A DNA stretch of 64,000 bases from Sulfurimonas sp. (GCF_041583195.1 NZ_JBFHGL010000001.1:62001-126000), one strand, 5' to 3'. Counted from the first letter of the stretch, positions 1 through 64,000 are shown. The notes: generated by a model not told the origin, from the sequence alone. Translations and numbers: made by a program.

Positions 1-829
1 CTATAGCTTTTGCAGCACCGTCACGATCACGATGTGCCCCAATTAACGGCTCAGCTATTACATCATCAATTAAGTCTAACTCTTTTAAGTCAGCAGACGT
101 AATTTTCATAGCTTTAGTAGCGTCTTCAGCTTTTGCAGGATCATTCCAAAGAATTGCTGAACAACCCTCAGGTGAAATAACGCTAAATACAGAGTAACGC
201 ATCATAGCAAACTTATCAGCTACACCGATAGCAAGTGCTCCACCTGAACCACCCTCACCGATAACTATAGAGATAGTCTCAGTTTTAAGTTCAGATAGTT
301 CTAACAAGTTTCTTGCAATAGCCTCACTCTGATTACGCTCTTCAGCTCCAATTCCAGGATATGCACCCGGAGTGTCAACCAAGAACATTACAGGTATACC
401 AAACTTCTCAGCTAGTTTTGCTGCACGAAGTGCTTTTCTGTAACCTTCAGGATGAGGCATACCGAAGTTTCTTCTAATTTTATTTTTAGTACCACGGCCT
501 TTTTGCTCACCGATAACCATTACTTTTTCATCACCTATATATCCAAGGTAACATAAAATAGCTGGATCATCTCTAAAGTGACGGTCTCCGTGAATCTCAT
601 ATTTATCGCGCATAAGAAGATTTATATAATCTAAGGCATATGGTCTATCTAAATGACGAGCAAGTTGAAGCTTTTGAAAGTCTGATAAATTTGTATATAT
701 TTTATCAACTGCCTTATCAAGACTACTCTCAAGTTCTAATACTTTATTGTCGTCATGGCGAACACGTGCAGATATAATCTCTTCTTGAATAGATTTTATC
801 TTTTGTTCAAAGTCTAAATACGTAGCCAA
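1..829 (-). CDS. accA: Acetyl-CoA carboxylase carboxyltransferase subunit alpha (3' end outside window)
   Basis: Alpha subunit of the carboxyltransferase half of acetyl-CoA carboxylase, which makes malonyl-CoA for fatty-acid synthesis in the cytoplasm. The reverse strand translates without stops as [10 protein letters not shown] and later shows [30 protein letters not shown] and [11 protein letters not shown], the crotonase-fold acyl-CoA and oxyanion-hole signature of AccA. About 276 codons are present against a usual length near 312, so the C-terminus lies beyond base 1. I chose a TTG start at 829 because AAGGA lies five bases upstream and the protein begins there as AccA does. It is followed downstream of fabF in a fatty-acid synthesis operon on the same strand. 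Confidence 0.95.
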
Positions 830-843
830 ACTAAATCCTTAAA

Positions 844-2055
844 TTAGATTTTTTGAAAAATTAATACGCCGTTAGTTCCACCAAAACCAAAAGAGTTACT
901 CATAACAGTTTTTAGTTCAGCTTTTCTAGCCTCGTTTGGTACGTAATCTAAATCACAGTTTTCATCAGGTGTTTCATAGTTGATTGTCGGAGGGATAATT
1001 CCATCACGCATAGCCATTAAACAAGTAACAGCTTCGATACCACCTGCAGCACCTAAACAGTGACCAATTTGACCTTTAATTGAACTCATTGGAGGTGTTG
1101 CTTCACCTAATAACTCTTTTACTGCTGCTGTTTCATTTTTATCGTTGATCGGTGTAGAAGTACCATGAGCATTTACATAATCAATTTTCGGCTCACCTGC
1201 CATTTTATATGCAGCTTTCATAGCACGAGCAGGACCGTCTAAACTTGGTGTAGTAATGTGGTTAGCATCTCCACTCTCACCAAAACCGATGATCTCACCA
1301 TATATTTTTGCACCACGCGCTACAGCACTTTCATACTCTTCAAGAACTAATGAAGCAGCACCTTCACCCATAACAAAACCATCACGATTTGCATCAAACG
1401 GACGTGAAGCACCTTTAGGGTTTTCATTGTTTGTAGAAAGTGCTTTCATAGCAGCGAAACCACCAACACCAACACCTGTAACTGCACACTCAGCTGAAAC
1501 AACTAGCATTCTGTCTGCACCGTTACACATAATTGTTTTTGCAGCTTCACTTACAGCGTGAGTACCAGCTGCACATGCTGTAACAGAAGAAAGATTTGGT
1601 CCTTGTGTACCGTGTTCAATTGAAACGAAACCACCAAGCATATTTACAAGTGCACCAGGGATAAAGAAAGGTGAAATTCTTCTTGGTCCACGAGTCTCTA
1701 AAATAACAGAGTTTTTCTCGATTGACGGTAAACCACCGATACCACTACCTGCACTAATACCAAAACGTGTCATATCAGTATCTTCTGAAAAATTAGCATC
1801 ATCCATAGCTTCTTTCGCAGCTTTTAAACCTAAATGAATAAATCTGTCAGCTTTTTTAACCTCTTTTGGAGGCATTACTTCTGATGGATCAAAGTTTTTT
1901 ACTTCTCCGGCAATCTTAACAGCATAATCTGTCGGATCAAATAATGTGATCGTATCTATTCCACATACACCATCACAAATAGCTTTAAATGCACTCTCTT
2001 TGTCATTTCCAACAGCGTTAATCATACCTAAACCAGTTACTACAACTCTTCTCAT
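844..2055 (-). CDS. fabF: 3-oxoacyl-[acyl-carrier-protein] synthase II
   Basis: Condenses malonyl-ACP with a growing acyl-ACP, the elongation step of type II fatty-acid synthesis. The thiolase fold and the Cys-His-His triad are visible: Cys in VTACAAGTHA (about residue 162), His in NAHGTSTPINDKNE, and His in GQIGHCLGAAGG; the C-terminal SFGFGGTN loop is present. Length (403 aa) is normal. A TTG codon lies directly before the ATG at 2055; I prefer the ATG because GGGAG sits six bases upstream of it. It lies between acpP and accA, with 14 bp to accA, so the enzyme is co-expressed with its carrier and with malonyl-CoA supply. Confidence 0.97.
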   Translation of the reverse strand: MRRVVVTGLGMINAVGNDKESAFKAICDGVCGIDTITLFDPTDYAVKIAGEVKNFDPSEVMPPKEVKKADRFIHLGLKAAKEAMDDANFSEDTDMTRFGISAGSGIGGLPSIEKNSVILETRGPRRISPFFIPGALVNMLGGFVSIEHGTQGPNLSSVTACAAGTHAVSEAAKTIMCNGADRMLVVSAECAVTGVGVGGFAAMKALSTNNENPKGASRPFDANRDGFVMGEGAASLVLEEYESAVARGAKIYGEIIGFGESGDANHITTPSLDGPARAMKAAYKMAGEPKIDYVNAHGTSTPINDKNETAAVKELLGEATPPMSSIKGQIGHCLGAAGGIEAVTCLMAMRDGIIPPTINYETPDENCDLDYVPNEARKAELKTVMSNSFGFGGTNGVLIFQKI

Positions 2056-2088
2056 CAAGAACTCCCAAAAAAATATAAAATACTTTAT

Positions 2089-2113
2089 AAAACCGAGCTA
2101 ATTGCTCGGCTTT
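2089..2113 (-). terminator. Intrinsic terminator between acpP and fabF
   Basis: On the reverse strand a perfect CCGAGC/GCTCGG stem with a five-base loop is preceded by AAAG and followed by TTTTAT. It lies just after acpP and before fabF. A leaky terminator here would give more acpP than fabF/accA transcript, which fits the high cellular demand for ACP; that consequence is inference. Confidence 0.7.
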
Positions 2114-2138
2114 AAAAATATTCTAAATTGAACTTAGA

Positions 2139-2366
2139 TTATTTGCTTTCGATGTACTCAACTACATCTTTAACAGTTTGGATTTTTTCAGCTTCATCAT
2201 CTGGAATTTCGATATCAAATTTCTCTTCAAGAGCCATTACTAGTTCAACAACATCAAGGCTGTCAGCACCTAAATCCTCAACAAACTTCGCGTCCTCTTT
2301 TACTTCATCAGCGCTAACGCTTAACTGCTCAACTACTACTTCTTTAATATCATCTAAAAGTGCCAT
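2139..2366 (-). CDS. acpP: Acyl carrier protein
   Basis: Small acidic four-helix carrier that holds acyl chains on a phosphopantetheine arm. The attachment serine is in the invariant [16 protein letters not shown] motif, followed by [13 protein letters not shown]; the length of 75 residues is typical. Two ATG codons are adjacent; the second (2366) is preferred because AGGAG is only two bases from the first but five from the second. It sits between fabG and fabF on the same strand, the classic fab operon arrangement, and a hairpin terminator follows it. Confidence 0.97.
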
Positions 2367-2426
2367 CATGACTCCTATGTTTAATTTTTATCTCGCAATT
2401 ATAACAAACTTTTCTTAAACAAAAAG

Positions 2427-3173
2427 TTATGCCATATTCATTCCGCCATTAACTTTTAAAGTTTCACCAGTTATGTAACTAGAATGGTCACTTAAAAGGA
2501 AAGCTGTAGCTTCTGCAACCTCTCTTGCCTCACCCATTCTAGCCATTGGAATTTTACTGTTTAGTCCCTCTTTAACCTCATCACTTAATACATCTGTCAT
2601 CTCAGTTGCTATAAAACCAGGAGTAATAGTATTAAAACGGATACCGCTTGTAGCAGATTCAAGTGCAAACGATTTAGTCATAGCTATAACACCGCCTTTA
2701 GACGCTGAATAATTAGTTTGACCAGCATTACCAGTTTCACCTACGATTGAAGCAATGTTTACAACTGACCCGAATTTTTTCTTTCTAGCACCTTTAAAAA
2801 ATTCGCGACAACCTATAAAACATGATGTCAAGTTTGCATTAATCACAGACATAAAGTCTTCTGTCTTCATACGTAGTGCTAATTTGTCGTTTGTAATACC
2901 TGCATTGTTAACTAGGTATGATAGCTCTCCGTCACTATCTATAATAGTTTTAATAGCATCAGTAAATGCCGCTTCGTCACTTACATCAAAACCAATAACA
3001 GCAGCTTTTCCGCCTGTAGCTTCGATCTCATCTTTTATAGCATCTGCAGCTTCTGCACCGCTTCTGTAGTTGATCCATACTTTTAAACCAAAACCTGCTA
3101 ATGTTTTTGCAATCTCTGCTCCAATACCACGACTTGAACCTGTAACTAATACGTTTTTACCTGAAAATTTCAT
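2427..3173 (-). CDS. fabG: 3-oxoacyl-[acyl-carrier-protein] reductase
   Basis: NADPH-dependent ketoreductase of fatty-acid elongation. It is a classical short-chain dehydrogenase: the cofactor-binding TGSSRGIG motif at the N-terminus, NNAG near residue 90, the catalytic Ser in VNIASIVG, Tyr-x3-Lys in NYSASKGG, and a C-terminal TGETLKVNGGM. The 248-aa length is standard for FabG. The ATG at 3173 has GGAG about ten bases upstream. It is the first fatty-acid gene after gpmI on this strand, with acpP downstream, so the reductase assignment rests on both motifs and context. Confidence 0.95.
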   Translation of the reverse strand: MKFSGKNVLVTGSSRGIGAEIAKTLAGFGLKVWINYRSGAEAADAIKDEIEATGGKAAVIGFDVSDEAAFTDAIKTIIDSDGELSYLVNNAGITNDKLALRMKTEDFMSVINANLTSCFIGCREFFKGARKKKFGSVVNIASIVGETGNAGQTNYSASKGGVIAMTKSFALESATSGIRFNTITPGFIATEMTDVLSDEVKEGLNSKIPMARMGEAREVAEATAFLLSDHSSYITGETLKVNGGMNMA

Positions 3174-3200
3174 TCTAATTATTCTCCTTAATTTTAATTG

Positions 3201-4676
3201 TTATACTAAACTATGATCCATCTCATCTGGGATCTCTATATCCATAAGTTTTAAAACTGTCGGTGCGATATTATTTAATCCACCCGATTCAACTTTACTT
3301 ACACCTTCAGCTTCAACCATACACCAAACTTTTCCAACAGTATGGTTTGTTAAAACATTTCCATCTTTATCTTTCATCTCTTCACAGTTTCCATGATCAG
3401 ATGTAAGAACAAAAGCATACCCATTGTTTTTAGCTTTTTCTAAAACTTGTCCAAGCTGAGCATCTACTGTCTCAACTGCACTTTTAGCAGCTTCATAGTC
3501 ACCAGTGTGTCCAACCATGTCACCATTTGCATAATTTACAACTATAAAATCATAATCATCATCCATAGCTTTTAAAACCTGCTCAGTAACTTCATTAGCA
3601 CTCATATCAGGTTTCATATCGTAAGTTTTAACATCAGGACTTGGAATAAGAATTCTCGTTTCATTCTCATACGGTTCATCTATACCACCGTTTAAAAAGA
3701 ATGTTACGTGAGCATACTTTTCAGTCTCAGCCGTATGCAATTGTCTTAAACCATTTTTAGAGATAACTTCGGCTAAAGTATTTGTAGGCGCTTCTTTTTT
3801 AAATAATACAGGATATTTAAAACTTTTATCATACTCTGTAATAGTTGCCATATGTATGTTTAGGTTTTTAGTATCAAAACCTGTAAAAGCAGGATCTGCA
3901 ATAGCACTTACCAATTCACGCATTCTGTCACTTCTAAAGTTTATAGTTAAGACACTATCACCGTCTTCAATACCATCATATCCATTAAACGCAGTCGGCA
4001 TAACAAACTCATCAGTATCACCATCAGCATAAGAGTGGCCTATGTAACCTTCAGGAGTATAATCTGTTTTAGGGTTTGCATTAACGATAGCATCGTAACC
4101 AAGCTTAACTCTCTCCCAACGGTTATCCCTATCCATAGAATAGAATCTACCGCTTATTGAAGCAATTTTCACTTTATCACTTACAAATTTTTCAACAATT
4201 TCCAAATATTTTTGAGCAGAAGTCGGGCTTACGTCTCTACCATCAGTTATAAGGTGTAAAAAAACCTCTTTACCATCTTCTTCAGCAAGCTTTGCTATTC
4301 CCATAAAATGGTCTATATGCGAGTGAACTCCACCATCACTCATAAGACCGATCAGGTGCAGTCTGTTTGAGCTCTCTAACAGCTTTTGAAATTCACTATT
4401 GTCTTTAAAAGTGTTCTCTTCTAGTGAAAGTGAAATCTTCACTAAATCTTGATATAAAATTCTACCACTTCCAATAGTCATATGACCAACTTCTGAATTT
4501 CCCATTTGTCCCTCAGGTAAGCCTACACTTAATCCAAATGTATCTATAAGTGAGTGAGGTGTATTTGCAAATAGTTTATCATATGTCGGCTTCTTAGCAT
4601 TATAAAAAGCATTATATTCAGTTTGGGGACTATATCCAATACCGTCGGTAATTACCAATACAGCTTTTTTTGGCAA
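3201..4676 (-). CDS. gpmI: 2,3-bisphosphoglycerate-independent phosphoglycerate mutase
   Basis: Interconverts 3- and 2-phosphoglycerate using two Mn ions and a phosphoserine intermediate. The alkaline-phosphatase-like domain opens with VLVITDGIGY (metal-binding Asp), and the phosphorylated serine lies in GQMGNSEVGHMTIGSGR. Later metal ligands are in NYANGDMVGHTGD, LTSDHGNCEEM and NHTVGKVW. At 491 aa it is slightly shorter than the usual 505-515. The start is TTG at 4676 with AGGAT seven bases upstream. It leads the fab genes, 27 bp from fabG, and shares a compact divergent promoter region with mraY. Confidence 0.96.
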   Translation of the reverse strand: MPKKAVLVITDGIGYSPQTEYNAFYNAKKPTYDKLFANTPHSLIDTFGLSVGLPEGQMGNSEVGHMTIGSGRILYQDLVKISLSLEENTFKDNSEFQKLLESSNRLHLIGLMSDGGVHSHIDHFMGIAKLAEEDGKEVFLHLITDGRDVSPTSAQKYLEIVEKFVSDKVKIASISGRFYSMDRDNRWERVKLGYDAIVNANPKTDYTPEGYIGHSYADGDTDEFVMPTAFNGYDGIEDGDSVLTINFRSDRMRELVSAIADPAFTGFDTKNLNIHMATITEYDKSFKYPVLFKKEAPTNTLAEVISKNGLRQLHTAETEKYAHVTFFLNGGIDEPYENETRILIPSPDVKTYDMKPDMSANEVTEQVLKAMDDDYDFIVVNYANGDMVGHTGDYEAAKSAVETVDAQLGQVLEKAKNNGYAFVLTSDHGNCEEMKDKDGNVLTNHTVGKVWCMVEAEGVSKVESGGLNNIAPTVLKLMDIEIPDEMDHSLV

Positions 4677-4706
4677 ATTTTATCCTTTAACAAAAATTTT
4701 TGTGAG

Positions 4707-4719
4707 ATTATACTATAAT
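4707..4719. promoter_or_regulatory. Back-to-back -10 elements for gpmI and mraY
   Basis: ATTATA (4707-4712) and TATAAT (4714-4719) are separated by one base, forming a palindromic 13-bp element in the 75-bp gap between the two divergent genes. Read leftwards the first is a consensus -10 box 31 bases before the gpmI start; read rightwards the second is a consensus -10 box 33 bases before the mraY start. Function is inferred from sequence match and position. Confidence 0.55.
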
Positions 4720-4751
4720 CATGCTTTTAATTTGGATAAGGGATAAATATT

Positions 4752-5813
4752 TTGCTTTATTGGCTATACGAAACTTTAAACATTAACCTCTTTGGATACA
4801 TCACAATTCGCGCTGGTGTCTCTTTTTTCCTAGCTTTATTTTTTGTACTATTTTTAATGCCGAAGTTTATTCGCTGGGCACAAAAAACTTCAAGTACACA
4901 GCCGATCAATAACTGGGCACCTGAGCGTCACCAAGAAAAAGCTTCTACTCCTACAATGGGTGGAATAGTTTTTATCTCATCAACTATATTAGCTTCTATT
5001 TTAACTATTGATTTTTCCAACTTTTATGCTCTGGGAGCATTATTAACACTTGTTCTTTTCTCACTTATAGGTTTTCAAGATGATTATGCAAAGATCAAAA
5101 AGAATGAAAACCTAGCCGGACTTAAAGCAAGAACAAAACTATTTTTACAAATAGTCTCAGGTCTGATTATCGCTTGTTTTTTATGTATCTTTGTTGAGTT
5201 TAACACAGACCTTTACGTGCCGTTTATAAAAACACCTGTTCTTGATATGGGTGGATACTCTATACTTTTATGGATCATAGTTATAATAGCTGCTTCAAAT
5301 GCCGTTAACTTAACAGACGGGCTTGACGGTTTAGCTACGGTTCCTTCTATTATGGCACTTAGCACTTTTTCGATCATCATATACATTACAGGTCATGCAA
5401 AAATCAGTGAATACCTTTTAATGCCAAATTTTGATGTTGGTGAAGTAAGTATAATTTCAACTGCACTTATGGGTGCACTAACAGGGTTTTTATGGCACAA
5501 CTGCCACCCTGCGGAAGTTTTTATGGGTGACAGTGGTTCACTTACAATCGGGGCTTTTCTAGGATATCTTGCGATCATCACAAAAAGTGAGATTTTACTT
5601 CTTCTGATCGGTTCAATTTTCGTTATAGAAACACTATCTGTAATACTTCAAGTTGGAAGCTACAAACTGCGTAAAAAAAGGGTGTTTTTAATGGCACCAA
5701 TTCATCACCATTTTGAGATGAAAAACTGGGCTGAAAATAAGATCATCGTTAGATTTTGGATCATATCTGCTTTATCTAACATAATCGCACTAATCACTTT
5801 AAAGATCAGATAA
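4752..5813 (+). CDS. mraY: Phospho-N-acetylmuramoyl-pentapeptide transferase
   Basis: Inner-membrane enzyme that transfers phospho-MurNAc-pentapeptide from UDP to undecaprenyl phosphate, giving lipid I. The multi-pass topology and the MraY signatures are visible: TPTMGGIVF, FQDDYAKIKKNENLAGLKAR (the DD pair), NLTDGLDGLA, and the histidine-rich MAPIHHHFEMKNW loop. The length of 353 aa is normal. The start is TTG, supported by the typical N-terminus (M-L-Y-W-L-Y-E). Its stop overlaps the murD start by one base (TAATG), so the two peptidoglycan genes are translationally coupled. Confidence 0.96.
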   Translation: MLYWLYETLNINLFGYITIRAGVSFFLALFFVLFLMPKFIRWAQKTSSTQPINNWAPERHQEKASTPTMGGIVFISSTILASILTIDFSNFYALGALLTLVLFSLIGFQDDYAKIKKNENLAGLKARTKLFLQIVSGLIIACFLCIFVEFNTDLYVPFIKTPVLDMGGYSILLWIIVIIAASNAVNLTDGLDGLATVPSIMALSTFSIIIYITGHAKISEYLLMPNFDVGEVSIISTALMGALTGFLWHNCHPAEVFMGDSGSLTIGAFLGYLAIITKSEILLLLIGSIFVIETLSVILQVGSYKLRKKRVFLMAPIHHHFEMKNWAENKIIVRFWIISALSNIIALITLKIR

Positions 5814-7012
5814 TGCAAAAAGTTTCACTGTTTGGTTACGGCGGTACTACACGTTCTCTGGCAAAGCTATTTACAAATGCCGTGTTTTACGATGACAAAT
5901 GCAACAAACCTTTTACGGATGAAAATGGCTTTAAAGTCCTACCATCATCTGAGTTTAATGAGAACTACTCTGATTTAGAAATACCAAGTCCTGGGATACC
6001 GCCATTTAATCCACTTATAAAAAAAGCTAAAAACATTCAAAGCGAATATGATCTATTTGCAGACTCAAAACCTTTAAAGATCTGGATCAGCGGTACAAAC
6101 GGAAAAACTACTACTACACAGATGATGCAGCACCTTTTAAAAGAAAATGGAAGTGTTGCAGGTGGAAATATAGGTACACCTCTGGCAGACCTTGACAAAG
6201 ATTCAAAGATATGGATTTTAGAGACAAGTTCATTTACAATGCACTACACAAATAAAGCTACTCCAAACATCTATGTGCTCCTTCCTATAAGACCAGATCA
6301 TCTATCTTGGCACGGAAGTATGGAAGAGTATGAAGAAGCGAAACTAAAACCTATAAGAAGCATGAATGAAGGTGAAGTTGCAATCGTTCCTAAAAAATAT
6401 TCAGATCTTAAAACATCTGCTCATCTGATCACTTATGAGGATGAAAATGACTTAGCTGGTCTCTTTGGCATAGATACTGAAAAAGTAAAATTTAAAGGCG
6501 CTTTTTTAGCCGACGCACTTTTGGCAATGGCTGTTGATAAAATTCTGTTTGATCGCATTGATTATGAGAAAATAAACTCGTTTGAACTTGACCCGCATCG
6601 CCAAGAAGAGTTCAGAGACTCAAAAGGCAGACTTTGGGTTAATGACACAAAAGCTACAAATATTGACGCGACTATAGCTGCATTAAATAGGTATAAAGAT
6701 TCATATATTCATCTGATCGTAGGCGGTGATGACAAGGGTGTTGATCTAAGCGAGCTTTTTGACGCACTTAAAAACTATAATGTTAAGATCTACAATATAG
6801 GTTCAAATAAAGACAGACTATCTATATTGGCTGAAAAATACAATGTAGATTTTGTAAAGTGTAAAAACCTTATAGATGCCGTTGAGAAAATAGATCTTGA
6901 TTTAAAAGACAATCAGGTTGCCCTGCTCTCACCTGCTGCTGCTTCACTTGATGAATACACTTCATACGCCCATAGAGGTAACGAGTTCAAGGACTCTGTA
7001 GCTAAGATATAG
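5813..7012 (+). CDS. murD: UDP-N-acetylmuramoyl-L-alanine--D-glutamate ligase
   Basis: Cytoplasmic ATP-dependent ligase that adds D-Glu to UDP-MurNAc-Ala. It shows the Mur-ligase P-loop ISGTNGKTTTTQMM near residue 95, ETSSFTMHY and an RPDHLSWHG stretch in the central domain, and the C-terminal domain starts at DPHRQEEF with WVNDTKATN. At 399 aa it is shorter than E. coli MurD (about 438), as is usual in this phylum. It overlaps mraY by one base and abuts purN exactly, so it is in the middle of a tightly packed operon. Confidence 0.94.
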   Translation: MQKVSLFGYGGTTRSLAKLFTNAVFYDDKCNKPFTDENGFKVLPSSEFNENYSDLEIPSPGIPPFNPLIKKAKNIQSEYDLFADSKPLKIWISGTNGKTTTTQMMQHLLKENGSVAGGNIGTPLADLDKDSKIWILETSSFTMHYTNKATPNIYVLLPIRPDHLSWHGSMEEYEEAKLKPIRSMNEGEVAIVPKKYSDLKTSAHLITYEDENDLAGLFGIDTEKVKFKGAFLADALLAMAVDKILFDRIDYEKINSFELDPHRQEEFRDSKGRLWVNDTKATNIDATIAALNRYKDSYIHLIVGGDDKGVDLSELFDALKNYNVKIYNIGSNKDRLSILAEKYNVDFVKCKNLIDAVEKIDLDLKDNQVALLSPAAASLDEYTSYAHRGNEFKDSVAKI

Positions 7013-7570
7013 ATGACTAAAATTGCTATACTAGCTTCACACAACGGAAGCGGTTTTGACACTATTTATGAAAATGCAAAAGAGTTAAATATATCTATAG
7101 AACTTTTAATATCTAACAACTCAGATTCTCTTGCACTTCAAAAAGCAAAAGAGAGAGGAATTGAGTGTTATCTTATTAACTCTAAAACTGAGCCAGATCC
7201 TGATCAAAAGATATATGATCTTATAAATGATAAAAACTGTTCTATGATCTATCTATCTGGTTATATGAAAAAAATATCTTCAGATTTGACAAGTAACTTC
7301 AAAGTTATAAACTCCCATCCTTCCCTGCTTCCAAAATACGGTGGAAAAGGGATGTACGGTCGTTTTGTACATGAAGCAGTTATAAAAAACAAAGACAAAA
7401 TAAGCGGTTGTACCCTTCATTATGTTAATGATGTATATGATGATGGTGAAATAATCTTACAAAATAAGATAAACTTAGATGATCAAGAGAGTGTAGAGTC
7501 TTTAGAAAAAAAGATTAAACAACTTGAAGCCAAAACGATCATAGAGGGTTTAAAAAAGTGTTTGAACTAG
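7013..7570 (+). CDS. purN: Phosphoribosylglycinamide formyltransferase
   Basis: Transfers a formyl group from 10-formyl-THF to GAR in purine synthesis. The N-terminal ILASHNGSGFD binds the phosphoribosyl substrate, and the catalytic triad is visible: Asn and His in INSHPSLLPKYGGKGMYG and Asp in YVNDVYDDGEIILQ. The 185-aa length is typical. The start codon follows immediately on the murD stop, and the gene's last 13 bases overlap the next ORF, so expression is coupled to the cell-wall genes. Confidence 0.9.
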   Translation: MTKIAILASHNGSGFDTIYENAKELNISIELLISNNSDSLALQKAKERGIECYLINSKTEPDPDQKIYDLINDKNCSMIYLSGYMKKISSDLTSNFKVINSHPSLLPKYGGKGMYGRFVHEAVIKNKDKISGCTLHYVNDVYDDGEIILQNKINLDDQESVESLEKKIKQLEAKTIIEGLKKCLN

Positions 7571-8157
7571 CTGAATACATTGGTATTGTCGCTTTTGCCA
7601 TGAGTGGTTTTTTTATAGCATCTCGTGCAAACCTTGATCTACTTGGTGTTTTGATCTCTACTTTTTTAACAGCCCTTGGCGGAGGGATAATCCGTGACAT
7701 CTCAGTAGGAACAACGCCTTTTACCTTTACACATGATTACCCAGGTATCATTGTTTTAAGTGTAATGATCATTATGATTTTGTTCAAATTTCATAAACGC
7801 AACTCAATCGAAAATAAACCTTACTTCATTTTAAGTGATTCCATAGGACTTATATCTTTTAGTATAAGCGGTGCACTCATCGCAATAGAGTACAATCTAA
7901 ATTTTACCGGTGTGCTTGCAATATCGTTTATAACTGCCGTTGGTGGAGGTATTGTAAGGGATGTCATAATAAATGAAGTACCTTTTGTATTTAAAAGCGG
8001 TTTTTACGGAACTATAGCCCTTCTCATCGCTACTATTATTTTTATTCTCAATGCTCTGAACTACGTTAATATATTTACATTAAGTATATTATTTGTATTT
8101 GGAGTAGCACTTAGACTAGTAGCTTTTTATAAAAAATGGTCAATTCCTTTAAAATAA
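7558..8157 (+). CDS. TRIC/YicG-type integral membrane protein (UPF0126, Gly_transporter family)
   Basis: Hydrophobic 199-aa protein with two repeats of a three-helix unit, each carrying the family signature: LTALGGGIIRDISVG near residue 40 and ITAVGGGIVRDVIIN near residue 125. This duplicated glycine-rich motif defines the bacterial UPF0126/TRIC fold; some members are reported to move glycine or monovalent cations. The start is GTG, overlapping the end of purN by 13 bases. The actual substrate cannot be told from sequence; its link to purN (glycine is a purine precursor) is suggestive only. Confidence 0.85.
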   Translation: MFELAEYIGIVAFAMSGFFIASRANLDLLGVLISTFLTALGGGIIRDISVGTTPFTFTHDYPGIIVLSVMIIMILFKFHKRNSIENKPYFILSDSIGLISFSISGALIAIEYNLNFTGVLAISFITAVGGGIVRDVIINEVPFVFKSGFYGTIALLIATIIFILNALNYVNIFTLSILFVFGVALRLVAFYKKWSIPLK

Positions 8158-8190
8158 AATGGCATAAGCTAATATTCAGCCCTCAGAGTA

Positions 8191-8196
8191 TATAAT
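8191..8196 (+). promoter_or_regulatory. -10 box of the tRNA-Phe pair
   Basis: A consensus TATAAT lies 18 bases before the first tRNA-Phe, giving a predicted start about ten bases ahead of the mature 5' end. No clear -35 box is seen, which is common for sigma-70 promoters in this phylum. Confidence 0.55.
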
Positions 8197-8213
8197 TTCG
8201 ACCTTTAAAAGAT

Positions 8214-8289
8214 GGCCTGTTAGCTCAGTCGGTAGAGCAAATGACTGAAAATCATTGTGTCCTTGGTTCGATTCCGAGACAGGCCACCA
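8214..8289 (+). tRNA. tRNA-Phe (GAA), copy 1
   Basis: A 76-base cloverleaf including an encoded CCA. The acceptor GGCCTGT pairs with ACAGGCC, the D-arm contains AGCTCAGTCGGTAGAGC, the anticodon stem AATGA/TCATT encloses loop CTGAAAA with anticodon GAA, and the T-arm has GGTTCGATTCC. Identical in sequence to the next copy. Confidence 0.97.
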
Positions 8290-8321
8290 CTTTTAAAAAC
8301 TTTTCTATACATTTATTTAAT

Positions 8322-8397
8322 GGCCTGTTAGCTCAGTCGGTAGAGCAAATGACTGAAAATCATTGTGTCCTTGGTTCGATTCCGAGACAGGCCACCA
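8322..8397 (+). tRNA. tRNA-Phe (GAA), copy 2
   Basis: Base-for-base identical to the tRNA-Phe 32 bases upstream, including the encoded CCA. The identity and short spacer indicate a recent tandem duplication or gene conversion. It probably shares the upstream promoter. Confidence 0.97.
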
Positions 8398-8473
8398 CTT
8401 TTCATAAAACATAAATAAACTATCACATTATAAAATTAAACTTTAAGTAATAATAGCTTCGCTAAAATAGACT

Positions 8474-9742
8474 ATGTTTAAATTATTATTACTTTTAACC
8501 ATTATTACTTTTAACCTATATGCTTCAAACTGGCTGATGATCCAAGGTACTGAAAAGCAAGATGCGAAAGATCATAATCTTTGGGGATTTGGACAATTAA
8601 GATATATAAACAACTATGGAAATATCTATGAACCCGGTGGAATAAACAAAACTCCGTTTTCAATGAATAAGCCCTCTTTAGAAGAACAAGAATCATTAAT
8701 CATTGCAAGGCTGAGAGGTGGACTAAGAGGTAAACTGGTAAGTGATAATAAGATCAACTATTTTATACTCACTGAATTTGCAGAAAACGGTATAACAAAT
8801 CCTGCCGGGCACAGACAACACAGTTATCTGACTGATCTATCAGCAACGTTTAGATACCTACCTGTAAATATTAGAGTTGGAAAATTTAAATACCCTGGTA
8901 GTGAAGAGGGTTTAATGACCAGATTTGCATCCCCATTCATACAGTTTACAACAATGAGTGATCAGCTCCTTTTAGAGCGATTCATATCTCCAAAGAGCAT
9001 TAATTCTACTACCTATCTTGGAGAGCCTGCACATTCAGTAGGTGCATATAGAGATACAGGGATAGAGCTTTTTCAAAAACTTAATATAGATAAAAAAAAC
9101 TCAATATCGTATGCTTATATGCTAGGTCAAGGTAGTGGGCTACAGATGGAAAACACCAACTCTTCACATCCTACGCACTATATCTACAGTGCATATGAAA
9201 ATATTTTTGGAGAAGGAAAAGGTTATAATCTAGAGTCTTTTAAACTTTATATGTGGTATCAAAAAGGTAAAAGAAAACTTCTTGATAAACTTTTTGATAG
9301 AGAAAGATACGGACTTGGGTTTACTTACTATGACGGGACCTTAAGAGTTGATAGTGAGTATGTAAGGGGAAAAGGTATGATATATACAGGGGCTAAAGAT
9401 ATAGATTCACTGCCAAATAAAGATGAATGGCATTTTGAAATAGAAGCAGATGAAAGTAGCAAGGCTGATGGTTACTATCTATCTAGCCAATATAAAGTAA
9501 TTCCAAAAATAGAGCTTTTAGCTAGATATGATCAGTTTAACAGAATGAAAAACATAAGTGCTAAAAAAAGAGTCTTTAAAAATACTACACTTGGTATTTC
9601 ATATAAGTTCAAAGGTTTTAATAGGATTGATTTCAACTATACTTTTGCCAAAGCTTCTGCACCACATAACGATGCTGCCCAGAGAATTTTAAATAATACT
9701 GATAATATCGCAAGGATCCAGTTAACGATGGTGTATAAATAA
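8474..9742 (+). CDS. Outer-membrane porin-like protein
   Basis: 422-aa protein with a short signal peptide (MFKLLLLLTIITFNLYAS) and a mature part rich in alternating aromatic/polar strands, few cysteines, and a C-terminal strand ending ARIQLTMVYK, all expected of an outer-membrane beta-barrel. Features such as RVGKFKYPGSEEG and LGFTYYDGTLRV suggest a phosphate-selective porin O/P-like or other anion-porin family, but I do not recognise it specifically. A TAAAAT box lies only five bases before the ATG. The stop overlaps the start of the following sensor gene by one base, so the barrel and the signalling protein are made together. Confidence 0.65.
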   Translation: MFKLLLLLTIITFNLYASNWLMIQGTEKQDAKDHNLWGFGQLRYINNYGNIYEPGGINKTPFSMNKPSLEEQESLIIARLRGGLRGKLVSDNKINYFILTEFAENGITNPAGHRQHSYLTDLSATFRYLPVNIRVGKFKYPGSEEGLMTRFASPFIQFTTMSDQLLLERFISPKSINSTTYLGEPAHSVGAYRDTGIELFQKLNIDKKNSISYAYMLGQGSGLQMENTNSSHPTHYIYSAYENIFGEGKGYNLESFKLYMWYQKGKRKLLDKLFDRERYGLGFTYYDGTLRVDSEYVRGKGMIYTGAKDIDSLPNKDEWHFEIEADESSKADGYYLSSQYKVIPKIELLARYDQFNRMKNISAKKRVFKNTTLGISYKFKGFNRIDFNYTFAKASAPHNDAAQRILNNTDNIARIQLTMVYK

Positions 9743-12465
9743 TGTTAAAACAACTAAAACCACAAAATATATTTATTTCTATAGCTATATTGATAATAAC
9801 CCTAGTAGCAAGTGATTTCATATTAAATATCCGTACAAAAGCATTAGTTGAAGAAAAATATTCATATGTAGCAAACGAAATTAAAACTTCTACAAAATCA
9901 TACATTGATGCAAAAAGCGAAGCTATATTATTTATAGCACTATCTTTAGCTAATGATCATAAGTATATAGATGCTATTAAACACTCAAGAATAGAAGAAC
10001 TTAACTTAGACAGTTTTTCTAAAGAACTTCAAAAGAATACAGCATATAAAAACATATGGATTCAGATTAGTGATATGAACGGTATAAGCGTATATAGAAG
10101 TTGGACCAAAAAACGTGGTGATGATCTAAAAAAGATACGTAAAGATATAGTGCAGATGTTAAAAGATCCGAAAATAAAATCTACTATAAGTACAGGTTTG
10201 TTTGATATGACATTTAAAGCAATGGTACCTATATTTGATAATAAAAAATTCATGGGGACTATAGATGTAGTAGCAAAATTCAATTCAGTTGCAAACCAGT
10301 TAAAAGACATTGGATTTGAACCTGTAATTTTAGTTGATAAATCTTATAAAAAACAAATCAAAAAACCATTCACAAAGATGTTTATAGATGATTACTACAT
10401 AGCAAACCTAAATGCATCATATTCAAATCAACAATATATTAAAACATACGGTATTGAAAAACTTATAAACAATAAAAATGATTATATTACTGATAGTAAA
10501 AACAATAAATTTATTACTATTTATAAACAAAAAGACGTTCTTGGAAAGGATATGGGTTATTTTGTTTTATTTCATCCTTTAGACACTATAGATTTAGGTT
10601 ATATATACTTTTACCATAATTCAATATTAGCTTTTATATTCTTGCTTGTTATAGGTATATTTTTAATTATACTATTGATCAATTCTAAGCACTACAAAGA
10701 AAAAACAGAACTGCAAAACAAACTACTCTCTAAAGAGGTAGAAGAAAAAAATACAGAACTTGAACAGCAACATGCCTTTTTACAAAATATAATCAACGGT
10801 ATAAACGAATCCATTATGGTTATAGATAAAGACTTTAATGTTCTTTTAGCTAATGATTATGCAAAAAGATTCAGTAGTAAAAGTATAATAAAAGATCTAA
10901 ACAATCCTAAATGCTATGAGATGTCACATCATCAAGACCACCCTTGTGAAGGTGACACCCACCCATGCCCTCTAACTCAAACTTTTGAAAAAAACAAAAG
11001 TGTTCAAATGATTCATAGACACTTAACACCAGAAGGTGAAGAACATTACATAGAGCTCTCTACCACACCTCTTTATAATAAAGATAATGAGCTATATGCC
11101 ATAGTGGAACTCGGACACAACATTACAGAACATTTAAATAATCAAAAACTACTTGAAGAGCAGAAAAATGAACTTGACTATCAGGCACATTACGATTCTC
11201 TAACACTACTCCCTAACAGAGTACTATTTGCCGACAGACTTAAACGTTCAATTAAAACTGCCCAAAGATATAAAAATCATGTAGCACTCCTTTTTATTGA
11301 CTTAGACCATTTTAAAGAGATCAATGATTCCCTAGGACATGACGCAGGGGATTATATTTTACAAGAAACAGCTAAAAGACTACAAAGTGATATAAGAAAA
11401 AGTGACACTGTTTCAAGACTAGGCGGTGATGAATTTACGATGATTTTAGAAGGTATTCATAATATCAATGAAATTGTAGACCTGGTACAAAAAATATTGC
11501 ACAAACTGCAACAACCTTATAAATATAAAGACAACAAACTCTATAGTGCAGCTAGTATAGGGATCAGTGTATACCCTGAAAATGGTGATACTGCTCAAGA
11601 ATTACTAAAAAATGCAGATGCAGCTATGTACAAGGCTAAAGAAAATGGTAGAAATACATACAGTTTTTATACACAGTCAATGACGCAAAAAGCGTATGAG
11701 AGAGTTGTCATAGAAACAAAACTCAGAGAGGCTATAAAAAATAAAGAGTTTAGAGTATATTACCAACCTCAAATCAACTTAACTTCAAAAAGTGTTGTCG
11801 GATTTGAAGCTCTAGTTAGATGGTTTGATCCTGATGGTTCAATAATTTCTCCAAATAAGTTTATACCTATTGCTGAGCAGACAGGCTTGATTATAGATAT
11901 AGGAAAAATTATTTTAGAAAGTGTATTTTTGCAGGCTGTACAATGGCAAAAAGACGGTAGAAACTTTGACAAAATAGCGATAAACATCTCTACAAAACAA
12001 CTCAAAGATCATGAGTTTTTATCTAATGTAAAAGATTTACTAGATAAAACAAATTGTGACCCTTCATTGATAGAATTTGAGATCACAGAGAGTTTCTTTA
12101 TTGAGGACATTAATGAAGCTGTAAATATATTAAACGATATTAAAAATATGAATATTTCAATCAGCTTAGATGACTTTGGTACAGGTTTTTCTTCACTGTC
12201 TTATTTAAAACAGCTTCCAATATCAAAACTGAAAATTGACAAATCATTTATCGATGACATATTTACAGATGATGATGACAAAACAATTACACAATCAATC
12301 ATAAACCTTGCAAAAAACATGAACTTAAAAGTTATTGCCGAGGGAGTTGAAACAAAAGAACAAGAAAAATTCTTAGAAGAAAACGGATGTGAACTGGTAC
12401 AGGGATTCTTATATAGTAAACCCCTGCACGTAGATAAATTGAAAAAATTCAAATATAAGTTTTAA
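9742..12465 (+). CDS. Membrane sensor with PAS, GGDEF and EAL domains (c-di-GMP turnover)
   Basis: 907-aa bifunctional-looking c-di-GMP protein. Order: N-terminal membrane helix, a periplasmic sensor region of about 270 residues, a second helix (about 290-315), a PAS domain (about 345-460) containing a CYEMSHHQDHPCEG...CPL cysteine/histidine motif, GGDEF domain with intact GGDEF at 561-565, and EAL domain with EAL at 689-691 plus FEITES, DDFGTGFSSLSYL, LKIDKSF and AEGVET. Both catalytic sites look intact, so synthesis, hydrolysis or both are possible. The ligand is unknown. It overlaps the porin-like gene by one base, hinting that it senses something linked to that porin. Confidence 0.9.
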   Translation: MLKQLKPQNIFISIAILIITLVASDFILNIRTKALVEEKYSYVANEIKTSTKSYIDAKSEAILFIALSLANDHKYIDAIKHSRIEELNLDSFSKELQKNTAYKNIWIQISDMNGISVYRSWTKKRGDDLKKIRKDIVQMLKDPKIKSTISTGLFDMTFKAMVPIFDNKKFMGTIDVVAKFNSVANQLKDIGFEPVILVDKSYKKQIKKPFTKMFIDDYYIANLNASYSNQQYIKTYGIEKLINNKNDYITDSKNNKFITIYKQKDVLGKDMGYFVLFHPLDTIDLGYIYFYHNSILAFIFLLVIGIFLIILLINSKHYKEKTELQNKLLSKEVEEKNTELEQQHAFLQNIINGINESIMVIDKDFNVLLANDYAKRFSSKSIIKDLNNPKCYEMSHHQDHPCEGDTHPCPLTQTFEKNKSVQMIHRHLTPEGEEHYIELSTTPLYNKDNELYAIVELGHNITEHLNNQKLLEEQKNELDYQAHYDSLTLLPNRVLFADRLKRSIKTAQRYKNHVALLFIDLDHFKEINDSLGHDAGDYILQETAKRLQSDIRKSDTVSRLGGDEFTMILEGIHNINEIVDLVQKILHKLQQPYKYKDNKLYSAASIGISVYPENGDTAQELLKNADAAMYKAKENGRNTYSFYTQSMTQKAYERVVIETKLREAIKNKEFRVYYQPQINLTSKSVVGFEALVRWFDPDGSIISPNKFIPIAEQTGLIIDIGKIILESVFLQAVQWQKDGRNFDKIAINISTKQLKDHEFLSNVKDLLDKTNCDPSLIEFEITESFFIEDINEAVNILNDIKNMNISISLDDFGTGFSSLSYLKQLPISKLKIDKSFIDDIFTDDDDKTITQSIINLAKNMNLKVIAEGVETKEQEKFLEENGCELVQGFLYSKPLHVDKLKKFKYKF

Positions 12466-12471
12466 TACCGA

Positions 12472-13131
12472 CTAGAAGTAGTTTACAACTACCTCATCTA
12501 AACTTTGTCTGGTTTTTTCATTTTGGGAGTTCTTTCTGTATCCAAAAGCTACCATTACGGATAGACCAAATTCATTTGTATCTATATTTAATTCAGAAGA
12601 TAAAAACTCTTCTGCTTTTTTTGCATCAAAACCCTCAATAGGACAAGAGTCTATACCCATGAAAGCTGCTCCAGTCATCATGTTCGCCATAGCTATGTAT
12701 GTTTGTTTAGAAGCCCAGTCAAATATCGCCCTGTCACTCTCTAAAAGATTAAAATCTTCTTTTTGAAACTTCTCATAAAACTGACCTCTCATTTCTATTG
12801 CATCTTTTGGTAGTTTATGAGTATCACTCATCATGTGTTGTATATATTCGCTAGAGTAGATCATAGAGTTTTTCTTTCTAGCTAAGATGATCACATAGTG
12901 ACTTGCAGTCGGCAGTGTACCTTGTGCACCCCATGTAAACTCTTTTAGTTTCTCTCTTAAGTTTTTGTTTTGAACTACTAAAAACTTCCAAGGCTCAAAA
13001 CCAAATGAGCTTGGGCTCAGCCTTCCCATCTCTAAAATGGAGTTGAAATCTTCATCAGTTATTTTTTTTGAATCATCAAACTCTTTGCACGCATGTCTAA
13101 ACATCATGGCATCTAAAAATTTATTTTGCAT
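12472..13131 (-). CDS. Nitroreductase-family NAD(P)H-dependent flavin oxidoreductase
   Basis: 219-aa FMN-dependent oxidoreductase of the nitroreductase fold. The N-terminus FRHACKEFDDSKKI carries the FMN-phosphate-binding Arg, followed by GRLSPSSFGFEPWKFLVVQN (family LSPSSxxxQPW-like signature) and, near the C-terminus, DSCPIEGFDAKKAEEFL and SVMVAFGYR. The ATG at 13131 follows GGAG at good spacing. The physiological substrate cannot be told; members reduce nitro-aromatics, quinones or flavins. It is convergent with the GGDEF/EAL gene (6-bp gap). A second, distinct nitroreductase lies at 38659. Confidence 0.85.
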   Translation of the reverse strand: MQNKFLDAMMFRHACKEFDDSKKITDEDFNSILEMGRLSPSSFGFEPWKFLVVQNKNLREKLKEFTWGAQGTLPTASHYVIILARKKNSMIYSSEYIQHMMSDTHKLPKDAIEMRGQFYEKFQKEDFNLLESDRAIFDWASKQTYIAMANMMTGAAFMGIDSCPIEGFDAKKAEEFLSSELNIDTNEFGLSVMVAFGYRKNSQNEKTRQSLDEVVVNYF

Positions 13132-13254
13132 AGGGACTCCAAATTTTTTTAATTTTTTATTCTAGCACTTATTTTTTAATGCCATAAAACAACACGACAG
13201 TTTCGGAACTTTTTTTGCTCATATACTTTTAGATAGAACAATATTGGAGAAATT

Positions 13255-13635
13255 ATGGAATACCAAAAAGTAGACATTAACGATCCTGATGCACTGATAG
13301 TTGCAGAGTTAGAGCGTGAATTTGATTTTTCACAATATGATTTAGATGAAAAAGATATATTAAGAACTATAAAGATCAACAAACTTCTTGCTAGATACAA
13401 AGATATTTTTGAGCGCGAACACTCATTGCAGACATTTTACATGATCGCACGTGCTACGCCAATAAATTTGACATCGGTTTTTAAACTTATAAACCTTGAT
13501 AAAGACAGATTTTTAGATCTGATAAAAGAGATGCGTTTTTATGAGCTGATCGACATAGATGCTTCAAACGTAATAGAACTTACCAAAAAAGGTAAGCAGT
13601 ATGCTCAAGAGTTAGGTATAGATATTTTTCTTTAA
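13255..13635 (+). CDS. Conserved small protein with winged-helix-like C-terminus
   Basis: 126-aa soluble, highly charged protein that I do not recognise by name. The N-terminal half is acidic (NDPDALIVAELEREFDFSQYD), the middle is helical (IKINKLLARYKDIFEREHSLQTFYMIARATPINLTSV), and the end (DRFLDLIKEMRFYELI...IELTKKGKQYAQEL) resembles a winged helix in which a recognition helix precedes a KKGK turn. TTGGAG five bases before the ATG gives a good ribosome site. Its stop abuts, base to base, the stop of the convergent cation efflux gene. A regulatory role is possible but unproven. Confidence 0.75.
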   Translation: MEYQKVDINDPDALIVAELEREFDFSQYDLDEKDILRTIKINKLLARYKDIFEREHSLQTFYMIARATPINLTSVFKLINLDKDRFLDLIKEMRFYELIDIDASNVIELTKKGKQYAQELGIDIFL

Positions 13636-14571
13636 CTAGTGGGCAAACTGATTTTTTATAATATCTGTGTTTTCACACCTGTTATATTCACACTGAAACG
13701 TAACATGAGAGATCCCATACAACTCCCCTAGTTGTTTCTCAAGTACATTGATCACATTTGTAGACTCTTGTATAGATATGTTTTTACAAAAGTTTAGGTG
13801 TGCTTCAAGATGGATTCTGTTGTCATCTAATTGCCATACATGAACATGATGGACATTGTCTATATCTTCAAGCTGAGTTATTGTTTTCACAATCTCATCA
13901 ACTTCTAATTCCTCTGGCACAAACTGCATAAGAACAGACAAGGAACCTTTTACTAAAGCGTACGAAGCCCAAATAAGATACAAAGCGATTATAATAGTGA
14001 TCACGGAGTCAACCCATAAAAGGTTAAAGTAGTACATTAATACACCGCCGACAACTACAGCAAAAGATGTCATAGCATCTGCTAAAAGGTGTAGGTATGC
14101 TGCTTTCATATTCATGTTTGAGTGTGCATCGTCTTTAATTATGAAAACACTAAGCGCATTTACTACGATCCCTAGAAGTCCAAGTATAATCACCCAAAAA
14201 GAGTTGATAGGTTCCGGATTATATAGTTTGTTGATCGCTTCAAAGATCAGATATACAGAGATAGCGATCAAAACAGATGAGTTAAAAAGAGCCGCTATGA
14301 TCTCCGCTCTATGGTACCCAAAAGTTTTTCTCAAATTTCCTGGACGTTTTGAGAGTTGATTTGCCCAGTAAGCTATAAGAAGAGATACAACATCGCTAAG
14401 ATTGTGCACGGCATCACTAAGAAGTGCCAACGACCCTGATAACAATCCTCCAATGATCTGAGCTACCGTAATAATTACGTTTAGAATTACGGTTATAAAA
14501 AGATTTTTTCCGCTGACATCATGGTGATGATGATGGTGGTGATGTGAATGGTGATCGTGATGATTAGACAT
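13636..14571 (-). CDS. Cation diffusion facilitator (Zn/Co/Cd efflux)
   Basis: Inner-membrane proton-coupled divalent-cation antiporter, probably for zinc. The N-terminus is a metal-binding run of histidines, followed by six predicted helices with the signature SGSLALLSDAVHNLSDVVSL (HxxxD metal site in helix 2) and AAYLHLLADAMTSFAVVVGG (HxxxD in helix 5), then a cytosolic ferredoxin-like domain with HHVHVWQLDDNRIHLEAHL. At 311 aa it matches ZitB/CzcD-type members. It converges on the previous small gene with no spacer at all, and lies upstream of tmRNA. Confidence 0.93.
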   Translation of the reverse strand: MSNHHDHHSHHHHHHHHDVSGKNLFITVILNVIITVAQIIGGLLSGSLALLSDAVHNLSDVVSLLIAYWANQLSKRPGNLRKTFGYHRAEIIAALFNSSVLIAISVYLIFEAINKLYNPEPINSFWVIILGLLGIVVNALSVFIIKDDAHSNMNMKAAYLHLLADAMTSFAVVVGGVLMYYFNLLWVDSVITIIIALYLIWASYALVKGSLSVLMQFVPEELEVDEIVKTITQLEDIDNVHHVHVWQLDDNRIHLEAHLNFCKNISIQESTNVINVLEKQLGELYGISHVTFQCEYNRCENTDIIKNQFAH

Positions 14572-14617
14572 AATTAACTTTTTTATATGAATTCTATCAT
14601 ATAAATAGATTATTTGC

Positions 14618-14623
14618 TATAAT
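14618..14623 (+). promoter_or_regulatory. Extended -10 promoter of ssrA
   Basis: TGC-TATAAT lies with its last base 16 bases before the mature tmRNA 5' end. The TG one base upstream makes an extended -10 element, which in this phylum commonly substitutes for a -35 box. Confidence 0.6.
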
Positions 14624-14639
14624 TTCATCCTTTACTACA

Positions 14640-15018
14640 GGGGCTGACTTGGTTTCGACGGGACTTAGTAGCTTTTGATTGCATGTCGGACTGAGCACTT
14701 CCGTTACACGGCTCAACATTGTTAAACGCAAACAATACAAATTATCGCCCAGCTTTAGCAGTAGCTTAAGTTTATAACCCCTCATACGAGGAGGGCTGCT
14801 TCACTTGTTGATTCTAAATAGGCAAGATTCGAAGTATAACCATTCATTTAGATATATATTAGGTGTGTCTCCACTTAATACGAACTGCCCAGAGGCTCGC
14901 TTGGACTAGCTTTGCAAGTTGTGTGAAGTCTAAGTTAAACAAAACAACTTTTCTAAGCATGTAGAGGTTAAAAGTAGCTATTTTTCGGACTGCGGTTCGA
15001 TTCCGCACAGCTCCACCA
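14640..15018 (+). ncRNA. ssrA: Transfer-messenger RNA (tmRNA)
   Basis: One-piece tmRNA that rescues stalled ribosomes with SmpB. The 5' end GGGGCTG pairs with CAGCTCC before an encoded CCA, the 3' tRNA-like half has the T-arm GGTTCGATTCC, and GACTTGGTTTCGACGGGA is the conserved 5' segment. The reading frame for the proteolysis tag runs from the resume codon GCA at 14728 to a TAA at 14767-14769 and encodes ANNTNYRPALAVA. The ANN start is normal for the group, while the end is -LAVA rather than the common -LAA. The 379-base length is typical. Confidence 0.97.
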
Positions 15019-15045
15019 TAAATCAATAAAATACAATCAATAAAT

Positions 15046-15459
15046 TTACTTAAACTGTACACCTTCATATCTATCATAAATCCACTCTGCAACTGCTTCT
15101 TTTTCCTCATCATTTAGTTTCCCTTTTTTAGATGGCATTACACCAAATCGTTCTATAGCAGGTGGATTACATAAACTATATTCTAAGTTTGGGTTATCAA
15201 TATAATTCTTTATAAACAGTACAACAACTTTTTTATGAACATCCTCATCATCATTTTTAATCATAATTTGATTTTTTAATTGATTTGATACTTCGATCAT
15301 AGGGGGAGCTTTCATAGTTGAAATATTTTTAACAAATTCATTCTTTGAAATAGTTTCTATATGACAAGTTGAGCAATTTTTTTTATAAACTTCATAACCA
15401 TCAGATGATGCCAAAAGTAATATAGGCGTAAATACAAGTGTTAAAGTAAAATTTTTCAT
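15046..15459 (-). CDS. Exported monohaem c-type cytochrome
   Basis: 137-aa protein with a signal peptide (MKNFTLTLVFTPILLLASS) and one haem-attachment motif CSTCH near residue 30. A downstream methionine in FGVMPSKKGKL is a good sixth haem ligand, followed by the C-terminal helix DEEKEAVAEWIYDRYEG seen in class I cytochromes c. It should be a periplasmic electron carrier. AAGGAT precedes the ATG at normal spacing. A perfect FNR-type palindrome lies 58 bases upstream of the start, so oxygen- or redox-responsive control is likely. Confidence 0.85.
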   Translation of the reverse strand: MKNFTLTLVFTPILLLASSDGYEVYKKNCSTCHIETISKNEFVKNISTMKAPPMIEVSNQLKNQIMIKNDDEDVHKKVVVLFIKNYIDNPNLEYSLCNPPAIERFGVMPSKKGKLNDEEKEAVAEWIYDRYEGVQFK

Positions 15460-15516
15460 ATTAATCCTTATGTAATAAATAAGGTAGTATCTTACTTAAA
15501 ACATAAAGAATTAATC

Positions 15517-15530
15517 TTGATATGAATCAA
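15517..15530. promoter_or_regulatory. FNR/CRP-family operator
   Basis: TTGAT-ATGA-ATCAA is an exact match to the FNR consensus half-sites with the correct four-base spacer. It lies in the divergent region between the cytochrome gene (start 15459, leftwards) and the membrane-protein gene (start 15671, rightwards), 57 bases from the cytochrome start. Binding is inferred. Confidence 0.6.
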
Positions 15531-15585
15531 CAGTTGACTAAGATCAATAAATAAATCTACTTATACTGATAAACTTTTAAAAGTC

Positions 15586-15669
15586 ATGAAAGATGTACAG
15601 ATGTACAGTAAAGACAATACTTTTATGGAGACTAATGAAGTAAAACAAAAATTAGAAGGACAAAGTTAA
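15586..15669 (+). CDS. Possible 27-aa small ORF upstream of the membrane protein
   Basis: A short hydrophilic frame from an ATG to a TAA that ends one base before the next gene's ATG. It contains the next gene's probable ribosome site (GAAGGA) near its end, so translation of the two would be coupled. It has no clear Shine-Dalgarno sequence of its own and no recognised family. It includes a repeated GATGTACA octamer. It may be a leader peptide, a remnant or chance. Confidence 0.25.
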   Translation: MKDVQMYSKDNTFMETNEVKQKLEGQS

Positions 15670-15670
15670 A

Positions 15671-16090
15671 ATGTTATATTTAAGTATGAAGTTATTACAT
15701 ATATTCTCAGTTTTAATCTATGGAGGTTTTCTATTTACAGACAATCTAATTTTAATGAGAATGCAAAAGACTCTTTCTAAAAAAAAATATGAAGAAGTAA
15801 GAGCTTACTTTCAAGGTTTTACAAAATCTATAGTTCCCAAAGCTCTTATTACAGCAGTAATAAGTGGACTATATTTAATACATACGACTTTTGGTCCAAT
15901 AGCCGAGACAGGCTTATCAAATTTTCAAATTATACTCTCGATAAAAGCACTGTTAGGACTATGGCTTGGCTTAAGAGGGATACTGCAAGTGTTCTTCGGC
16001 ATACAGCCACTTATATTTAAAAGTCATAGATTACCATTTATATTGGTAATATTAATTATTTTACTCTCTCAAGTTATGTGGAGTGTTTGA
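15671..16090 (+). CDS. Small four-helix integral membrane protein (CopD/cytochrome-b-like)
   Basis: 139-aa hydrophobic protein with about four transmembrane segments. The first helix has LLHIFSVLIYGGFLFTDNLIL, a histidine in a helix-plus-GG pattern like CopD- or DUF-type haem-binding membrane proteins, and the third carries IILSIKALLGLWLGLRGI. I do not recognise a named family. GAAGGA ten bases upstream supports the ATG at 15671; an alternative ATG lies five codons in. It is divergent from the monohaem cytochrome across an FNR-like site, so a role in electron transfer or haem/copper handling is plausible. Confidence 0.65.
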   Translation: MLYLSMKLLHIFSVLIYGGFLFTDNLILMRMQKTLSKKKYEEVRAYFQGFTKSIVPKALITAVISGLYLIHTTFGPIAETGLSNFQIILSIKALLGLWLGLRGILQVFFGIQPLIFKSHRLPFILVILIILLSQVMWSV

Positions 16091-16118
16091 AAAATAGGAT
16101 ATTAAGACCCTATTTTTT
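16091..16118. terminator. Bidirectional intrinsic terminator
   Basis: AAAATAGG pairs with CCTATTTT around a ten-base loop, with A-rich and T-rich flanks on both sides (T6 on the forward strand). It separates the convergent membrane-protein gene and the cNMP-binding polyferredoxin gene, and its right arm includes the latter's stop codon. Confidence 0.65.
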
Positions 16119-18539
16119 ATTTTCTAAAAGTCTTAATGTCATCTCTTTCATCAAGCTAATACTGATTTCTGGATTATCTTTTATAAACGCTTTAAATTCT
16201 GTTGATGATAATCTTATAGTTTTTATCTCACTGTCTGCTATAACTGTAGCAGTCCTTGGTACATCAGCAATTATTGCTATCTCTCCAAAGTAACTTCCTT
16301 TTGAAAGTTTGGCTACTTCTTCATCATTTACAAGAACTCTTACAACACCGTCTAATAATATATATAGAGAATTAGAAATTTCACCTTGTACTAAGACAAC
16401 TTCTTCCTCTTTAAAATTTCTAGATTCTGCATGCTCGGCAAGATGTTTAAGTTCTCGAAATGTGATATTTGAAAAGAACGGTATCGTATGTAAATACATC
16501 ATTTGATCATACATTGTTATGACACCTGTGTTATTAAACACCTTATTATAAACATTTAATACATCTTCGCCATAGTTTTTAAACTTCTCAAACTTTGTAT
16601 CTTCAATTATGGAAGAATCATATTTCTTTAAATTCATTAGAGCAACTGTACTTAACTCTATAGAACTATTTTCTAACAACTGATTAACAATTTCTACATT
16701 ATTATTTTCATCTACAGTATATTTAGTATTTACTGCATTCACTAGTTTTAAAATAGCACTTAGTATAGCTTCATCCATAAAAGAGTATTCACTTTGTGTA
16801 TACTCTAAATTCAATTCTCCATTATGATATTTTAAAGTGTCTTTTAATGGTTTAAGCTCTTTAGAGTTCTTTTCATAAAGAATATTAAAGATTGTAAAAA
16901 GATCTTGAGAAATATTATTAAACTGATCTCTAATAGCAAATTTTAAAAAATTAATTTCGGCAGACTTATCATCATAAAGTTTTAAATTGCTTACAGCCAG
17001 TAGTTGCATCTCGTCTAAAATACTCATAACCTCTGCTTCAAGCTTATCGTTTGAATGCAATATGTCTTCTACTATTTTTTTATGATCTTCATTACTGATT
17101 TGAAACTGCTTTTGCAATGAATTTAAAATTTCATGGTCTAGTTCCAAGTGTTGACTTAAGATATCTTCTATCATTGTTTTGTAGGTCTGACGCTGATACC
17201 TACGAGTAGGTGATTTTTCTACATCCGCATTAAAAAGATCATCGTTTTCTAACCTGATCTCCCTAAATATATCCCAATGCTCTTTTTTCGAAATACCCAT
17301 ATTTTCACGAAGTTTCTCAAGAATTTCACTTCTGTCTTCGGTTAAGATTCCTTCCTGCATCAAGTCAATAAGACTATTCTTATACATTTTTCTTTTTTCT
17401 TCTTTATTCTGTTTCTCATTGGCATATGTATAATATATCTCTTTTAGATTTGTCGGTATAGGTTTATTTGAATCCCATTGTTTTATTAGTTTTAGAGCAA
17501 ATCTTTCTTGTATAAAGTAGTTCTCTTCTCTAAAAAATTCCTTGTATAAAATCACGGCCGATATTGCTACAACCATAAAATAAAAAACTGCATATGGTAT
17601 TGGATGCTCATTGTAAGCTGGTGCTCCTGCAAAAATATAAAAAATATTAAATGCTATAAATGCTGCAGAAACTCTCATTCTATGTAACAAAGTAGAATAT
17701 GTAATATTTTTACTAGAACTTCTTTTCCAAAAATACTTCTCTACGGCCTTAAAAATATAAAAGCTAGATAATGAAAATACTGCTAAAGTTATAGGTGCCG
17801 CAATAATTACAGGTATAGATGGAGCAAAGAAAAAACCTGTTGAAAACATTGAAACATCGTTATAAGCCCAAATGCCGGAAAAGTAATGTTCTAATGAACC
17901 AGTCTGAAAATAAAAATACAGATAAAAGCCTAAAACTAGACCGCTGAATGAATAAAAAACATAGTTTTTTTGCTCATTTAAAGCTTCTTTCCAATAACTG
18001 CTTTCCATATCGATATCTGGACAGTTCTTTTTACATCCACTACATTTTGAACATGCAGAGTTGTATTCATAATAGTGTGAATTTGAACCGCAGTATATTT
18101 TCTCAACAACACTAACTGGACAGAAAAAATTACACCAGCTTTTTCCCGCATAAACAAGATTGGTTAAAAATGCGAAAAGTATTACAAAAATAAAAAATAC
18201 TGCTAGATAAATATCATTAAAATTTAAGACAGTTAATCTTGCAGCAAAAGCAACAAAAAGTATAGAATATTGAAGGTAGTAAAAGTTTTTTTCAAACCAC
18301 TTAGGTAGTTTCTTTTTTTCTATCCAATTTAAATTTTGAGATATATTTGCTAAAAAAGCAAGTGGACATACTTTTCTCCATTTAGAATAACCAAATATTA
18401 AAAAAAGTACAGGCACTACAGGTACAAATACTGTCCAAACATATGAAGTAGAATGTTCTACAAAAAGCAATAGCAATAGTAGAGATACAAATACTACTAT
18501 TGCTGTAGACTTATATATGTTTATGGCATATTGGTTCAA
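16110..18539 (-). CDS. Membrane polyferredoxin fused to a cyclic-nucleotide-binding domain
   Basis: 809-aa protein joining three parts. Residues 1-360 are NapH/NosR/RdxA-like: several membrane helices with KVCPL (Cys58), CNFFCPVSVVEKIYC (Cys136, 140, 150) and a ferredoxin motif CSKCSGCKKNCPD (Cys163, 166, 169, 173). Residues about 370-680 are a long all-helical region. Residues about 690-800 are a cNMP-binding domain with FFSNITFRELKHLAEHAE, VVLVQGEISNSLYILLDG and the phosphate-binding cassette GSYFGEIAIIADVPRTATV. It likely moves electrons at the membrane under nucleotide or other ligand control. It is transcribed with the downstream side of the exported rhodanese (13-bp gap). The fusion is unusual. 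Confidence 0.8.
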   Translation of the reverse strand: MNQYAINIYKSTAIVVFVSLLLLLLFVEHSTSYVWTVFVPVVPVLFLIFGYSKWRKVCPLAFLANISQNLNWIEKKKLPKWFEKNFYYLQYSILFVAFAARLTVLNFNDIYLAVFFIFVILFAFLTNLVYAGKSWCNFFCPVSVVEKIYCGSNSHYYEYNSACSKCSGCKKNCPDIDMESSYWKEALNEQKNYVFYSFSGLVLGFYLYFYFQTGSLEHYFSGIWAYNDVSMFSTGFFFAPSIPVIIAAPITLAVFSLSSFYIFKAVEKYFWKRSSSKNITYSTLLHRMRVSAAFIAFNIFYIFAGAPAYNEHPIPYAVFYFMVVAISAVILYKEFFREENYFIQERFALKLIKQWDSNKPIPTNLKEIYYTYANEKQNKEEKRKMYKNSLIDLMQEGILTEDRSEILEKLRENMGISKKEHWDIFREIRLENDDLFNADVEKSPTRRYQRQTYKTMIEDILSQHLELDHEILNSLQKQFQISNEDHKKIVEDILHSNDKLEAEVMSILDEMQLLAVSNLKLYDDKSAEINFLKFAIRDQFNNISQDLFTIFNILYEKNSKELKPLKDTLKYHNGELNLEYTQSEYSFMDEAILSAILKLVNAVNTKYTVDENNNVEIVNQLLENSSIELSTVALMNLKKYDSSIIEDTKFEKFKNYGEDVLNVYNKVFNNTGVITMYDQMMYLHTIPFFSNITFRELKHLAEHAESRNFKEEEVVLVQGEISNSLYILLDGVVRVLVNDEEVAKLSKGSYFGEIAIIADVPRTATVIADSEIKTIRLSSTEFKAFIKDNPEISISLMKEMTLRLLENKK

Positions 18540-18552
18540 GGTATTCTACTTT

Positions 18553-19419
18553 TTAGATTTCTAGTGGCGTATCATCAAGATTACCCCACTCTCTCATAGA
18601 AGCATCATATATTTTTACATCTTTAAAATTAAGGTGCTGAGTAAGCAGATACCAGTTCATAGATGCTTCAAGTCCACCAGTACAGTATACTATTACTTCT
18701 TTGTTCGCATTTAATTTATTATCATCAATATATATTGCGTTTAGATCTTTGTCTTTTTTTACATTATATTCAGAATCAAACTTATCTCTCCAATAACTGC
18801 TTTTAGCTTTAGGAATGTGTCCTAACCTTTTAACACCTGAAGATTGTTTTTTCCCGTAAAAAAATTCACTTGGTCTAGCTTCAATCATACTTACTTTACC
18901 AATTTTGCTTAACACGTAGTCTTTATTGATCAAAACATTAGGGTTAAAACTAGCTTTAAAATCACCTTGATTGCACACTGTTTTCTCTGTAGAAACAAGT
19001 TCATCAAATTCAAATTTAGAAACCCAGTCTGGATAACCCCCATTTAGAATAGAGATATTTTTTAAACCGTGAGTTTTTAGTGCTAATGCCACATAACTCG
19101 CTTTTAAAAGATCTTTGTCTATGTTGTGACCATATATAACTACTTCAGAGTCATTATTAATCCCAAGACATTGGAAATATGCTTCTATCTCTTTAGGGGA
19201 GTTAATCAATTGATGTTTTCCAACCTTGTGTCTTAACTTCGAAGCTTCAACTCTTATAGCGCCTGGAATATGCCCTTGTTTATAAACTTCCTCTTTCGTC
19301 GTATCTAATATAACTAAATTTTTTGCACCTAACTTATCTTTAAGCTCTTCAGATGATATAAAAGCCTGACTAGAAAAAAGATAAGCAAAACCAAAAATTA
19401 AAGTAATAATTATTTTCAT
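18553..19419 (-). CDS. Exported two-domain rhodanese (thiosulfate sulfurtransferase-like)
   Basis: 288-aa protein with a signal peptide (MKIIITLIFGFAYLFSSQAF) and two rhodanese domains. The N-terminal domain (AKNLVILDTTKEEVYKQGHIPGAI...) lacks a clear catalytic cysteine loop (VVIYGHNIDKD), while the C-terminal domain has VIVYCTGGLEASMN with the active Cys246. This is the normal pattern of thiosulfate/mercaptopyruvate sulfurtransferases. An upstream in-frame ATG at 19467 would hide the signal peptide, so I chose 19419. It lies 13 bp before the polyferredoxin-cNMP gene, suggesting periplasmic sulfane-sulfur chemistry tied to that redox protein. Confidence 0.85.
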   Translation of the reverse strand: MKIIITLIFGFAYLFSSQAFISSEELKDKLGAKNLVILDTTKEEVYKQGHIPGAIRVEASKLRHKVGKHQLINSPKEIEAYFQCLGINNDSEVVIYGHNIDKDLLKASYVALALKTHGLKNISILNGGYPDWVSKFEFDELVSTEKTVCNQGDFKASFNPNVLINKDYVLSKIGKVSMIEARPSEFFYGKKQSSGVKRLGHIPKAKSSYWRDKFDSEYNVKKDKDLNAIYIDDNKLNANKEVIVYCTGGLEASMNWYLLTQHLNFKDVKIYDASMREWGNLDDTPLEI

Positions 19420-19515
19420 GTTGTTCGTTCTCACTTCGTTTATATATTTTGAAAGTGATATTACCAAAACTAATATTAATATACAAGCAATCTAAATTGT
19501 TTTTTACTGTGTTAA

Positions 19516-19521
19516 TATAAT
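19516..19521 (+). promoter_or_regulatory. Probable -10 box of the PhoX-like gene
   Basis: TATAAT in an AT-rich 113-bp divergent gap, 60 bases before the ATG at 19581. I saw no convincing Pho box. Confidence 0.4.
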
Positions 19522-19580
19522 AGTATTTTATATGAAATAAAATTATTATAAACTATCAACAATTTTTTTAAAGGCTACAA

Positions 19581-21215
19581 ATGCGTGTTTTATTTTTAAT
19601 TTTAAGTATCATCATTTTTTTTCAGTGTTTAAATGCAGATGAACTGCTATTTGAAAATATAAGTTTTTCATCGAAAGAAGTTCAAAAACACAAGATCATA
19701 TCAAGCAAATATATAAATATAAAAAACAAAAAATTTCCCATAAACTACCATGTCATAGCACGTAGCGGAGACAAGATCGGAAGTGGAGTTTTTGGTGAAG
19801 TTCAAGATATAAATGGAAAACCTCTATTTATAAGCAATAAAAATGACTTCTCATCTTTACATTATAAAGAAGGAAGTTACTTTTTACTTACACAGTTTGA
19901 AAGTGCACCTGCCGCAATTTACCTTACAAAACTACAAAGAGAGCAAAACGGAATATTTAAAGCTTTAAGTACAAAAAGTTTAGACCTAAGCTCTATTGGA
20001 GGGTTATGGGTTCCGTGTGCAGGAAGTGTAACTCCATGGGGAAGCCATTTAGGCAGTGAAGAGTATGAGCCTGATGCCTCTTTGGAGTATGTAAAAAGAC
20101 CAATGGCCAAATATTTTGGAAATGACACCAGTAAAATAAATATATACAACTACGGTTGGATACCTGAGCTCACTATTTTAGACAGTAATGGAAATACAGA
20201 GATTAAAAAACACTATTCTATGGGAAGGTTTTCTCATGAACTGGCATATATTATGCCGGATAAACGCACAGTATACATGAGCGATGATGGTCATAATGTA
20301 GGGCTGTTCATGTTCATAGCCGATAAAGCAGAAGATCTTTCAAGAGGTACGCTCTACGGTGCAAAATGGGTACAAAATGAAAACGGTGCAACTTTAGAGT
20401 GGATCAGCTTAGGTCATGCAACAGATAATGAAATCAAAAAAAGTATAGATTCAAAAGTTAAGTTTACAGATATATTTGATTCAGTAATTACGCTTGATGG
20501 AGTTTGTCCAAAAAACTACTCATCCATAAATACATCTTTTGGATACGAGTGCCTTAAAGTCAAAAAAGGTATGGATAAAATCGCTTCAAGGCTAGAATCA
20601 AGAAGATATGCAGCTATAAAAGGTGCGACTACAGAGTTTAATAAATTAGAAGGCATTACCTATAATAACAATGAAAACAAACTTTACTTATCGGTAAGCT
20701 CTATTGACGGTGGTATGACACGCGATCAAAATGGTGCAGATTTAGGTGGGAGCAACCATATAAATTTAGAAAAAAACATATGTGGAGCCGTGTATGAGAT
20801 GAACTTAAAATCCTACGTGGCACAATCTATGAAAAAGTTGATTGAAGGTATCCAAAACGACGATATTCCTAACAATTCATGTGACATAAACAACATAGCA
20901 AATCCTGACAACATAACTTATATAAACAACAAAAATATACTAATAATTGGAGAAGATAGCAGTAGCGGTCATCAAAACGACAATGTATGGGCATACAATA
21001 CAAAAACTAAAAAATTAACTAGAATTATGACTACACCATACGGTAGTGAAACAACGGGTGTATATTATTATAATAATTTTCATGGGTTTGACTATATATT
21101 ATCTACTGTCCAACATCCTTACGGAGAAAGCGATCAGGACAAAGCAAGAACTAATGATGACTTTAGGGCTTATACAGGGTATTTAGGTCCATTACCCGTA
21201 TTATCATCTTTTTAA
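19581..21215 (+). CDS. PhoX-like (DUF839) exported phosphatase
   Basis: 544-aa protein with a signal peptide (MRVLFLILSIIIFFQCLNA) and hallmarks of the PhoX/DUF839 beta-propeller family: CAGSVTPWGSHLGSEEYEPD (metal-binding Glu segment), MGRFSHELAYI, YMSDDGHNVGLFMFIAD, EFNKLEGITYN and a late NPDNITYINN. PhoX enzymes are Ca/Fe-dependent periplasmic alkaline phosphatases acting on phosphomonoesters. The signal peptide looks Sec-type; classical PhoX proteins are Tat exported, so this may be a divergent branch with another activity. It is divergent from the rhodanese gene. A PiT phosphate transporter lies elsewhere in the window (50117). Confidence 0.75.
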   Translation: MRVLFLILSIIIFFQCLNADELLFENISFSSKEVQKHKIISSKYINIKNKKFPINYHVIARSGDKIGSGVFGEVQDINGKPLFISNKNDFSSLHYKEGSYFLLTQFESAPAAIYLTKLQREQNGIFKALSTKSLDLSSIGGLWVPCAGSVTPWGSHLGSEEYEPDASLEYVKRPMAKYFGNDTSKINIYNYGWIPELTILDSNGNTEIKKHYSMGRFSHELAYIMPDKRTVYMSDDGHNVGLFMFIADKAEDLSRGTLYGAKWVQNENGATLEWISLGHATDNEIKKSIDSKVKFTDIFDSVITLDGVCPKNYSSINTSFGYECLKVKKGMDKIASRLESRRYAAIKGATTEFNKLEGITYNNNENKLYLSVSSIDGGMTRDQNGADLGGSNHINLEKNICGAVYEMNLKSYVAQSMKKLIEGIQNDDIPNNSCDINNIANPDNITYINNKNILIIGEDSSSGHQNDNVWAYNTKTKKLTRIMTTPYGSETTGVYYYNNFHGFDYILSTVQHPYGESDQDKARTNDDFRAYTGYLGPLPVLSSF

Positions 21216-21320
21216 GATATTGCAATTTGCCATAAAATAATAAATATCTTTTTTTTATAGTAAAATACACTTCTAAAAAAATAATTTATATATTTTGTAT
21301 GTAAAAAAGGTATTTGTTAA

Positions 21321-22157
21321 GTGAGTAAACCAGTTATTAAATGGGTTGGCGGTAAAAGACAGTTAATCAATGAATTAAAAAGTTTTTTACCTAAAAAATA
21401 TAATCGTTATTTTGAGCCCTTTATTGGTGGAGGTGCCCTGTTTTTTTCACTGAAACAGCATAACAGTTTCATAAGCGATTACAACCACGAACTTACAAAC
21501 CTTTACTCAACGATCAAAAACGATACCGACAAACTGATCAAAGATCTTAAAAAACATAAAAATACTGAAGAATATTATTATGAGATGAGAGCACTCGATC
21601 GAGATGAGAAAAAATATAAACGCCTCTCAAACGTACAAAAAGCCAGCAGATTTATCTACCTTAACAAAACAGGCTTCAACGGTTTATATAGAGTAAACAG
21701 TAAAGGTCAGCACAACGTTCCGTATGGAAAGTATAAAAACCCGACTTGGCTAGATGAAGAGAACTTAAAAGAATGCTCTAAACTACTTGCACATACAGAG
21801 ATCCAAACAGGTGATTTTGAAGTTGTAAAAGAACATGTTCAAAAAGGCGATTTTGTATATTTCGATCCGCCTTACGTACCGGTAAACAAAACATCTAGTT
21901 TTACCTCTTATACTGATCAGGGCTTTGATTCAAAGATGCAAGAGAGACTAAAAGAGCTGTGTGACTACATAGACTCAATTGGGGCTTACTTTATGCTTTC
22001 AAACTCATACACGGACTATATTTTAGATCTGTACAAAGATTATGATATAAAAACTGTTATGGCAACCAGAGCCGTTAACTCAAAAGCATCTGGAAGAGGA
22101 AAGATTAAAGAGGTTGTAGTACTAAACTATAAAGTTGACTCAGATGAGAAAAACTAA
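21321..22157 (+). CDS. D12-class N6-adenine DNA methyltransferase (Dam/DpnM type)
   Basis: 278-aa alpha-class adenine methyltransferase. The N-terminal PVIKWVGGKRQLINEL and YFEPFIGGGALFFSL form the S-adenosylmethionine site, and DFVYFDPPYVPV is the catalytic DPPY motif near residue 180; FTSYTDQGFD follows as in Dam and DpnM. The start is GTG with AAGG about ten bases upstream; the N-terminus M-S-K-P fits. Its end overlaps the start of a probable restriction endonuclease, so it is most likely the modification half of a type II system, with GATC or a related site as the expected but unproven target. Confidence 0.92.
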   Translation: MSKPVIKWVGGKRQLINELKSFLPKKYNRYFEPFIGGGALFFSLKQHNSFISDYNHELTNLYSTIKNDTDKLIKDLKKHKNTEEYYYEMRALDRDEKKYKRLSNVQKASRFIYLNKTGFNGLYRVNSKGQHNVPYGKYKNPTWLDEENLKECSKLLAHTEIQTGDFEVVKEHVQKGDFVYFDPPYVPVNKTSSFTSYTDQGFDSKMQERLKELCDYIDSIGAYFMLSNSYTDYILDLYKDYDIKTVMATRAVNSKASGRGKIKEVVVLNYKVDSDEKN

Positions 22158-23370
22158 AGTAAGTACCAATGAGTCTTGGGTCAATATATTTGACAAGTAC
22201 GACATTTTAAATACAGTTAGTTCTAAAGGTTATGCAGATATTACAGCTGATCAGATAAAAGCAGTTGATGGCAAAGAAGCCCGTTTAATGACGAAGGTGG
22301 ATTTTAGAGAAAACCTGCCAACAATAATGAAAGAAAACTCTCTCTCAATTCTTGCTATTAAAAACGGTCTATACAGAATTGCTAAAAACGATCCATTTAT
22401 TGATATTAATGAGAAAATATCTACAAAAATAATAGAGATTGAACCTCCATGTGATATAACTTCAATAGATCCGTTTAACATTAAAAGTGAAAGTGCAGCA
22501 CTAGACATAGCCTACATATCTAAGATGTGTGAACAAGTGTTCAATGAAGAGAGTTTTTTAAGTATACGTGGGCGTTTGCGAGGAGAGTTAGCGTTTGATT
22601 TAGATTCCATTCCGTACAATATAGACGGCGTTCAGATCGAAGTTGACGGAGGTTATGAAGGTAACGAGAGCATACACCTCATAGAAGCAAAAATAGGTTT
22701 TAGAAATAACATAAACATAAGACAACTATTATATCCGCAGCTTTACTGGGAAAAAGAGCTTAATGGTTCAAAAAAAATAAAAAGCTATATATTTTATCTA
22801 CATAACAATATTTTTAGATTTATTCCTTATATTTATGATGGGAAAATAGGTTATGCTGATCACGCAGAGGAGAAAGCTTTCAAGTTTGTGGAAAAAGCTT
22901 CTAAGTTCAGCATCTATGATGTAGAAATAGATGATAGTTTAGTAGATAGCAGTGTACCTTTTCCTCAAGCTGATAAGTTTGAAAAAATACAAGATATGTT
23001 GTTTGTAATATCTCAAAATGAGTGTACAAACAAGTATGAATTAAATTTGGAATTTGACATAGTTTCACGTCAGATTGATTACTATCTAAATGTTTTAAAA
23101 TGGCTAAAAGTTTGTAAGGAAGAAGGCGAATGCATTGTACTTACACAAAAAGGTAAAGAGATAATTGATATGCCTTTTAAAAAGCGGTTACAAGAGCTCT
23201 CTAAGATTGTATTTTCAGAACCTATAGCGAACAACTTTTTACATAAAAAAGAGATAAGCGATCAAATGTTTGGCAAATATAATATGAACAGCCAAAGTAC
23301 CCAGCGCAGAAGGCTTCAAACTATAAGTGCTTGGATAAATTACTTTGAAGATATTTTAGAGTTAAAATAA
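22144..23370 (+). CDS. Probable type II restriction endonuclease
   Basis: 408-aa protein overlapping the methylase gene by 14 bases. The centre holds a likely PD-(D/E)xK nuclease core: IRGRLRGELAFDLDSI, then IEVDGGYEGNESIHLIEAKIGF (acidic residue followed by ExK). The C-terminal part contains a winged-helix-like segment (YYLNVLKWLKVCKEEGECIVLTQKGKEI) and an STQRRRLQTISAWINYFEDI motif that I associate with restriction-enzyme families paired with D12 methylases. The ATG at 22144 is chosen; a TTG lies three codons earlier. Identification rests on the methylase neighbour plus motif, not on a named homologue. The site cut is unknown. Confidence 0.75.
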   Translation: MRKTKVSTNESWVNIFDKYDILNTVSSKGYADITADQIKAVDGKEARLMTKVDFRENLPTIMKENSLSILAIKNGLYRIAKNDPFIDINEKISTKIIEIEPPCDITSIDPFNIKSESAALDIAYISKMCEQVFNEESFLSIRGRLRGELAFDLDSIPYNIDGVQIEVDGGYEGNESIHLIEAKIGFRNNINIRQLLYPQLYWEKELNGSKKIKSYIFYLHNNIFRFIPYIYDGKIGYADHAEEKAFKFVEKASKFSIYDVEIDDSLVDSSVPFPQADKFEKIQDMLFVISQNECTNKYELNLEFDIVSRQIDYYLNVLKWLKVCKEEGECIVLTQKGKEIIDMPFKKRLQELSKIVFSEPIANNFLHKKEISDQMFGKYNMNSQSTQRRRLQTISAWINYFEDILELK

Positions 23371-23399
23371 AATTTATAAAATAAGAGTAGAATACATTT

Positions 23400-23594
23400 A
23401 TGAACGACCAAACAGCTTGCTCAAATTGTACATGCCCGCTCAACTACGATTGTGAAAAATTTAAACTATTTTTTGAGGGCAAATATTCGTTTGTAGAAGA
23501 ATTTAGCCACAACAACGATAATAGCTGCGATCACAGAAAAGAAGACATACAAACTACTGTTTCAATAGCCTCTTCACAAAAAAGTTTATTCTAA
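23400..23594 (+). CDS. Small cysteine-rich protein
   Basis: 64-aa hydrophilic protein beginning MNDQTACSNCTCPLNYDCEK. Cysteines at 7, 10, 12 and 18, with a later Cys-Asp-His (about 43-45), could bind zinc or a small Fe-S cluster. I do not recognise the family. A TAGAAT box lies six bases before the ATG and no Shine-Dalgarno sequence is evident, so its transcript could be nearly leaderless. It sits between the restriction gene and the RimK cluster, on the same strand as both. Confidence 0.55.
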   Translation: MNDQTACSNCTCPLNYDCEKFKLFFEGKYSFVEEFSHNNDNSCDHRKEDIQTTVSIASSQKSLF

Positions 23595-23623
23595 ACCACT
23601 ACTTTAAAACATAAAAATATTGA

Positions 23624-23629
23624 TATAAT
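23624..23629 (+). promoter_or_regulatory. Extended -10 promoter of the RimK cluster
   Basis: TGA-TATAAT is a consensus extended -10 box 31 bases before the GTG of the protease gene. It is the only good promoter I see for the tightly packed run to about 31202. Confidence 0.55.
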
Positions 23630-23660
23630 ACTATTTACTTAGCCGTATGGAGATTTTCTA

Positions 23661-24083
23661 GTGATTAATAAAAAGATTGTTGGCAAAAAAGAGTGTATTT
23701 CTATTATAGACTTGGATCTTTATAATTTAGATGCAAAAGTTGACACGGGAGCAGATTCAAATGCCCTACATTGTGATGACATTTTTATAGATGATGAAAA
23801 CAATGTACACTTCAAACTTCTTGATGAAGTCCATGAAGCTTATCATGGTCGTAAAATGATCATGCCTCTGTATAAAGTCAAAAAAGTTAGAAGTTCAAAC
23901 GGTGAACTACAGATACGTCCTTCAATAAAAGTTAGTGTTGAATTTTTCGGTAAAAAATATAAAACAATTATTTCATTAACCAATCGCGCTGATATGAAAT
24001 ATCCTATGCTAATAGGAAGAAAGTTTTTAAACGGTAAATTTTTAGTTGACGTATCTCAAGAATATATTGCAAAAGGAGAATAA
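23661..24083 (+). CDS. RimK-associated retropepsin-like protease ('ATP-dependent zinc protease' family)
   Basis: 140-aa single-domain aspartyl-protease-like protein. The catalytic motif is in LDAKVDTGADSNALHC, and later RADMKYPMLIGRKFLNGKFLVDVS matches the second conserved block of the family, often misnamed ATP-dependent zinc protease. Members usually sit next to RimK-type ligases and are thought to cleave or process the tailed product. The start is GTG with GGAG eight bases upstream. The stop is immediately followed by the rimK ATG, so the two are coupled. Confidence 0.85.
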   Translation: MINKKIVGKKECISIIDLDLYNLDAKVDTGADSNALHCDDIFIDDENNVHFKLLDEVHEAYHGRKMIMPLYKVKKVRSSNGELQIRPSIKVSVEFFGKKYKTIISLTNRADMKYPMLIGRKFLNGKFLVDVSQEYIAKGE

Positions 24084-25013
24084 ATGAGAGTCTATATACT
24101 GTCAAGAAATGCAGATCTTTACTCTACAAAAAGACTAGTTGAAGCAGGACAAGAGAAAGGTTGGGAGATTGAAGTAATCGATTATCTAAAATGCTCTATT
24201 GAGATCATGAAGGGTGAGTTAAAAGTTAACTACAAAGGTAAGGAATTACCTACTCCAGATGCAATTATTCCTAGAATCGGTGCAAGTCGTACATTTTACG
24301 GTACTGCGATGGTTAGACACTTTGAGATGATGGAAGTTTTTTCTACATCTGGTAACCTAGCTATAAAAAGAAGTAGAGACAAACTAAGAAGTCTTCAGGT
24401 TCTTTCAAAATTTGGTGTAGACATGCCAAAAACTGTTTTTGCATCTAATAAATCAAGTGCGAAAGATGTTATAGCACTAAGTGGAGGGACCCCTTTAGTT
24501 TTAAAAATCTTAGAAGGTACTCAAGGTGTGGGTGTAGTTTTAGTAGACACTCAAAAAGCTGCAAAATCTGTACTTGATGCGTTTTACGGGATGGATGTAA
24601 ACTTACTTGTTCAAGAGTTCATTGAAGAAGCAGGCGGAGCTGACATTCGTGCACTTGTAGTAGGCGGTGAAGTAGTTGGTGCTATGAAGCGTCAAGGTGC
24701 TGAAGGTGATTTTAGATCAAACCTTCACCAAGGCGGAAGTGCTACGGCTCATAAGCTATCTCGCAAAGAGAAATCAACTGCACTGGCGGCGGCAAAAGCT
24801 ATGGGACTTGGTGTATGTGGTGTTGATATGATCCCATCAAAACGCGGTCCACTTGTTATGGAAGTTAACTCATCTCCTGGTTTAGAGGGGATTGAAAAAT
24901 CTACCGGTATCGATATAGCGGGCAAAATAATGGACTATATAGAAAAAAATGTAACTCCTAAATCTGATACGAAGAAAAAAAGAAGAATTAAAAGAGATAA
25001 CATAGGAGCATAA
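24084..25013 (+). CDS. rimK: RimK-type alpha-L-glutamate ligase (ATP-grasp)
   Basis: 309-aa ATP-grasp ligase. It opens [21 protein letters not shown], has the family block [13 protein letters not shown], then ATP-grasp elements [48 protein letters not shown] and [20 protein letters not shown] with metal-binding Glu/Asn. RimK adds glutamates to the C-terminus of ribosomal protein S6 in E. coli and makes poly-glutamate; relatives act on other substrates. A lysine/arginine-rich tail ([14 protein letters not shown]) follows. It lies directly between the retropepsin-like protease and two aspartoacylase-like genes, with no gaps. Confidence 0.93.
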
Positions 25014-26063
25014 ATGGGCGCTGAGAAGTTCATTATAGGTGGTAGTGAGATTCCAAAAGGAACAAACACTATCATAAACATAGATCTTCCAAAACTTTAT
25101 AATACACCTACTCAACTACCTGTAAGAATTATACGCGGTAAAAGAAACGGCCCTACTGTTTTTATTAGTGCCGCTATACATGGAGATGAACTTAACGGTA
25201 TAGAGATCATTAGACGTCTTAGAAAACTGAATATTCTTAAAAAACTAAAAGGCACTCTTATTTTAGTTCCTGTCGTTAACGTTTACGGAATGATGAATCT
25301 TTCTCGTTACTTACCAGATCGACGTGATCTAAACAGAAGTTTTCCTGGTAGTTCAAAAGGCTCTCTTGCAAGCCGTGTCGCAAAAATATTTTTTGATGAA
25401 ATAGTAAGTAAATGTGATTTGGGAATTGATCTTCACACTGCATCTATACATAAGTCAAACCTTCCGCAGATCAGAACAAATATAAAAGATGAGAACACTT
25501 TCAGACTTGCAAAAGCTTTTGAAGCACCTGTAGTTCTACATTCTGAACTAAGAGACGGTTCACTTCGTGCAACCTCTCAGGAGATGGGTGTCCCAATCCT
25601 TCTTTATGAAGCTGGAGAAGCACTCAGATTTGATGAAAAAAGTATACGTATTGGAGTTAAAGGGATCGTCAATGTACTACGTGCAAATGAGATGCTTCCT
25701 AAATCAACACATAGAAGAGCCGTAAAAATTCCAATCATCTCAAAAGAAAGCAGATGGATACGCTCTGTCGAGAGTGGGATGTTAAGAACCATAAAAGCTC
25801 TTGGAGATACTGTTGAACAAGATGAAGTGATAGCCTATATCGATGAACCATTAGGCGATAACAGTTTTGGAATACTATCTCCTTTTGATGGAATTATTAT
25901 AGGAAAATCTGAGATTCCGCTTATCCAAGAAGGAGATGCCGTATTTCATATAGCTAAATTTAAAAACCTTGATTTAGCCGATAATAAAATGGAATACTTT
26001 GCAGAAGATGCTATTGAGCAAAGCGAATTTCACGAACTCAACAATGAAGAGATAATCGAGTAA
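25014..26063 (+). CDS. Succinylglutamate desuccinylase/aspartoacylase-family hydrolase, cytoplasmic copy
   Basis: 349-aa zinc carboxypeptidase-like amidohydrolase. Zinc ligands are in AAIHGDELNGIEIIRRL (His, Glu) and GIDLHTASIHKSN (second His), with RDLNRSFPGSSKGSLASR providing substrate-binding arginines, and a C-terminal biotinyl/lipoyl-like beta region (ALGDTVEQDEVIAYIDEPLG). No signal peptide is visible. Family members remove acyl groups from amino acids such as N-succinylglutamate or N-acetylaspartate. The gene abuts rimK and is followed two bases later by a close paralogue, so it likely hydrolyses an amide or peptide linked to the RimK product. Confidence 0.88.
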   Translation: MGAEKFIIGGSEIPKGTNTIINIDLPKLYNTPTQLPVRIIRGKRNGPTVFISAAIHGDELNGIEIIRRLRKLNILKKLKGTLILVPVVNVYGMMNLSRYLPDRRDLNRSFPGSSKGSLASRVAKIFFDEIVSKCDLGIDLHTASIHKSNLPQIRTNIKDENTFRLAKAFEAPVVLHSELRDGSLRATSQEMGVPILLYEAGEALRFDEKSIRIGVKGIVNVLRANEMLPKSTHRRAVKIPIISKESRWIRSVESGMLRTIKALGDTVEQDEVIAYIDEPLGDNSFGILSPFDGIIIGKSEIPLIQEGDAVFHIAKFKNLDLADNKMEYFAEDAIEQSEFHELNNEEIIE

Positions 26064-26065
26064 CT

Positions 26066-27166
26066 ATGAAAACACTGCTGTCATTACTTCTTTTATCGAC
26101 ACTACTTTTTTCACAAACTGATAAAAAGCTGACACTTGGTGGTGTTGATATAAAAAAAGGTAGTAATGTCACTATAAATATTGAGCTTCCAAATCTTTAT
26201 AACACTCCTACAACTATGCCGGTTTTGGTTATGAGGGGAAAACATGAAGGCCCTGTTGTTTTTATATGTGCAGCCGTACATGGAGATGAGCTAAACGGTA
26301 TAGAGATCATCAGAAGATTTCGCCAGTTAGATATTTTAAAAAAACTAAGAGGGACTGTAATACTGGTACCTATAGTTAATATATACGGGGTTATGAATCT
26401 ATCGCGTTATCTGCCAGACAGACGTGATTTAAATAGACATTTCCCAGGTTCTACTCACGGTTCACTTGCATCAAGAATGGCTGATCTTTTTTTAAATGAG
26501 ATTGTAAAAAAATCTGATTTAGGAATCGACCTTCATACTGCATCTATTCATAAATCAAACCTTCCGCAGATCAGAACAAATATAAAAAATCCATACACTC
26601 TAAAGCTTGCAAAAGCTTTTGAAGCTCCTGTTATTCTACACTCCGAGATAAGAGACGGCTCACTTCGATCAGCTTCTCAGGATATGGGTGTACCAATACT
26701 TTTGTATGAAGCGGGCGAAGCACTTAGATTTGATGAGCAAAGTATTCGAATAGGTGTAAAAGGCCTAGTAAATGTTTTAAGAACTAATAAGATGCTTCCA
26801 AAACTACAAAAAAAACAAAAAGCTAAAAAACTACCAATCATAGTAAGAAGCAGTAGCTGGCTGCGTGCATCACAAAGCGGAGTAATCAGAACTATAAAAG
26901 GTCTTGGAGACACCGTCAAAAAAGGTGAGATTATTGCATATATAAACGAGCCTCTAAATGACAAAAGCCATAAACTACAAGCTCCATATGATGGTATAAT
27001 AATTGGTAAATCAGAGATACCGCTAATTCAAGAAGGCGATGCAGTTTTTCATATAGCAAACTTTAAAAAGCTATCACTTGCCGAGAAAAAGATACTTTAC
27101 TTTTGTGAAGATGCACTTGAAAACTGTGAGTTTATTGATTTTAATGATGAGGAGATTATTGAATGA
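26066..27166 (+). CDS. Exported aspartoacylase-family hydrolase, paralogue of upstream gene
   Basis: 366-aa paralogue of the preceding gene, alike almost end to end (AAVHGDELNGIEIIRRF, RDLNRHFPGSTHGSLASR, LGIDLHTASIHKSNLPQIR). The difference is an added N-terminus MKTLLSLLLLSTLLFSQTDKK, a good signal peptide. The two copies therefore probably do the same chemistry on different sides of the inner membrane. The start codon follows the upstream stop by two bases and its stop overlaps the MscS ATG by four bases. Zinc ligands appear intact. Confidence 0.87.
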   Translation: MKTLLSLLLLSTLLFSQTDKKLTLGGVDIKKGSNVTINIELPNLYNTPTTMPVLVMRGKHEGPVVFICAAVHGDELNGIEIIRRFRQLDILKKLRGTVILVPIVNIYGVMNLSRYLPDRRDLNRHFPGSTHGSLASRMADLFLNEIVKKSDLGIDLHTASIHKSNLPQIRTNIKNPYTLKLAKAFEAPVILHSEIRDGSLRSASQDMGVPILLYEAGEALRFDEQSIRIGVKGLVNVLRTNKMLPKLQKKQKAKKLPIIVRSSSWLRASQSGVIRTIKGLGDTVKKGEIIAYINEPLNDKSHKLQAPYDGIIIGKSEIPLIQEGDAVFHIANFKKLSLAEKKILYFCEDALENCEFIDFNDEEIIE

Positions 27167-28560
27167 TGAGAAAATTTTTATATTTACTTTTACTTTCATC
27201 AACACTTCTTTTTGCTGTTGAGCAGAGTGAAAACATCGAAAAATCAAAAAACATATGGGACTCTAAAAATATTTGGATCAAAACGTATGTAAATAATAAA
27301 AACTACTACACGATCATAAATAACATAGTAAAAATAGAGCAAAAGATCAAAAAAAATAAGAACAATCAACAAGAGCTTGCAAAACTAAAAAGAAGACTAG
27401 ATATACAAAAATCAAAACTAGAACTATATGAGAGAAACAAAAGTTTTGACGAGCTTTTAAAGGAGTACAAGTTCTCTGTACCGGAAATTACTGCATACGA
27501 TTATTTTTATAAAAATTCAAAAAACAAACTTGTTAAGATGATAGACCATCTTATAGATATGAAAAATGAACTTAACAAAGCATCTTCACTTTTAAATAGT
27601 TACTACGAAAAAAATAAAAACTCATCTGTATCTTTGGAAGATATAAAGTACTTTGAAGAGTTTTTGGAAAATATCAACAAAACCTACATAAATCTTACAG
27701 ATGCTAGAGATTTACTAGATAAAAAATATGAAGAATATTACAACGAGAAGCTTCAAAAACATCTTATCACTCTTATGTTACTTGTAGTCGTATATACTTT
27801 TTATAGAATATTTTTATTTATATATACGTTAATTGAAACTAAACTCAAAAATGATATAAATCATATACATAGAAAAATAATATCTCTTATATTTTATTCT
27901 ATTATTCTAGTAGCTCTAGTCGTTAGGTATTTAGAAGACTTTATGTACATCATAACTTTTCTGAGTGTTGTCGCGGCAGCTCTAACTATAGCCTTACGTG
28001 AGGTTATTTTAAATATTGTCGCTTCTATATATATCTTTTTTAGCAATATGATTAGAGTTGGTGACAGAATTATGGTGCAGTTTGAAACTAAACATACAAT
28101 AGGAGATATACAGGATATATCTCTTATGAAGATCAAACTGCATGAAATAGAAGACTACTCTAATCTAAAAGAGATCAAAAATGTAGGTCGTACTATTTTT
28201 ATACCAAATTCATATGTATTTACAAAAGTTTTTTACAACTACTCACGTAAAAAAGATGCGCTTATAAACGATCTTATAGAATTTGAATTTAAAAGTGACA
28301 ACGACTTTGAAGTGATAGAGAAAATAACAAAAGAAGTTCTACTTAGTTTTAATGTACCACATACAATTACTTTTACACTAAACAATTTAAAAACAGGTGT
28401 TATAGGACTTATATCGTATCAGGTAAACTACAAGTTAGCTTCAAAAATGCGCGGAGAGATATCTATAAAACTGCTTCAAGCATATAACCAAAATGAAAAT
28501 ATAAAACTAAAAACATCAAAAGCTGCTACTAAATCAAATACAGATGAGGCTGAAGGATAA
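27163..28560 (+). CDS. MscS-family mechanosensitive channel with long N-terminal region
   Basis: 465-aa membrane protein with a signal-like N-terminus, then about 190 residues of charged coiled-coil (KIEQKIKKNKNNQQELAKLKRR and following), three helices from about residue 205, and an MscS pore/beta domain: VVAAALTIALREVILNIVASIYI, NMIRVGDRIMVQFETKHTIGDIQDIS and FIPNSYVFTKVFYNYS. The ATGATG start overlaps the upstream stop by four bases. The periplasmic coiled-coil is unlike the short E. coli MscS and more like larger MscK-type members. It presumably releases solutes during hypo-osmotic shock. Confidence 0.85.
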   Translation: MMRKFLYLLLLSSTLLFAVEQSENIEKSKNIWDSKNIWIKTYVNNKNYYTIINNIVKIEQKIKKNKNNQQELAKLKRRLDIQKSKLELYERNKSFDELLKEYKFSVPEITAYDYFYKNSKNKLVKMIDHLIDMKNELNKASSLLNSYYEKNKNSSVSLEDIKYFEEFLENINKTYINLTDARDLLDKKYEEYYNEKLQKHLITLMLLVVVYTFYRIFLFIYTLIETKLKNDINHIHRKIISLIFYSIILVALVVRYLEDFMYIITFLSVVAAALTIALREVILNIVASIYIFFSNMIRVGDRIMVQFETKHTIGDIQDISLMKIKLHEIEDYSNLKEIKNVGRTIFIPNSYVFTKVFYNYSRKKDALINDLIEFEFKSDNDFEVIEKITKEVLLSFNVPHTITFTLNNLKTGVIGLISYQVNYKLASKMRGEISIKLLQAYNQNENIKLKTSKAATKSNTDEAEG

Positions 28561-29484
28561 ATGGATTACCAAAAAATACTAAACGAAATTTCTGAAGAGA
28601 TCAAACCGTATTTAAACGAAGGAAAAGTTGCTGACTATATTCCTGCACTGGCTAATGTAGATCCTAATCAGTTTGCTATGAGTATAACTATGTTTGATGG
28701 CACACAGTACAGTGTAGGCAATGCAGACACGCTATTTTCAATTCAGAGCATCTCAAAAGTTTTTACTTTTACACTTGCACTTAAATACTACAGTACTGAT
28801 CTATATAAACGTTTAGGACATGAGCCATCAGGAAATCCATTTAACTCTTTAGTACAACTTGAATATGAACATGGTAAGCCTAGAAACCCATTTATAAATG
28901 CAGGTGCTATAAATGTAACAGATGCGCTTGTGAGTCACTATAAAGATGAAGATATAGCTTATAAAGAGGTGTTAGAGTTTATAAGATCAATTGCCGATGA
29001 TCATACTATAGATTCAAACCCTGTTGTTTCTGCATCTGAGATGGAACATGGGTTTAGAAATATATCTCTTGCTAACTTAATGAAGAGCTTTAACAACTTC
29101 GATAATAATGTAAATGAAGTGGTAAACGTATACTTTAAGCACTGCTCGGTTGAGATGAATACCAAGATGCTCTCACGTGCTATGTTATACTTAGCTAATC
29201 ATGGAGTAGATCCCATTACAGATAAAACATACATTAGTACACAACAGGCTAAACGTATAAATGCTGTTATGCTTACATGTGGGCATTATGATGCATCTGG
29301 AGACTTTGCGTTTCATGTCGGACTTCCAGGTAAAAGTGGAGTCGGAGGCGGAATAGTTGCAGTAGTACCTAAGATGATGGGTATATCTGTGTTCTCGCCT
29401 GCACTTAATGCTCAAGGCAATTCACTTGTTGGTACAATGGCACTGGAACTTTTTACAAATAAAACAGGATTTTCTATTTTTTAG
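28561..29484 (+). CDS. glsA: Glutaminase
   Basis: 307-aa serine-dependent glutaminase of the beta-lactamase-like fold, hydrolysing glutamine to glutamate and ammonia. The catalytic SxxK is in TLFSIQSISKVFTFTLAL (near residue 64); NPFINAGAINVTDAL, SEMEHGFRNISLANLMKS and the C-terminal FHVGLPGKSGVGGGIVAVVP complete the signature. The ATG follows the MscS stop directly. In this cluster it would supply glutamate, the substrate of RimK and a major osmolyte, although assignment of that role is inference. Confidence 0.95.
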   Translation: MDYQKILNEISEEIKPYLNEGKVADYIPALANVDPNQFAMSITMFDGTQYSVGNADTLFSIQSISKVFTFTLALKYYSTDLYKRLGHEPSGNPFNSLVQLEYEHGKPRNPFINAGAINVTDALVSHYKDEDIAYKEVLEFIRSIADDHTIDSNPVVSASEMEHGFRNISLANLMKSFNNFDNNVNEVVNVYFKHCSVEMNTKMLSRAMLYLANHGVDPITDKTYISTQQAKRINAVMLTCGHYDASGDFAFHVGLPGKSGVGGGIVAVVPKMMGISVFSPALNAQGNSLVGTMALELFTNKTGFSIF

Positions 29485-29493
29485 GAGTTTATT

Positions 29494-30408
29494 TTGAAAA
29501 CATTACTACTAATTTCATTGTTAAGTATATCGTTGATTGCATCTGAAGATCTTACAACTCAAATTAAAGGTTTTTTTGATCTGTCTTTATTTGAGTTTGA
29601 CAAAAAGTCAATAAGTTTAGCCAGCCTTATAGAAGCTGTTCTCTATATAGTAGCCGGTTTTTTATTAGGATTTTTATATAAAAGATGGGTTTTAAGAGCA
29701 ACATCAAAATATAAAGATGTAAGTATGATGACTGTGCGTTTGATCTCAAATATAGGTTACTACGTCATTATACTTGTTTTTGTAATAAGCGGCGTAAGTG
29801 TTTTAGGGATAGACCTGAGTTCTCTTTCATTAATAGCAGGTGCGTTATCTATAGGTATAGGTTTTGGTCTGCAAACTGTTGTTTCAAACCTGATTGCAGG
29901 TATTATCATCATGTTTGAACGCACAATTAGAATTGGAGACATTATTGAAGTTAACGATACTCTCAGCGGTACTGTAACAGATATGCGTATACGTTCCACT
30001 ACAATAAAAACATTTGATAATATTGACATTATAGTTCCAAATTCATCTTTCATACAAAACAATGTAGTAAACTTAACTCTTGAAGATAGGATTAGAAGAT
30101 TGCACATACCTTTTGGAGTAGCTTACGGCAGTGAGATTCAAGAAGTCAAAAAAGCTGTTCTGGAAGCACTTGATAAAAGTGACTTAATATATATCAGAGA
30201 TGATGAAGATAAAAAACCTGATATTAGAATGACACTTATGAATGCAAGCAGTGTTGATTTAGAACTTATTGTATGGGTCAACAGAAGCCTAAAACTAACA
30301 CAACCTTCACTACCATCAGACTTTTTAATTTTAATATATGATGCACTAAGAGCAAATAACATTGAGATTCCATTTCCTCAAGTTGATGTGCATATGAAAA
30401 GTGAATAG
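29494..30408 (+). CDS. MscS-family mechanosensitive channel (short form)
   Basis: 304-aa classical small MscS protein: signal-like first segment, helices from about residue 45, the glycine/alanine-rich pore helix LSLIAGALSIGIGFGLQTVVSNLIAGIIIMFE, then the beta domain RTIRIGDIIEVNDTLSGTVTDMRIR, IVPNSSFIQNNVVN, and a C-terminal alpha/beta domain. The start is TTG with AGGAGT about seven bases upstream. It is the second MscS gene in the cluster and lacks the long coiled-coil of the first; the pair flanks glutaminase. Confidence 0.9.
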   Translation: MKTLLLISLLSISLIASEDLTTQIKGFFDLSLFEFDKKSISLASLIEAVLYIVAGFLLGFLYKRWVLRATSKYKDVSMMTVRLISNIGYYVIILVFVISGVSVLGIDLSSLSLIAGALSIGIGFGLQTVVSNLIAGIIIMFERTIRIGDIIEVNDTLSGTVTDMRIRSTTIKTFDNIDIIVPNSSFIQNNVVNLTLEDRIRRLHIPFGVAYGSEIQEVKKAVLEALDKSDLIYIRDDEDKKPDIRMTLMNASSVDLELIVWVNRSLKLTQPSLPSDFLILIYDALRANNIEIPFPQVDVHMKSE

Positions 30409-30410
30409 AT

Positions 30411-31202
30411 ATGGAAAATATTTTAACTCAAATAGATGCTCTACACTTAGAAGATCTAAAAAATGATCAACACCCTTCAATATTTGATGATAATGAAGGC
30501 TACAATATTTTAATAGTCCGCCTTCCAGTTATAGCAAACGAAAACGGTGCAAAATCTTTAGGTTTTGTATTTGGTGAACAAAATTCTTACTTTTATGATA
30601 GAAGTAAAAATGAATTTAAAGAGTTTGACAATACTTTTGATTCACCTTATTCGATCATTGATAAAGCAGTTGACAGAGTCCTGAAATCATTTATCAAATA
30701 TCAGGAATCTATCTCAGATATGGAAGAGGATCTGTATGCAAATAAAACTAACAAAGACTTTTTAAATTCATGGCTTGAGATTAAACTCGAAATACTAAGA
30801 ATAGAACGTATGCTTACTAGAACCACAAATACAATGGATGAGTTTATTGACTTTTATGAAAATCAAGAAAACTTCCCTATAAACAAGTATATGGACATAC
30901 ACGAGCACTTAGAACGTACCATGCGTTCAGCTACATTACAACTATCAAAACTTGATTATCTATACAGTTTTTATAATGCAAAATCAAATGATAAAATGAA
31001 CAGAATGATATATGTACTTACAATCATATCAGCCATATTTTTACCGCTGAATTTAGTTGTCGGTTTTTTTGGAATGAATACAAGCGGACTCCCACTTGCT
31101 TCTGGTGAGAACGGTACATACTATGCAATAAGCGTTATGCTCTCACTCGCTTTAGGTGCATCTGTAGTATTTAGGTTTTGGCGAAGAAAAGTGGAAAAAT
31201 AA
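30411..31202 (+). CDS. CorA-like divalent-cation transporter
   Basis: 263-aa protein with a soluble N-terminal alpha/beta domain, a long helical stretch (LEIKLEILRIERMLTRTTNTMDEFIDFYEN), and two C-terminal membrane helices separated by the signature VGFFGMNTSGLPLASGENG, a CorA GMN motif. It is shorter than typical CorA (about 315 aa), closer to ZntB-like and small archaeal-type members. Mg or Zn transport is expected. Two bases separate it from the upstream MscS gene, and it is the last gene of the cluster, convergent with a CBS-GGDEF gene. Confidence 0.85.
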   Translation: MENILTQIDALHLEDLKNDQHPSIFDDNEGYNILIVRLPVIANENGAKSLGFVFGEQNSYFYDRSKNEFKEFDNTFDSPYSIIDKAVDRVLKSFIKYQESISDMEEDLYANKTNKDFLNSWLEIKLEILRIERMLTRTTNTMDEFIDFYENQENFPINKYMDIHEHLERTMRSATLQLSKLDYLYSFYNAKSNDKMNRMIYVLTIISAIFLPLNLVVGFFGMNTSGLPLASGENGTYYAISVMLSLALGASVVFRFWRRKVEK

Positions 31203-31212
31203 TTAGCTAAGA

Positions 31213-32547
31213 CTATATATCATCCTGTGTTTTAACACAGTTTCTTCCACTTGCCTTTGCAAGGTATAATGCCTGGTCTGCTTTGTTTATAACTTCATCC
31301 ATATCACTTCCCTCTTCTACCAAAGAGACACCCAAGCTTATAGTGACATGCCCAGCTACATCAATTTCTAACTCTTGAACTTGGTATCTTAACTCTTCTG
31401 CAATTTTATAAGCATTTGTAAGATCAGCTGTAGGGAGTAATATTACGAATTCTTCACCACCCCATCTGGCAACAATATCAACATTTCTTAGTGTTTTTAA
31501 AAGTGTATGTGCAACTTGAACTAAGACCTTGTCACCTATGTTATGTCCGTATTTGTCGTTTACGTTTTTAAAATAATCTATATCGAGTAAAATTAAAGAC
31601 ATCTCATTATGTCTTTGTACCATTGATTTATATGTAGATACGTAAAGTTCAGAAAACTTGTATCTATTGTAGAGTCCTGTTAAACTATCCGTAGATGCCA
31701 TAGTTTCATATTCTTTATTTTTATTTTCAAGAATAGAGTTAATTTCACGTAACTCGTCTTGGTACTCTTTCATAAGCACTGCCCATTTTGAGTATGTTAA
31801 AGATATCAACTCTTTTTGAGACACTATTCCTGCTAGTCTTCCTTCTTCATCTACTACTACAACCCTTTTATAGTGTTTGCTTTGAATAAACTCCAAAGCT
31901 TCTTTTATAGATGCATTTCTCTCTATAGAGTCTACCGGGAATGACATAAACTTAGAGATACTTACATCTAGTTGCACTTTCTGTTTTATAAGTACCATAA
32001 GATCTTTTGTAGTTAATATCCCTATAGGTTTCATATCTTCAACTACAACTACATGGTCCATAAAACCTTCAACCATTTCTGATAAAAGATTAGATATAAG
32101 CGTATCTTTAGAGACAGTTTTCATTTTACTACCAATCTTTAAAAAATCAATCAGTCTGTAGTTATCCATTAAAGTATGAGGATCTATATGGGTTGTTATA
32201 TCTGTATGCGTTATAAGACCAAAAAGAGAATTGTCATCATTAATTGCACAAATATACTCCATCGAATTATTTAAATACTCTACAGTATCAAGTATATTTT
32301 TATCTGCACTGATAGTTGGGATTATGTCTAGTTTTAATGAGCTTATAGGCAGACTCAAGTCAATTTCGTCTCTTTGTATTTTAAGTACATCCAAAACTGT
32401 AAAAATTCTGTATTTCACACCGTCTTCAATAACAATGTTCCTATGATTGTTGCGGATCATAACATCTATAGCATTTAAAATTGAGCTAGATATGTCAACA
32501 CTTACAACATTAGTATTTGCTACTTCTTTAATTAATAGAAATCTCAT
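31213..32547 (-). CDS. CBS-domain diguanylate cyclase
   Basis: 444-aa cytoplasmic protein. The first 250 residues contain repeated CBS motifs (VSVDISSSILNAIDVMIRNNHRNIVI, LFGLITHTDITTH, PIGILTTKDLM, LAGIVSQKELISL), so about four CBS domains that would bind adenine nucleotides. After a coiled-coil linker (about 255-285) comes a GGDEF domain with STDSLTGLYNRYKF and RWGGEEFVILLP, the active GGEEF form. It is predicted to make c-di-GMP in response to cellular energy or nucleotide state. It is convergent with the CorA-like gene, 10 bp away. Confidence 0.9.
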   Translation of the reverse strand: MRFLLIKEVANTNVVSVDISSSILNAIDVMIRNNHRNIVIEDGVKYRIFTVLDVLKIQRDEIDLSLPISSLKLDIIPTISADKNILDTVEYLNNSMEYICAINDDNSLFGLITHTDITTHIDPHTLMDNYRLIDFLKIGSKMKTVSKDTLISNLLSEMVEGFMDHVVVVEDMKPIGILTTKDLMVLIKQKVQLDVSISKFMSFPVDSIERNASIKEALEFIQSKHYKRVVVVDEEGRLAGIVSQKELISLTYSKWAVLMKEYQDELREINSILENKNKEYETMASTDSLTGLYNRYKFSELYVSTYKSMVQRHNEMSLILLDIDYFKNVNDKYGHNIGDKVLVQVAHTLLKTLRNVDIVARWGGEEFVILLPTADLTNAYKIAEELRYQVQELEIDVAGHVTISLGVSLVEEGSDMDEVINKADQALYLAKASGRNCVKTQDDI

Positions 32548-32617
32548 TAAACCCCTATATTATTTTTTGTATATGTTAATTATAAAACAATGTTATTTTA
32601 AGTTGGTTTAAAAAAAA

Positions 32618-32971
32618 TTATTGAAGTAGAAAGTCTTTTAAGGATTCAGTATGAGACTGATCATATGTATTTGTAATATCTAAAAACTTTTTCTTAGCGT
32701 TTACATGACACTCTCTACACTCTTCAAAAACAGCATGTTCAGGAATCTCTTCTGGTTCTAAGTCCTCTTGTTTATGGCATGAAAAACATTTTTCACCACA
32801 CTCTAAAACAGATTTTTTATTTGGGGAGTGGCATTTAATACACGTGAGCATTGGCTTGTGTGCTTCGTTTGAATCAATACCTTTTATAAGTTTAGGGTGA
32901 CATGTAAAACAGTCACCCATATTTGCATAAATTGATGTTAATAATATAGTTGTTAATAGTAAAATTTTCAT
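32618..32971 (-). CDS. Exported tetrahaem c-type cytochrome
   Basis: 117-aa protein with a signal peptide (MKILLLTTILLTSIYANM) and four CxxCH haem motifs: CFTCH, CIKCH, CFSCH and CRECH. Spare histidines (HPKL, EAHK, EHAVF) could supply axial ligands, as in class III/cytochrome c3-like or NrfH-related small carriers. It should be a periplasmic electron shuttle. It lies downstream of clpB on the same strand but 24 bp apart and functionally unrelated to it; its redox partner is not evident nearby. Confidence 0.88.
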   Translation of the reverse strand: MKILLLTTILLTSIYANMGDCFTCHPKLIKGIDSNEAHKPMLTCIKCHSPNKKSVLECGEKCFSCHKQEDLEPEEIPEHAVFEECRECHVNAKKKFLDITNTYDQSHTESLKDFLLQ

Positions 32972-32995
32972 GGCAAAATTATAACTAATAATTAT

Positions 32996-35521
32996 TTACT
33001 TCACGCTAACTTTTATCTCTTCATTTTCCATATCAAACTCAACTTTTGAACCCTCAGTAACTTTACCCTCTAAAATCAGATCAGCTAACCTGTCTTCAAC
33101 TATTTCATAAAGTGCACGTTTAAGCGGTCTTGCGCCATAAACAGGATCAAATCCAGCCTCAGCGATGTATGCTTTTGCGTCTTCGCTTAAACTTAGTTCA
33201 ATATCACGCTCTTTTACTTTATCTGCAATTTCACGGAAGAATATATCAACAATTCCTTTGATCTGGTCTGATCCAAGCTCGTTAAATTTCACAATATCGT
33301 CTAAACGGTTGATAAACTCGGGTTTAAACGTTGTTTTTATATTTTCCTCTTGAACATTTGAAGTAAGGATAATAATCGTATTTGTAAAATCAACCGTTAC
33401 ACCTTTGTTGTCAGTCAAACGTCCATCATCTAAAACTTGAAGAAGCATATTAAATACATCAGGGTGTGCTTTTTCAACCTCATCAAATAATACTACTGAA
33501 TAAGGTTTACGGCGAACCGCTTCAGTCAACTGTCCACCCTCTTCATACCCTACATATCCAGGAGCTGCACCGACTAAGCGAGATACTGCATGTTTCTCCA
33601 TGTACTCACTCATATCGATTCTGATCATAGCATCTTCACTATCAAATAAGAACTTAGCAAGTGTTTTTGCAGTTTGCGTTTTACCTACACCAGTTGGTCC
33701 TAAGAATAAAAAGCTACCAATTGGACGATCAGTCTCACTAAGTCCAGCTTTATTACGCTTAATAGCACGGCTAACTGCAAATGTAGCCTGTTCTTGCCCT
33801 ACTACATCTTTATCTAACTCCTCTTTAACATGAAGAACTTTTTGTTTCTCAGATTCCAGCATCTTATTAACAGGGATATTCGTCCAACGAGAGATGATAG
33901 ACGCAATTGCTTCCTCATCAACATTGTTTTTAAGTAGAGTTCCTGCCTCTTGAAGCTGTGCCCACTGTTCGTTGATTTTTTTCTCTTCTTCGATCAACGC
34001 CGGAATCTCACCGTACTCAATCTCAGCCGCACGGTTAAAGTCAGAACTTGATTTTGCACGGTTAGCCTCTGCACGTTTTGATTCTATATCGCTTTTAATG
34101 CTAGAGATTCTCTCAAACACCTCTTTTTCAGTTGAGAACTGCGCTTCAAGACTTCTTACTTGCTCATCTGTGTCTGCAAGCTCTTTAGTGATCTCTTGCA
34201 GGCGTTTTGCATTTGAAGGTGTATCTTCCATTTTAAGAGCTTCTTGCTCAACATGCAGTTCAGAACTTTTACGCTTAGCGATACTTAGTGCATGTGGCTC
34301 ACTCTCGATCTGCATCTTTAACTCTGCCGCAGCTTCATCAATTAAGTCAATCGCTTTATCAGGCAAAAATCTATCTGCAATATAACGATCACTTAACTTC
34401 GCTGCAGCTACCAGTGCAGAATCAGTAATACTTACGTTGTGGTGAGTCTCTAAACGCTCTTTAATACCACGAAGTATTTGCAGTGACTGATTTACTGTAG
34501 GCTCATCTAAGTTGATCGGCAAGAAACGTCTTTGAAGTGCTGCATCTTTCTCAAAATATTTTCTGTACTCTTTTAAAGTCGTAGCACCGATTGTGTGAAG
34601 CTCACCACGAGCAAGTGCCGGTTTTAAAATATTTGCCGCATCCATACTCCCTTCACTTGCACCCGCACCTACAATAGTGTGAATCTCATCTATGAAAAGA
34701 ATTACATTCCCGCTTTGTTTCACCTCATCGATAACAGCTTTTAGTCTGTCTTCAAATTCACCGCGGTATTTTGCACCAGCAACAAGTGAGCTCATATCAA
34801 GTGCGATCACTTTTTTGTTTTGAAGTGAAGTCGGAACTTCGTTGTTTGCAATGCGTTGAGCAAGACCTTCAACCAGTGCTGTCTTACCAACACCAGGCTC
34901 ACCCAAAAGCATAGGGTTGTTTTTTGTTTTACGAATAAGGATCTGCATCATACGAGTGATCTCTTCATCACGTCCTATTACAGGTGATAGTTTCCCATCA
35001 TGTGCCTCTTTTGTAAGGTCAACACCATACTTACCTAAGCTGTCCAATGTCTCATCAGCACTCTGGCTATCAACCTTTGCCCCGCCGCGAGCTGCTTCAA
35101 TATTTTTAGCAAGCGCTGAAATATCTATATATTTTTTTAGTATAGAATTAAACGGCTCACTTTGCAGGTTTGCCAGTATATATGTATCAACAGCTAAAAA
35201 GCTATCTCCGTTTTTAGTCATAAGTCCTGCACCACTCTCTAGTGTTTGTACAAATGCACGTGAAAGTTTAATATTGTCTTTTGATACCGAAGATGATTTA
35301 GGCAGTTTTTCAGATACGCTTCTTACATCTAACTCTATAGCAGTTTTATCTATACTCATTTTGTTAAACATCTGGTTCAGTACCGAGTTAGAGTTTGTCA
35401 GAAGTGCCCATAAAAAGTGAACAGGCTCCACTTCTTGGTTTTTATTATGCAAAGCTAAAGATAGAGCCGACTCTATAGCTTCAGTCATATTATGTGTTAG
35501 TTTTTCAAAAATATTATTCAT
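32996..35521 (-). CDS. clpB: ATP-dependent disaggregase ClpB
   Basis: Hsp100 hexameric chaperone that, with DnaK, solubilises protein aggregates. It shows the N-terminal Clp repeat domain ([20 protein letters not shown]), first AAA domain with [15 protein letters not shown] near residue 205, a coiled-coil M-domain (about 400-520), and second AAA domain with [17 protein letters not shown] near residue 600. At 841 aa it is a little short: between TSNVQEENI and [11 protein letters not shown] about twenty residues found in E. coli ClpB are missing. A consensus promoter with an embedded HAIR-like palindrome lies upstream, indicating heat-shock control by an HspR-type repressor. Confidence 0.97.
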
Positions 35522-35550
35522 TTGTAATCCTTTATACTTTAGTATGTATA

Positions 35551-35580
35551 ATTATACTAAGTTGAGTGACTTAATGTCAA
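35551..35580 (-). promoter_or_regulatory. Consensus sigma-70 promoter of clpB
   Basis: On the reverse strand TTGACA (35575-35580) and TATAAT (35551-35556) are separated by 18 bases, an exact match to both consensus hexamers. The -10 box is 30 bases from the ATG. A full -35 box is rare in this phylum. Confidence 0.75.
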
Positions 35581-35581
35581 G
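35561..35581. promoter_or_regulatory. HAIR-like operator (HspR-type) over the clpB promoter
   Basis: Half-sites GTTGAGT and TGTCAAG are separated by seven bases, matching the HAIR consensus CTTGAGT-N7-ACTCAAG at 11 of 14 positions with exact 21-bp geometry. The element overlaps the -35 box and the spacer, as expected for repression. HspR is the known binder in related bacteria; an hspR gene is not in the window. Confidence 0.5.
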
Positions 35582-35599
35582 TATACTAAGTAAAATCAT

Positions 35600-36832
35600 T
35601 TAGATAACTATAGAAAATATATTTTTACCATCCTCGTAAACATATTCCAAGCCCATGCTATGGGCATCTAAAATATGTTTTACTATGTAAAGCCCAAGTC
35701 CGAAGCTTTGATTAGATTTTACATCATCTGCTTTAAAAAAAGGCTCATAATATTTATCTATTTTATATTTTAAAGGATTTCCTGTATTTTCAAAAACTAT
35801 TTTTTTATCTTTTACTTTTATATATACTTTACGGTCGTTTGAATATTTTATACCGTTATCAACAAGATTTTTTACAGCTATACTGAATAGCTTGAAATCT
35901 ACGTCAATCTTTATGTTTTCAAATTCTTTAATTAGTTCATCTTCATCACACATTAACAGATCACAGGCTTCATCAAGAACATCATCTAAATAGTAGGCTT
36001 TTTTGCTTAGAGTTTTTTTTGTAGATATCAACTCCTCTATAGATGCAAATTCACTGATCAGTGATTCAAGCCTTAAAAAAACTTTTTGCATCTTCAGATT
36101 GTTCTCTTCACTCTTAGGCAACTCTGTTAAAAACCTACCTTTAGTGATCGGAGTCTTTAATTCATGCATTATATTTCTTATAAATATATCTCTTGAGTCT
36201 CTAAGGCTCTTTAATTTTTTAGCAGTTTTATCAAACTCGTTTGCAAGTTGTGAAATTTCATCCTTTTTATCGCTAGAACATGATATGTCATAATCTTCAT
36301 CTGCTAGTTTTTGAACCTCGTTTTTTAAAGTACTAAGAGGTTTGAGTTTGTTAATAATGCTTATATATAAAAAAGTAAAAAAGACCAATATAAGTATAAA
36401 AATAAAGATGATAATATTTTTATTACCGTTAAAATCATTTTCATTTGCAAGCATCAAAGACTCTATTGGCGTCTTTATATATACGTAGTTTTTGCCATTG
36501 AGTTCGAGTTCTTCAACAAATAGTCTAAACCTTGGTCTGTGTCTTTGTTGAAGATGTTTTGTGTTTTTGCTTTTAAGTATCTCATATTGCAAAGACGAAT
36601 CTCTGATCAAAGAAAAGTTCATAAATTCAAGTAACTCTTTTAACTCTTTTGAATCTCCATTGATTCTATATTCACGCATAAAGATTCTTGTCATATCGTG
36701 ATTACTTTTAGCTATTAAATGTTCTTCTCTCTTCTCGTTGGATATATAAAGTGTTAAAAAGCTAAATACAATTATTGTAAAAGTTATAATAAATGTTAGG
36801 GTTATTGAAAAAATTATTGAGTTTTTATTCAT
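35600..36832 (-). CDS. Sensor histidine kinase, ArsS-like
   Basis: 410-aa membrane kinase. Helix near residues 8-28, a periplasmic sensor of about 110 residues, a second helix near 140-160, a HAMP linker, the dimerisation/phosphorylation box MHELKTPITKGRFL (His near 225), and an ATPase domain with NGIKYSNDRK (N box), ENTGNP (degenerate G1) and FGLGLYIVKHI (G2). The HELKTPITKGR box and the degenerate ATP lid are typical of the Campylobacterota ArsS family. It overlaps the response-regulator stop by four bases and completes a four-gene operon with the Spy-like gene. Acid, metal or envelope stress are plausible signals. Confidence 0.88.
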   Translation of the reverse strand: MNKNSIIFSITLTFIITFTIIVFSFLTLYISNEKREEHLIAKSNHDMTRIFMREYRINGDSKELKELLEFMNFSLIRDSSLQYEILKSKNTKHLQQRHRPRFRLFVEELELNGKNYVYIKTPIESLMLANENDFNGNKNIIIFIFILILVFFTFLYISIINKLKPLSTLKNEVQKLADEDYDISCSSDKKDEISQLANEFDKTAKKLKSLRDSRDIFIRNIMHELKTPITKGRFLTELPKSEENNLKMQKVFLRLESLISEFASIEELISTKKTLSKKAYYLDDVLDEACDLLMCDEDELIKEFENIKIDVDFKLFSIAVKNLVDNGIKYSNDRKVYIKVKDKKIVFENTGNPLKYKIDKYYEPFFKADDVKSNQSFGLGLYIVKHILDAHSMGLEYVYEDGKNIFSIVI

Positions 36833-37506
36833 TCTACCAGTTTATACCCTGCGCCCCTTATCGTTAAAAGATACTTCGGATGCTTCGGGTCCTCCTCTAT
36901 TTTATGTCTAATCCTGTTTATAATCACGGCTATACTTCCGCCGTCTTCATCACTGTTTACAAAATCACACTCATCTAAAATGTCGTATCTGGAGATCACA
37001 AAACCTTTTCGCTTACACATTAAAGCCATGATCTGATACTCTGCAGGTGTAAATTTTATATACTTTCCGTTTTTTTTGATCTCCTGTTTTGCCTCGTCTA
37101 ACACAAACACTTCATTCTTTTCTTCTTGAGCTTTAGGGATAGATTTATTAATACGTCTAAGTATTGTTTTGATCCTGACTTCAAGCTCCCTTGGATCGTA
37201 TGGTTTTGGTAGATAATCATCAGCTCCTAACTCTAGTGCGATCACCTTATCGGTTATGTCGCTTCTGGCACTTGAAATAATAATCGGAATATCATACTTG
37301 GCAGTTATCTCTTTACAAACTTCCAAACCATCCATTCCTGGAAGAGTAAGATCTAGAATCACTAAATCAAACTCTTCTAAAGCTATAGCACTAAGAGCTA
37401 AAAATGGATCTTCAAAATTTGTTACAGAGATATTGAATTTTGATAGATACTGGGTTAATACTTCTGCTAACTCAGTATCATCTTCGACCATCGCTATTTT
37501 TATCAA
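36829..37506 (-). CDS. OmpR-family response regulator
   Basis: 225-aa two-component regulator with a receiver domain (MVEDDTELAEVL; phospho-Asp in FDLVILDLTLPGMDGLEV near residue 51; conserved Lys in DDYLPKPYDPREL) and an OmpR-type winged helix ending HKIEEDPKHPKYLLTIRGAGYKL. The start is TTG with GGAG seven bases upstream; the N-terminus M-I-K-I-A-M fits. It is partnered with the kinase that overlaps its stop and presumably controls the operon headed by the Spy-like gene. Confidence 0.92.
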   Translation of the reverse strand: MIKIAMVEDDTELAEVLTQYLSKFNISVTNFEDPFLALSAIALEEFDLVILDLTLPGMDGLEVCKEITAKYDIPIIISSARSDITDKVIALELGADDYLPKPYDPRELEVRIKTILRRINKSIPKAQEEKNEVFVLDEAKQEIKKNGKYIKFTPAEYQIMALMCKRKGFVISRYDILDECDFVNSDEDGGSIAVIINRIRHKIEEDPKHPKYLLTIRGAGYKLVE

Positions 37507-37523
37507 TATAGCTCCTATTTAAA

Positions 37524-38012
37524 CTATTTTTGAGTTATCTTTGTAACAAGCTCAAAAGGAGATATAGAATTATCTTTGGCAATTGAGCTTATTGTTACAT
37601 CGCTAGAACTAATTTTAATACCATTTGTTTTAAGTCTTTCTTTTAGAGTCTGCATATCCAAGTTTAAAACCTTGAGAGAACTCTCTATAGGTGCATCAAG
37701 CATAGATATGATCAGTGTTTTCTTTGGATTATCACCTTCTGGAGTATTTACAACAAACATAGCAGATATACCCAAAACTACAACCGCACTTATAGTAAAT
37801 ACTTTTTTGCCAAAATAAGATTTAAAAGACTTTATATGAAAATATACGTGTGTAAATACTACTGCCACAAAAACAAGACCTAAGATCTCATGCAGCTCTT
37901 TTACATAATCATCAAAAAAATGAAAATACATCATAACTCCGCTTATCCCTATTACAAAAAAGAAAAACGCAGTCATAGATGTTGCCAAGTCTCTATATTT
38001 AAACTTGTCCAT
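37524..38012 (-). CDS. DUF4405-like membrane protein (cytochrome-b-like)
   Basis: 162-aa protein with three N-terminal membrane helices and a C-terminal soluble tail. Histidines in MYFHFFDDYVKELHEILG and VVFTHVYFHIKSFKSYF are placed as possible haem b ligands, as in DUF4405 and FdnI-like membrane anchors. The periplasmic or cytoplasmic tail (about 95-162) is unrelated to anything I recognise. It lies between the Spy-like gene (11 bp) and the response regulator (17 bp), so it probably belongs to the same stress or redox response. Confidence 0.7.
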   Translation of the reverse strand: MDKFKYRDLATSMTAFFFFVIGISGVMMYFHFFDDYVKELHEILGLVFVAVVFTHVYFHIKSFKSYFGKKVFTISAVVVLGISAMFVVNTPEGDNPKKTLIISMLDAPIESSLKVLNLDMQTLKERLKTNGIKISSSDVTISSIAKDNSISPFELVTKITQK

Positions 38013-38023
38013 TCGAGTTGCCT

Positions 38024-38530
38024 TTATCTATTTGGGCAATTTTTTGAGTTACAGTTAGTACCCATTTTATTCATCATGTTTTTTTTCATAACTCTTTTCA
38101 TATCAAGCATAGTCTTTAAATCTTTCTTTTGTGAAGAGTTTAAAACTGCATATACTTTTTCCATCATATCTGCGCGATGCTGAATTTTAGCATCTCTTTT
38201 AGCTTGTGCAAGTTCTATGAATTTTTCTTTATCAAATGAACTCTCACTAAATGCTTCATTTGGATTTGGCATATTTTTCATACTATCTCTCACTATAGTT
38301 CTTATCTCATCTCTTTGTTTATCACTAAGATCAAGCTTCATAACCATTTTAATAAAACCGTGTCTACCTTTATGATGAGACGATCTGTCATACATGCCTT
38401 TATACATTTTTCCTTGCTTAAAGTTTTGACCTTTAGGACCTTGTCCGTCACAATTTTGTGGGCCGTATGCTAATAGTGTTGATGTCAATAGTGCACTTAG
38501 TGCTAAACCTGTAATTAATTTCGCGTTCAT
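38024..38530 (-). CDS. Spy/CpxP-like periplasmic protein
   Basis: 168-aa protein with a signal peptide (MNAKLITGLALSALLTSTLLA) and an all-helical mature part carrying two LTxxQ-like motifs: LDLSDKQRDEIRTIV and LNSSQKKDLKTML, the mark of Spy/CpxP proteins that bind unfolded periplasmic proteins, metals or a sensor kinase. The N-terminus is rich in Gly/His/Lys (DRSSHHKGRHG), the C-terminus in Met and Cys (NKMGTNCNSKNCPNR), suggestive of metal binding. It heads the operon that includes a two-component system, the same logic as CpxP with CpxRA. Confidence 0.82.
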   Translation of the reverse strand: MNAKLITGLALSALLTSTLLAYGPQNCDGQGPKGQNFKQGKMYKGMYDRSSHHKGRHGFIKMVMKLDLSDKQRDEIRTIVRDSMKNMPNPNEAFSESSFDKEKFIELAQAKRDAKIQHRADMMEKVYAVLNSSQKKDLKTMLDMKRVMKKNMMNKMGTNCNSKNCPNR

Positions 38531-38626
38531 TTTGAACTCCTTTTATTTGATTCTTAAAAGTATAAGATCTGGTCATTAATACTATTTAAACTTAAGTTTA
38601 ATGAAATATTAACAGCTATATTTTGC

Positions 38627-38632
38627 TATAAT
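38627..38632 (+). promoter_or_regulatory. Extended -10 promoter of the nitroreductase gene at 38659
   Basis: TGC-TATAAT, a consensus extended -10 box, 26 bases before the ATG, in the 128-bp gap divergent from the Spy-like gene. Confidence 0.55.
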
Positions 38633-38658
38633 ACTGCATCAAAAAATTTAGGATTTTT

Positions 38659-39336
38659 ATGTCAAATGTTTATGAAATTATAAATTCAAGATCTTCTAAA
38701 AGAGCTTACTTACCTAAGCCTGTACCAAAAGATATACAAGAAAAAATTTTAAAAGCAGCTGCACAAACTCCAAGTGGAGCAAATATGCAGCCGTGGATCA
38801 CATACGCTATAAGTGATGAGTCAACTCTAAAAAAAGTTGGAGATGCAATCATAAAAGCTATGGATGATGGTGTTGAGAACGATCAGTTTATTCAGTACTA
38901 TCCTATTGAGTGGAAAAACCCGTACAAAAAAAGACGTGTTGTTACAGGAGCCGGACTATACAAACTTATGGAAGTTGATAGAAAAGACAACGATACACGT
39001 ATAGAGATGTGGAAAGACAACTTTAGATGGTTTGGTGCTAAAACTGTCTTTTTTGTATTTACTGATAAAGCAAATATTGAAGGTGCCCAAGGTGCTATAC
39101 TTGACTGTGGTGCATATATGCAGTCAATCATGCTTTTAGCTAAAGAGGAAGGATTAGACACTTGTCCTCAAGGTTCAACTACAGAGTTTGGTCGCATTGT
39201 GGCACGTGAACTTAACGTACCTGAGAATTTAGCACTTCTATACAGTGTAGTTATAGGTTATGAAGACAAAGACGCTAAGATAAATTCTTATCAACCTGAG
39301 CGTGTTGGTTTAGATGAGAGCGTTATTTTCATATAA
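38659..39336 (+). CDS. Nitroreductase-family oxidoreductase
   Basis: 225-aa FMN oxidoreductase, distinct from that at 12472. INSRSSKRAYLPKPVPK carries the FMN-binding arginines, AAAQTPSGANMQPW is the conserved second block, and LAKEEGLDTCPQGSTTEFGRIV with VVIGYEDKDAKINSYQPER forms the end, as in benzoquinone/nitrobenzoate-type reductases. TTAGGA ahead of the ATG is a fair ribosome site. The last 46 bases overlap the convergent PLP-enzyme gene. Substrate unknown. Confidence 0.88.
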   Translation: MSNVYEIINSRSSKRAYLPKPVPKDIQEKILKAAAQTPSGANMQPWITYAISDESTLKKVGDAIIKAMDDGVENDQFIQYYPIEWKNPYKKRRVVTGAGLYKLMEVDRKDNDTRIEMWKDNFRWFGAKTVFFVFTDKANIEGAQGAILDCGAYMQSIMLLAKEEGLDTCPQGSTTEFGRIVARELNVPENLALLYSVVIGYEDKDAKINSYQPERVGLDESVIFI

Positions 39337-40175
39337 CGCTCTAACATAGTCTTGTTTCCACTTACTCCTCCGCTGTGGATATATAAGACTTCTTCATCAG
39401 TCTGTTCTAACAAAGCCTCCCACATACCAGGAGCGTAAAGCAGATCAAACTCAATTCCAGCATTTAAAAGCTTTTTGTAAATCTCTAAAAAACTAGGATA
39501 CAGCTTTGCAAAATGGTACTTCTTTTTAGGCTCTAAAATTATTAAGTTATCAGGTAAGTGATCAACTAGTGCTGACATCTGTGTTTTAAGATACTCAATA
39601 TCACCTACACACGGTGTAGTATAGACTTTATACTCAGGCAATGCTTTTGCTAAAAAAAGTGCAGTAGTTCCTGTCCCACTTGGTGTAGCTAAAGATTTAA
39701 CGTCTAAACCTTTGAGTTGTTCTTTGATCTCATCTGCTAATACTTTTAGTCCATCTTCTGCTTCACTAACAGCTCCACCTTGGTCTACTATATATGTTTT
39801 AGAATCAAGGTTAAACCTTAGATTTGAGATCTCCTCTTTGTATCTGTCATGTTCAATCTCAATATGTTTCATACTGAGCTTTACGGCCTCGTAAAAATTT
39901 CCTGAATTCTGTTGTTTTTGTGCATCTGATATAGGTTTTGTGTAGTATATAAATTCCCAACCCTTTAAGTGGCATAGTTTTGCAATTGCAAGCATTGCAT
40001 TAGATTGTGTTCCGCCATAAGATATAAGCTTGTCTAAGTTCTCTTTTGGAGTTTGTATAAGTTTATGGAGTTTTCGGAATTTATTTCCGCTAAGATGCGG
40101 ATCGTATAAGTCATCACGCTTAACGTAAAAAATACGCCCATCGATAGTTATTTTATCAATGGACGTAGGTAACAT
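39291..40175 (-). CDS. PLP-dependent ACC deaminase/D-cysteine desulfhydrase-family enzyme
   Basis: 294-aa fold-type II PLP enzyme. VKRDDLYDPHLSGNKFRKLHKL carries the PLP-binding lysine near residue 35, followed by ISYGGTQSNAMLAIAKLC (asparagine stacking on PLP) and LATPSGTGTTALFLAKAL (phosphate loop). This is the pattern of D-cysteine desulfhydrase and ACC deaminase; which reaction is catalysed cannot be told, and D-cysteine breakdown is the commoner role outside plants' associates. It follows the PPIase gene by seven bases and its end overlaps the convergent nitroreductase. Confidence 0.85.
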   Translation of the reverse strand: MLPTSIDKITIDGRIFYVKRDDLYDPHLSGNKFRKLHKLIQTPKENLDKLISYGGTQSNAMLAIAKLCHLKGWEFIYYTKPISDAQKQQNSGNFYEAVKLSMKHIEIEHDRYKEEISNLRFNLDSKTYIVDQGGAVSEAEDGLKVLADEIKEQLKGLDVKSLATPSGTGTTALFLAKALPEYKVYTTPCVGDIEYLKTQMSALVDHLPDNLIILEPKKKYHFAKLYPSFLEIYKKLLNAGIEFDLLYAPGMWEALLEQTDEEVLYIHSGGVSGNKTMLERYMKITLSSKPTRSG

Positions 40176-40182
40176 AGGATTA

Positions 40183-41010
40183 TTATTTTATAGTAGCTTT
40201 GTTTTTAAGTGAAGTTATTTTATCTTGCATAACAGTTTTAAATTTTTCCATTTTAAGACGTTGCTCTATAAATGGCTTAACTTCAGTAAAAGAGTAAGTT
40301 TTAGAAGGTTTTTTATCTTCAAGGTAGATCACATGATAACCGTGTTCTGTTTTAACAGGTTCACTTATAGTTCCAACTTTCATAGCAAATGCTACTGCAC
40401 TAAATTCAGGAAGCATTCTTTCATAAACAAAATAACCTAAGTCTCCACCTCTTGGTCCACTTGGTCCTTTTGACTTAACTTTTGCAAGTTCTATAAATTT
40501 CTCTTGAAGTTTTGTACCTTTTATAGATTTTAACTCTTTTGCAATATCTTTTGCTTCAGACTCACTGTTTACTAAAATGTGACGTGCATGAACTGATTCT
40601 TTTTCATTAAATTCTTCTTTATTAGAGTCATAGTATTTTTTTACCTCTTTGTTAGAAATGTTAACCTTATCTAACTCTTTTTTCTGCCAAACTTGAATAG
40701 ATAATTCTTTTTTTACTCTATCTAGAACTTTGCTATATTCATCTTTAAAATCTTTTGATTCCATTACACCAGTTTTTTTAGCATCGTCAAAAATCAACTC
40801 TTTTACTATTAACTGCTCTAAAACCTGATTACGTAGCTGCTTTTGTTTGTCTGCTGGAACTTGGTTAAATCTACCTTGAGTAGCCTGCATTAATTCAGAG
40901 TCAACCTCTTGTTGTGTAATAGCTTTTCCGTTTACAGTTACCAATGTATTTGCCATAGCAAGTGTTGATAAAATTGTTAGTGATGATGCAACTCTAGTTA
41001 CTAATTTCAT
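40183..41010 (-). CDS. Periplasmic SurA-like peptidyl-prolyl isomerase (PEB4/CBF2 type)
   Basis: 275-aa exported chaperone with a signal peptide (about 20 residues to MANTLVTVNGK), a SurA-like N-terminal helical domain (ITQQEVDSELMQATQGRFNQV), and a parvulin domain with HARHILVNSESEAKDIAKEL, SKGPSGPRGGDLGYF and TEHGYHVIYLEDKKP, followed by a C-terminal helix that completes the SurA-like core. This matches the C. jejuni PEB4 (Cj0596) type that aids outer-membrane protein folding. AGGAAT precedes the ATG. Confidence 0.93.
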   Translation of the reverse strand: MKLVTRVASSLTILSTLAMANTLVTVNGKAITQQEVDSELMQATQGRFNQVPADKQKQLRNQVLEQLIVKELIFDDAKKTGVMESKDFKDEYSKVLDRVKKELSIQVWQKKELDKVNISNKEVKKYYDSNKEEFNEKESVHARHILVNSESEAKDIAKELKSIKGTKLQEKFIELAKVKSKGPSGPRGGDLGYFVYERMLPEFSAVAFAMKVGTISEPVKTEHGYHVIYLEDKKPSKTYSFTEVKPFIEQRLKMEKFKTVMQDKITSLKNKATIK

Positions 41011-41074
41011 ATAAATTCCTGTTATTTAAGTATAAAAATTTTAGTACCAATTAGATAACAATAAATAAACAAGT

Positions 41075-41080
41075 TATAAT
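41075..41080 (+). promoter_or_regulatory. -10 box immediately before nth
   Basis: A consensus TATAAT ends six bases before the nth ATG. The predicted transcription start therefore falls on or next to the A of the ATG, so nth mRNA may be leaderless; no Shine-Dalgarno sequence is present. Confidence 0.55.
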
Positions 41081-41086
41081 TCCAGC

Positions 41087-41737
41087 ATGAAAAAAGTAAA
41101 AAAAGCAACAAAAAAAGAGATTGAAGAGATTCACAAAAGATTTGTGGAGCGTTACAGTGATGCAGTTACTGAACTAAACTACAACAATGCATATGAACTA
41201 GTAATCGCAGTAGCACTCTCAGCTCAATGTACAGATAAACGTGTAAATGTGATTACCCCTGCTTTGTTTGAGGCTTACCCTGATGCCGAGGCTCTAGCAA
41301 ACGCAGATATAGAAGATATTAAAGCACTAATAAACTCGTGTTCATTTTTTAACAACAAAGCTAAAAATCTTCTTGCTATGGCTAAAACCGTTGTGGAAGA
41401 TTTCGATGGTGAAATTCCTATGAACGAAAAGGACCTGCAGCGTCTTGCAGGTGTTGGACAAAAAACTGCAAATGTTGTAATGATCGAATACACTGGTGCT
41501 AACCTTATGGCTGTTGATACACATGTTTTCCGTGTATCTCACCGTTTAGGTTTAAGCGATGATAAAACAGCACTAGCAACTGAAGCAACGCTTGTTAAAA
41601 AGTTTAAAAACGATCTTCATGCACTACATCAAGGGATGGTTTTGTTCGGGCGTTATATATGCAAGGCAAAAAATCCAAAATGTGATGAGTGTTTTTTAAC
41701 AGATATGTGTAAGACAACTGAGAGTTTTAAGGTATGA
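41087..41737 (+). CDS. nth: Endonuclease III
   Basis: 216-aa bifunctional DNA glycosylase/AP lyase for oxidised pyrimidines. The helix-hairpin-helix LQRLAGVGQKTANVVMIEY contains the catalytic lysine, the catalytic Asp is in MAVDTHVFRVSHRLGL, and the C-terminal [4Fe-4S] loop has Cys-x6-Cys-x2-Cys-x5-Cys (CKAKNPKCDECFLTDMC). Length is typical. A -10 box lies just before the ATG with no ribosome site. The stop overlaps the next gene's start by four bases (ATGA). Confidence 0.97.
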   Translation: MKKVKKATKKEIEEIHKRFVERYSDAVTELNYNNAYELVIAVALSAQCTDKRVNVITPALFEAYPDAEALANADIEDIKALINSCSFFNNKAKNLLAMAKTVVEDFDGEIPMNEKDLQRLAGVGQKTANVVMIEYTGANLMAVDTHVFRVSHRLGLSDDKTALATEATLVKKFKNDLHALHQGMVLFGRYICKAKNPKCDECFLTDMCKTTESFKV

Positions 41738-41988
41738 TTTTTGCTTGTAAAAGTTTTATGAAAACAATATCAATATTATTAACATCAATTATAATGTCAA
41801 TTTTTTTAACTGGTTGTTTTAACAAACACGGAATCTCTGCAAAATACTATTCCGACTGTGAAGAGTACTACGATATGCAAGGCTACTACCATAAAGACTG
41901 TGGTGAAGATGACATAGTTACCTATGAAGAGATAGGTGATGCTTTTAAAGAAGATAAAGACCCATCTGAGGGTAGAAACGTTTGGTGA
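41734..41988 (+). CDS. Small lipoprotein
   Basis: 84-aa protein with a lipobox: the stretch MKTISILLTSIIMSIFLTGCF ends in LTGC, with the acylated cysteine at residue 28. An ATG at 41758 would give a more standard 20-residue signal; the upstream ATG at 41734 overlaps the nth stop by ATGA, suggesting coupling. The mature part is acidic and has two more cysteines (YYSDCEEYYDMQGYYHKDCGEDD). No known family is recognised. Confidence 0.7.
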   Translation: MIFACKSFMKTISILLTSIIMSIFLTGCFNKHGISAKYYSDCEEYYDMQGYYHKDCGEDDIVTYEEIGDAFKEDKDPSEGRNVW

Positions 41989-42060
41989 AATTCCAAAACT
42001 AAAGTGTTTACAATAATTTTATATTTTTGGGGAAATAGCCAGTTTTTGGCTTAAAAGTGT

Positions 42061-42117
42061 TTACCTTTTTGAAAGGTATTTAATAATTTCGTTCATCTCT
42101 TCGATGCTTAAACTCAT
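42061..42117 (-). CDS. 18-aa small ORF with a strong ribosome-binding site
   Basis: Encodes MSLSIEEMNEIIKYLSKR, a short amphipathic charged helix, ending in TAA. AAGGAG lies six bases before the ATG, a near-perfect Shine-Dalgarno match, and the ORF begins 14 bases after the stop of the 28-aa ORF on the same strand. The quality of the site, not length, is what supports it. I do not recognise a family; it could be a small protein, leader peptide or part of a toxin or bacteriocin-like pair. Confidence 0.45.
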   Translation of the reverse strand: MSLSIEEMNEIIKYLSKR

Positions 42118-42131
42118 AATAAGCTCCTTGT

Positions 42132-42218
42132 TTATTTAACCATCCAACTGGTAGATTTCTTACTTTTTAATAACTTAATTTTCAATCTGTCAAGTGCACT
42201 AAGTTTCACTTTACTCAT
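42132..42218 (-). CDS. 28-aa basic small ORF with promoter and ribosome-binding site
   Basis: Encodes a basic peptide starting MSKVKLSALDRLKIKLLKSK and ending SWMVK. GGAGA lies eight bases before the ATG, and a consensus TATAAT lies about 32 bases upstream, so a promoter, leader, this ORF and a second 18-aa ORF form a compact transcription unit. Eight lysines and one arginine against one acidic residue give a strong positive charge. No family is recognised. It occupies much of the otherwise gene-free stretch 41989-42377. Confidence 0.45.
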   Translation of the reverse strand: MSKVKLSALDRLKIKLLKSKKSTSWMVK

Positions 42219-42249
42219 AGTTTTGTCTCCTTTATATTTTTACGACGAA

Positions 42250-42255
42250 ATTATA
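42250..42255 (-). promoter_or_regulatory. -10 box of the two small ORFs
   Basis: Reverse-strand TATAAT (ATTATA on the forward strand) preceded by an AT-rich run ending CTTT. Predicted start lies about 25 bases before the 28-aa ORF. Confidence 0.45.
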
Positions 42256-42317
42256 AAAGTTATTAATTACCTAGTGGTTACAAATACAAGGTGAGGACGA
42301 AAAAATAGTTTTAGGCA

Positions 42318-42353
42318 GTTTTTGCAGACATACTTGTAGTATGCCGAAAAAAC
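42318..42353. repeat. Imperfect hairpin downstream of cmoA
   Basis: CATAC/GTATG stem with a TTGTA loop, an internal bulge, and an outer GTTTTT/AAAAAC stem. It lies 25 bp downstream of the cmoA stop and could terminate cmoA transcription (TTTTTT follows on the reverse strand) or be a dispersed intergenic palindrome. Only one copy is seen in this window. Confidence 0.35.
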
Positions 42354-42377
42354 TAACGAAGAAATATGAAGTAAAAA

Positions 42378-43082
42378 TTATTTTATAGCTATAAAAGTTG
42401 CAAAGTTTGCCCAGCGAAACACTACCTCACAGTGTGAAAACCCCGCATTTTTAGCCATTTTGATATTTTCATCTTCACTGTATGGTACTAATACATTTTC
42501 CAGTGCTTCACGCTTTTGGGCTATCTCATACTCACTGTAACCCTGTTTCTTTTTAAAGTCATAATAGTGTTCGATCAGATCTTTATTTAGTTTTGGATGG
42601 TGTGAGATCACCTTTTCGCTAAATATAAATACGCCATCTTTTTTAAGCGCATCTGCTATCTTTTTAACAAGCTCTTCCCTTACAAGCGGGCGGATAAACT
42701 GAAGTGTATAGTTACTTACAAAGACATCTGCTTCTTTGTAGTCGTACTCTAAAATATCTGCGTTTAGCAAATCAATGTCAGCACCCATAGCGTGTGCTTT
42801 TTTGCTAGCCTGTTCAAGCATTGCATCAGAGTTATCAAGTCCGATCAGCTTTGCCTCTTTATTTTGCTTTGCAATTGAGATAAGCAAAGATGCTGTAGAA
42901 CATCCAAGATCATACATCAGTCCACCATCATTCAACGCTTTTTGAGCAAAGAATCTAGTCATCTCCTGACTCTGATCATAAAACGGTACACTGCGACTTA
43001 ACATATCGTCAAAAACAGCTGCTACCTCTTCGTCAAATTCAAATTGTTTCTTAATCGGTTTAGAAAATACTTTATCATTCAT
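42378..43082 (-). CDS. cmoA: Carboxy-S-adenosyl-L-methionine synthase
   Basis: 234-aa Rossmann-fold enzyme that converts SAM plus prephenate to carboxy-SAM, used by CmoB to modify the wobble uridine of tRNAs. [20 protein letters not shown] (CmoA-specific), the SAM loop [50 protein letters not shown] and [18 protein letters not shown] all match the family. Length is normal. The ATG at 43082 is divergent from the following small membrane-protein gene. Confidence 0.95.
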
Positions 43083-43106
43083 AATGAAATTTTAGCAAAA
43101 TTACCA

Positions 43107-43112
43107 TATAAT
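43107..43112 (+). promoter_or_regulatory. -10 box of the 115-aa membrane-protein gene
   Basis: TATAAT, 27 bases before the ATG at 43140. Confidence 0.45.
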
Positions 43113-43139
43113 CACTACATTATTTTTATGGAGAGTATA

Positions 43140-43487
43140 ATGGACTTGAGTATTTCTACATTGATGATGATTTTTTTTATAATATTTATGATCATAGGAA
43201 TATGGAAGATTTATGCTTTTTTACCAAATAAACAGCTTGAAGATGATGATACTACTCCAGAAGCTACAAAAGATCTAATGCACTTGATGTTTAGCGTTAT
43301 AAAAGAAAATAATGGTGAACTTACAAAAGATGAGCTTTTTTCAAAGATGCAGGAACATGAAGAGTTTAACTCACAAAGATTTTGGAGATTTAACCTAAAT
43401 AGACTAAATCAGCTTTTAGGAAAAGTTTACATAGAAAATCCAGATGCTTCGGACATTCTGGATATCTATAAGATTATTAAAAACTAG
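43140..43487 (+). CDS. Small membrane-anchored protein of unknown function
   Basis: 115-aa protein with a single N-terminal membrane helix (STLMMIFFIIFMIIGIWKIYAF) and a cytoplasmic C-terminal domain, helical, with KDLMHLMFSVIKENNGELTKDELFSKMQ and FWRFNLNRLNQLLGKVYIENPD, which has a winged-helix-like flavour. I do not recognise the family. The ATG at 43140 has GGAG six bases upstream; upstream ATGs in frame lack one. Its end overlaps the convergent aldolase gene by four bases. Confidence 0.7.
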   Translation: MDLSISTLMMIFFIIFMIIGIWKIYAFLPNKQLEDDDTTPEATKDLMHLMFSVIKENNGELTKDELFSKMQEHEEFNSQRFWRFNLNRLNQLLGKVYIENPDASDILDIYKIIKN

Positions 43488-44566
43488 TTTCTACCTATTG
43501 CATTTAGATCTTTAAATGCTTCTTCAACTCTAGCAACAAGAGTTTCTTGTCCGGCTCTTAGCCATTTTCTAGGATCGTAGTATTTTTTGTTTGGTTTATC
43601 TTCACCCTCAGGGTTTCCGATCTGACCTTGAAGGTAGTCTTTATATTTTTCAGAGTAAGCTTTTACACCTTCCCAAGTTGCCCACTGAGTATCTGTATCG
43701 ATATTCATTTTTATAACACCGTAAGATATAGCCTCTTCAATTTCACTTTTTGCACTACCGCTTCCGCCGTGAAATACAAAGTTTACAGGTTTTGCATCTT
43801 CAGTGTTATATTTCTCGTGAATATATTTTTGTGAGTTATCTAAAATCTTAGGAGTTAGAGTTACATTACCAGGTTTATAAACACCGTGAACATTACCAAA
43901 AGATGCTGCTATTGTAAAGTTTGGTGAAATTGTACCTAGTTCAGCATATGCATATGCAACCTCTTCAGGCTGAGTATATAAAAGTGCGTTGTCTATGTTA
44001 GTATTATCAACACCGTCTTCTTCACCACCCGTAACACCAAGCTCAATCTCAATATGCATACCGATAGCAGACATTCTTTTTAAATACTCTTTTGAGATTG
44101 AGATGTTCTCTTCAATCGGTTCTTCTGAAAGGTCTAGCATATGTGAAGAAAATAGTGGTTTACCGTTTGCATCAAAGTACTGCTCACCAGCTTGAATAAG
44201 AGCATCGATCCAAGGTAGAAGTTTTTTTGCAGCATGATCAGTGTGTAAAATAACAGGCACACCGTAAGCCTCAGCCATCATATGAGTATGAATTGCACCG
44301 CTTACTGCACCGTTTATTGCAGCAAGTTCATTTTCATTACTTAAACCTTTACCTGCATAATATGCAGCGCCACCGTTACTAAACTGAATAATAACAGGAG
44401 ATTTAACTTTAGCTGCAGCTTCTAAAACACCGTTTATAGAATCAGTCGACACAACATTAACGGCCGGAATTGCGAATCCGTTATCTTTAGCATGTTTATA
44501 AACTTTTAAAACATCCTCACCAAAAAGTACACCCGGTTTAACTATATCTAATATACCTTTACTCAT
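43484..44566 (-). CDS. fba: Class II fructose-bisphosphate aldolase
   Basis: 360-aa zinc-dependent aldolase of glycolysis and gluconeogenesis, E. coli FbaA type. FAIPAVNVVSTDSINGVLEAA, VILHTDHAAKKLLPWID (zinc His pair with catalytic Asp), EIELGVTGGEEDGVDN, SFGNVHGVYKPGNV and VFHGGSGSAKSEI (zinc/phosphate binding) are all present. I chose the ATG at 44566 rather than ten codons earlier because AAGGTG precedes it and the N-terminus M-S-K-G-I-L-D-I matches the family. It overlaps the convergent membrane-protein gene by four bases. Confidence 0.97.
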   Translation of the reverse strand: MSKGILDIVKPGVLFGEDVLKVYKHAKDNGFAIPAVNVVSTDSINGVLEAAAKVKSPVIIQFSNGGAAYYAGKGLSNENELAAINGAVSGAIHTHMMAEAYGVPVILHTDHAAKKLLPWIDALIQAGEQYFDANGKPLFSSHMLDLSEEPIEENISISKEYLKRMSAIGMHIEIELGVTGGEEDGVDNTNIDNALLYTQPEEVAYAYAELGTISPNFTIAASFGNVHGVYKPGNVTLTPKILDNSQKYIHEKYNTEDAKPVNFVFHGGSGSAKSEIEEAISYGVIKMNIDTDTQWATWEGVKAYSEKYKDYLQGQIGNPEGEDKPNKKYYDPRKWLRAGQETLVARVEEAFKDLNAIGRN

Positions 44567-44691
44567 AAAAACACCTTCAAAAAAATAATTGTGCAATTAT
44601 AATACAGAGTTCTTTTAAAACAACTTTCTTAATACAAATATATATTTTTATGTTAAAATACAAAAAAATATAAGCACATAAAGTAAGTAAA

Positions 44692-45333
44692 ATGGATATA
44701 ACAATAGAAGAGTATGCTAAAAGATTTAAGATGTCAACAGAGATGGTTACGTCTAAAATTCGTCAAAAAAAATTAAACTTTACTATACAAAACGGCATTA
44801 CCCTTATAAATATACCGGATGAAGAAACAGCTCCTGTAGCTTCTGAAAAAAACAAACAGATTCAAGTGCAAAAAAATATTATGCAAAAGGCTACTGTAGC
44901 TACGGTTTTAGGCCTTTATAAAAGAGAAAATAGCTATTTAAAACAAAAAATTGAGCAACTAGAAGCGAAGATCGACAAACTAATAGAAGACAAAGAAAAT
45001 ATGCTTAGAGAAGAGCGTGACAGAATAGAAAGTATCTATTTAAACAAAGATGAGCAACTAAAACATATTTTAGAGCTGGTAAACCAAAAACTGCTTCAAG
45101 ATCAGCAAGAGAAGAACGTTTATTATGAAGTTGAACATTCAAAAAGCAGCCCGAGTAAAATAGTTGAACTAAAAGAATATTTAAAAACTCTTGACCTAAA
45201 AACTTCTCAAAGAAAAAATATCAAAAGAAGATTTCAGGACGTACTACACGAAGATATAAGAGTTATAGAGCAAAATGGGAAAATATATTTAGATTTTTCA
45301 AAGTATGACTATAGTGATTTATTAGCACTCTAA
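44692..45333 (+). CDS. HTH/coiled-coil protein of unknown function
   Basis: 213-aa protein whose first 45 residues (MDITIEEYAKRFKMSTEMVT then KIRQKKLNFTIQNGITLINIP) look like a MerR-type or other helix-turn-helix reading a short motif. A long coiled coil follows (RENSYLKQKIEQLEAKIDKL to LVNQKLL, about 85-145), and a basic C-terminal region ends in DVLHEDIRVIEQNGKIYLDFSKYDY. It precedes a FapA-like gene by 12 bp and is probably co-transcribed. I do not recognise a specific family. Confidence 0.7.
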   Translation: MDITIEEYAKRFKMSTEMVTSKIRQKKLNFTIQNGITLINIPDEETAPVASEKNKQIQVQKNIMQKATVATVLGLYKRENSYLKQKIEQLEAKIDKLIEDKENMLREERDRIESIYLNKDEQLKHILELVNQKLLQDQQEKNVYYEVEHSKSSPSKIVELKEYLKTLDLKTSQRKNIKRRFQDVLHEDIRVIEQNGKIYLDFSKYDYSDLLAL

Positions 45334-45345
45334 AGGTCTAAAACT

Positions 45346-46998
45346 ATGCAAAAAGCAAAAGTAAAGACAAAAAACATTCTTCTGTCACTACAAAAATACG
45401 CAAAAAATAATGATGCGAGCATAAACATTGTTGATTTTGAGATCTTAGATACAAAAACACTTATTAAGACATCTAAAGATACCGACTTTACAGAATACAA
45501 TGAAGCTGTTCAGGAACATTACGATAGCGAAGAAAAAATGATTGATTATCATTTGGAATTTACACAAGTCCATACAATTAAGCTTTTTGAAAAACAACAA
45601 AAAAAATACTATTTAGATTATGAGATCAACTATGACTCTATGAATACCCATCCAACTATCACTATTAAAATAAATTCTAAAATACCTATTAAAACTCCAA
45701 GGGATACATATATATGGCTTAAAAATGAGGTAGATACCATTAAAGCAAGAAATGCTATCTTGATCGGTCTGTTTGATGAAAGCTATATAACAAAACTAAA
45801 ACTATTTACCAAGTTTATACATGCCGGCAAATTTAAAAAGAATATAAAGCTTCCTCTAATTGAGACAATTGAACCAAATGTTACACAAAAAGGCCAATTG
45901 CTTTTACACTATGAAAAACATAAAAACAAGCATGGTATAGCCGAAGTGGATGCTAAAGAGGTAATCGCAGAGTATAGAAAGCCTAAGTTCGGTAGAAACG
46001 GGCTAGATGCGTTTGGAAAAGTGATTAGCAACACTTCTCAAAAAAACCTAAAAGATCTAGACTATGATACAGATGACGAAACAATACTAGTAAAAGAAGA
46101 TAATGATAAAAAACTATATATATCTAAAGCAAAAGGTTACGTAAATATTTCTAGAAATATTATGTATATAGATCACACTATAAAAAAACGTAAAATAAAA
46201 CGTGTAGAAGATAAGGTTTCAGAGCATGAAGATAATGATATAAAAGTAGTAGTATCAGAAAAAGACGTTACTCAAGACAGCATAGGTGAAGGTGTAGAGC
46301 TTACAAGTGAGACTATACATGTTGAAGGATTTGTAGGATCAAACTCGGTATTACATGCTACAAACCTAACAATAGACGGTGCCACACACCAAAGTTCTCA
46401 TCAAAATGCAAAGTTTGCGAAAATAAACCGACACAAAGGTACACTTCGTGCGCATCAAGCGGATATAAAGCTTCTAGAAGGTGGGACTGTATATGCAACT
46501 ACAGTAAATATAGATGCTTGTCTAAACGGAACCATATATGCAAAAGATGTAAATATAACAAGTGTAAAAAGTAATCTTAAAGTATATGCATCTCATTCAA
46601 TAAACATTACTTTAGTAAGCGGTGAAAACAATACTTTTAATATAGACTATAAGAAAATCCCTATACTTTCCAAAAAGATTGAATTTATAGATAATGATAT
46701 AGAGGACTTAAAATACCATTTAGAAGAAGCAAAAAGGCATAATCAATCAAAAATAGCAGGTTATGAAGCTGAGATCAAAAAACTTAAAGATGATAAAAAC
46801 AGTGTAATTAATTCTATAAACGATGCCACTATAACAGTTCAAAAGGCTTTTAGGGGTCTAAATAACATTATATTTACTATAAGTGATCTAAAAGAGCTCA
46901 TCTACAAAACTGATAATAAAAAATATGAAACATTTCATCTTGAAATAAAAGATGAAAAAGTAACTCTAAAACCTGTAAATATCTCCATAGAACTATAA
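45346..46998 (+). CDS. FapA-like DUF342 protein
   Basis: 550-aa protein of the FapA/DUF342 family. An N-terminal domain (1-180) is followed by the conserved VDAKEVIAEYRKPKFGRNGLDAFGKVI segment and a right-handed beta-helix-like region of hexapeptide-style repeats (EGFVGSNSVLHATNLTIDGATHQ and GGTVYATTVNIDACLNGTIYAKDVNITSV). The C-terminus is coiled coil. FapA relatives are linked to flagellar assembly or polar localisation in other bacteria. No flagellar genes lie nearby; it follows an HTH/coiled-coil gene. Confidence 0.8.
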   Translation: MQKAKVKTKNILLSLQKYAKNNDASINIVDFEILDTKTLIKTSKDTDFTEYNEAVQEHYDSEEKMIDYHLEFTQVHTIKLFEKQQKKYYLDYEINYDSMNTHPTITIKINSKIPIKTPRDTYIWLKNEVDTIKARNAILIGLFDESYITKLKLFTKFIHAGKFKKNIKLPLIETIEPNVTQKGQLLLHYEKHKNKHGIAEVDAKEVIAEYRKPKFGRNGLDAFGKVISNTSQKNLKDLDYDTDDETILVKEDNDKKLYISKAKGYVNISRNIMYIDHTIKKRKIKRVEDKVSEHEDNDIKVVVSEKDVTQDSIGEGVELTSETIHVEGFVGSNSVLHATNLTIDGATHQSSHQNAKFAKINRHKGTLRAHQADIKLLEGGTVYATTVNIDACLNGTIYAKDVNITSVKSNLKVYASHSINITLVSGENNTFNIDYKKIPILSKKIEFIDNDIEDLKYHLEEAKRHNQSKIAGYEAEIKKLKDDKNSVINSINDATITVQKAFRGLNNIIFTISDLKELIYKTDNKKYETFHLEIKDEKVTLKPVNISIEL

Positions 46999-47176
46999 TT
47001 TTTTTAAATTCTCAAAAATCACACTAAATTTTTTTTGAAATAAATATACGGTTTTCCGTGTATTATATGTATATTTTATATTTTTATATTCATTTTTAAC
47101 TATATATTAAACATTTTAACCAATATATTACACTAATAAATGTTTATTTAAGTATATATTCCGTATACTACTTCTC
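46999..47176. promoter_or_regulatory. AT-rich intergenic region with two palindromes
   Basis: This 178-bp region is over 80% A/T. It holds an inverted repeat of about eight base pairs near 47050 (ATACGG-TTTT-CCGTGTAT, one wobble) and AGTATA...TATACT just before the next gene (about 47153-47169). The right-hand TATACT is also a good -10 box ending seven bases before the ATG of the HTH gene. Confidence 0.4.
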
Positions 47177-47416
47177 ATGCAAATTAATGATCTGTTTAAT
47201 ATTCTTCATAATTCAATAGAGTCCCAACATAATGGACGCAAAATATCTTTAAAAGATATGGCTTCTTCTTTAGGGATATCTATGCGTACATACCAAGACT
47301 GGAAACTTGGTCGTGCAAAACCTCAAGCAGCTTCAGCAGTTATGAAGATGCTTGGTGAATTAGATGATGAAGAGATCATTAGAGCTGTAAGAAAGATTAA
47401 TAAACTTCAGGACTGA
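47177..47416 (+). CDS. Small HTH protein (XRE-like)
   Basis: 79-aa protein with a central helix-turn-helix: ISLKDMASSLGISMRTYQDWKLGRAKPQAAS, the form seen in XRE/Cro-type regulators, followed by a C-terminal helix (MLGELDDEEIIRAVRKINKLQ). No ribosome site is seen before the ATG and a TATACT box ends seven bases upstream, so the transcript may be leaderless. Palindromes upstream could be its own operators. It is followed two bases later by another small gene. Confidence 0.75.
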   Translation: MQINDLFNILHNSIESQHNGRKISLKDMASSLGISMRTYQDWKLGRAKPQAASAVMKMLGELDDEEIIRAVRKINKLQD

Positions 47417-47418
47417 CA

Positions 47419-47625
47419 ATGGGAATGCTAACAAGAGAAGAGAGAGATGGTTTAGAAGAAGTATTTATGTCTATACATTCAAAGAAAAGTCTGTATAACA
47501 TAATAAAACATTATAATATAATGTTAAAAAATTCTGCAAAGCAAGCTAAAATAGGTACTAAAATGCAGGAAATTTATAAATTTCTGTCTATTTTTTCTAA
47601 AAAGAAGAAAAATTTAAGCAAATAA
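47419..47625 (+). CDS. Small basic protein of unknown function
   Basis: 68-aa lysine-rich helical protein (MGMLTREERDGLEEVFMSIH then SKKSLYNIIKHYNIMLKNSAKQAK). It starts two bases after the stop of the HTH gene and is likely co-translated. The N-terminal REERDGLEEVF and strongly basic C-terminus (FSKKKKNLSK) suggest nucleic-acid or protein binding; no family recognised. Confidence 0.65.
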   Translation: MGMLTREERDGLEEVFMSIHSKKSLYNIIKHYNIMLKNSAKQAKIGTKMQEIYKFLSIFSKKKKNLSK

Positions 47626-47724
47626 ATATTAAAGTGTCTTCAGCTGAATAATTCGCCGTGCTGGTAGCTATTACAAGGATGGTGAGTGATTTCGGAAAAA
47701 TTTTATTAATCTAAGGGTAAATTC

Positions 47725-48009
47725 ATGAATAAAGCTGAATTTGTAGAACTAGTTCAAGCAAGTGGTGAGTATAAAACTAAAGTAGAGGCTGAAGCAGCAA
47801 TTAAAGCGTTCACTGAAGCAGTAACAACTGCACTAGTAAAAAAAGAAGATGTTTCTTTAGTAGGTTTTGGTAGCTTTTCTGCAGCATTACAAAAAGGTAA
47901 AAGCGGTAAAGTACCTGGTACTGATAAAACTTATACAACTCAAGATAAAATGGTTCCAAAATTTAAAGCTGGAAAAGGTCTTAAAGACCGCGTTGCAGCT
48001 GGTAAATAA
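47725..48009 (+). CDS. hup: HU family DNA-binding protein
   Basis: 94-aa histone-like nucleoid protein. MNKAEFVELVQASGEYKTKV and EAAIKAFTEAVTTALVKKEDVSLVGFGSF form the dimer core, and the arm region carries the DNA-intercalating proline (GKSGKVPGTDKTYTT) before the closing FKAGKGLKDRVA. It binds and bends DNA non-specifically. TAAGGG lies about nine bases before the ATG. A ten-bp hairpin follows the stop. Confidence 0.95.
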   Translation: MNKAEFVELVQASGEYKTKVEAEAAIKAFTEAVTTALVKKEDVSLVGFGSFSAALQKGKSGKVPGTDKTYTTQDKMVPKFKAGKGLKDRVAAGK

Positions 48010-48015
48010 TCTTTC

Positions 48016-48039
48016 AAGTTGTCGCTTTTGCGGCAACTT
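48016..48039 (+). terminator. Hairpin downstream of hup
   Basis: AAGTTGTCGC pairs with GCGGCAACTT (one G-T wobble) around a TTTT loop, seven bases after the hup stop. No long T-run follows (ATCTTCT), so it may stabilise or only partly terminate the hup transcript. Confidence 0.5.
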
Positions 48040-48059
48040 ATCTTCTAACAATCTAATAA

Positions 48060-49499
48060 ATGAAATTAAACTTCTTTTCTAATCTTTTTAAAAAAGATAA
48101 TAAAAACAAACTTTTAACACCAGACTCAATTTTGCTAAAAAAATTAAAAGCAGTGTGTAAAGAAAATAATTACAAACTTTTAGAAAACACAACAATCTAT
48201 CATCATTCAAATAAAATTGAAATACCGTTAATGATACTCTCTCCAAAAAGAGGTTTGTATGTTTTAGAGTATAAAGACTGGACTTATGATGATCTGAATC
48301 TTTATGAAATTACACAAGCTAAGAACAATGAGCATTCTAAAAATACTTTAGCTTATGATAAAACGAACAGTTTTATAAATACTAAATATAATGAAATACT
48401 ACATAATGACTGCGTTAAGACTTTTAATTTTTTAATAGCTGAGAATTTAAGCTTTGTAGATTATGAACATCTTAGCGAAGAAAAAAAGAATCTTTTACCT
48501 AATGAAAAGATTATATTTTGCGATAATGACGAAGAAGAAATTTTAAATAAACTAAACGATGTATCTGAAGCAGATGATAATTTAGCTGATCCTAACTATA
48601 TACTAGCAAACCTTTTAACTCAGTATTTAGTTCTGCATAAAGGAAATGTATCGTTAGCTACAGATGAGCAAATAGATTATATTACGGACTCACAAAATTT
48701 TGAAGAACAAAAAAGTATTGTAAGTTTAAACGGTTTGGCACTTTCAGGAAAAACAACAGCGCTCATTTTAAGAGCTGTCTATCTAAAACTGCTTTCAAAC
48801 AACAATAGCGTAACTATCATTGAACCAACAGCACTTAGTTGTGATATAGTTAAACAATTTATATTAGAACTAATTGAATACTCAATCGTTAACGTTGATA
48901 TAACATCTATACGAGTATGTACACCTGAGGAGTTTTTAAATTCTAAAGTAACAGAATATGTACTATGCGACGATACATCTTTAATTGAAGAGGGTCTTTT
49001 AGAAAATATAATTCTAAAGTCTGCTAAATCACATCTTACATTGGTAAACCCGATACAAAGATATGACAACTTTTATAAATTAACAAAAAGTTTTCACAAT
49101 AAAATAGATATAGAGTTTATACAGAACAATCCTTATGCCTCTGCTATGCAATATATAAACAGATATGCAACAAATAAAGACAATAGTATACTTTGTGTAT
49201 CTAATAAAGAAACAGGTGAAAATCTTAGCGAAGATTTAGCTTCATATATAGAGGATGAAGTTATTTTATTAGACAGTTCAAAAAAACTAATTGATCAAAA
49301 AAAGAGTTTGTTGACTTTGAGTGACTATAAAAATATAAATGCCCAAAGAAGTGATATAGTTATACTCTTAGATGTATGCGAAGTTTCGCAACAAGAACTC
49401 TCATACGCTATAAATCTTGCTAATGAAAAAGTTTTTCTAATATACGAAGAACAATGTGACGCTATAATTACACTCAAAAAAATATTTAAAAAGGACTAA
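48060..49499 (+). CDS. NERD nuclease-like plus degenerate UvrD-like helicase/ATPase protein
   Basis: 479-aa protein. The N-terminal 200 residues contain IEIPLMILSPKRGLYVLEYKDW, matching the NERD nuclease core in which ExK is part of a PD-(D/E)xK site. From about residue 220 a P-loop ATPase begins: VSLNGLALSGKTTALILRA (Walker A GxxxSGKT), EYVLCDDTS as a poor Walker B (DDTS in place of DEAQ), and later TLVNPIQRYDN resembling helicase motif III. The order nuclease then SF1-like ATPase is that of NERD-helicase proteins, but later motifs are weak. It may process DNA or RNA; a defence or repair role is speculation. Confidence 0.6.
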   Translation: MKLNFFSNLFKKDNKNKLLTPDSILLKKLKAVCKENNYKLLENTTIYHHSNKIEIPLMILSPKRGLYVLEYKDWTYDDLNLYEITQAKNNEHSKNTLAYDKTNSFINTKYNEILHNDCVKTFNFLIAENLSFVDYEHLSEEKKNLLPNEKIIFCDNDEEEILNKLNDVSEADDNLADPNYILANLLTQYLVLHKGNVSLATDEQIDYITDSQNFEEQKSIVSLNGLALSGKTTALILRAVYLKLLSNNNSVTIIEPTALSCDIVKQFILELIEYSIVNVDITSIRVCTPEEFLNSKVTEYVLCDDTSLIEEGLLENIILKSAKSHLTLVNPIQRYDNFYKLTKSFHNKIDIEFIQNNPYASAMQYINRYATNKDNSILCVSNKETGENLSEDLASYIEDEVILLDSSKKLIDQKKSLLTLSDYKNINAQRSDIVILLDVCEVSQQELSYAINLANEKVFLIYEEQCDAIITLKKIFKKD

Positions 49500-49501
49500 C
49501 A

Positions 49502-50038
49502 ATGAAAAAATTCTTTACTGCTGTTTTGATACTTTTATCAATAAATCTATATGCAAAAAACCCTATAGTTATACTTGAAACTACTCAAGGTAAGATCGAA
49601 CTGGAATTATTTCCTGATGTAGCACCATTAGCGGTTGAAAACTTTACAACACATATAAAAAACGGTTTTTACAATGGCATAGCATTTCATAGAATTATTC
49701 AAAACTTTATGATTCAAGGTGGTGATCCAACTGAGACTGGACGTGGTGGTGAGAGTATTTGGGGTAAAAGTTTTAAAGATGAATATAAAGGTAAAACTTT
49801 TGATAAAATTGGTGTACTAGCTATGGCAAATGCTGGTCCACATACAAACGGTAGCCAGTTTTTTATTACAACTGCACTAACACCATGGCTAAATGGAAGG
49901 CACACTATTTTTGGCCAAGCACTTCCAACTTCAATGCAGACTCTAAAAAAACTAAACAGTGTAGCAACATCTGGAAGATATGGTGGTGACAGACCACTGG
50001 AGCGTCAAGAAATTATAAAAGCTTACATTAAAGAATAA
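49502..50038 (+). CDS. Exported cyclophilin-type peptidyl-prolyl isomerase
   Basis: 178-aa protein with a signal peptide (MKKFFTAVLILLSINLYAKN) and a complete cyclophilin domain: GIAFHRIIQNFMIQGGDPTETG carries the catalytic Arg and Phe/Met/Gln, followed by MANAGPHTNGSQFFIT and WLNGRHTIFGQ (cyclosporin/substrate pocket, with W and H). It should assist protein folding in the periplasm, like PpiA. AAGGA precedes the ATG with normal spacing, two bases after the upstream stop. Confidence 0.93.
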   Translation: MKKFFTAVLILLSINLYAKNPIVILETTQGKIELELFPDVAPLAVENFTTHIKNGFYNGIAFHRIIQNFMIQGGDPTETGRGGESIWGKSFKDEYKGKTFDKIGVLAMANAGPHTNGSQFFITTALTPWLNGRHTIFGQALPTSMQTLKKLNSVATSGRYGGDRPLERQEIIKAYIKE

Positions 50039-50116
50039 ACCTTAAATTTAGCTTTGTAATTATTTTGTAATATTTAAAAAGGTATAATCCATAAATTTTT
50101 ATAAGGGTCGTATTCT

Positions 50117-51766
50117 ATGGAAATGGAGACAATGAAAAAGCTTGAGAAAAAAGCTCTCAAGACAAGTGGTACAGATTTAACAAGATTAGGCTTTGCCCTA
50201 TTCTTTATGATTGCTGTATTAACATTTAGTTTTTTAAACAGCGGTGGTGTATCTAACAACTTATTTTTAGCAGTAGCAGCATTAATTGGTGCATATATGG
50301 CTATGAATATTGGTGCAAATGATGTAGCAAATAATGTGGGTCCTGCTGTTGGATCAAAAGCTATGACTCTTACTATGGCTATTATGATAGCTGCAGTGTT
50401 TGAAGCTGCTGGTGCCATTATAGCAGGTGGTGAAGTTGTAAAGACAATTAAAAAAGGTATTATTGACGTTGCCGCATTCGGTGGGAACCCTGATCCTTTT
50501 ATTTGGGCTATGATGGCTGCACTTTTAGCTGCTGCACTATGGCTTAACTTTGCAACAGCTATGCGTGCTCCTGTTTCAACTACACACTCAATAGTTGGTG
50601 GTGTAATGGGTGCCGGTATCGCAGCAGCAGGTTTCAGTATAGTTTCTTGGGGTACTATGGGTAAAATTGCAGCTTCATGGGTTATTTCACCTGTACTAGG
50701 TGGACTTATTGCTGCAGGTTTTTTATACGCCATTAAAAAGACTATAGTATTTAAAGAAGATAAAGTTCAGGCTGCCAAAACTTATGTACCAGTTTTTGTA
50801 GCTATCATGGCATGGGCATTTGTTACATACCTCACACTAAAAGGTCTTAAAAAGATCTGGCCAAGTGTTGTTGAACTATTAAATATGCTTCCTCTAGTTT
50901 CAATTGAAATGACTAAAAAGCCAAGCTTTTTAACTGCTTTAATTCTTGGTGCTATCTTTGCGGTTGCTGTTTACTTCTTTGTAAAAGGTAAAGTATCTAA
51001 TAACACTACGACTTTAGAGAACAATAAATCAAGTGTAAATCAACTTTTTACTATCCCCCTTGTATTTGCAGCAGCACTTCTTAGTTTTGCTCACGGTGCA
51101 AATGATGTTGCAAATGCAATTGGACCATTAGCAGCTATAAATGATGCCATTGTCAATGGAGGAATCTCTTCTAAAGCTGCAATTCCGTTTTGGGTAATGG
51201 CTGTAGGTGCACTAGGTATTGCCATAGGTCTTGCATTATATGGTCCAAAACTTATTAAAACAGTAGGAACTGAGATAACCGAGCTAGATCAAATAAGAGC
51301 ATTCTCTATTGCTATGGCTGCAGCTATTACTGTTATTATCGCTTCACAATTAGGTTTACCTGTTAGTTCAACTCACATTGCTATCGGTGGTGTATTTGGT
51401 GTTGGATTTTTAAGAGAGTGGCTAGCTCTAAATAAAGATGAAAAAGTAGTAATAGAAGAAGAGCTAGAACATTTAGAAGAGGAAACTCAGACTCTAAAAG
51501 CATACAAAGCTGAACTTAAATCTCTTCAAGAAAAAGAAAACAAACTTCCTGAAGATTTTGAAAGAATCACTATTCTTTACAAGATGATAGAAGATGAAAA
51601 AATGCTGATAAAGTCAACTAAAAAGACTATAAAAAGAACTGAAAAAACTCAATACGTTAAAAGAGATGCAGTTAAGAAAATTATTGCAGCATGGGTAATT
51701 ACTGTTCCTGCAGCAGCAATTCTTGCAGCTATGTTATTTTTTACTATCAAAGGTATAATGATATAG
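50117..51766 (+). CDS. PiT-family inorganic phosphate transporter
   Basis: 549-aa multi-helix transporter with the two diagnostic PiT repeats, MNIGANDVANNVGPAVGSKAM near residue 75 and SFAHGANDVANAIGPLAAIND in the second half, each a GANDxxN motif at the substrate site. A charged cytosolic loop of about 100 residues (roughly 430-530, EEELEHLEEETQTLKAYKAEL) is longer than usual near the C-terminus. GGGTC is ten bases before the ATG at 50117; a third Met with GGAG close by is an alternative start. Confidence 0.93.
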   Translation: MEMETMKKLEKKALKTSGTDLTRLGFALFFMIAVLTFSFLNSGGVSNNLFLAVAALIGAYMAMNIGANDVANNVGPAVGSKAMTLTMAIMIAAVFEAAGAIIAGGEVVKTIKKGIIDVAAFGGNPDPFIWAMMAALLAAALWLNFATAMRAPVSTTHSIVGGVMGAGIAAAGFSIVSWGTMGKIAASWVISPVLGGLIAAGFLYAIKKTIVFKEDKVQAAKTYVPVFVAIMAWAFVTYLTLKGLKKIWPSVVELLNMLPLVSIEMTKKPSFLTALILGAIFAVAVYFFVKGKVSNNTTTLENNKSSVNQLFTIPLVFAAALLSFAHGANDVANAIGPLAAINDAIVNGGISSKAAIPFWVMAVGALGIAIGLALYGPKLIKTVGTEITELDQIRAFSIAMAAAITVIIASQLGLPVSSTHIAIGGVFGVGFLREWLALNKDEKVVIEEELEHLEEETQTLKAYKAELKSLQEKENKLPEDFERITILYKMIEDEKMLIKSTKKTIKRTEKTQYVKRDAVKKIIAAWVITVPAAAILAAMLFFTIKGIMI

Positions 51767-51773
51767 TTTTGAC

Positions 51774-52244
51774 ATGAAAGAAAAAATCAAGCACTACCTA
51801 AAAGAAATATCTTTATTCTTTTTAGTAATGGTAGTGTTTGCAAATATTTTTAGCTTCTATAGAGCCATTAATTTAAACAAGCAGGCTCTAGATATAAACT
51901 ACTCATATAACAAATCAAAACCTATTCTTATTCACATCTGGGCTACATGGTGTCCGACATGTCATATAGAGGCTTCAAATATTCAGTCTATATCAAAAGA
52001 TTATCAAGTATTAACTTTTGCCGTAAAGTCAGGCTCAGATGAAGAAATAAAACAATATATGGATGATAATAACCTAAATTTTAATGTTATTAATGATTAC
52101 GAAGGATATTATGCAAGGAATTTTAATGTAAGTGCATACCCAACAACTTTTATCTATGATAAAGATCAAAACCTAATCTTTAATGAAGTCGGATACACAA
52201 GTACTATAGGTCTAAGACTTAGAATGTGGTATGCTAGTCTTTAG
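51774..52244 (+). CDS. Membrane-anchored thioredoxin-like protein (TlpA/ScsD type)
   Basis: 156-aa protein with one N-terminal membrane helix (about 11-31) and a periplasmic thioredoxin domain: [21 protein letters not shown] holds the CPTC redox motif, and the cis-proline is in [15 protein letters not shown]. It should reduce or oxidise periplasmic disulfides. It lies seven bases after the phosphate transporter, with an 11-bp convergent overlap with the channel gene; no specific partner is evident. Confidence 0.85.
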
Positions 52245-53031
52245 ACCTTAACATATCTTTTAACTCTTTTATCTCTGCTCTAAGAGCTATTATATGCTCA
52301 TTTGTATGTATCTCACTCAAGTGTACTTCATCTATTAAATGTTCGCTCTCACCTTTGTTTAGTTCAGCCATAGCATCAACTACAATTGCTACTATTAAGT
52401 TGATCATAACAAAAGTCACAAGAAATATAAAAGGTACAAAAAACACCCATGCTTGTGGATATACTTCCATAACAGGGCGTACTATCCCCATAGACCATGA
52501 TTCTAAGGTCATAATCTGAAATAGTGTGTAAAATGATGCTCCTAGAGTACCAAACCATTCTGGAAACTTTTCACCGTATAACTGTGTAGACATTATGGCA
52601 AATATATAAAAGAACAAACTCATAAGAGCTGCAATAGAGATCATCCCAGGTATAACGCTGATCAAAGCAGAAACTATTTTACGCATTTGCGGTACTACAG
52701 TTATTAGTCTAAATAGCCTTAAAACTCTTAGTATTCTAAATATCTCAAAACCTGCATTTGCCGGTACTAAAGAGATAGCAACAATTATAAAGTCAAATAT
52801 ACTCCATGGATCTTTAAAAAATGAGACTCTATGAACATAAATACGAAGAATAATCTCAACAGTAAAGATTGATATTACTAAAATATCAAATGTATGTAGA
52901 AGTGTGCCAAAGCTATCAACTATACTTTTTGATGTTTCTAGCCCCATAGTGATACCGTTTATAACGATTAAAGCAATAATGAAATTTTGAAATTTTGAAC
53001 TCTCAACTAAGGTTCTAATTTTTTCGTACAT
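52234..53031 (-). CDS. Voltage-gated sodium channel, NavAb-like
   Basis: 265-aa six-helix ion channel. S4 carries four arginines at positions 99, 102, 105 and 108 ([16 protein letters not shown]), and the selectivity filter TLESWS is at 175-180, the same numbering as in Arcobacter butzleri NavAb, where E177 lines the filter. The S6 segment ([19 protein letters not shown]) and a C-terminal coiled coil ([14 protein letters not shown]) match the BacNav tetramer. It should conduct Na into the cell on depolarisation and may support motility or pH/salt response. It converges on the thioredoxin gene with 11 bp overlap. Confidence 0.95.
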
Positions 53032-53120
53032 ATTTCAACCCCTAAAATTTTTTTAGAAATATTAGCAGAAAAAGTAAAATGAATAGATATAAAAAGTTTT
53101 ATGAAGATTAAAAAGAAGGG

Positions 53121-53150
53121 TTAAAAATCAAAGGATTAACCTTTGATTTT
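53121..53150 (-). terminator. Terminator at the end of the molybdoenzyme operon
   Basis: On the reverse strand AAAATCAAAGG pairs with CCTTTGATTTT (11 bp) around a short loop that includes the stop codon at 53136-53138, and is followed by TTTTT. The last coding codons form the left arm. Confidence 0.7.
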
Positions 53151-56100
53151 AACTTTGTATGCTTTATCAGATAATGGCACCCACGGACGTTTAATGTGCT
53201 GTGGACGACGTAGTGTATCTTTTTCATTTAGAGGACGAGTTAAATCATCTCTCCAACCTTTGTAAATTTTGAAGTTGTTTTCATAATTTACATAGATATC
53301 ACCAATTTTGTCACCTGCTTGAGATGGCTCAAGGATAACTTTTTGGTGCCAACAGTGCATACCAGAAATTGGATCCGGGTGAGCTGCAGCTACAGCATTT
53401 TGCCATGAACCACTTAGACCATCCCACCAGATGTTTCCACTGTCACGGTTGTATTCAGCAAATCTCTCAGAGTGGAAAGGTGTAATTCCCTTAGTATATT
53501 TAAGTTTACCCTCTTTACCATCCATAGATAATTCAGCAGTTGGAACACCGAAGCTATTTAAGCCACTTGTTCCATCATAGTCTTCGATCTTAATTTGTGC
53601 ACCTACAGCACCTGCATTCTCAGGTGAATGTGCCATAAACTTAGGATCAGTCATATCACGTGGCATTGGCTGAGAATCAACTTTACCATCAGTTACACCA
53701 TTTGGAATAGTTACTGAGTTAACAAGTTTCCATCTACCACCGTGGTGTGAACAAGCTAGAGTACCAGGAAGAACACCTTCAGTAGGTACAGCCATAGCTA
53801 CAAAGTAACCAGACTCTAATCCTGTTACAGAATCCACGATTCTAACACGGATAGCATCACCACGTTTGAAACCTTGACGCTTAGCATCACCAGTTGAGAT
53901 CCAGATTGGATCGTGGTTTTGTGAAATCTCCATTAAGTGCTTAGAGTTCGCAGAACGTGTATGGATATTGTACGGTAAACGGAATACTGTATTTAATGCA
54001 TACGAGTTCTTCTCAGTCATATAAGAGTGATCTACATGAGATACGATGTGTTTCATCTCTTTTTTCTCTTTTGGAGTTCTAGGATAGAAAGGTACTGCAT
54101 ATTCTGGCCATTTCCAATCATCAGCTAACCACTCACAGAAGAAGTCAAGTTTCTTATCTAGTGTTGCGAAACCTTCCATTTTCTTACCATCTATCTCAAT
54201 ACCGATAGATTTTTTCTTACCATGAGATTCAGCTGTCATAACACCTGTACGTTTATTAATATGTACATGTTTTTTCTCATATTTATGACCGTGTGAGATA
54301 TAGTGTGTACTAGTCTCTTTGATCTCTTTTTCTTGTGCAGAATAGATATTATTCTCTTCCATCCAAGCACCATGTTCTCTCATATACTCATATACAGGGA
54401 ACTCTGCATTTTTGTATCTTGAATCAGCTGTTGCTGTAGCTTTAAGATTTGGTAAGTTATCACCAAATGCAGCATCATACCACTCAGAAATTGTAACAGG
54501 TTTACCTGGGTTCTTTTTAGATTCCCACATTTTCTTGATACCAAGTTTTCCAGTAGGATCAATATAGTTAACACACATATCAAACCAGAACTCATTCTCT
54601 TCCCATACTTCACCAAGACCAGCTTTGATATGAGCTTCAAGAGTAGCACGGTTAGGGTTTTTAGGTTTCCATCCAGCTTTCTCTAATGCTACACGCATAA
54701 CAGGCTGACGGAAAGATGTCCAACGTGCCGGCATTGTAGCTTCAGAGTGTTGATCGTGACGCTCACCAGCTAAACCAACAGGAAGAACATAATCAACATA
54801 CCAGTTAGTCTCAGACCATACAGGTGAAAGGTTAAATGTAAGTTCCATTTTCTTTTCATCTTTGATCGTATCGATCCATCTGAAACCATCTGGGTTAATC
54901 CAAACTGGGTTATACATACGAGGAATCCATACAGACAGTTTTTCAGGTACATTTAGACCTTTAGCCTGCCATTTTTTCTGCCACTCAGTATCCGCTAATA
55001 AGTGTGGTAATAGGTATGACAACTCATAAGTTGACAATGGCCATTCTGGCGGCCAAGTAAGTTCATTATAAACATCAACTTTAGGGATGTTAGAACCACG
55101 TTTACCTTGACCAACAGTTGCAGAACCACCTTTACCAGCTACAGAAATAACATGGAAGTGGTGGAAGAAAGTACCACCCTCAGGTCCGATTGCACCACGA
55201 AGTGCTAATGGTAAGAAACCTGTACGACCACTCATCCATCCACCACGGTTACCAGCTGCAGTTGCACGCCAGAAATAAGTAGAGATTGAACTACCAGCCC
55301 AAATGAACATGTCATATAATTCTTCTAGTTTATATGCAGGAACGTGAGTCTCTTTAGATACATGCTCTAAAGTATACGGTTGATACATCTCAGTTATAGT
55401 ATCTAAGAATGCGTCAAAAGTGTTTTTCTTAGGAGCTTTTTTGATATAACCTTTTTCTACCATAAATTTAAGGTAGTCTTTGTTATCCATCATAACTTCC
55501 CAGTTTAGCCATTTCTTAACGAAATCTTTATCTACTTTCTTCTCATTTAAAATTCTTTGAGCTAAGTATAGATAAATTAAAGGCTCAGTACCAGGCCATG
55601 CAGCGATCCACATATCAGCCATACCGGCAGAGTTAGACATACGTGGATCCATAACTACAAGTTTTGCACCCTTAGCTCTTGCATCTGCAATAAACGAAGC
55701 TGATTGTTGGAAGTAGTGACCAGCATCAGCAGCGTGAGATGAGTTAAGGAAAATAAGCTTAGCGTTAGCCCAATCCGGAGAACTTCTATCATCATTCGCC
55801 CATTGGATAGTTGGAGTACGACCACCAGATGAACAGATGTTAGTGTGTGAGTTAAATGCATCACAACCAAGTGTATGCCAAACTTTACCTGTGAAACCGT
55901 TCTCATTTGGACGACCAACGTGGAACATTACAGTTTTCTTAGATAACTCATCACCTTTAGCTAGTGTATCTCCCATTTTCTTACCAATAGCAGTCATAGC
56001 TTCATCCCAAGTAGTACGAACCCACTTACCTTCACCACGAGCAGAACCTGCAGCACGCTTAAGTGGGAATGCTATACGGTCTGGATCATACATTTGAGAT

Positions 56101-56528
56101 TGTGTAGCATAACCTTTTGCACAGTTACGACCACGAGAAGCTGGGTGTAATGGGTTACCCATATACTTTTTAACTGTAAAAGTTTTCTTATCAATCCAAG
56201 CTGTTAAACCACAAGAAGCCTCACAGTTTGAACAAGCAGTAGGTACGATAGTGTAATCGTGAGCTTCAATACCATCCGGATTTGATTCACTCTTAACACC
56301 GTGACGTTCAATACCACCACGTTTCCAGTCTTGTCCACTTAACTCAGAAAAGTTTTCCCACTCTTCCATCGGTGGGTAAAACGATAATGAATCTGGAGTA
56401 TTTGTAAATTTAGAGTCTTTTACTGACTCAGCAACTGCATCAGTTGTAAATACACCTTTTGCAATAGCGGCACCTGCAACAGTAAATGCAGCGCCTTTTA
56501 AAAATGTTCTTCTACTTTGTAAATACAT
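53136..56528 (-). CDS. Molybdopterin oxidoreductase catalytic subunit (DMSO-reductase superfamily), Tat-exported
   Basis: 1130-aa catalytic subunit of an exported molybdoenzyme. The N-terminus has a Tat signal (SRRTFLKGAAF) and a [4Fe-4S] motif of Cys at about 95-135 (ACSNCEASCGL ... GRNCAKG). The Mo-ligand region is NICSSGGRTP, with cysteine as the probable ligand, and repeated bis-MGD motifs follow (VMDPRMSN, WMSGRTGFLP, THSRSANSKHL-like DHxP near the C-terminus). It is much longer than PsrA (about 770) and close to TtrA or SoeA, so sulfur oxyanion or tetrathionate chemistry is possible but not proved. It follows NrfD-type and Fe-S genes on the same strand. Confidence 0.85.
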   Translation of the reverse strand: MYLQSRRTFLKGAAFTVAGAAIAKGVFTTDAVAESVKDSKFTNTPDSLSFYPPMEEWENFSELSGQDWKRGGIERHGVKSESNPDGIEAHDYTIVPTACSNCEASCGLTAWIDKKTFTVKKYMGNPLHPASRGRNCAKGYATQSQMYDPDRIAFPLKRAAGSARGEGKWVRTTWDEAMTAIGKKMGDTLAKGDELSKKTVMFHVGRPNENGFTGKVWHTLGCDAFNSHTNICSSGGRTPTIQWANDDRSSPDWANAKLIFLNSSHAADAGHYFQQSASFIADARAKGAKLVVMDPRMSNSAGMADMWIAAWPGTEPLIYLYLAQRILNEKKVDKDFVKKWLNWEVMMDNKDYLKFMVEKGYIKKAPKKNTFDAFLDTITEMYQPYTLEHVSKETHVPAYKLEELYDMFIWAGSSISTYFWRATAAGNRGGWMSGRTGFLPLALRGAIGPEGGTFFHHFHVISVAGKGGSATVGQGKRGSNIPKVDVYNELTWPPEWPLSTYELSYLLPHLLADTEWQKKWQAKGLNVPEKLSVWIPRMYNPVWINPDGFRWIDTIKDEKKMELTFNLSPVWSETNWYVDYVLPVGLAGERHDQHSEATMPARWTSFRQPVMRVALEKAGWKPKNPNRATLEAHIKAGLGEVWEENEFWFDMCVNYIDPTGKLGIKKMWESKKNPGKPVTISEWYDAAFGDNLPNLKATATADSRYKNAEFPVYEYMREHGAWMEENNIYSAQEKEIKETSTHYISHGHKYEKKHVHINKRTGVMTAESHGKKKSIGIEIDGKKMEGFATLDKKLDFFCEWLADDWKWPEYAVPFYPRTPKEKKEMKHIVSHVDHSYMTEKNSYALNTVFRLPYNIHTRSANSKHLMEISQNHDPIWISTGDAKRQGFKRGDAIRVRIVDSVTGLESGYFVAMAVPTEGVLPGTLACSHHGGRWKLVNSVTIPNGVTDGKVDSQPMPRDMTDPKFMAHSPENAGAVGAQIKIEDYDGTSGLNSFGVPTAELSMDGKEGKLKYTKGITPFHSERFAEYNRDSGNIWWDGLSGSWQNAVAAAHPDPISGMHCWHQKVILEPSQAGDKIGDIYVNYENNFKIYKGWRDDLTRPLNEKDTLRRPQHIKRPWVPLSDKAYKVKIKG

Positions 56529-56541
56529 TAATATATTCTCC

Positions 56542-57447
56542 TTAACTCATTGGTAATAATTGTGGAATCATTAGCCAAACATGTTTAACTACCCACAGAC
56601 CTGCTATTGCTAAAATCGCAGCAAGTTTTAAAATACTAGCACTATTGTTAGTTCTAGCTAATAGAATTAGACCCATTGGGATTAAGTATGCAACCCATTG
56701 ACCTAACCAGAACATTACAGTATATGGACCATCACCTTTGATGTATTCAAGTACTGCAGCAACTTCTTCTGCTTTCATTGGTCCGAAGATATACTCTGCC
56801 ATATACATTGTGAAAGACATAAATGCACTTAAACCTAAAACAGCGCCTAAAGTTCTTTGAGCTTTTTCATCTAACTTGCTTCCGCCAAGTAAGATCATAG
56901 TTGCAGAACCAGCAAGTAATGCAGCTAAGATCATTTGAGCAGTTTCAGTTGGCATTTGCCATAATTCACGTGCAGTACATTGACTCATTAGTGCTGCTGT
57001 ATACATTGTTACAGGTATAGCTAAAATAACTACAGGAGTTAACCATTTATCAAACGCTGCATTGTCTTTTTTGATAAAAGAAAAGTATGCAAGTAAAAAT
57101 AGTAAACCAACAAAAATAGTAGCCATCCATGCACCAATAGTAATTGCCGATGTTACGTGTGGATAGAAAAAGATATGCCACATTCTAAACGGTTGGTGTA
57201 GATCTGCTAGTGTAAATAATAAGAATATATGTATAAATATAATTGACACTAAAGTAGTTGAAAATCTTAAATCTTTAGCTGATTCAGGGTGTTTTCTTAA
57301 AAGTAAGAAAAGCATAAAAATAACACCTGTACCGATAGATTTTGCCCACATATTAACCGTAACAAGCCAAGGCCAAACTGTACCAGGGATAGCTACATCT
57401 AAAGTAACTACAGCATTAGTCGCTGCTAAAATTTCATGTGCTGCCAT
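56542..57447 (-). CDS. NrfD-family membrane subunit
   Basis: 301-aa integral membrane quinone-binding anchor of the complex iron-sulfur molybdoenzyme family. Eight predicted helices are visible, starting with WPWLVTVNMWAKSIGTGVIFMLFLL, with LADLHQPFRMWHIFFYPHVTSAI carrying charged residues typical of NrfD/PsrC, and CTARELWQMPTETAQMILA. It lies between the Fe-S subunit (overlapping by one base) and the catalytic subunit, 13 bp from the latter, and should pass electrons between the quinone pool and the Fe-S subunit. Confidence 0.88.
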   Translation of the reverse strand: MAAHEILAATNAVVTLDVAIPGTVWPWLVTVNMWAKSIGTGVIFMLFLLLRKHPESAKDLRFSTTLVSIIFIHIFLLFTLADLHQPFRMWHIFFYPHVTSAITIGAWMATIFVGLLFLLAYFSFIKKDNAAFDKWLTPVVILAIPVTMYTAALMSQCTARELWQMPTETAQMILAALLAGSATMILLGGSKLDEKAQRTLGAVLGLSAFMSFTMYMAEYIFGPMKAEEVAAVLEYIKGDGPYTVMFWLGQWVAYLIPMGLILLARTNNSASILKLAAILAIAGLWVVKHVWLMIPQLLPMS

Positions 57448-58085
57448 TAGTGGTGACCTCCTACTGGTAATGTTGTAATCTTGTTAAATAAAGAATGTCC
57501 ATCAACTCTATGAGAAGCTAAAGGATTTAAGTTTACATTTCCTCCACTTGTGTAGTAGTGGTGAGGGTTAGTACCTTTTTCAGGTTTTCTAACTTGTACG
57601 TTACTTTGGTTTTTACTTATATATTGAGAAATATTTGATGTTGGATCATCTAAATCACCAAAAATATTAGCTTGAACAGGACATGCTACAACACACGCTG
57701 GCATCATTGAAGAAGCTACACGGTGAGCACAGTATGTACACTTATCTGCTGTTTGTGTTTGAGGATCTATGTAGATAGCTCCATACGGACAAGCCATAAC
57801 ACAACCAGCACAACCTATACAACGCTCTTTATCGATATTTACAATACCGTTTTCTAAGTAATGTAAAGCAGATACCGGACAAATTCTTTCACACGGTGCA
57901 TTTTCACAATGGTTACATCTAAGAGGTGTAAAAGTTCTCTTTGTTTCAGGAAAAGTTCCAACATCTACATATTTAACACGAAGTCTCCATGTACTTAGTG
58001 GAACTTCATTTTCCACTTTACATGCGATTTCACAGCCTTTACATCCCATACAAAGATGTAAATCAACTAGAAAGCCTAATTGCAT
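57447..58085 (-). CDS. Four-cluster ferredoxin subunit of molybdoenzyme (NrfC/PsrB/TtrB-like)
   Basis: 212-aa electron-transfer subunit with four [4Fe-4S] cysteine groups: CMGCKGCEIACK, RCNHCENAPCERICP, ERCIGCAGCVMACPYGA and KCTYCAHR...CVVACP. No own Tat signal is seen, as is common when the subunit is carried in by the catalytic partner. The stretch VQVRKPEKGTNPHHYYTSGG after the last cluster resembles the tail of sulfite/tetrathionate-type partners. It is first of three co-directional genes (Fe-S, NrfD, catalytic), the order found in ttrBCA. Confidence 0.9.
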   Translation of the reverse strand: MQLGFLVDLHLCMGCKGCEIACKVENEVPLSTWRLRVKYVDVGTFPETKRTFTPLRCNHCENAPCERICPVSALHYLENGIVNIDKERCIGCAGCVMACPYGAIYIDPQTQTADKCTYCAHRVASSMMPACVVACPVQANIFGDLDDPTSNISQYISKNQSNVQVRKPEKGTNPHHYYTSGGNVNLNPLASHRVDGHSLFNKITTLPVGGHH

Positions 58086-58145
58086 ATATACTCCTTCAAC
58101 CTTAATGGTAAATTTAAGATTTATAACTACTAGTAATTTATTTTA

Positions 58146-58178
58146 AAAGCCCAACTTATAATGCTCAAAAAGGGCTTT
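58146..58178. promoter_or_regulatory. Inverted repeat upstream of the molybdoenzyme operon
   Basis: AAAGCCC and GGGCTTT flank 19 bases that include an ATTATAA-type -10-like sequence on the reverse strand, 61 to 93 bases upstream of the Fe-S gene start. It could be an operator or a leader hairpin followed by TTTTAAAATAA. Function is not established; the rest of the 252-bp gap shows only A/T runs. Confidence 0.3.
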
Positions 58179-58310
58179 AACTACCAAAAATACTATCTAA
58201 GTGAAACTTAAATAAGATATAAATTCGTGATATTTTTTTGATAAAATTTAGAGTGTGTAGTTTTGAAAATTTTTTTATTTTTTTGTAAGTTTAGAGAGGT
58301 TTACTTTAAA

Positions 58311-58336
58311 TAAATGAGAGGATGATCTCTCATTTA
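58311..58336 (-). terminator. Terminator-like hairpin after the DUF2231 gene
   Basis: A perfect ten-base stem TAAATGAGAG/CTCTCATTTA with a six-base loop, two bases downstream of the stop codon of the DUF2231 gene at 58338. On the reverse strand TTTAAAG follows, so the T-run is modest. Confidence 0.5.
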
Positions 58337-58337
58337 C

Positions 58338-58832
58338 TTATTCTTCGGCATCTTCAGCAAGTGAATCAAGATACTCTTCAGGGTCATCAATGCACTCTAA
58401 ACCTTTAGCATGATCTTTTACATGAGCACCATGAGTGAACGTAAGCTCACCTCCCATTTTACCTTGGTATAGTACTCCCGCTGCTATAAGAGCTACCAAT
58501 ACTACAGATACTATCTCAACTTTTTTGTTTTGTTTTTGACATCCATAAAATTTAATAATAGCAGCAAAAGCCATTGCTATCGTAATGTATAAACCAAGAT
58601 CCTTATGAGCTAAAAGAAGTTTTCTTCCTTCACCGCCTAATGACATAAAGACCTCTGAGCCATCATGTTTGCCAGTAAAATAAGCAGCTATGATAAAAAG
58701 TGCTGCAAATACAAAAAACCTGCTAGAGATCTTTGACATAAGTTCGTTTGGCTTATATAGATAAGCAATGCCTAGTATAAGTGAGATAATTGGTAGTGAG
58801 ATAGCAAAATGTGCTATTGCAGGGTGTAACAT
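58338..58832 (-). CDS. DUF2231-type membrane protein
   Basis: 164-aa protein with about four membrane helices, beginning MLHPAIAHFAISLPIISLIL, where the His-Pro and His-Phe residues are the DUF2231 signature, followed by YFTGKHDGSEVFM, LLLAHKDLGLYI and GELTFTHGAHVKDHAKG before an acidic soluble tail. Conserved histidines hint at haem or metal binding. Function unknown. It lies between hisD and the molybdoenzyme operon on the same strand, separated by hairpins. Confidence 0.75.
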   Translation of the reverse strand: MLHPAIAHFAISLPIISLILGIAYLYKPNELMSKISSRFFVFAALFIIAAYFTGKHDGSEVFMSLGGEGRKLLLAHKDLGLYITIAMAFAAIIKFYGCQKQNKKVEIVSVVLVALIAAGVLYQGKMGGELTFTHGAHVKDHAKGLECIDDPEEYLDSLAEDAEE

Positions 58833-58924
58833 AATTCAATCCTTTAAAAAAATTGAGTTATGTTAACAATTTAACTTATAGTTTTTTCTTATAAAATTTA
58901 ATTAAATTTAATTTTATAAATATT

Positions 58925-60217
58925 CTATTTATCCATTCTTACTCTTACAGATTGCTCATGAGCTGTTAAACCTTCTGTATTTGCGATGAGGGCACACTCT
59001 TCACCAATCTCATTAATACCTTTTTTGCTAAAAGATATAATTGACGTCTTTTTCATAAAGTTCTCAACACCAAGTGGCGAATAAAATTTGGCTGTACCTC
59101 CAGTTGGAAGTGTATGGTTTGGTCCAGCTACATAATCACCAACAGCTTCTGGTGTATTATGACCTAAGAACACAGCACCTGCGTGTTTTATAGATGCTAA
59201 TAATTCAAAGGCATTATTAGTAGCTATCTCTAAATGTTCAGGTGCCAACTGATTCATAAGATCAATTGCTTCATCCATATCTTTTGTAACTATAATAGCT
59301 CCGCGTGTCTCAATAGATTTTCTAGCTATCTCTTGGCGAGATAGTTTTTGTAACCAATCTTCTATTTTAATTTTTACAGTATTAGCTAAAGTTTGAGAAG
59401 GAGTTATCAATATAGAACTTGCCATCTCATCATGTTCAGCTTGTGAAAGTAGATCTACCGCTAAGTGATTAGGATTTGCACTCTCATCTGCCAAAATCCC
59501 AATTTCACTTGGTCCTGCGATCATATCTATATTAACATCACCAAAAACCATTTTTTTAGCAGTTGCAACGAAAATATTTCCAGGTCCTGTAATAACATCA
59601 ACCTTAGGAATATTTTCAGTTCCATAAGCCATAGCAGCAATAGCAGATGCTCCACCAACTTTATAAACTTCTGTTACACCACATAAGTGACAAGCTGCAA
59701 GTAAAAGTTCATTTGGTTCATTATCTGGTGTAGGAGTACATACTACTATCTCTTGTACACCTGCAACTTGTGCCGGAATAACATTCATTAAAAGTGAAGA
59801 CGGATATGCAGCTTTTCCACCTGGAATATAAAGTCCTGCACTATCCACAGGTGTTACTCTTTGTCCTAATATTGTTCCGTTTGGCTCATCATCGAACCAA
59901 GATTTAGGTTTTTGTTTTTCATGATAAGTTTTGATTCTTTCATATGCTAAGTGCAGTGCATCTCTTAATTCACCATTTATATTATTGTAAGCATGTAACA
60001 TAGATTCAGTTGATATTTTAAGATCATCATCCTCTTTTGGTTCCCAGTTATCAAACTTCGCAATATGTCCAAATAAAGCTTTGTTTTTATCCTCTTTTAT
60101 CTCTTTTATTATTCCGCCTACTATACCGCTAACATTTTCGATATCCATCTTTCCACGGCTTAGAAGCTCTTCAAACTCTAAATCAAAACTATTACTTGTT
60201 GAGCTTGTAAAAATCAT
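58925..60217 (-). CDS. hisD: Histidinol dehydrogenase
   Basis: 430-aa zinc enzyme that oxidises L-histidinol to histidine, the last two steps of histidine biosynthesis. [64 protein letters not shown] (zinc ligand region) and [11 protein letters not shown] with the C-terminal [16 protein letters not shown] are all present. The ATG at 60217 follows AAAAGGAA six bases upstream. Its start overlaps the last 26 bases of the thioredoxin-like gene, so the two are coupled. Confidence 0.97.
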
Positions 60218-60635
60218 TCTTTGTTCCTTTTCTTTTATTAAATTCTTCTTTAACTATAGCTAAAGCCTGTAAAAAATTGTTTGCGTCTATTGCACCCATA
60301 ACAGGCTCAAACATTGGCTCACCAGATGGCATTAAAAACCAAATAGCAGGAGTCCCAGGTCTCCATAATTCACGTGGCATATAATCTCTCTCATCAGAAT
60401 AAGACGTAACTGATATAAAATCTCTATCTAAAGCCTTGAGTACTCTAGCATCTTTTAAAGTTGTCTCTTCTAGCATTACACAGTACTTACACGAATGACG
60501 TGAACTTATAAAAAGTACCGGTTTATTTTGTTCTTTTGCTTTTTTTAATGCACTATGGTAGTCTTTTTCCCAGTTAACATCAGATGCCATAAGAGTTAAT
60601 ACACTCATAAGCATTATAAATAAAATTTTATACAT
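60192..60635 (-). CDS. Exported thioredoxin-fold protein
   Basis: 147-aa protein with a signal peptide (MYKILFIMLMSVLTLMASD) and a thioredoxin-like domain: ALKKAKEQNKPVLFISSRHSCKYCVMLEETT gives the CKYC redox motif, and GTPAIWFLMPSGEP the cis-proline loop. It belongs to the periplasmic DsbD-gamma/thioredoxin_7-like group. It overlaps aroK upstream by eight bases and hisD downstream. Role unknown beyond disulfide chemistry or a small chaperone. Confidence 0.82.
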   Translation of the reverse strand: MYKILFIMLMSVLTLMASDVNWEKDYHSALKKAKEQNKPVLFISSRHSCKYCVMLEETTLKDARVLKALDRDFISVTSYSDERDYMPRELWRPGTPAIWFLMPSGEPMFEPVMGAIDANNFLQALAIVKEEFNKRKGTKNDFYKLNK

Positions 60636-61143
60636 ACTTTTTTACCTTTTTTAAAAGTTCTTTAGCACAATCGTAAGCACTTTTATTAGTAACATCTATA
60701 ACCACATCTGCAACTTCCAAATATTCAGGACGACGTTCATCATATAGCTTTTGAGCAAGTTTCAGATCATTTAAGAGTGGTCTTTTTTTAATCTTCTTAA
60801 CAGCATTTGGATGGGCTTTTATTCTTTTTATTATATCTTCAAAAGGGCTGTCAAGTAAAACAATAACTCCAATATCTTTTATATTTTTTTGCTTGTAAAA
60901 ACCACCACCAGTTGAAATAAGAGTATTTTTTAAACTTGTTTCTAACCAATGAGCCACTTTTTTTTCAATAGATCTAAAATGCTTTTCACCGTCTTCTTGA
61001 AATATTTTTTTTATTTTTTTATTTTCCATTGTCTCTATAAGATCGTCTGTATCTATAGTAATGTACTCTGAATGTTTTATAACTTCACGAGCCACACTAC
61101 CTTTGCCGACACCCATAAAACCAATTAGTACTATATTTTTCAC
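60628..61143 (-). CDS. aroK: Shikimate kinase
   Basis: 171-aa kinase of the aromatic amino-acid pathway. The P-loop is GFMGVGKGSVAREV at residue 8, ITIDTDDLIE binds shikimate, FRSIEKKVAHWL and STGGGFYK form the next motifs, and the adenine loop contains KKRPLLNDL. The GTG at 61143 has GAGG about ten bases upstream and gives the usual family length; an ATG 11 codons earlier (61176) lacks a ribosome site. The gene overlaps the thioredoxin-like gene by eight bases. Confidence 0.93.
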   Translation of the reverse strand: MKNIVLIGFMGVGKGSVAREVIKHSEYITIDTDDLIETMENKKIKKIFQEDGEKHFRSIEKKVAHWLETSLKNTLISTGGGFYKQKNIKDIGVIVLLDSPFEDIIKRIKAHPNAVKKIKKRPLLNDLKLAQKLYDERRPEYLEVADVVIDVTNKSAYDCAKELLKKVKKYV

Positions 61144-61266
61144 TAAATATTTTCCTCTTACGTCAATAATAAACATACTTATAGCTTATAGATGACATTA
61201 TACTGAAAAAGTCTTATATTATGAAAGTTTTGTGTATATAAAAAGTTTTTATGAAATAATTTGAAA

Positions 61267-61351
61267 TGGTGCGATCGGAGGGATTTGAACCCTCACACCC
61301 GTAGGGCACTACCCCCTCAAGATAGCGTGTCTACCGTTCCACCACGATCGC
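61267..61351 (-). tRNA. tRNA-Leu (GAG)
   Basis: An 85-base class II tRNA on the reverse strand with an encoded CCA. The acceptor GCGATCG pairs with CGATCGC, the anticodon stem CTATC/GGTAG encloses loop TTGAGGG with anticodon GAG, a long variable arm (TGCCCTACGGGTG) follows, and the T-arm is GAGGGTTCAAATCCCTC. Confidence 0.95.
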
Positions 61352-61362
61352 AAAAAAAGAAG

Positions 61363-61398
61363 AAAAAAAAAGCCCGACTCCTAAGAGCCAGGCTTTTT
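61363..61398 (-). terminator. Strong intrinsic terminator after atpE
   Basis: On the reverse strand a 14-bp stem (AAAAAGCCTGGCTC with GGAGTCGGGCTTTTT, two wobble pairs) with a short loop is followed by a run of eight Ts. It lies between atpE and tRNA-Leu and should separate their transcripts. Confidence 0.9.
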
Positions 61399-61427
61399 CT
61401 GAGGTACATTTAGTTAAATCTTAAAGA

Positions 61428-61742
61428 TTAACCTAAATATGGGTTAGCGTAAAGTGCGATTAACGCAATTACTAGTGCATAAATAACTTGTGCTTCGATC
61501 ATTGCAAGAGCGATGAACATTGTAGTCATAAGTTTAGCACCTAAACCTGGGTTACGAGCAGTACCAGCGATTGTAGCAGCAGCAGTATGACCCATACCGA
61601 TAGCTCCACCTAATGCAGCTAAACCAAGACCAAGACCAGCAGCGATCATTGAGTAAGCTTTAAGAGTTTGGTTTGCAACTTCACCGTCAGATGCAAGTGC
61701 AGCAGTAGCTAAAGCTACCATTAATACAAGAATTTTTTTCAT
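61428..61742 (-). CDS. atpE: ATP synthase F0 subunit c
   Basis: 104-aa proteolipid of the rotating ring, longer than the usual 75-85 because of an N-terminal signal-like segment (MKKILVLMVALATAALASDG). Two helices follow: SMIAAGLGLGLAALGGAIGMGHTAAATIAG with polar loop TARNPGLG, and FIALAMIEAQVIYALVIALIALYA, in which Glu is the proton carrier. CGGAG is seven bases before the ATG. It is alone, away from other atp genes, as is usual in Campylobacterota, with a leader of roughly 105 bases and a strong terminator. Confidence 0.95.
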   Translation of the reverse strand: MKKILVLMVALATAALASDGEVANQTLKAYSMIAAGLGLGLAALGGAIGMGHTAAATIAGTARNPGLGAKLMTTMFIALAMIEAQVIYALVIALIALYANPYLG

Positions 61743-61855
61743 AAAATTTCTCCGTTAAAATTTTTACAAATACGTTCGGATAGCGTAACCTCATCGTTAA
61801 ATGAAGCAACCTAAACATAAATGCCTAGATTTCCCTACTAGATATTCGATGCGCG

Positions 61856-61861
61856 ATTATA
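61856..61861 (-). promoter_or_regulatory. Probable -10 box of atpE
   Basis: Reverse-strand TATAAT in an AT-rich stretch 114 bases before the atpE ATG, giving a leader of about 105 bases with GC content well above the surrounding spacer. Confidence 0.4.
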
Positions 61862-61884
61862 TATAAAATATAATTAAGATTATA

Positions 61885-64000
61885 TTAAAATACTCTGCCT
61901 AAAGAGATTTTATTACCTTTAAATTCTAAAATCTCTACTGTTACTTCGTCACCTTCACTTAAAACATCAGAAACCTTTTCTACTCTATCTTTAGATATTT
62001 TAGATATATGAAGTAAACCATCTGTTCCATCAGGTAGCTCTATAAAAGCACCAAAGTCAACTATCTTTTTAACAGTCCCAGGGTATTTATCTCCAACCTC
62101 GTACTTGATTTTTTGAACTTTTGGTTTTGATACGATGCCCTCAATATGTTCACGCGCTCCAGCTATACCTGATTTATTTTTACCAGTTACTTTTACTTTA
62201 CCCTCTTTTTTATCAATATCAATTGCTACTTCAAATTTCTCTATGATCTCACGGATATTTTTACCGGCTTGACCAATTATGTCACCTATAAAACTTGGGT
62301 CTATATGGAAAAAGTCAGTTGTTGGAAGTACACCGTCATTAAACTCTATTTTACTCTCAGCTTCTAGCATGATATCAATTATATGACTTCTACCCTCTTT
62401 TGCCTGGTAAAGTGCTTCTTTAAGTACATCTAAACTAATTCCACCTAGTTTAATATCCATCTGCATAGCAGTAATACCATCTTTGCTACCAGTTACTTTA
62501 AAGTCCATATCTCCATCATGATCTTCAAGTCCCATAATATCCGATAAAATAGCATATTTATCACCTTCACTAACCATACCCATAGCAATTCCGGCTACAG
62601 TGTCACTTGTATCTATATCAGCAGCTTTAAGTGCCATGTAACCACCACATACAGTAGCCATAGACGATGAACCGTTTGATTCTAAAATTTCAGATACTAA
62701 ACGGATAGTTTCACCATCAAGATTAACAATCGGCTCTAGAGCACGTTTAGCTAAGTTACCATGACCCAGTTCTCTTCTTTTTACACCCATTATAGGTGAA
62801 GCTTCACCAACCGAGAACCCAGGGAAGTTATAGTGAACCATAAAGTTCTCATCTTGAGTACCTTCTTCTGTAAGTGTTTCAAACATTTGAGCATCTTTAG
62901 CACCGCCTAGAGTTAAAACAACTAGTGCTTGAGTTTGACCACGTGTAAATAGACATGAAGAGTGAGCAGAAGGAAGTACATTAGTATCTATAGTTATAGG
63001 TCTTACTTCATTTAAAGCCCTACCATCAGCACGAACTTTATCATTAAGAATCTGACTTCTTACTTGTTCACGTTTTACTCTCTCAATTGCGTCTTTTAAC
63101 TCAACCTCAGTCTCAACTTCAGCCCACTCTGTTTTTCTAGCTATTATATTTTTTCTTAACTCTCTTAAAGCAGTTGAACGCTCAGACTTTGCCATCTGAT
63201 TCATTGCATTAGCTATATCATCTAGATGATTAGCTCTTACATAGCTTAGCATATCTTCGTTTATTACGTGAGCTTTATACTCAATTGCTTTTGTCTCTTT
63301 TTTATGGCTCTCAAAACTTTGTTCATACTTTGCATTTGATTCAAATAGTGCACTCTGAGTTTTCTCAAATACTTCAATAAGTTCATCTTCATTCATAGCA
63401 TTTGATGTGTGGTTTGAAAGCATTACTGCACCCATACCAGGGTCAAGCATAGGATCAACCATAACATCGCTCATCTCAACATCTTCGCTTCCAAGTGTAC
63501 GCATCTCAATCATCAGAAGATCATCTTTTGTACCTGAAAGATACAGGTCAAGTGTAGATTCTCTTAGTTGTGAAAGTGTCGGATTTAAAACTAACTCCCC
63601 ATCAACTTTAGCTGCACGTATAGCACTAACTGAAGTATTTATATCTATATCACTTACATATAACGCAGCTGATGCAGCATTTAGTGCTAATACCTGAAGG
63701 TCACTTTCTTTATCAACCGAGAAAACCATAATAGTGATCTGAGTAGGATGACCAAAGCCTTTAGGGAACAATGGACGCAGACTTCTGTCAACTATACGTG
63801 ATGTTAATGTTTCAAAATCACCAGGTTTTGTTTCACGTTTAAAAAATCCACCAGGCATCTTACCAGCTGCATATGTTTTTTCAATATACTGTACAGTTAA
63901 TGGTAAAAAATCATCTTTAACAATCTCTGTCTCATCTATTACTACAGTTGCAAGTATTACAGTGTCTCCACATTTTAACCACGCACTTCCATTTGCTTGA
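61885..64000 (-). CDS. pnp: Polyribonucleotide nucleotidyltransferase (5' end outside window)
   Basis: 3'-5' phosphorolytic exoribonuclease and degradosome component. The reverse strand stays open to base 64000, reading ...ANGSAWLKCGDTVILATVV and KTYAAGKMPGGFFKRE upstream of the internal methionine, which is part of the first RNase PH core. The second core shows RALNEVRPITIDTNVLPSAH, LFTRGQTQALVVLTLG and MDFKVTGSKDGITAMQMDIK. A KH domain (FIGDIIGQAGKNIREII) and an S1 domain (YPGTVKKIVDFGAFIELPDG) finish it. About 704 codons are present; the N-terminus lies beyond the window. Confidence 0.97.
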   Translation of the reverse strand, partial: QANGSAWLKCGDTVILATVVIDETEIVKDDFLPLTVQYIEKTYAAGKMPGGFFKRETKPGDFETLTSRIVDRSLRPLFPKGFGHPTQITIMVFSVDKESDLQVLALNAASAALYVSDIDINTSVSAIRAAKVDGELVLNPTLSQLRESTLDLYLSGTKDDLLMIEMRTLGSEDVEMSDVMVDPMLDPGMGAVMLSNHTSNAMNEDELIEVFEKTQSALFESNAKYEQSFESHKKETKAIEYKAHVINEDMLSYVRANHLDDIANAMNQMAKSERSTALRELRKNIIARKTEWAEVETEVELKDAIERVKREQVRSQILNDKVRADGRALNEVRPITIDTNVLPSAHSSCLFTRGQTQALVVLTLGGAKDAQMFETLTEEGTQDENFMVHYNFPGFSVGEASPIMGVKRRELGHGNLAKRALEPIVNLDGETIRLVSEILESNGSSSMATVCGGYMALKAADIDTSDTVAGIAMGMVSEGDKYAILSDIMGLEDHDGDMDFKVTGSKDGITAMQMDIKLGGISLDVLKEALYQAKEGRSHIIDIMLEAESKIEFNDGVLPTTDFFHIDPSFIGDIIGQAGKNIREIIEKFEVAIDIDKKEGKVKVTGKNKSGIAGAREHIEGIVSKPKVQKIKYEVGDKYPGTVKKIVDFGAFIELPDGTDGLLHISKISKDRVEKVSDVLSEGDEVTVEILEFKGNKISLGRVF

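Follow-up and report, generated by a model that had tools for sequence, protein, structure and literature searches.

Cyclic nucleotide-binding (cNMP) domains of bacteria are mostly familiar as parts of transcription factors and channels. Among membrane iron-sulfur proteins, the membrane domain of the NapH/NosR/RdhC modules has been proposed to oxidise quinol and to pass electrons to a periplasmic partner, and NosR-type proteins were formerly considered regulators (PMC5928378). CcoG, a membrane iron-sulfur protein that faces the cytoplasm, is a reported cupric reductase (PMC8267372). Rhodanese-related sulfurtransferases are enriched in vent strains, where their role was suggested by analogy only (PMC7952632), and the Wolinella enzyme of this type, as cited in the same paper, is a polysulfide-sulfur transferase at low polysulfide. 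The locus described here, from a widespread group of marine sulfur oxidisers, encodes a membrane protein of the electron-transfer type with a cNMP domain attached, beside the gene for an exported rhodanese. The locus lies in a 64,000-nucleotide stretch of Sulfurimonas DNA, hereafter the window.

Anatomy of the two proteins

The two ORFs occupy positions 16110–19419 on the minus strand, in agreement with a preliminary description of this DNA that had recognised a polyferredoxin-type protein and an exported rhodanese. The rhodanese gene comes first and the iron-sulfur gene follows 13 bp downstream. Confidence in the anatomy of both proteins and in their pairing is high, and the evidence for them is solid.

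18553..19419, minus strand: exported tandem rhodanese, 288 aa (Pfam PF00581 twice, 15-member alignment, structure profile matches)
16110..18539, minus strand: membrane iron-sulfur protein with cNMP-binding C-terminus, 809 aa, TTG start
17505..18539, minus strand: its membrane domain, residues 1–345, eight predicted transmembrane helices, both ends cytoplasmic (alignments, hydropathy and charge)
16500..17504, minus strand: its helical linker, residues 346–680, ENT-like/HEAT-like repeats, predicted cytoplasmic (Pfam, profile, AlphaFold)
16113..16502, minus strand: its cNMP-binding domain, residues 680–809, cassette FGEIAIIADVPRTAT with Glu753 and Arg762 (Pfam, AlphaFold)

The TTG at 18539 that starts the 809-aa ORF aligns with the starts of relatives in a 13-sequence alignment. 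The automatic call extends the rhodanese ORF to 19467; the relatives in the 15-member alignment favour the ATG at 19419, which is therefore the better end coordinate. Promoter and terminator scans around the pair gave signals no better than shuffled sequence, so that the argument for co-transcription comes from gene spacing. Sulfurimonas supplies the closest named relatives of the iron-sulfur gene, and no second full-length copy of the protein was found in its own 2.38-Mb genome. A small DUF2269-like membrane protein gene (window 15671–16090) faces the iron-sulfur gene in convergent orientation across 19 bp and is not conserved at this position in other loci. Elsewhere in the window, reading by eye identified an adenine-specific DNA methylase-like gene with a putative restriction endonuclease gene after it (21321–23370), a group of RimK-like ATP-grasp, small aspartyl-protease-like, and two succinylglutamate-desuccinylase-like genes (23661–27166), and a polysulfide-reductase-like operon encoding a molybdopterin enzyme, an NrfD-like membrane subunit, and an iron-sulfur subunit (53136–58085).

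The membrane domain contains seven cysteines (C58, C136, C140, C163, C166, C169, and C173) that are invariant in 13 full-length sequences, which are 41–54% identical to the window copy, and that all stay invariant after cyanobacterial and rhizobial relatives are added (16-sequence alignment). Their arrangement comprises C58-P only at the first site, a CX3CP motif at 136–141, and a single CxxCxxCxxxCP at 163–174. Lys and Arg residues number 7, 7, and 4 in the cytoplasmic loops and 0 in the periplasmic loops, as judged from hydropathy and charge, and the Cys motifs, linker, and cNMP domain are therefore all predicted to be cytoplasmic. The longest predicted periplasmic loop spans ~28 residues. 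A short periplasmic motif, YYFSGxW, is also conserved in relatives that lack a rhodanese and would therefore serve the core function rather than the rhodanese partnership. Mean identity to the window copy is highest in the membrane/iron-sulfur part (0.58–0.62), compared with 0.28–0.47 in the linker, whose second half is lowest (0.28), and 0.38 in the cNMP domain.

NapH proper was ruled out by scores far under the cut-offs (NCBIfam TIGR02163, NapH type, 21.0 bits against 213; NF007013, 18.6 bits against 234) and by the lack of two CX3CP and two 4Fe-4S motifs, and NosR or RdhC proper by the lack of a periplasmic FMN-binding domain; a Pfam scan found no FMN-binding domain anywhere in the protein. 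Nor was a site for heme, FMN/flavin, or another recognised membrane-bridging cofactor found in it. The earlier label of a NapH/NosR-like polyferredoxin thus needs narrowing: the protein is a NapH-superfamily-like membrane iron-sulfur protein that is not NapH or NosR by the features tested, and the term polyferredoxin is generous for one complete CxxCxxCxxxC plus C58 and CxxxCP. The structure model of the membrane domain is of low confidence (pLDDT <50 within the full length and ~59 alone, from an alignment of 6–7 sequences), and Foldseek and VIA-align searches with this low-confidence model returned no meaningful match, a result that says nothing about the fold.

The rhodanese begins with a signal-peptide-like segment of the Sec type, which predicts export, and contains two rhodanese stretches (PF00581, E 3.8e-29). 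The N-terminal domain is without a catalytic Cys, and the C-terminal domain carries the active-site loop CTGGLEAS with Cys246, so that it shares with tandem sulfurtransferases two rhodanese domains and a catalytic Cys in the second. CTGGLEAS is found at a single place in the window and in 0 of 100 shuffles. By profile match, the nearest solved structures are thiosulfate/3-mercaptopyruvate sulfurtransferases (1uar and 1urh), and the score against the NCBIfam 3-mercaptopyruvate sulfurtransferase family is 96.9 bits, below the cut-off of 250. A role for the rhodanese in building iron-sulfur clusters was rejected, as the rhodanese is exported and the clusters are predicted to be cytoplasmic.

The linker and cNMP tail

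The long helical linker and the intact-looking cNMP cassette noted in the preliminary description were both borne out. In the linker, a Pfam ENT match reaches 26 bits, slightly below the cut-off, and the first 500 residues, searched as a profile, match the helical repeats of Tic110 (E 9e-5). The AlphaFold model of the 809-aa protein, with its low-confidence membrane domain, is confident only for residues ~500–800, which form helical repeats (pLDDT mostly 72–93 across residues 500–680) and then a cNMP fold. Pfam places cNMP_binding (PF00027) at residues 707–789 with an E-value of 5.7e-16 and 58.7 bits against a gathering cut-off of 27.5. All top solved-structure matches for the iron-sulfur protein are cNMP domains of the PKG/PKA/HCN type; the modelled domain matches PKA/PKG/HCN CNB domains (e.g., 5l0n, TMt 0.83, rmsd 2.4), and the matches of the modelled tail include cNMP-bound structures.

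The phosphate-binding cassette of the window copy, FGEIAIIADVPRTAT (FGEIA...PRTA), has both the Gly-Glu and the Arg, and this form is canonical for cAMP/cGMP binding in CNB domains. From these residues, the window copy is likely to bind nucleotide. In 14 Sulfurimonas copies, Arg762 is invariant and the Glu is replaced in six, by Ala in G042 and G005 and by Asp in G059, L035, L036, and L037; among cyanobacterial relatives, the Kovacikia cassette is canonical and those of Leptolyngbya and Synechocystis 6714 are lost. Nucleotide binding is not family-wide, because the Glu is replaced in 6/14 copies and the cassette is gone in these two cyanobacterial tails. The genome of the window strain encodes two class III cyclases, in which adenylyl cyclase residues, read by eye, lie behind CHASE2-like regions. 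Across 60 genomes of the genus, a class III cyclase is present in 8 of the 10 carriers of the iron-sulfur gene (G014, which holds the tail only, being left out of this set) and in 24 of the 50 non-carriers (two-sided p 0.09), a weak association that is suggestive at most of a link.

Relatives with the same domain order exist outside Sulfurimonas, so the cNMP fusion, earlier called rare, is not unique. Searches of plasmids by tblastn, through which Cyanobacteria and Pseudomonadota were sampled, revealed the membrane-linker-cNMP order in three cyanobacteria (WP_198808586.1 of Leptolyngbya, WP_028946478.1 of Synechocystis 6714, and Kovacikia minuta plasmid pA) and a membrane-linker-FHA order on Agrobacterium and Rhizobium plasmids (WP_121652064.1 and WP_196776341.1). 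Many Rhizobium plasmids have a gene for just the membrane domain. The FHA-tailed rhizobial genes adjoin genes for cytochrome c peroxidase and a hybrid-cluster NAD(P) oxidoreductase, and no rhodanese neighbour was found at the annotated cyanobacterial and rhizobial plasmid loci. Among 397 Campylobacterota and 148 Bacteroidota genomes, only distant relatives of the membrane domain alone were found outside Sulfurimonas, and viral contigs and PHROGs yielded none. The open-access literature searched gave no description of the membrane iron-sulfur/linker/cNMP architecture or of the two-gene module. The part that is specific to Sulfurimonas is the combination of the tailed protein with a dedicated exported rhodanese. 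One distant membrane-domain-only relative, in G372, is flanked by genes for a cytochrome c peroxidase-like protein, a two-haem cytochrome c, and a Crp-like protein (L070 6099–9860).

The Sulfurimonas-type genome G014 encodes the linker and cNMP tail as a protein of its own, 377 aa long and with a canonical cassette; its gene lies downstream of that for a Na+/H+ antiporter (PF03553), 37 bp away (L107 349–2860). The existence of this free-standing tail, together with tailed proteins elsewhere, therefore indicates that the tail is a portable regulatory module. Reading by eye also identified a Sulfurimonas RND/MMPL-transporter-like protein with a C-terminal cNMP domain (L108 3461–6190) and an ABC-exporter-like protein with two such domains at its N-terminus (L109 1106–4126).

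Pairing across Sulfurimonas

The full iron-sulfur protein is encoded in 10 of the 60 genus genomes. At all 16 Sulfurimonas-type loci with both sides present, a rhodanese gene lies directly upstream, and in 15 of them, the window included, the two genes are on the same strand at spacings of -56 to +31 bp; the 16th is the second pair in the L033 genome. The upstream partners are all rhodaneses of one wider clade. The G040 pair is interrupted by a contig end, yet is consistent with pairing. An apparently split gene in G044 was rejected as a contig break, and L038, a sequence labelled Flavobacteriaceae with 66% identity, is probably Sulfurimonas contamination. The pair occupies at least four genomic settings: beside phoX and tmRNA in the window; after trxA, a 163-aa gene of no Pfam family, and trxB, and before dapB; between Mla and chorismate mutase genes and the ribosomal operon; and that of L033, the genome in which it occurs twice. 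The pair is a real, conserved two-gene module, and its recurrence at 16 loci in several contexts supports the functional link to the rhodanese that had been suggested from adjacency in the window.

Many Sulfurimonas contain an unpaired rhodanese, and in G027 the rhodanese gene lies between trxB and dapB, where the iron-sulfur gene is absent. No iron-sulfur gene was found without a rhodanese among Sulfurimonas loci with upstream DNA, which makes the dependency one-way. The pairwise distances of one protein correlate with those of the other (r 0.70, permutation p 5e-5), and the gene trees partly disagree, the window grouping with G008 for the rhodanese and with L033 for the iron-sulfur protein; this incomplete agreement implies that some exchange has occurred.

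In the second domain, C246-T-G-G-L-E is invariant in 15/15 aligned paired rhodaneses. The catalytic Cys is lost in all six unpaired rhodaneses of the sister clade, which include the second copy in the window strain's own genome and mostly adjoin chorismate mutase genes; it is retained in deeper unpaired relatives and in the lone G027 copy. Its retention in paired copies fits, as an indication rather than proof, a requirement of the pair for sulfurtransferase chemistry. The second, Cys-less rhodanese of this genome (L081 6365–7219; C4:170364–171182) lies beside chorismate mutase and Mla-type genes, a neighbourhood in which Cys-less rhodaneses recur in several Sulfurimonas. In G044, the pair adjoins a second, resident rhodanese of the Cys-less kind.

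Possible roles and known systems

In the best reading of the module, which is put forward tentatively, electrons would be exchanged with sulfane sulfur bound to the rhodanese, in a quinone-linked step under cNMP regulation. This reading starts from direct observations: both proteins with their domains, their conserved pairing, the retained catalytic Cys, the topology as predicted, a cassette of canonical form, and the two cyclases. By analogy with related families, the catalytic Cys of the exported rhodanese would load sulfane sulfur in the periplasm, from thiosulfate, polysulfide, or a similar source, as a persulfide. The cytoplasm-facing clusters of the inner-membrane protein would pass electrons to or from the menaquinone pool or a cytoplasmic carrier, and this protein would serve as the redox partner of the rhodanese, converting persulfide to sulfide or accepting electrons as the sulfur moves on. 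The cassette motif further suggests that the linker and cNMP domain may sense a cyclic nucleotide, probably cAMP in the window strain, and switch the conduit. Conservation of the seven cysteines even in cyanobacterial and rhizobial relatives counts in favour of this reading, as do the free tail beside the G014 antiporter, which is expected of a portable regulator, and the precedents of the NapH membrane domain and the Wolinella transferase. Against this reading, the electron path from cytoplasmic clusters to a periplasmic rhodanese is unexplained, since no bridging cofactor was recognised; rhodanese chemistry requires no redox partner; and the rhodanese persists in G027 without the iron-sulfur gene.

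A stricter version, a cAMP-gated respiratory conduit that connects the quinone pool with rhodanese-held sulfane sulfur only when the cytoplasmic cyclic-nucleotide level allows, is unlikely. If it were true, a second messenger would directly control a sulfur electron-transfer step, not transcription; more generally, if gating is real, cyclic nucleotides would act straight on sulfur redox flow. Regardless of gating, the conserved pair offers a concrete handle on the role of exported Sulfurimonas rhodaneses.

The same features could describe a signalling device, in which redox or quinone state is read by the membrane domain and cAMP by the cNMP domain, and the helical tail relays the combined signal to a cytoplasmic partner, with sulfane sulfur of the rhodanese as the input. 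Such a role would suit a large, helical, interaction-type tail that alternates between cNMP and FHA among relatives and stands free next to the antiporter in G014, and it recalls the regulatory role once attributed to NosR-type proteins (PMC5928378). It is nevertheless doubtful, because the protein is without a DNA-binding or output enzyme domain and is best conserved in its membrane domain (identities given above), a pattern that resembles a catalytic core with a regulatory tail. A role in assembly or repair is also unlikely: a CcoG-like reductase would help to mature a metalloenzyme of the periplasm or membrane, such as a copper oxidase or molybdenum enzyme, while the rhodanese supplied or protected its sulfur. 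The cytoplasm-facing cupric reductase CcoG (PMC8267372) and the cytochrome c peroxidase and hybrid-cluster neighbours of the FHA-tailed rhizobial relatives speak for it, but a conserved metalloenzyme neighbour occurs at 0 Sulfurimonas loci, where neighbours vary or are trxA/trxB, dapB, or ribosomal genes. Finally, the two genes might be independent members of one operon, the rhodanese alone detoxifying cyanide or polysulfide and the pairing being inherited linkage, as the lone rhodaneses of many Sulfurimonas, and of G027 at the same locus, would allow. Adjacency in at least four settings and twice in one genome, an iron-sulfur gene never met without a rhodanese, and a G044 pair located beside a second, Cys-less resident make this improbable.

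Among the closest known systems are the cyanobacterial 4Fe-4S/cNMP proteins: they share the membrane iron-sulfur domain, a linker with weak HEAT matches, and the C-terminal cNMP domain, in the same order, and the seven Cys, but are 27–31% identical over the first 500 residues, are without a rhodanese neighbour at the two annotated loci, and have lost the cassette in two of three cases. The rhizobial 4Fe-4S proteins share the membrane domain and the first part of the linker, with its ENT-like match, and differ in that FHA replaces cNMP and the neighbours are not rhodaneses. Like the NapH/NosR/RdhC modules, the window protein has a multi-helix membrane domain with Cys motifs that include CX3CP; unlike them, it has one complete CX3CP, one CxxCxxCxxxC, and no FMN domain. 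CcoG is likened to it as a functional analogue only. NTT-HEAT-cNBD transporters also combine a membrane protein, helical repeats, and a cNMP domain, sometimes with a separate downstream cNBD gene, but in them the membrane part transports nucleotides and has no relation to that of the window protein (PMC5381601). The rhodanese resembles SseA/YnjE-type tandem sulfurtransferases in its two rhodanese domains with the active Cys in the second, and it is distinguished from them by its export, its CTGGLEAS loop, and its pairing with an iron-sulfur protein.
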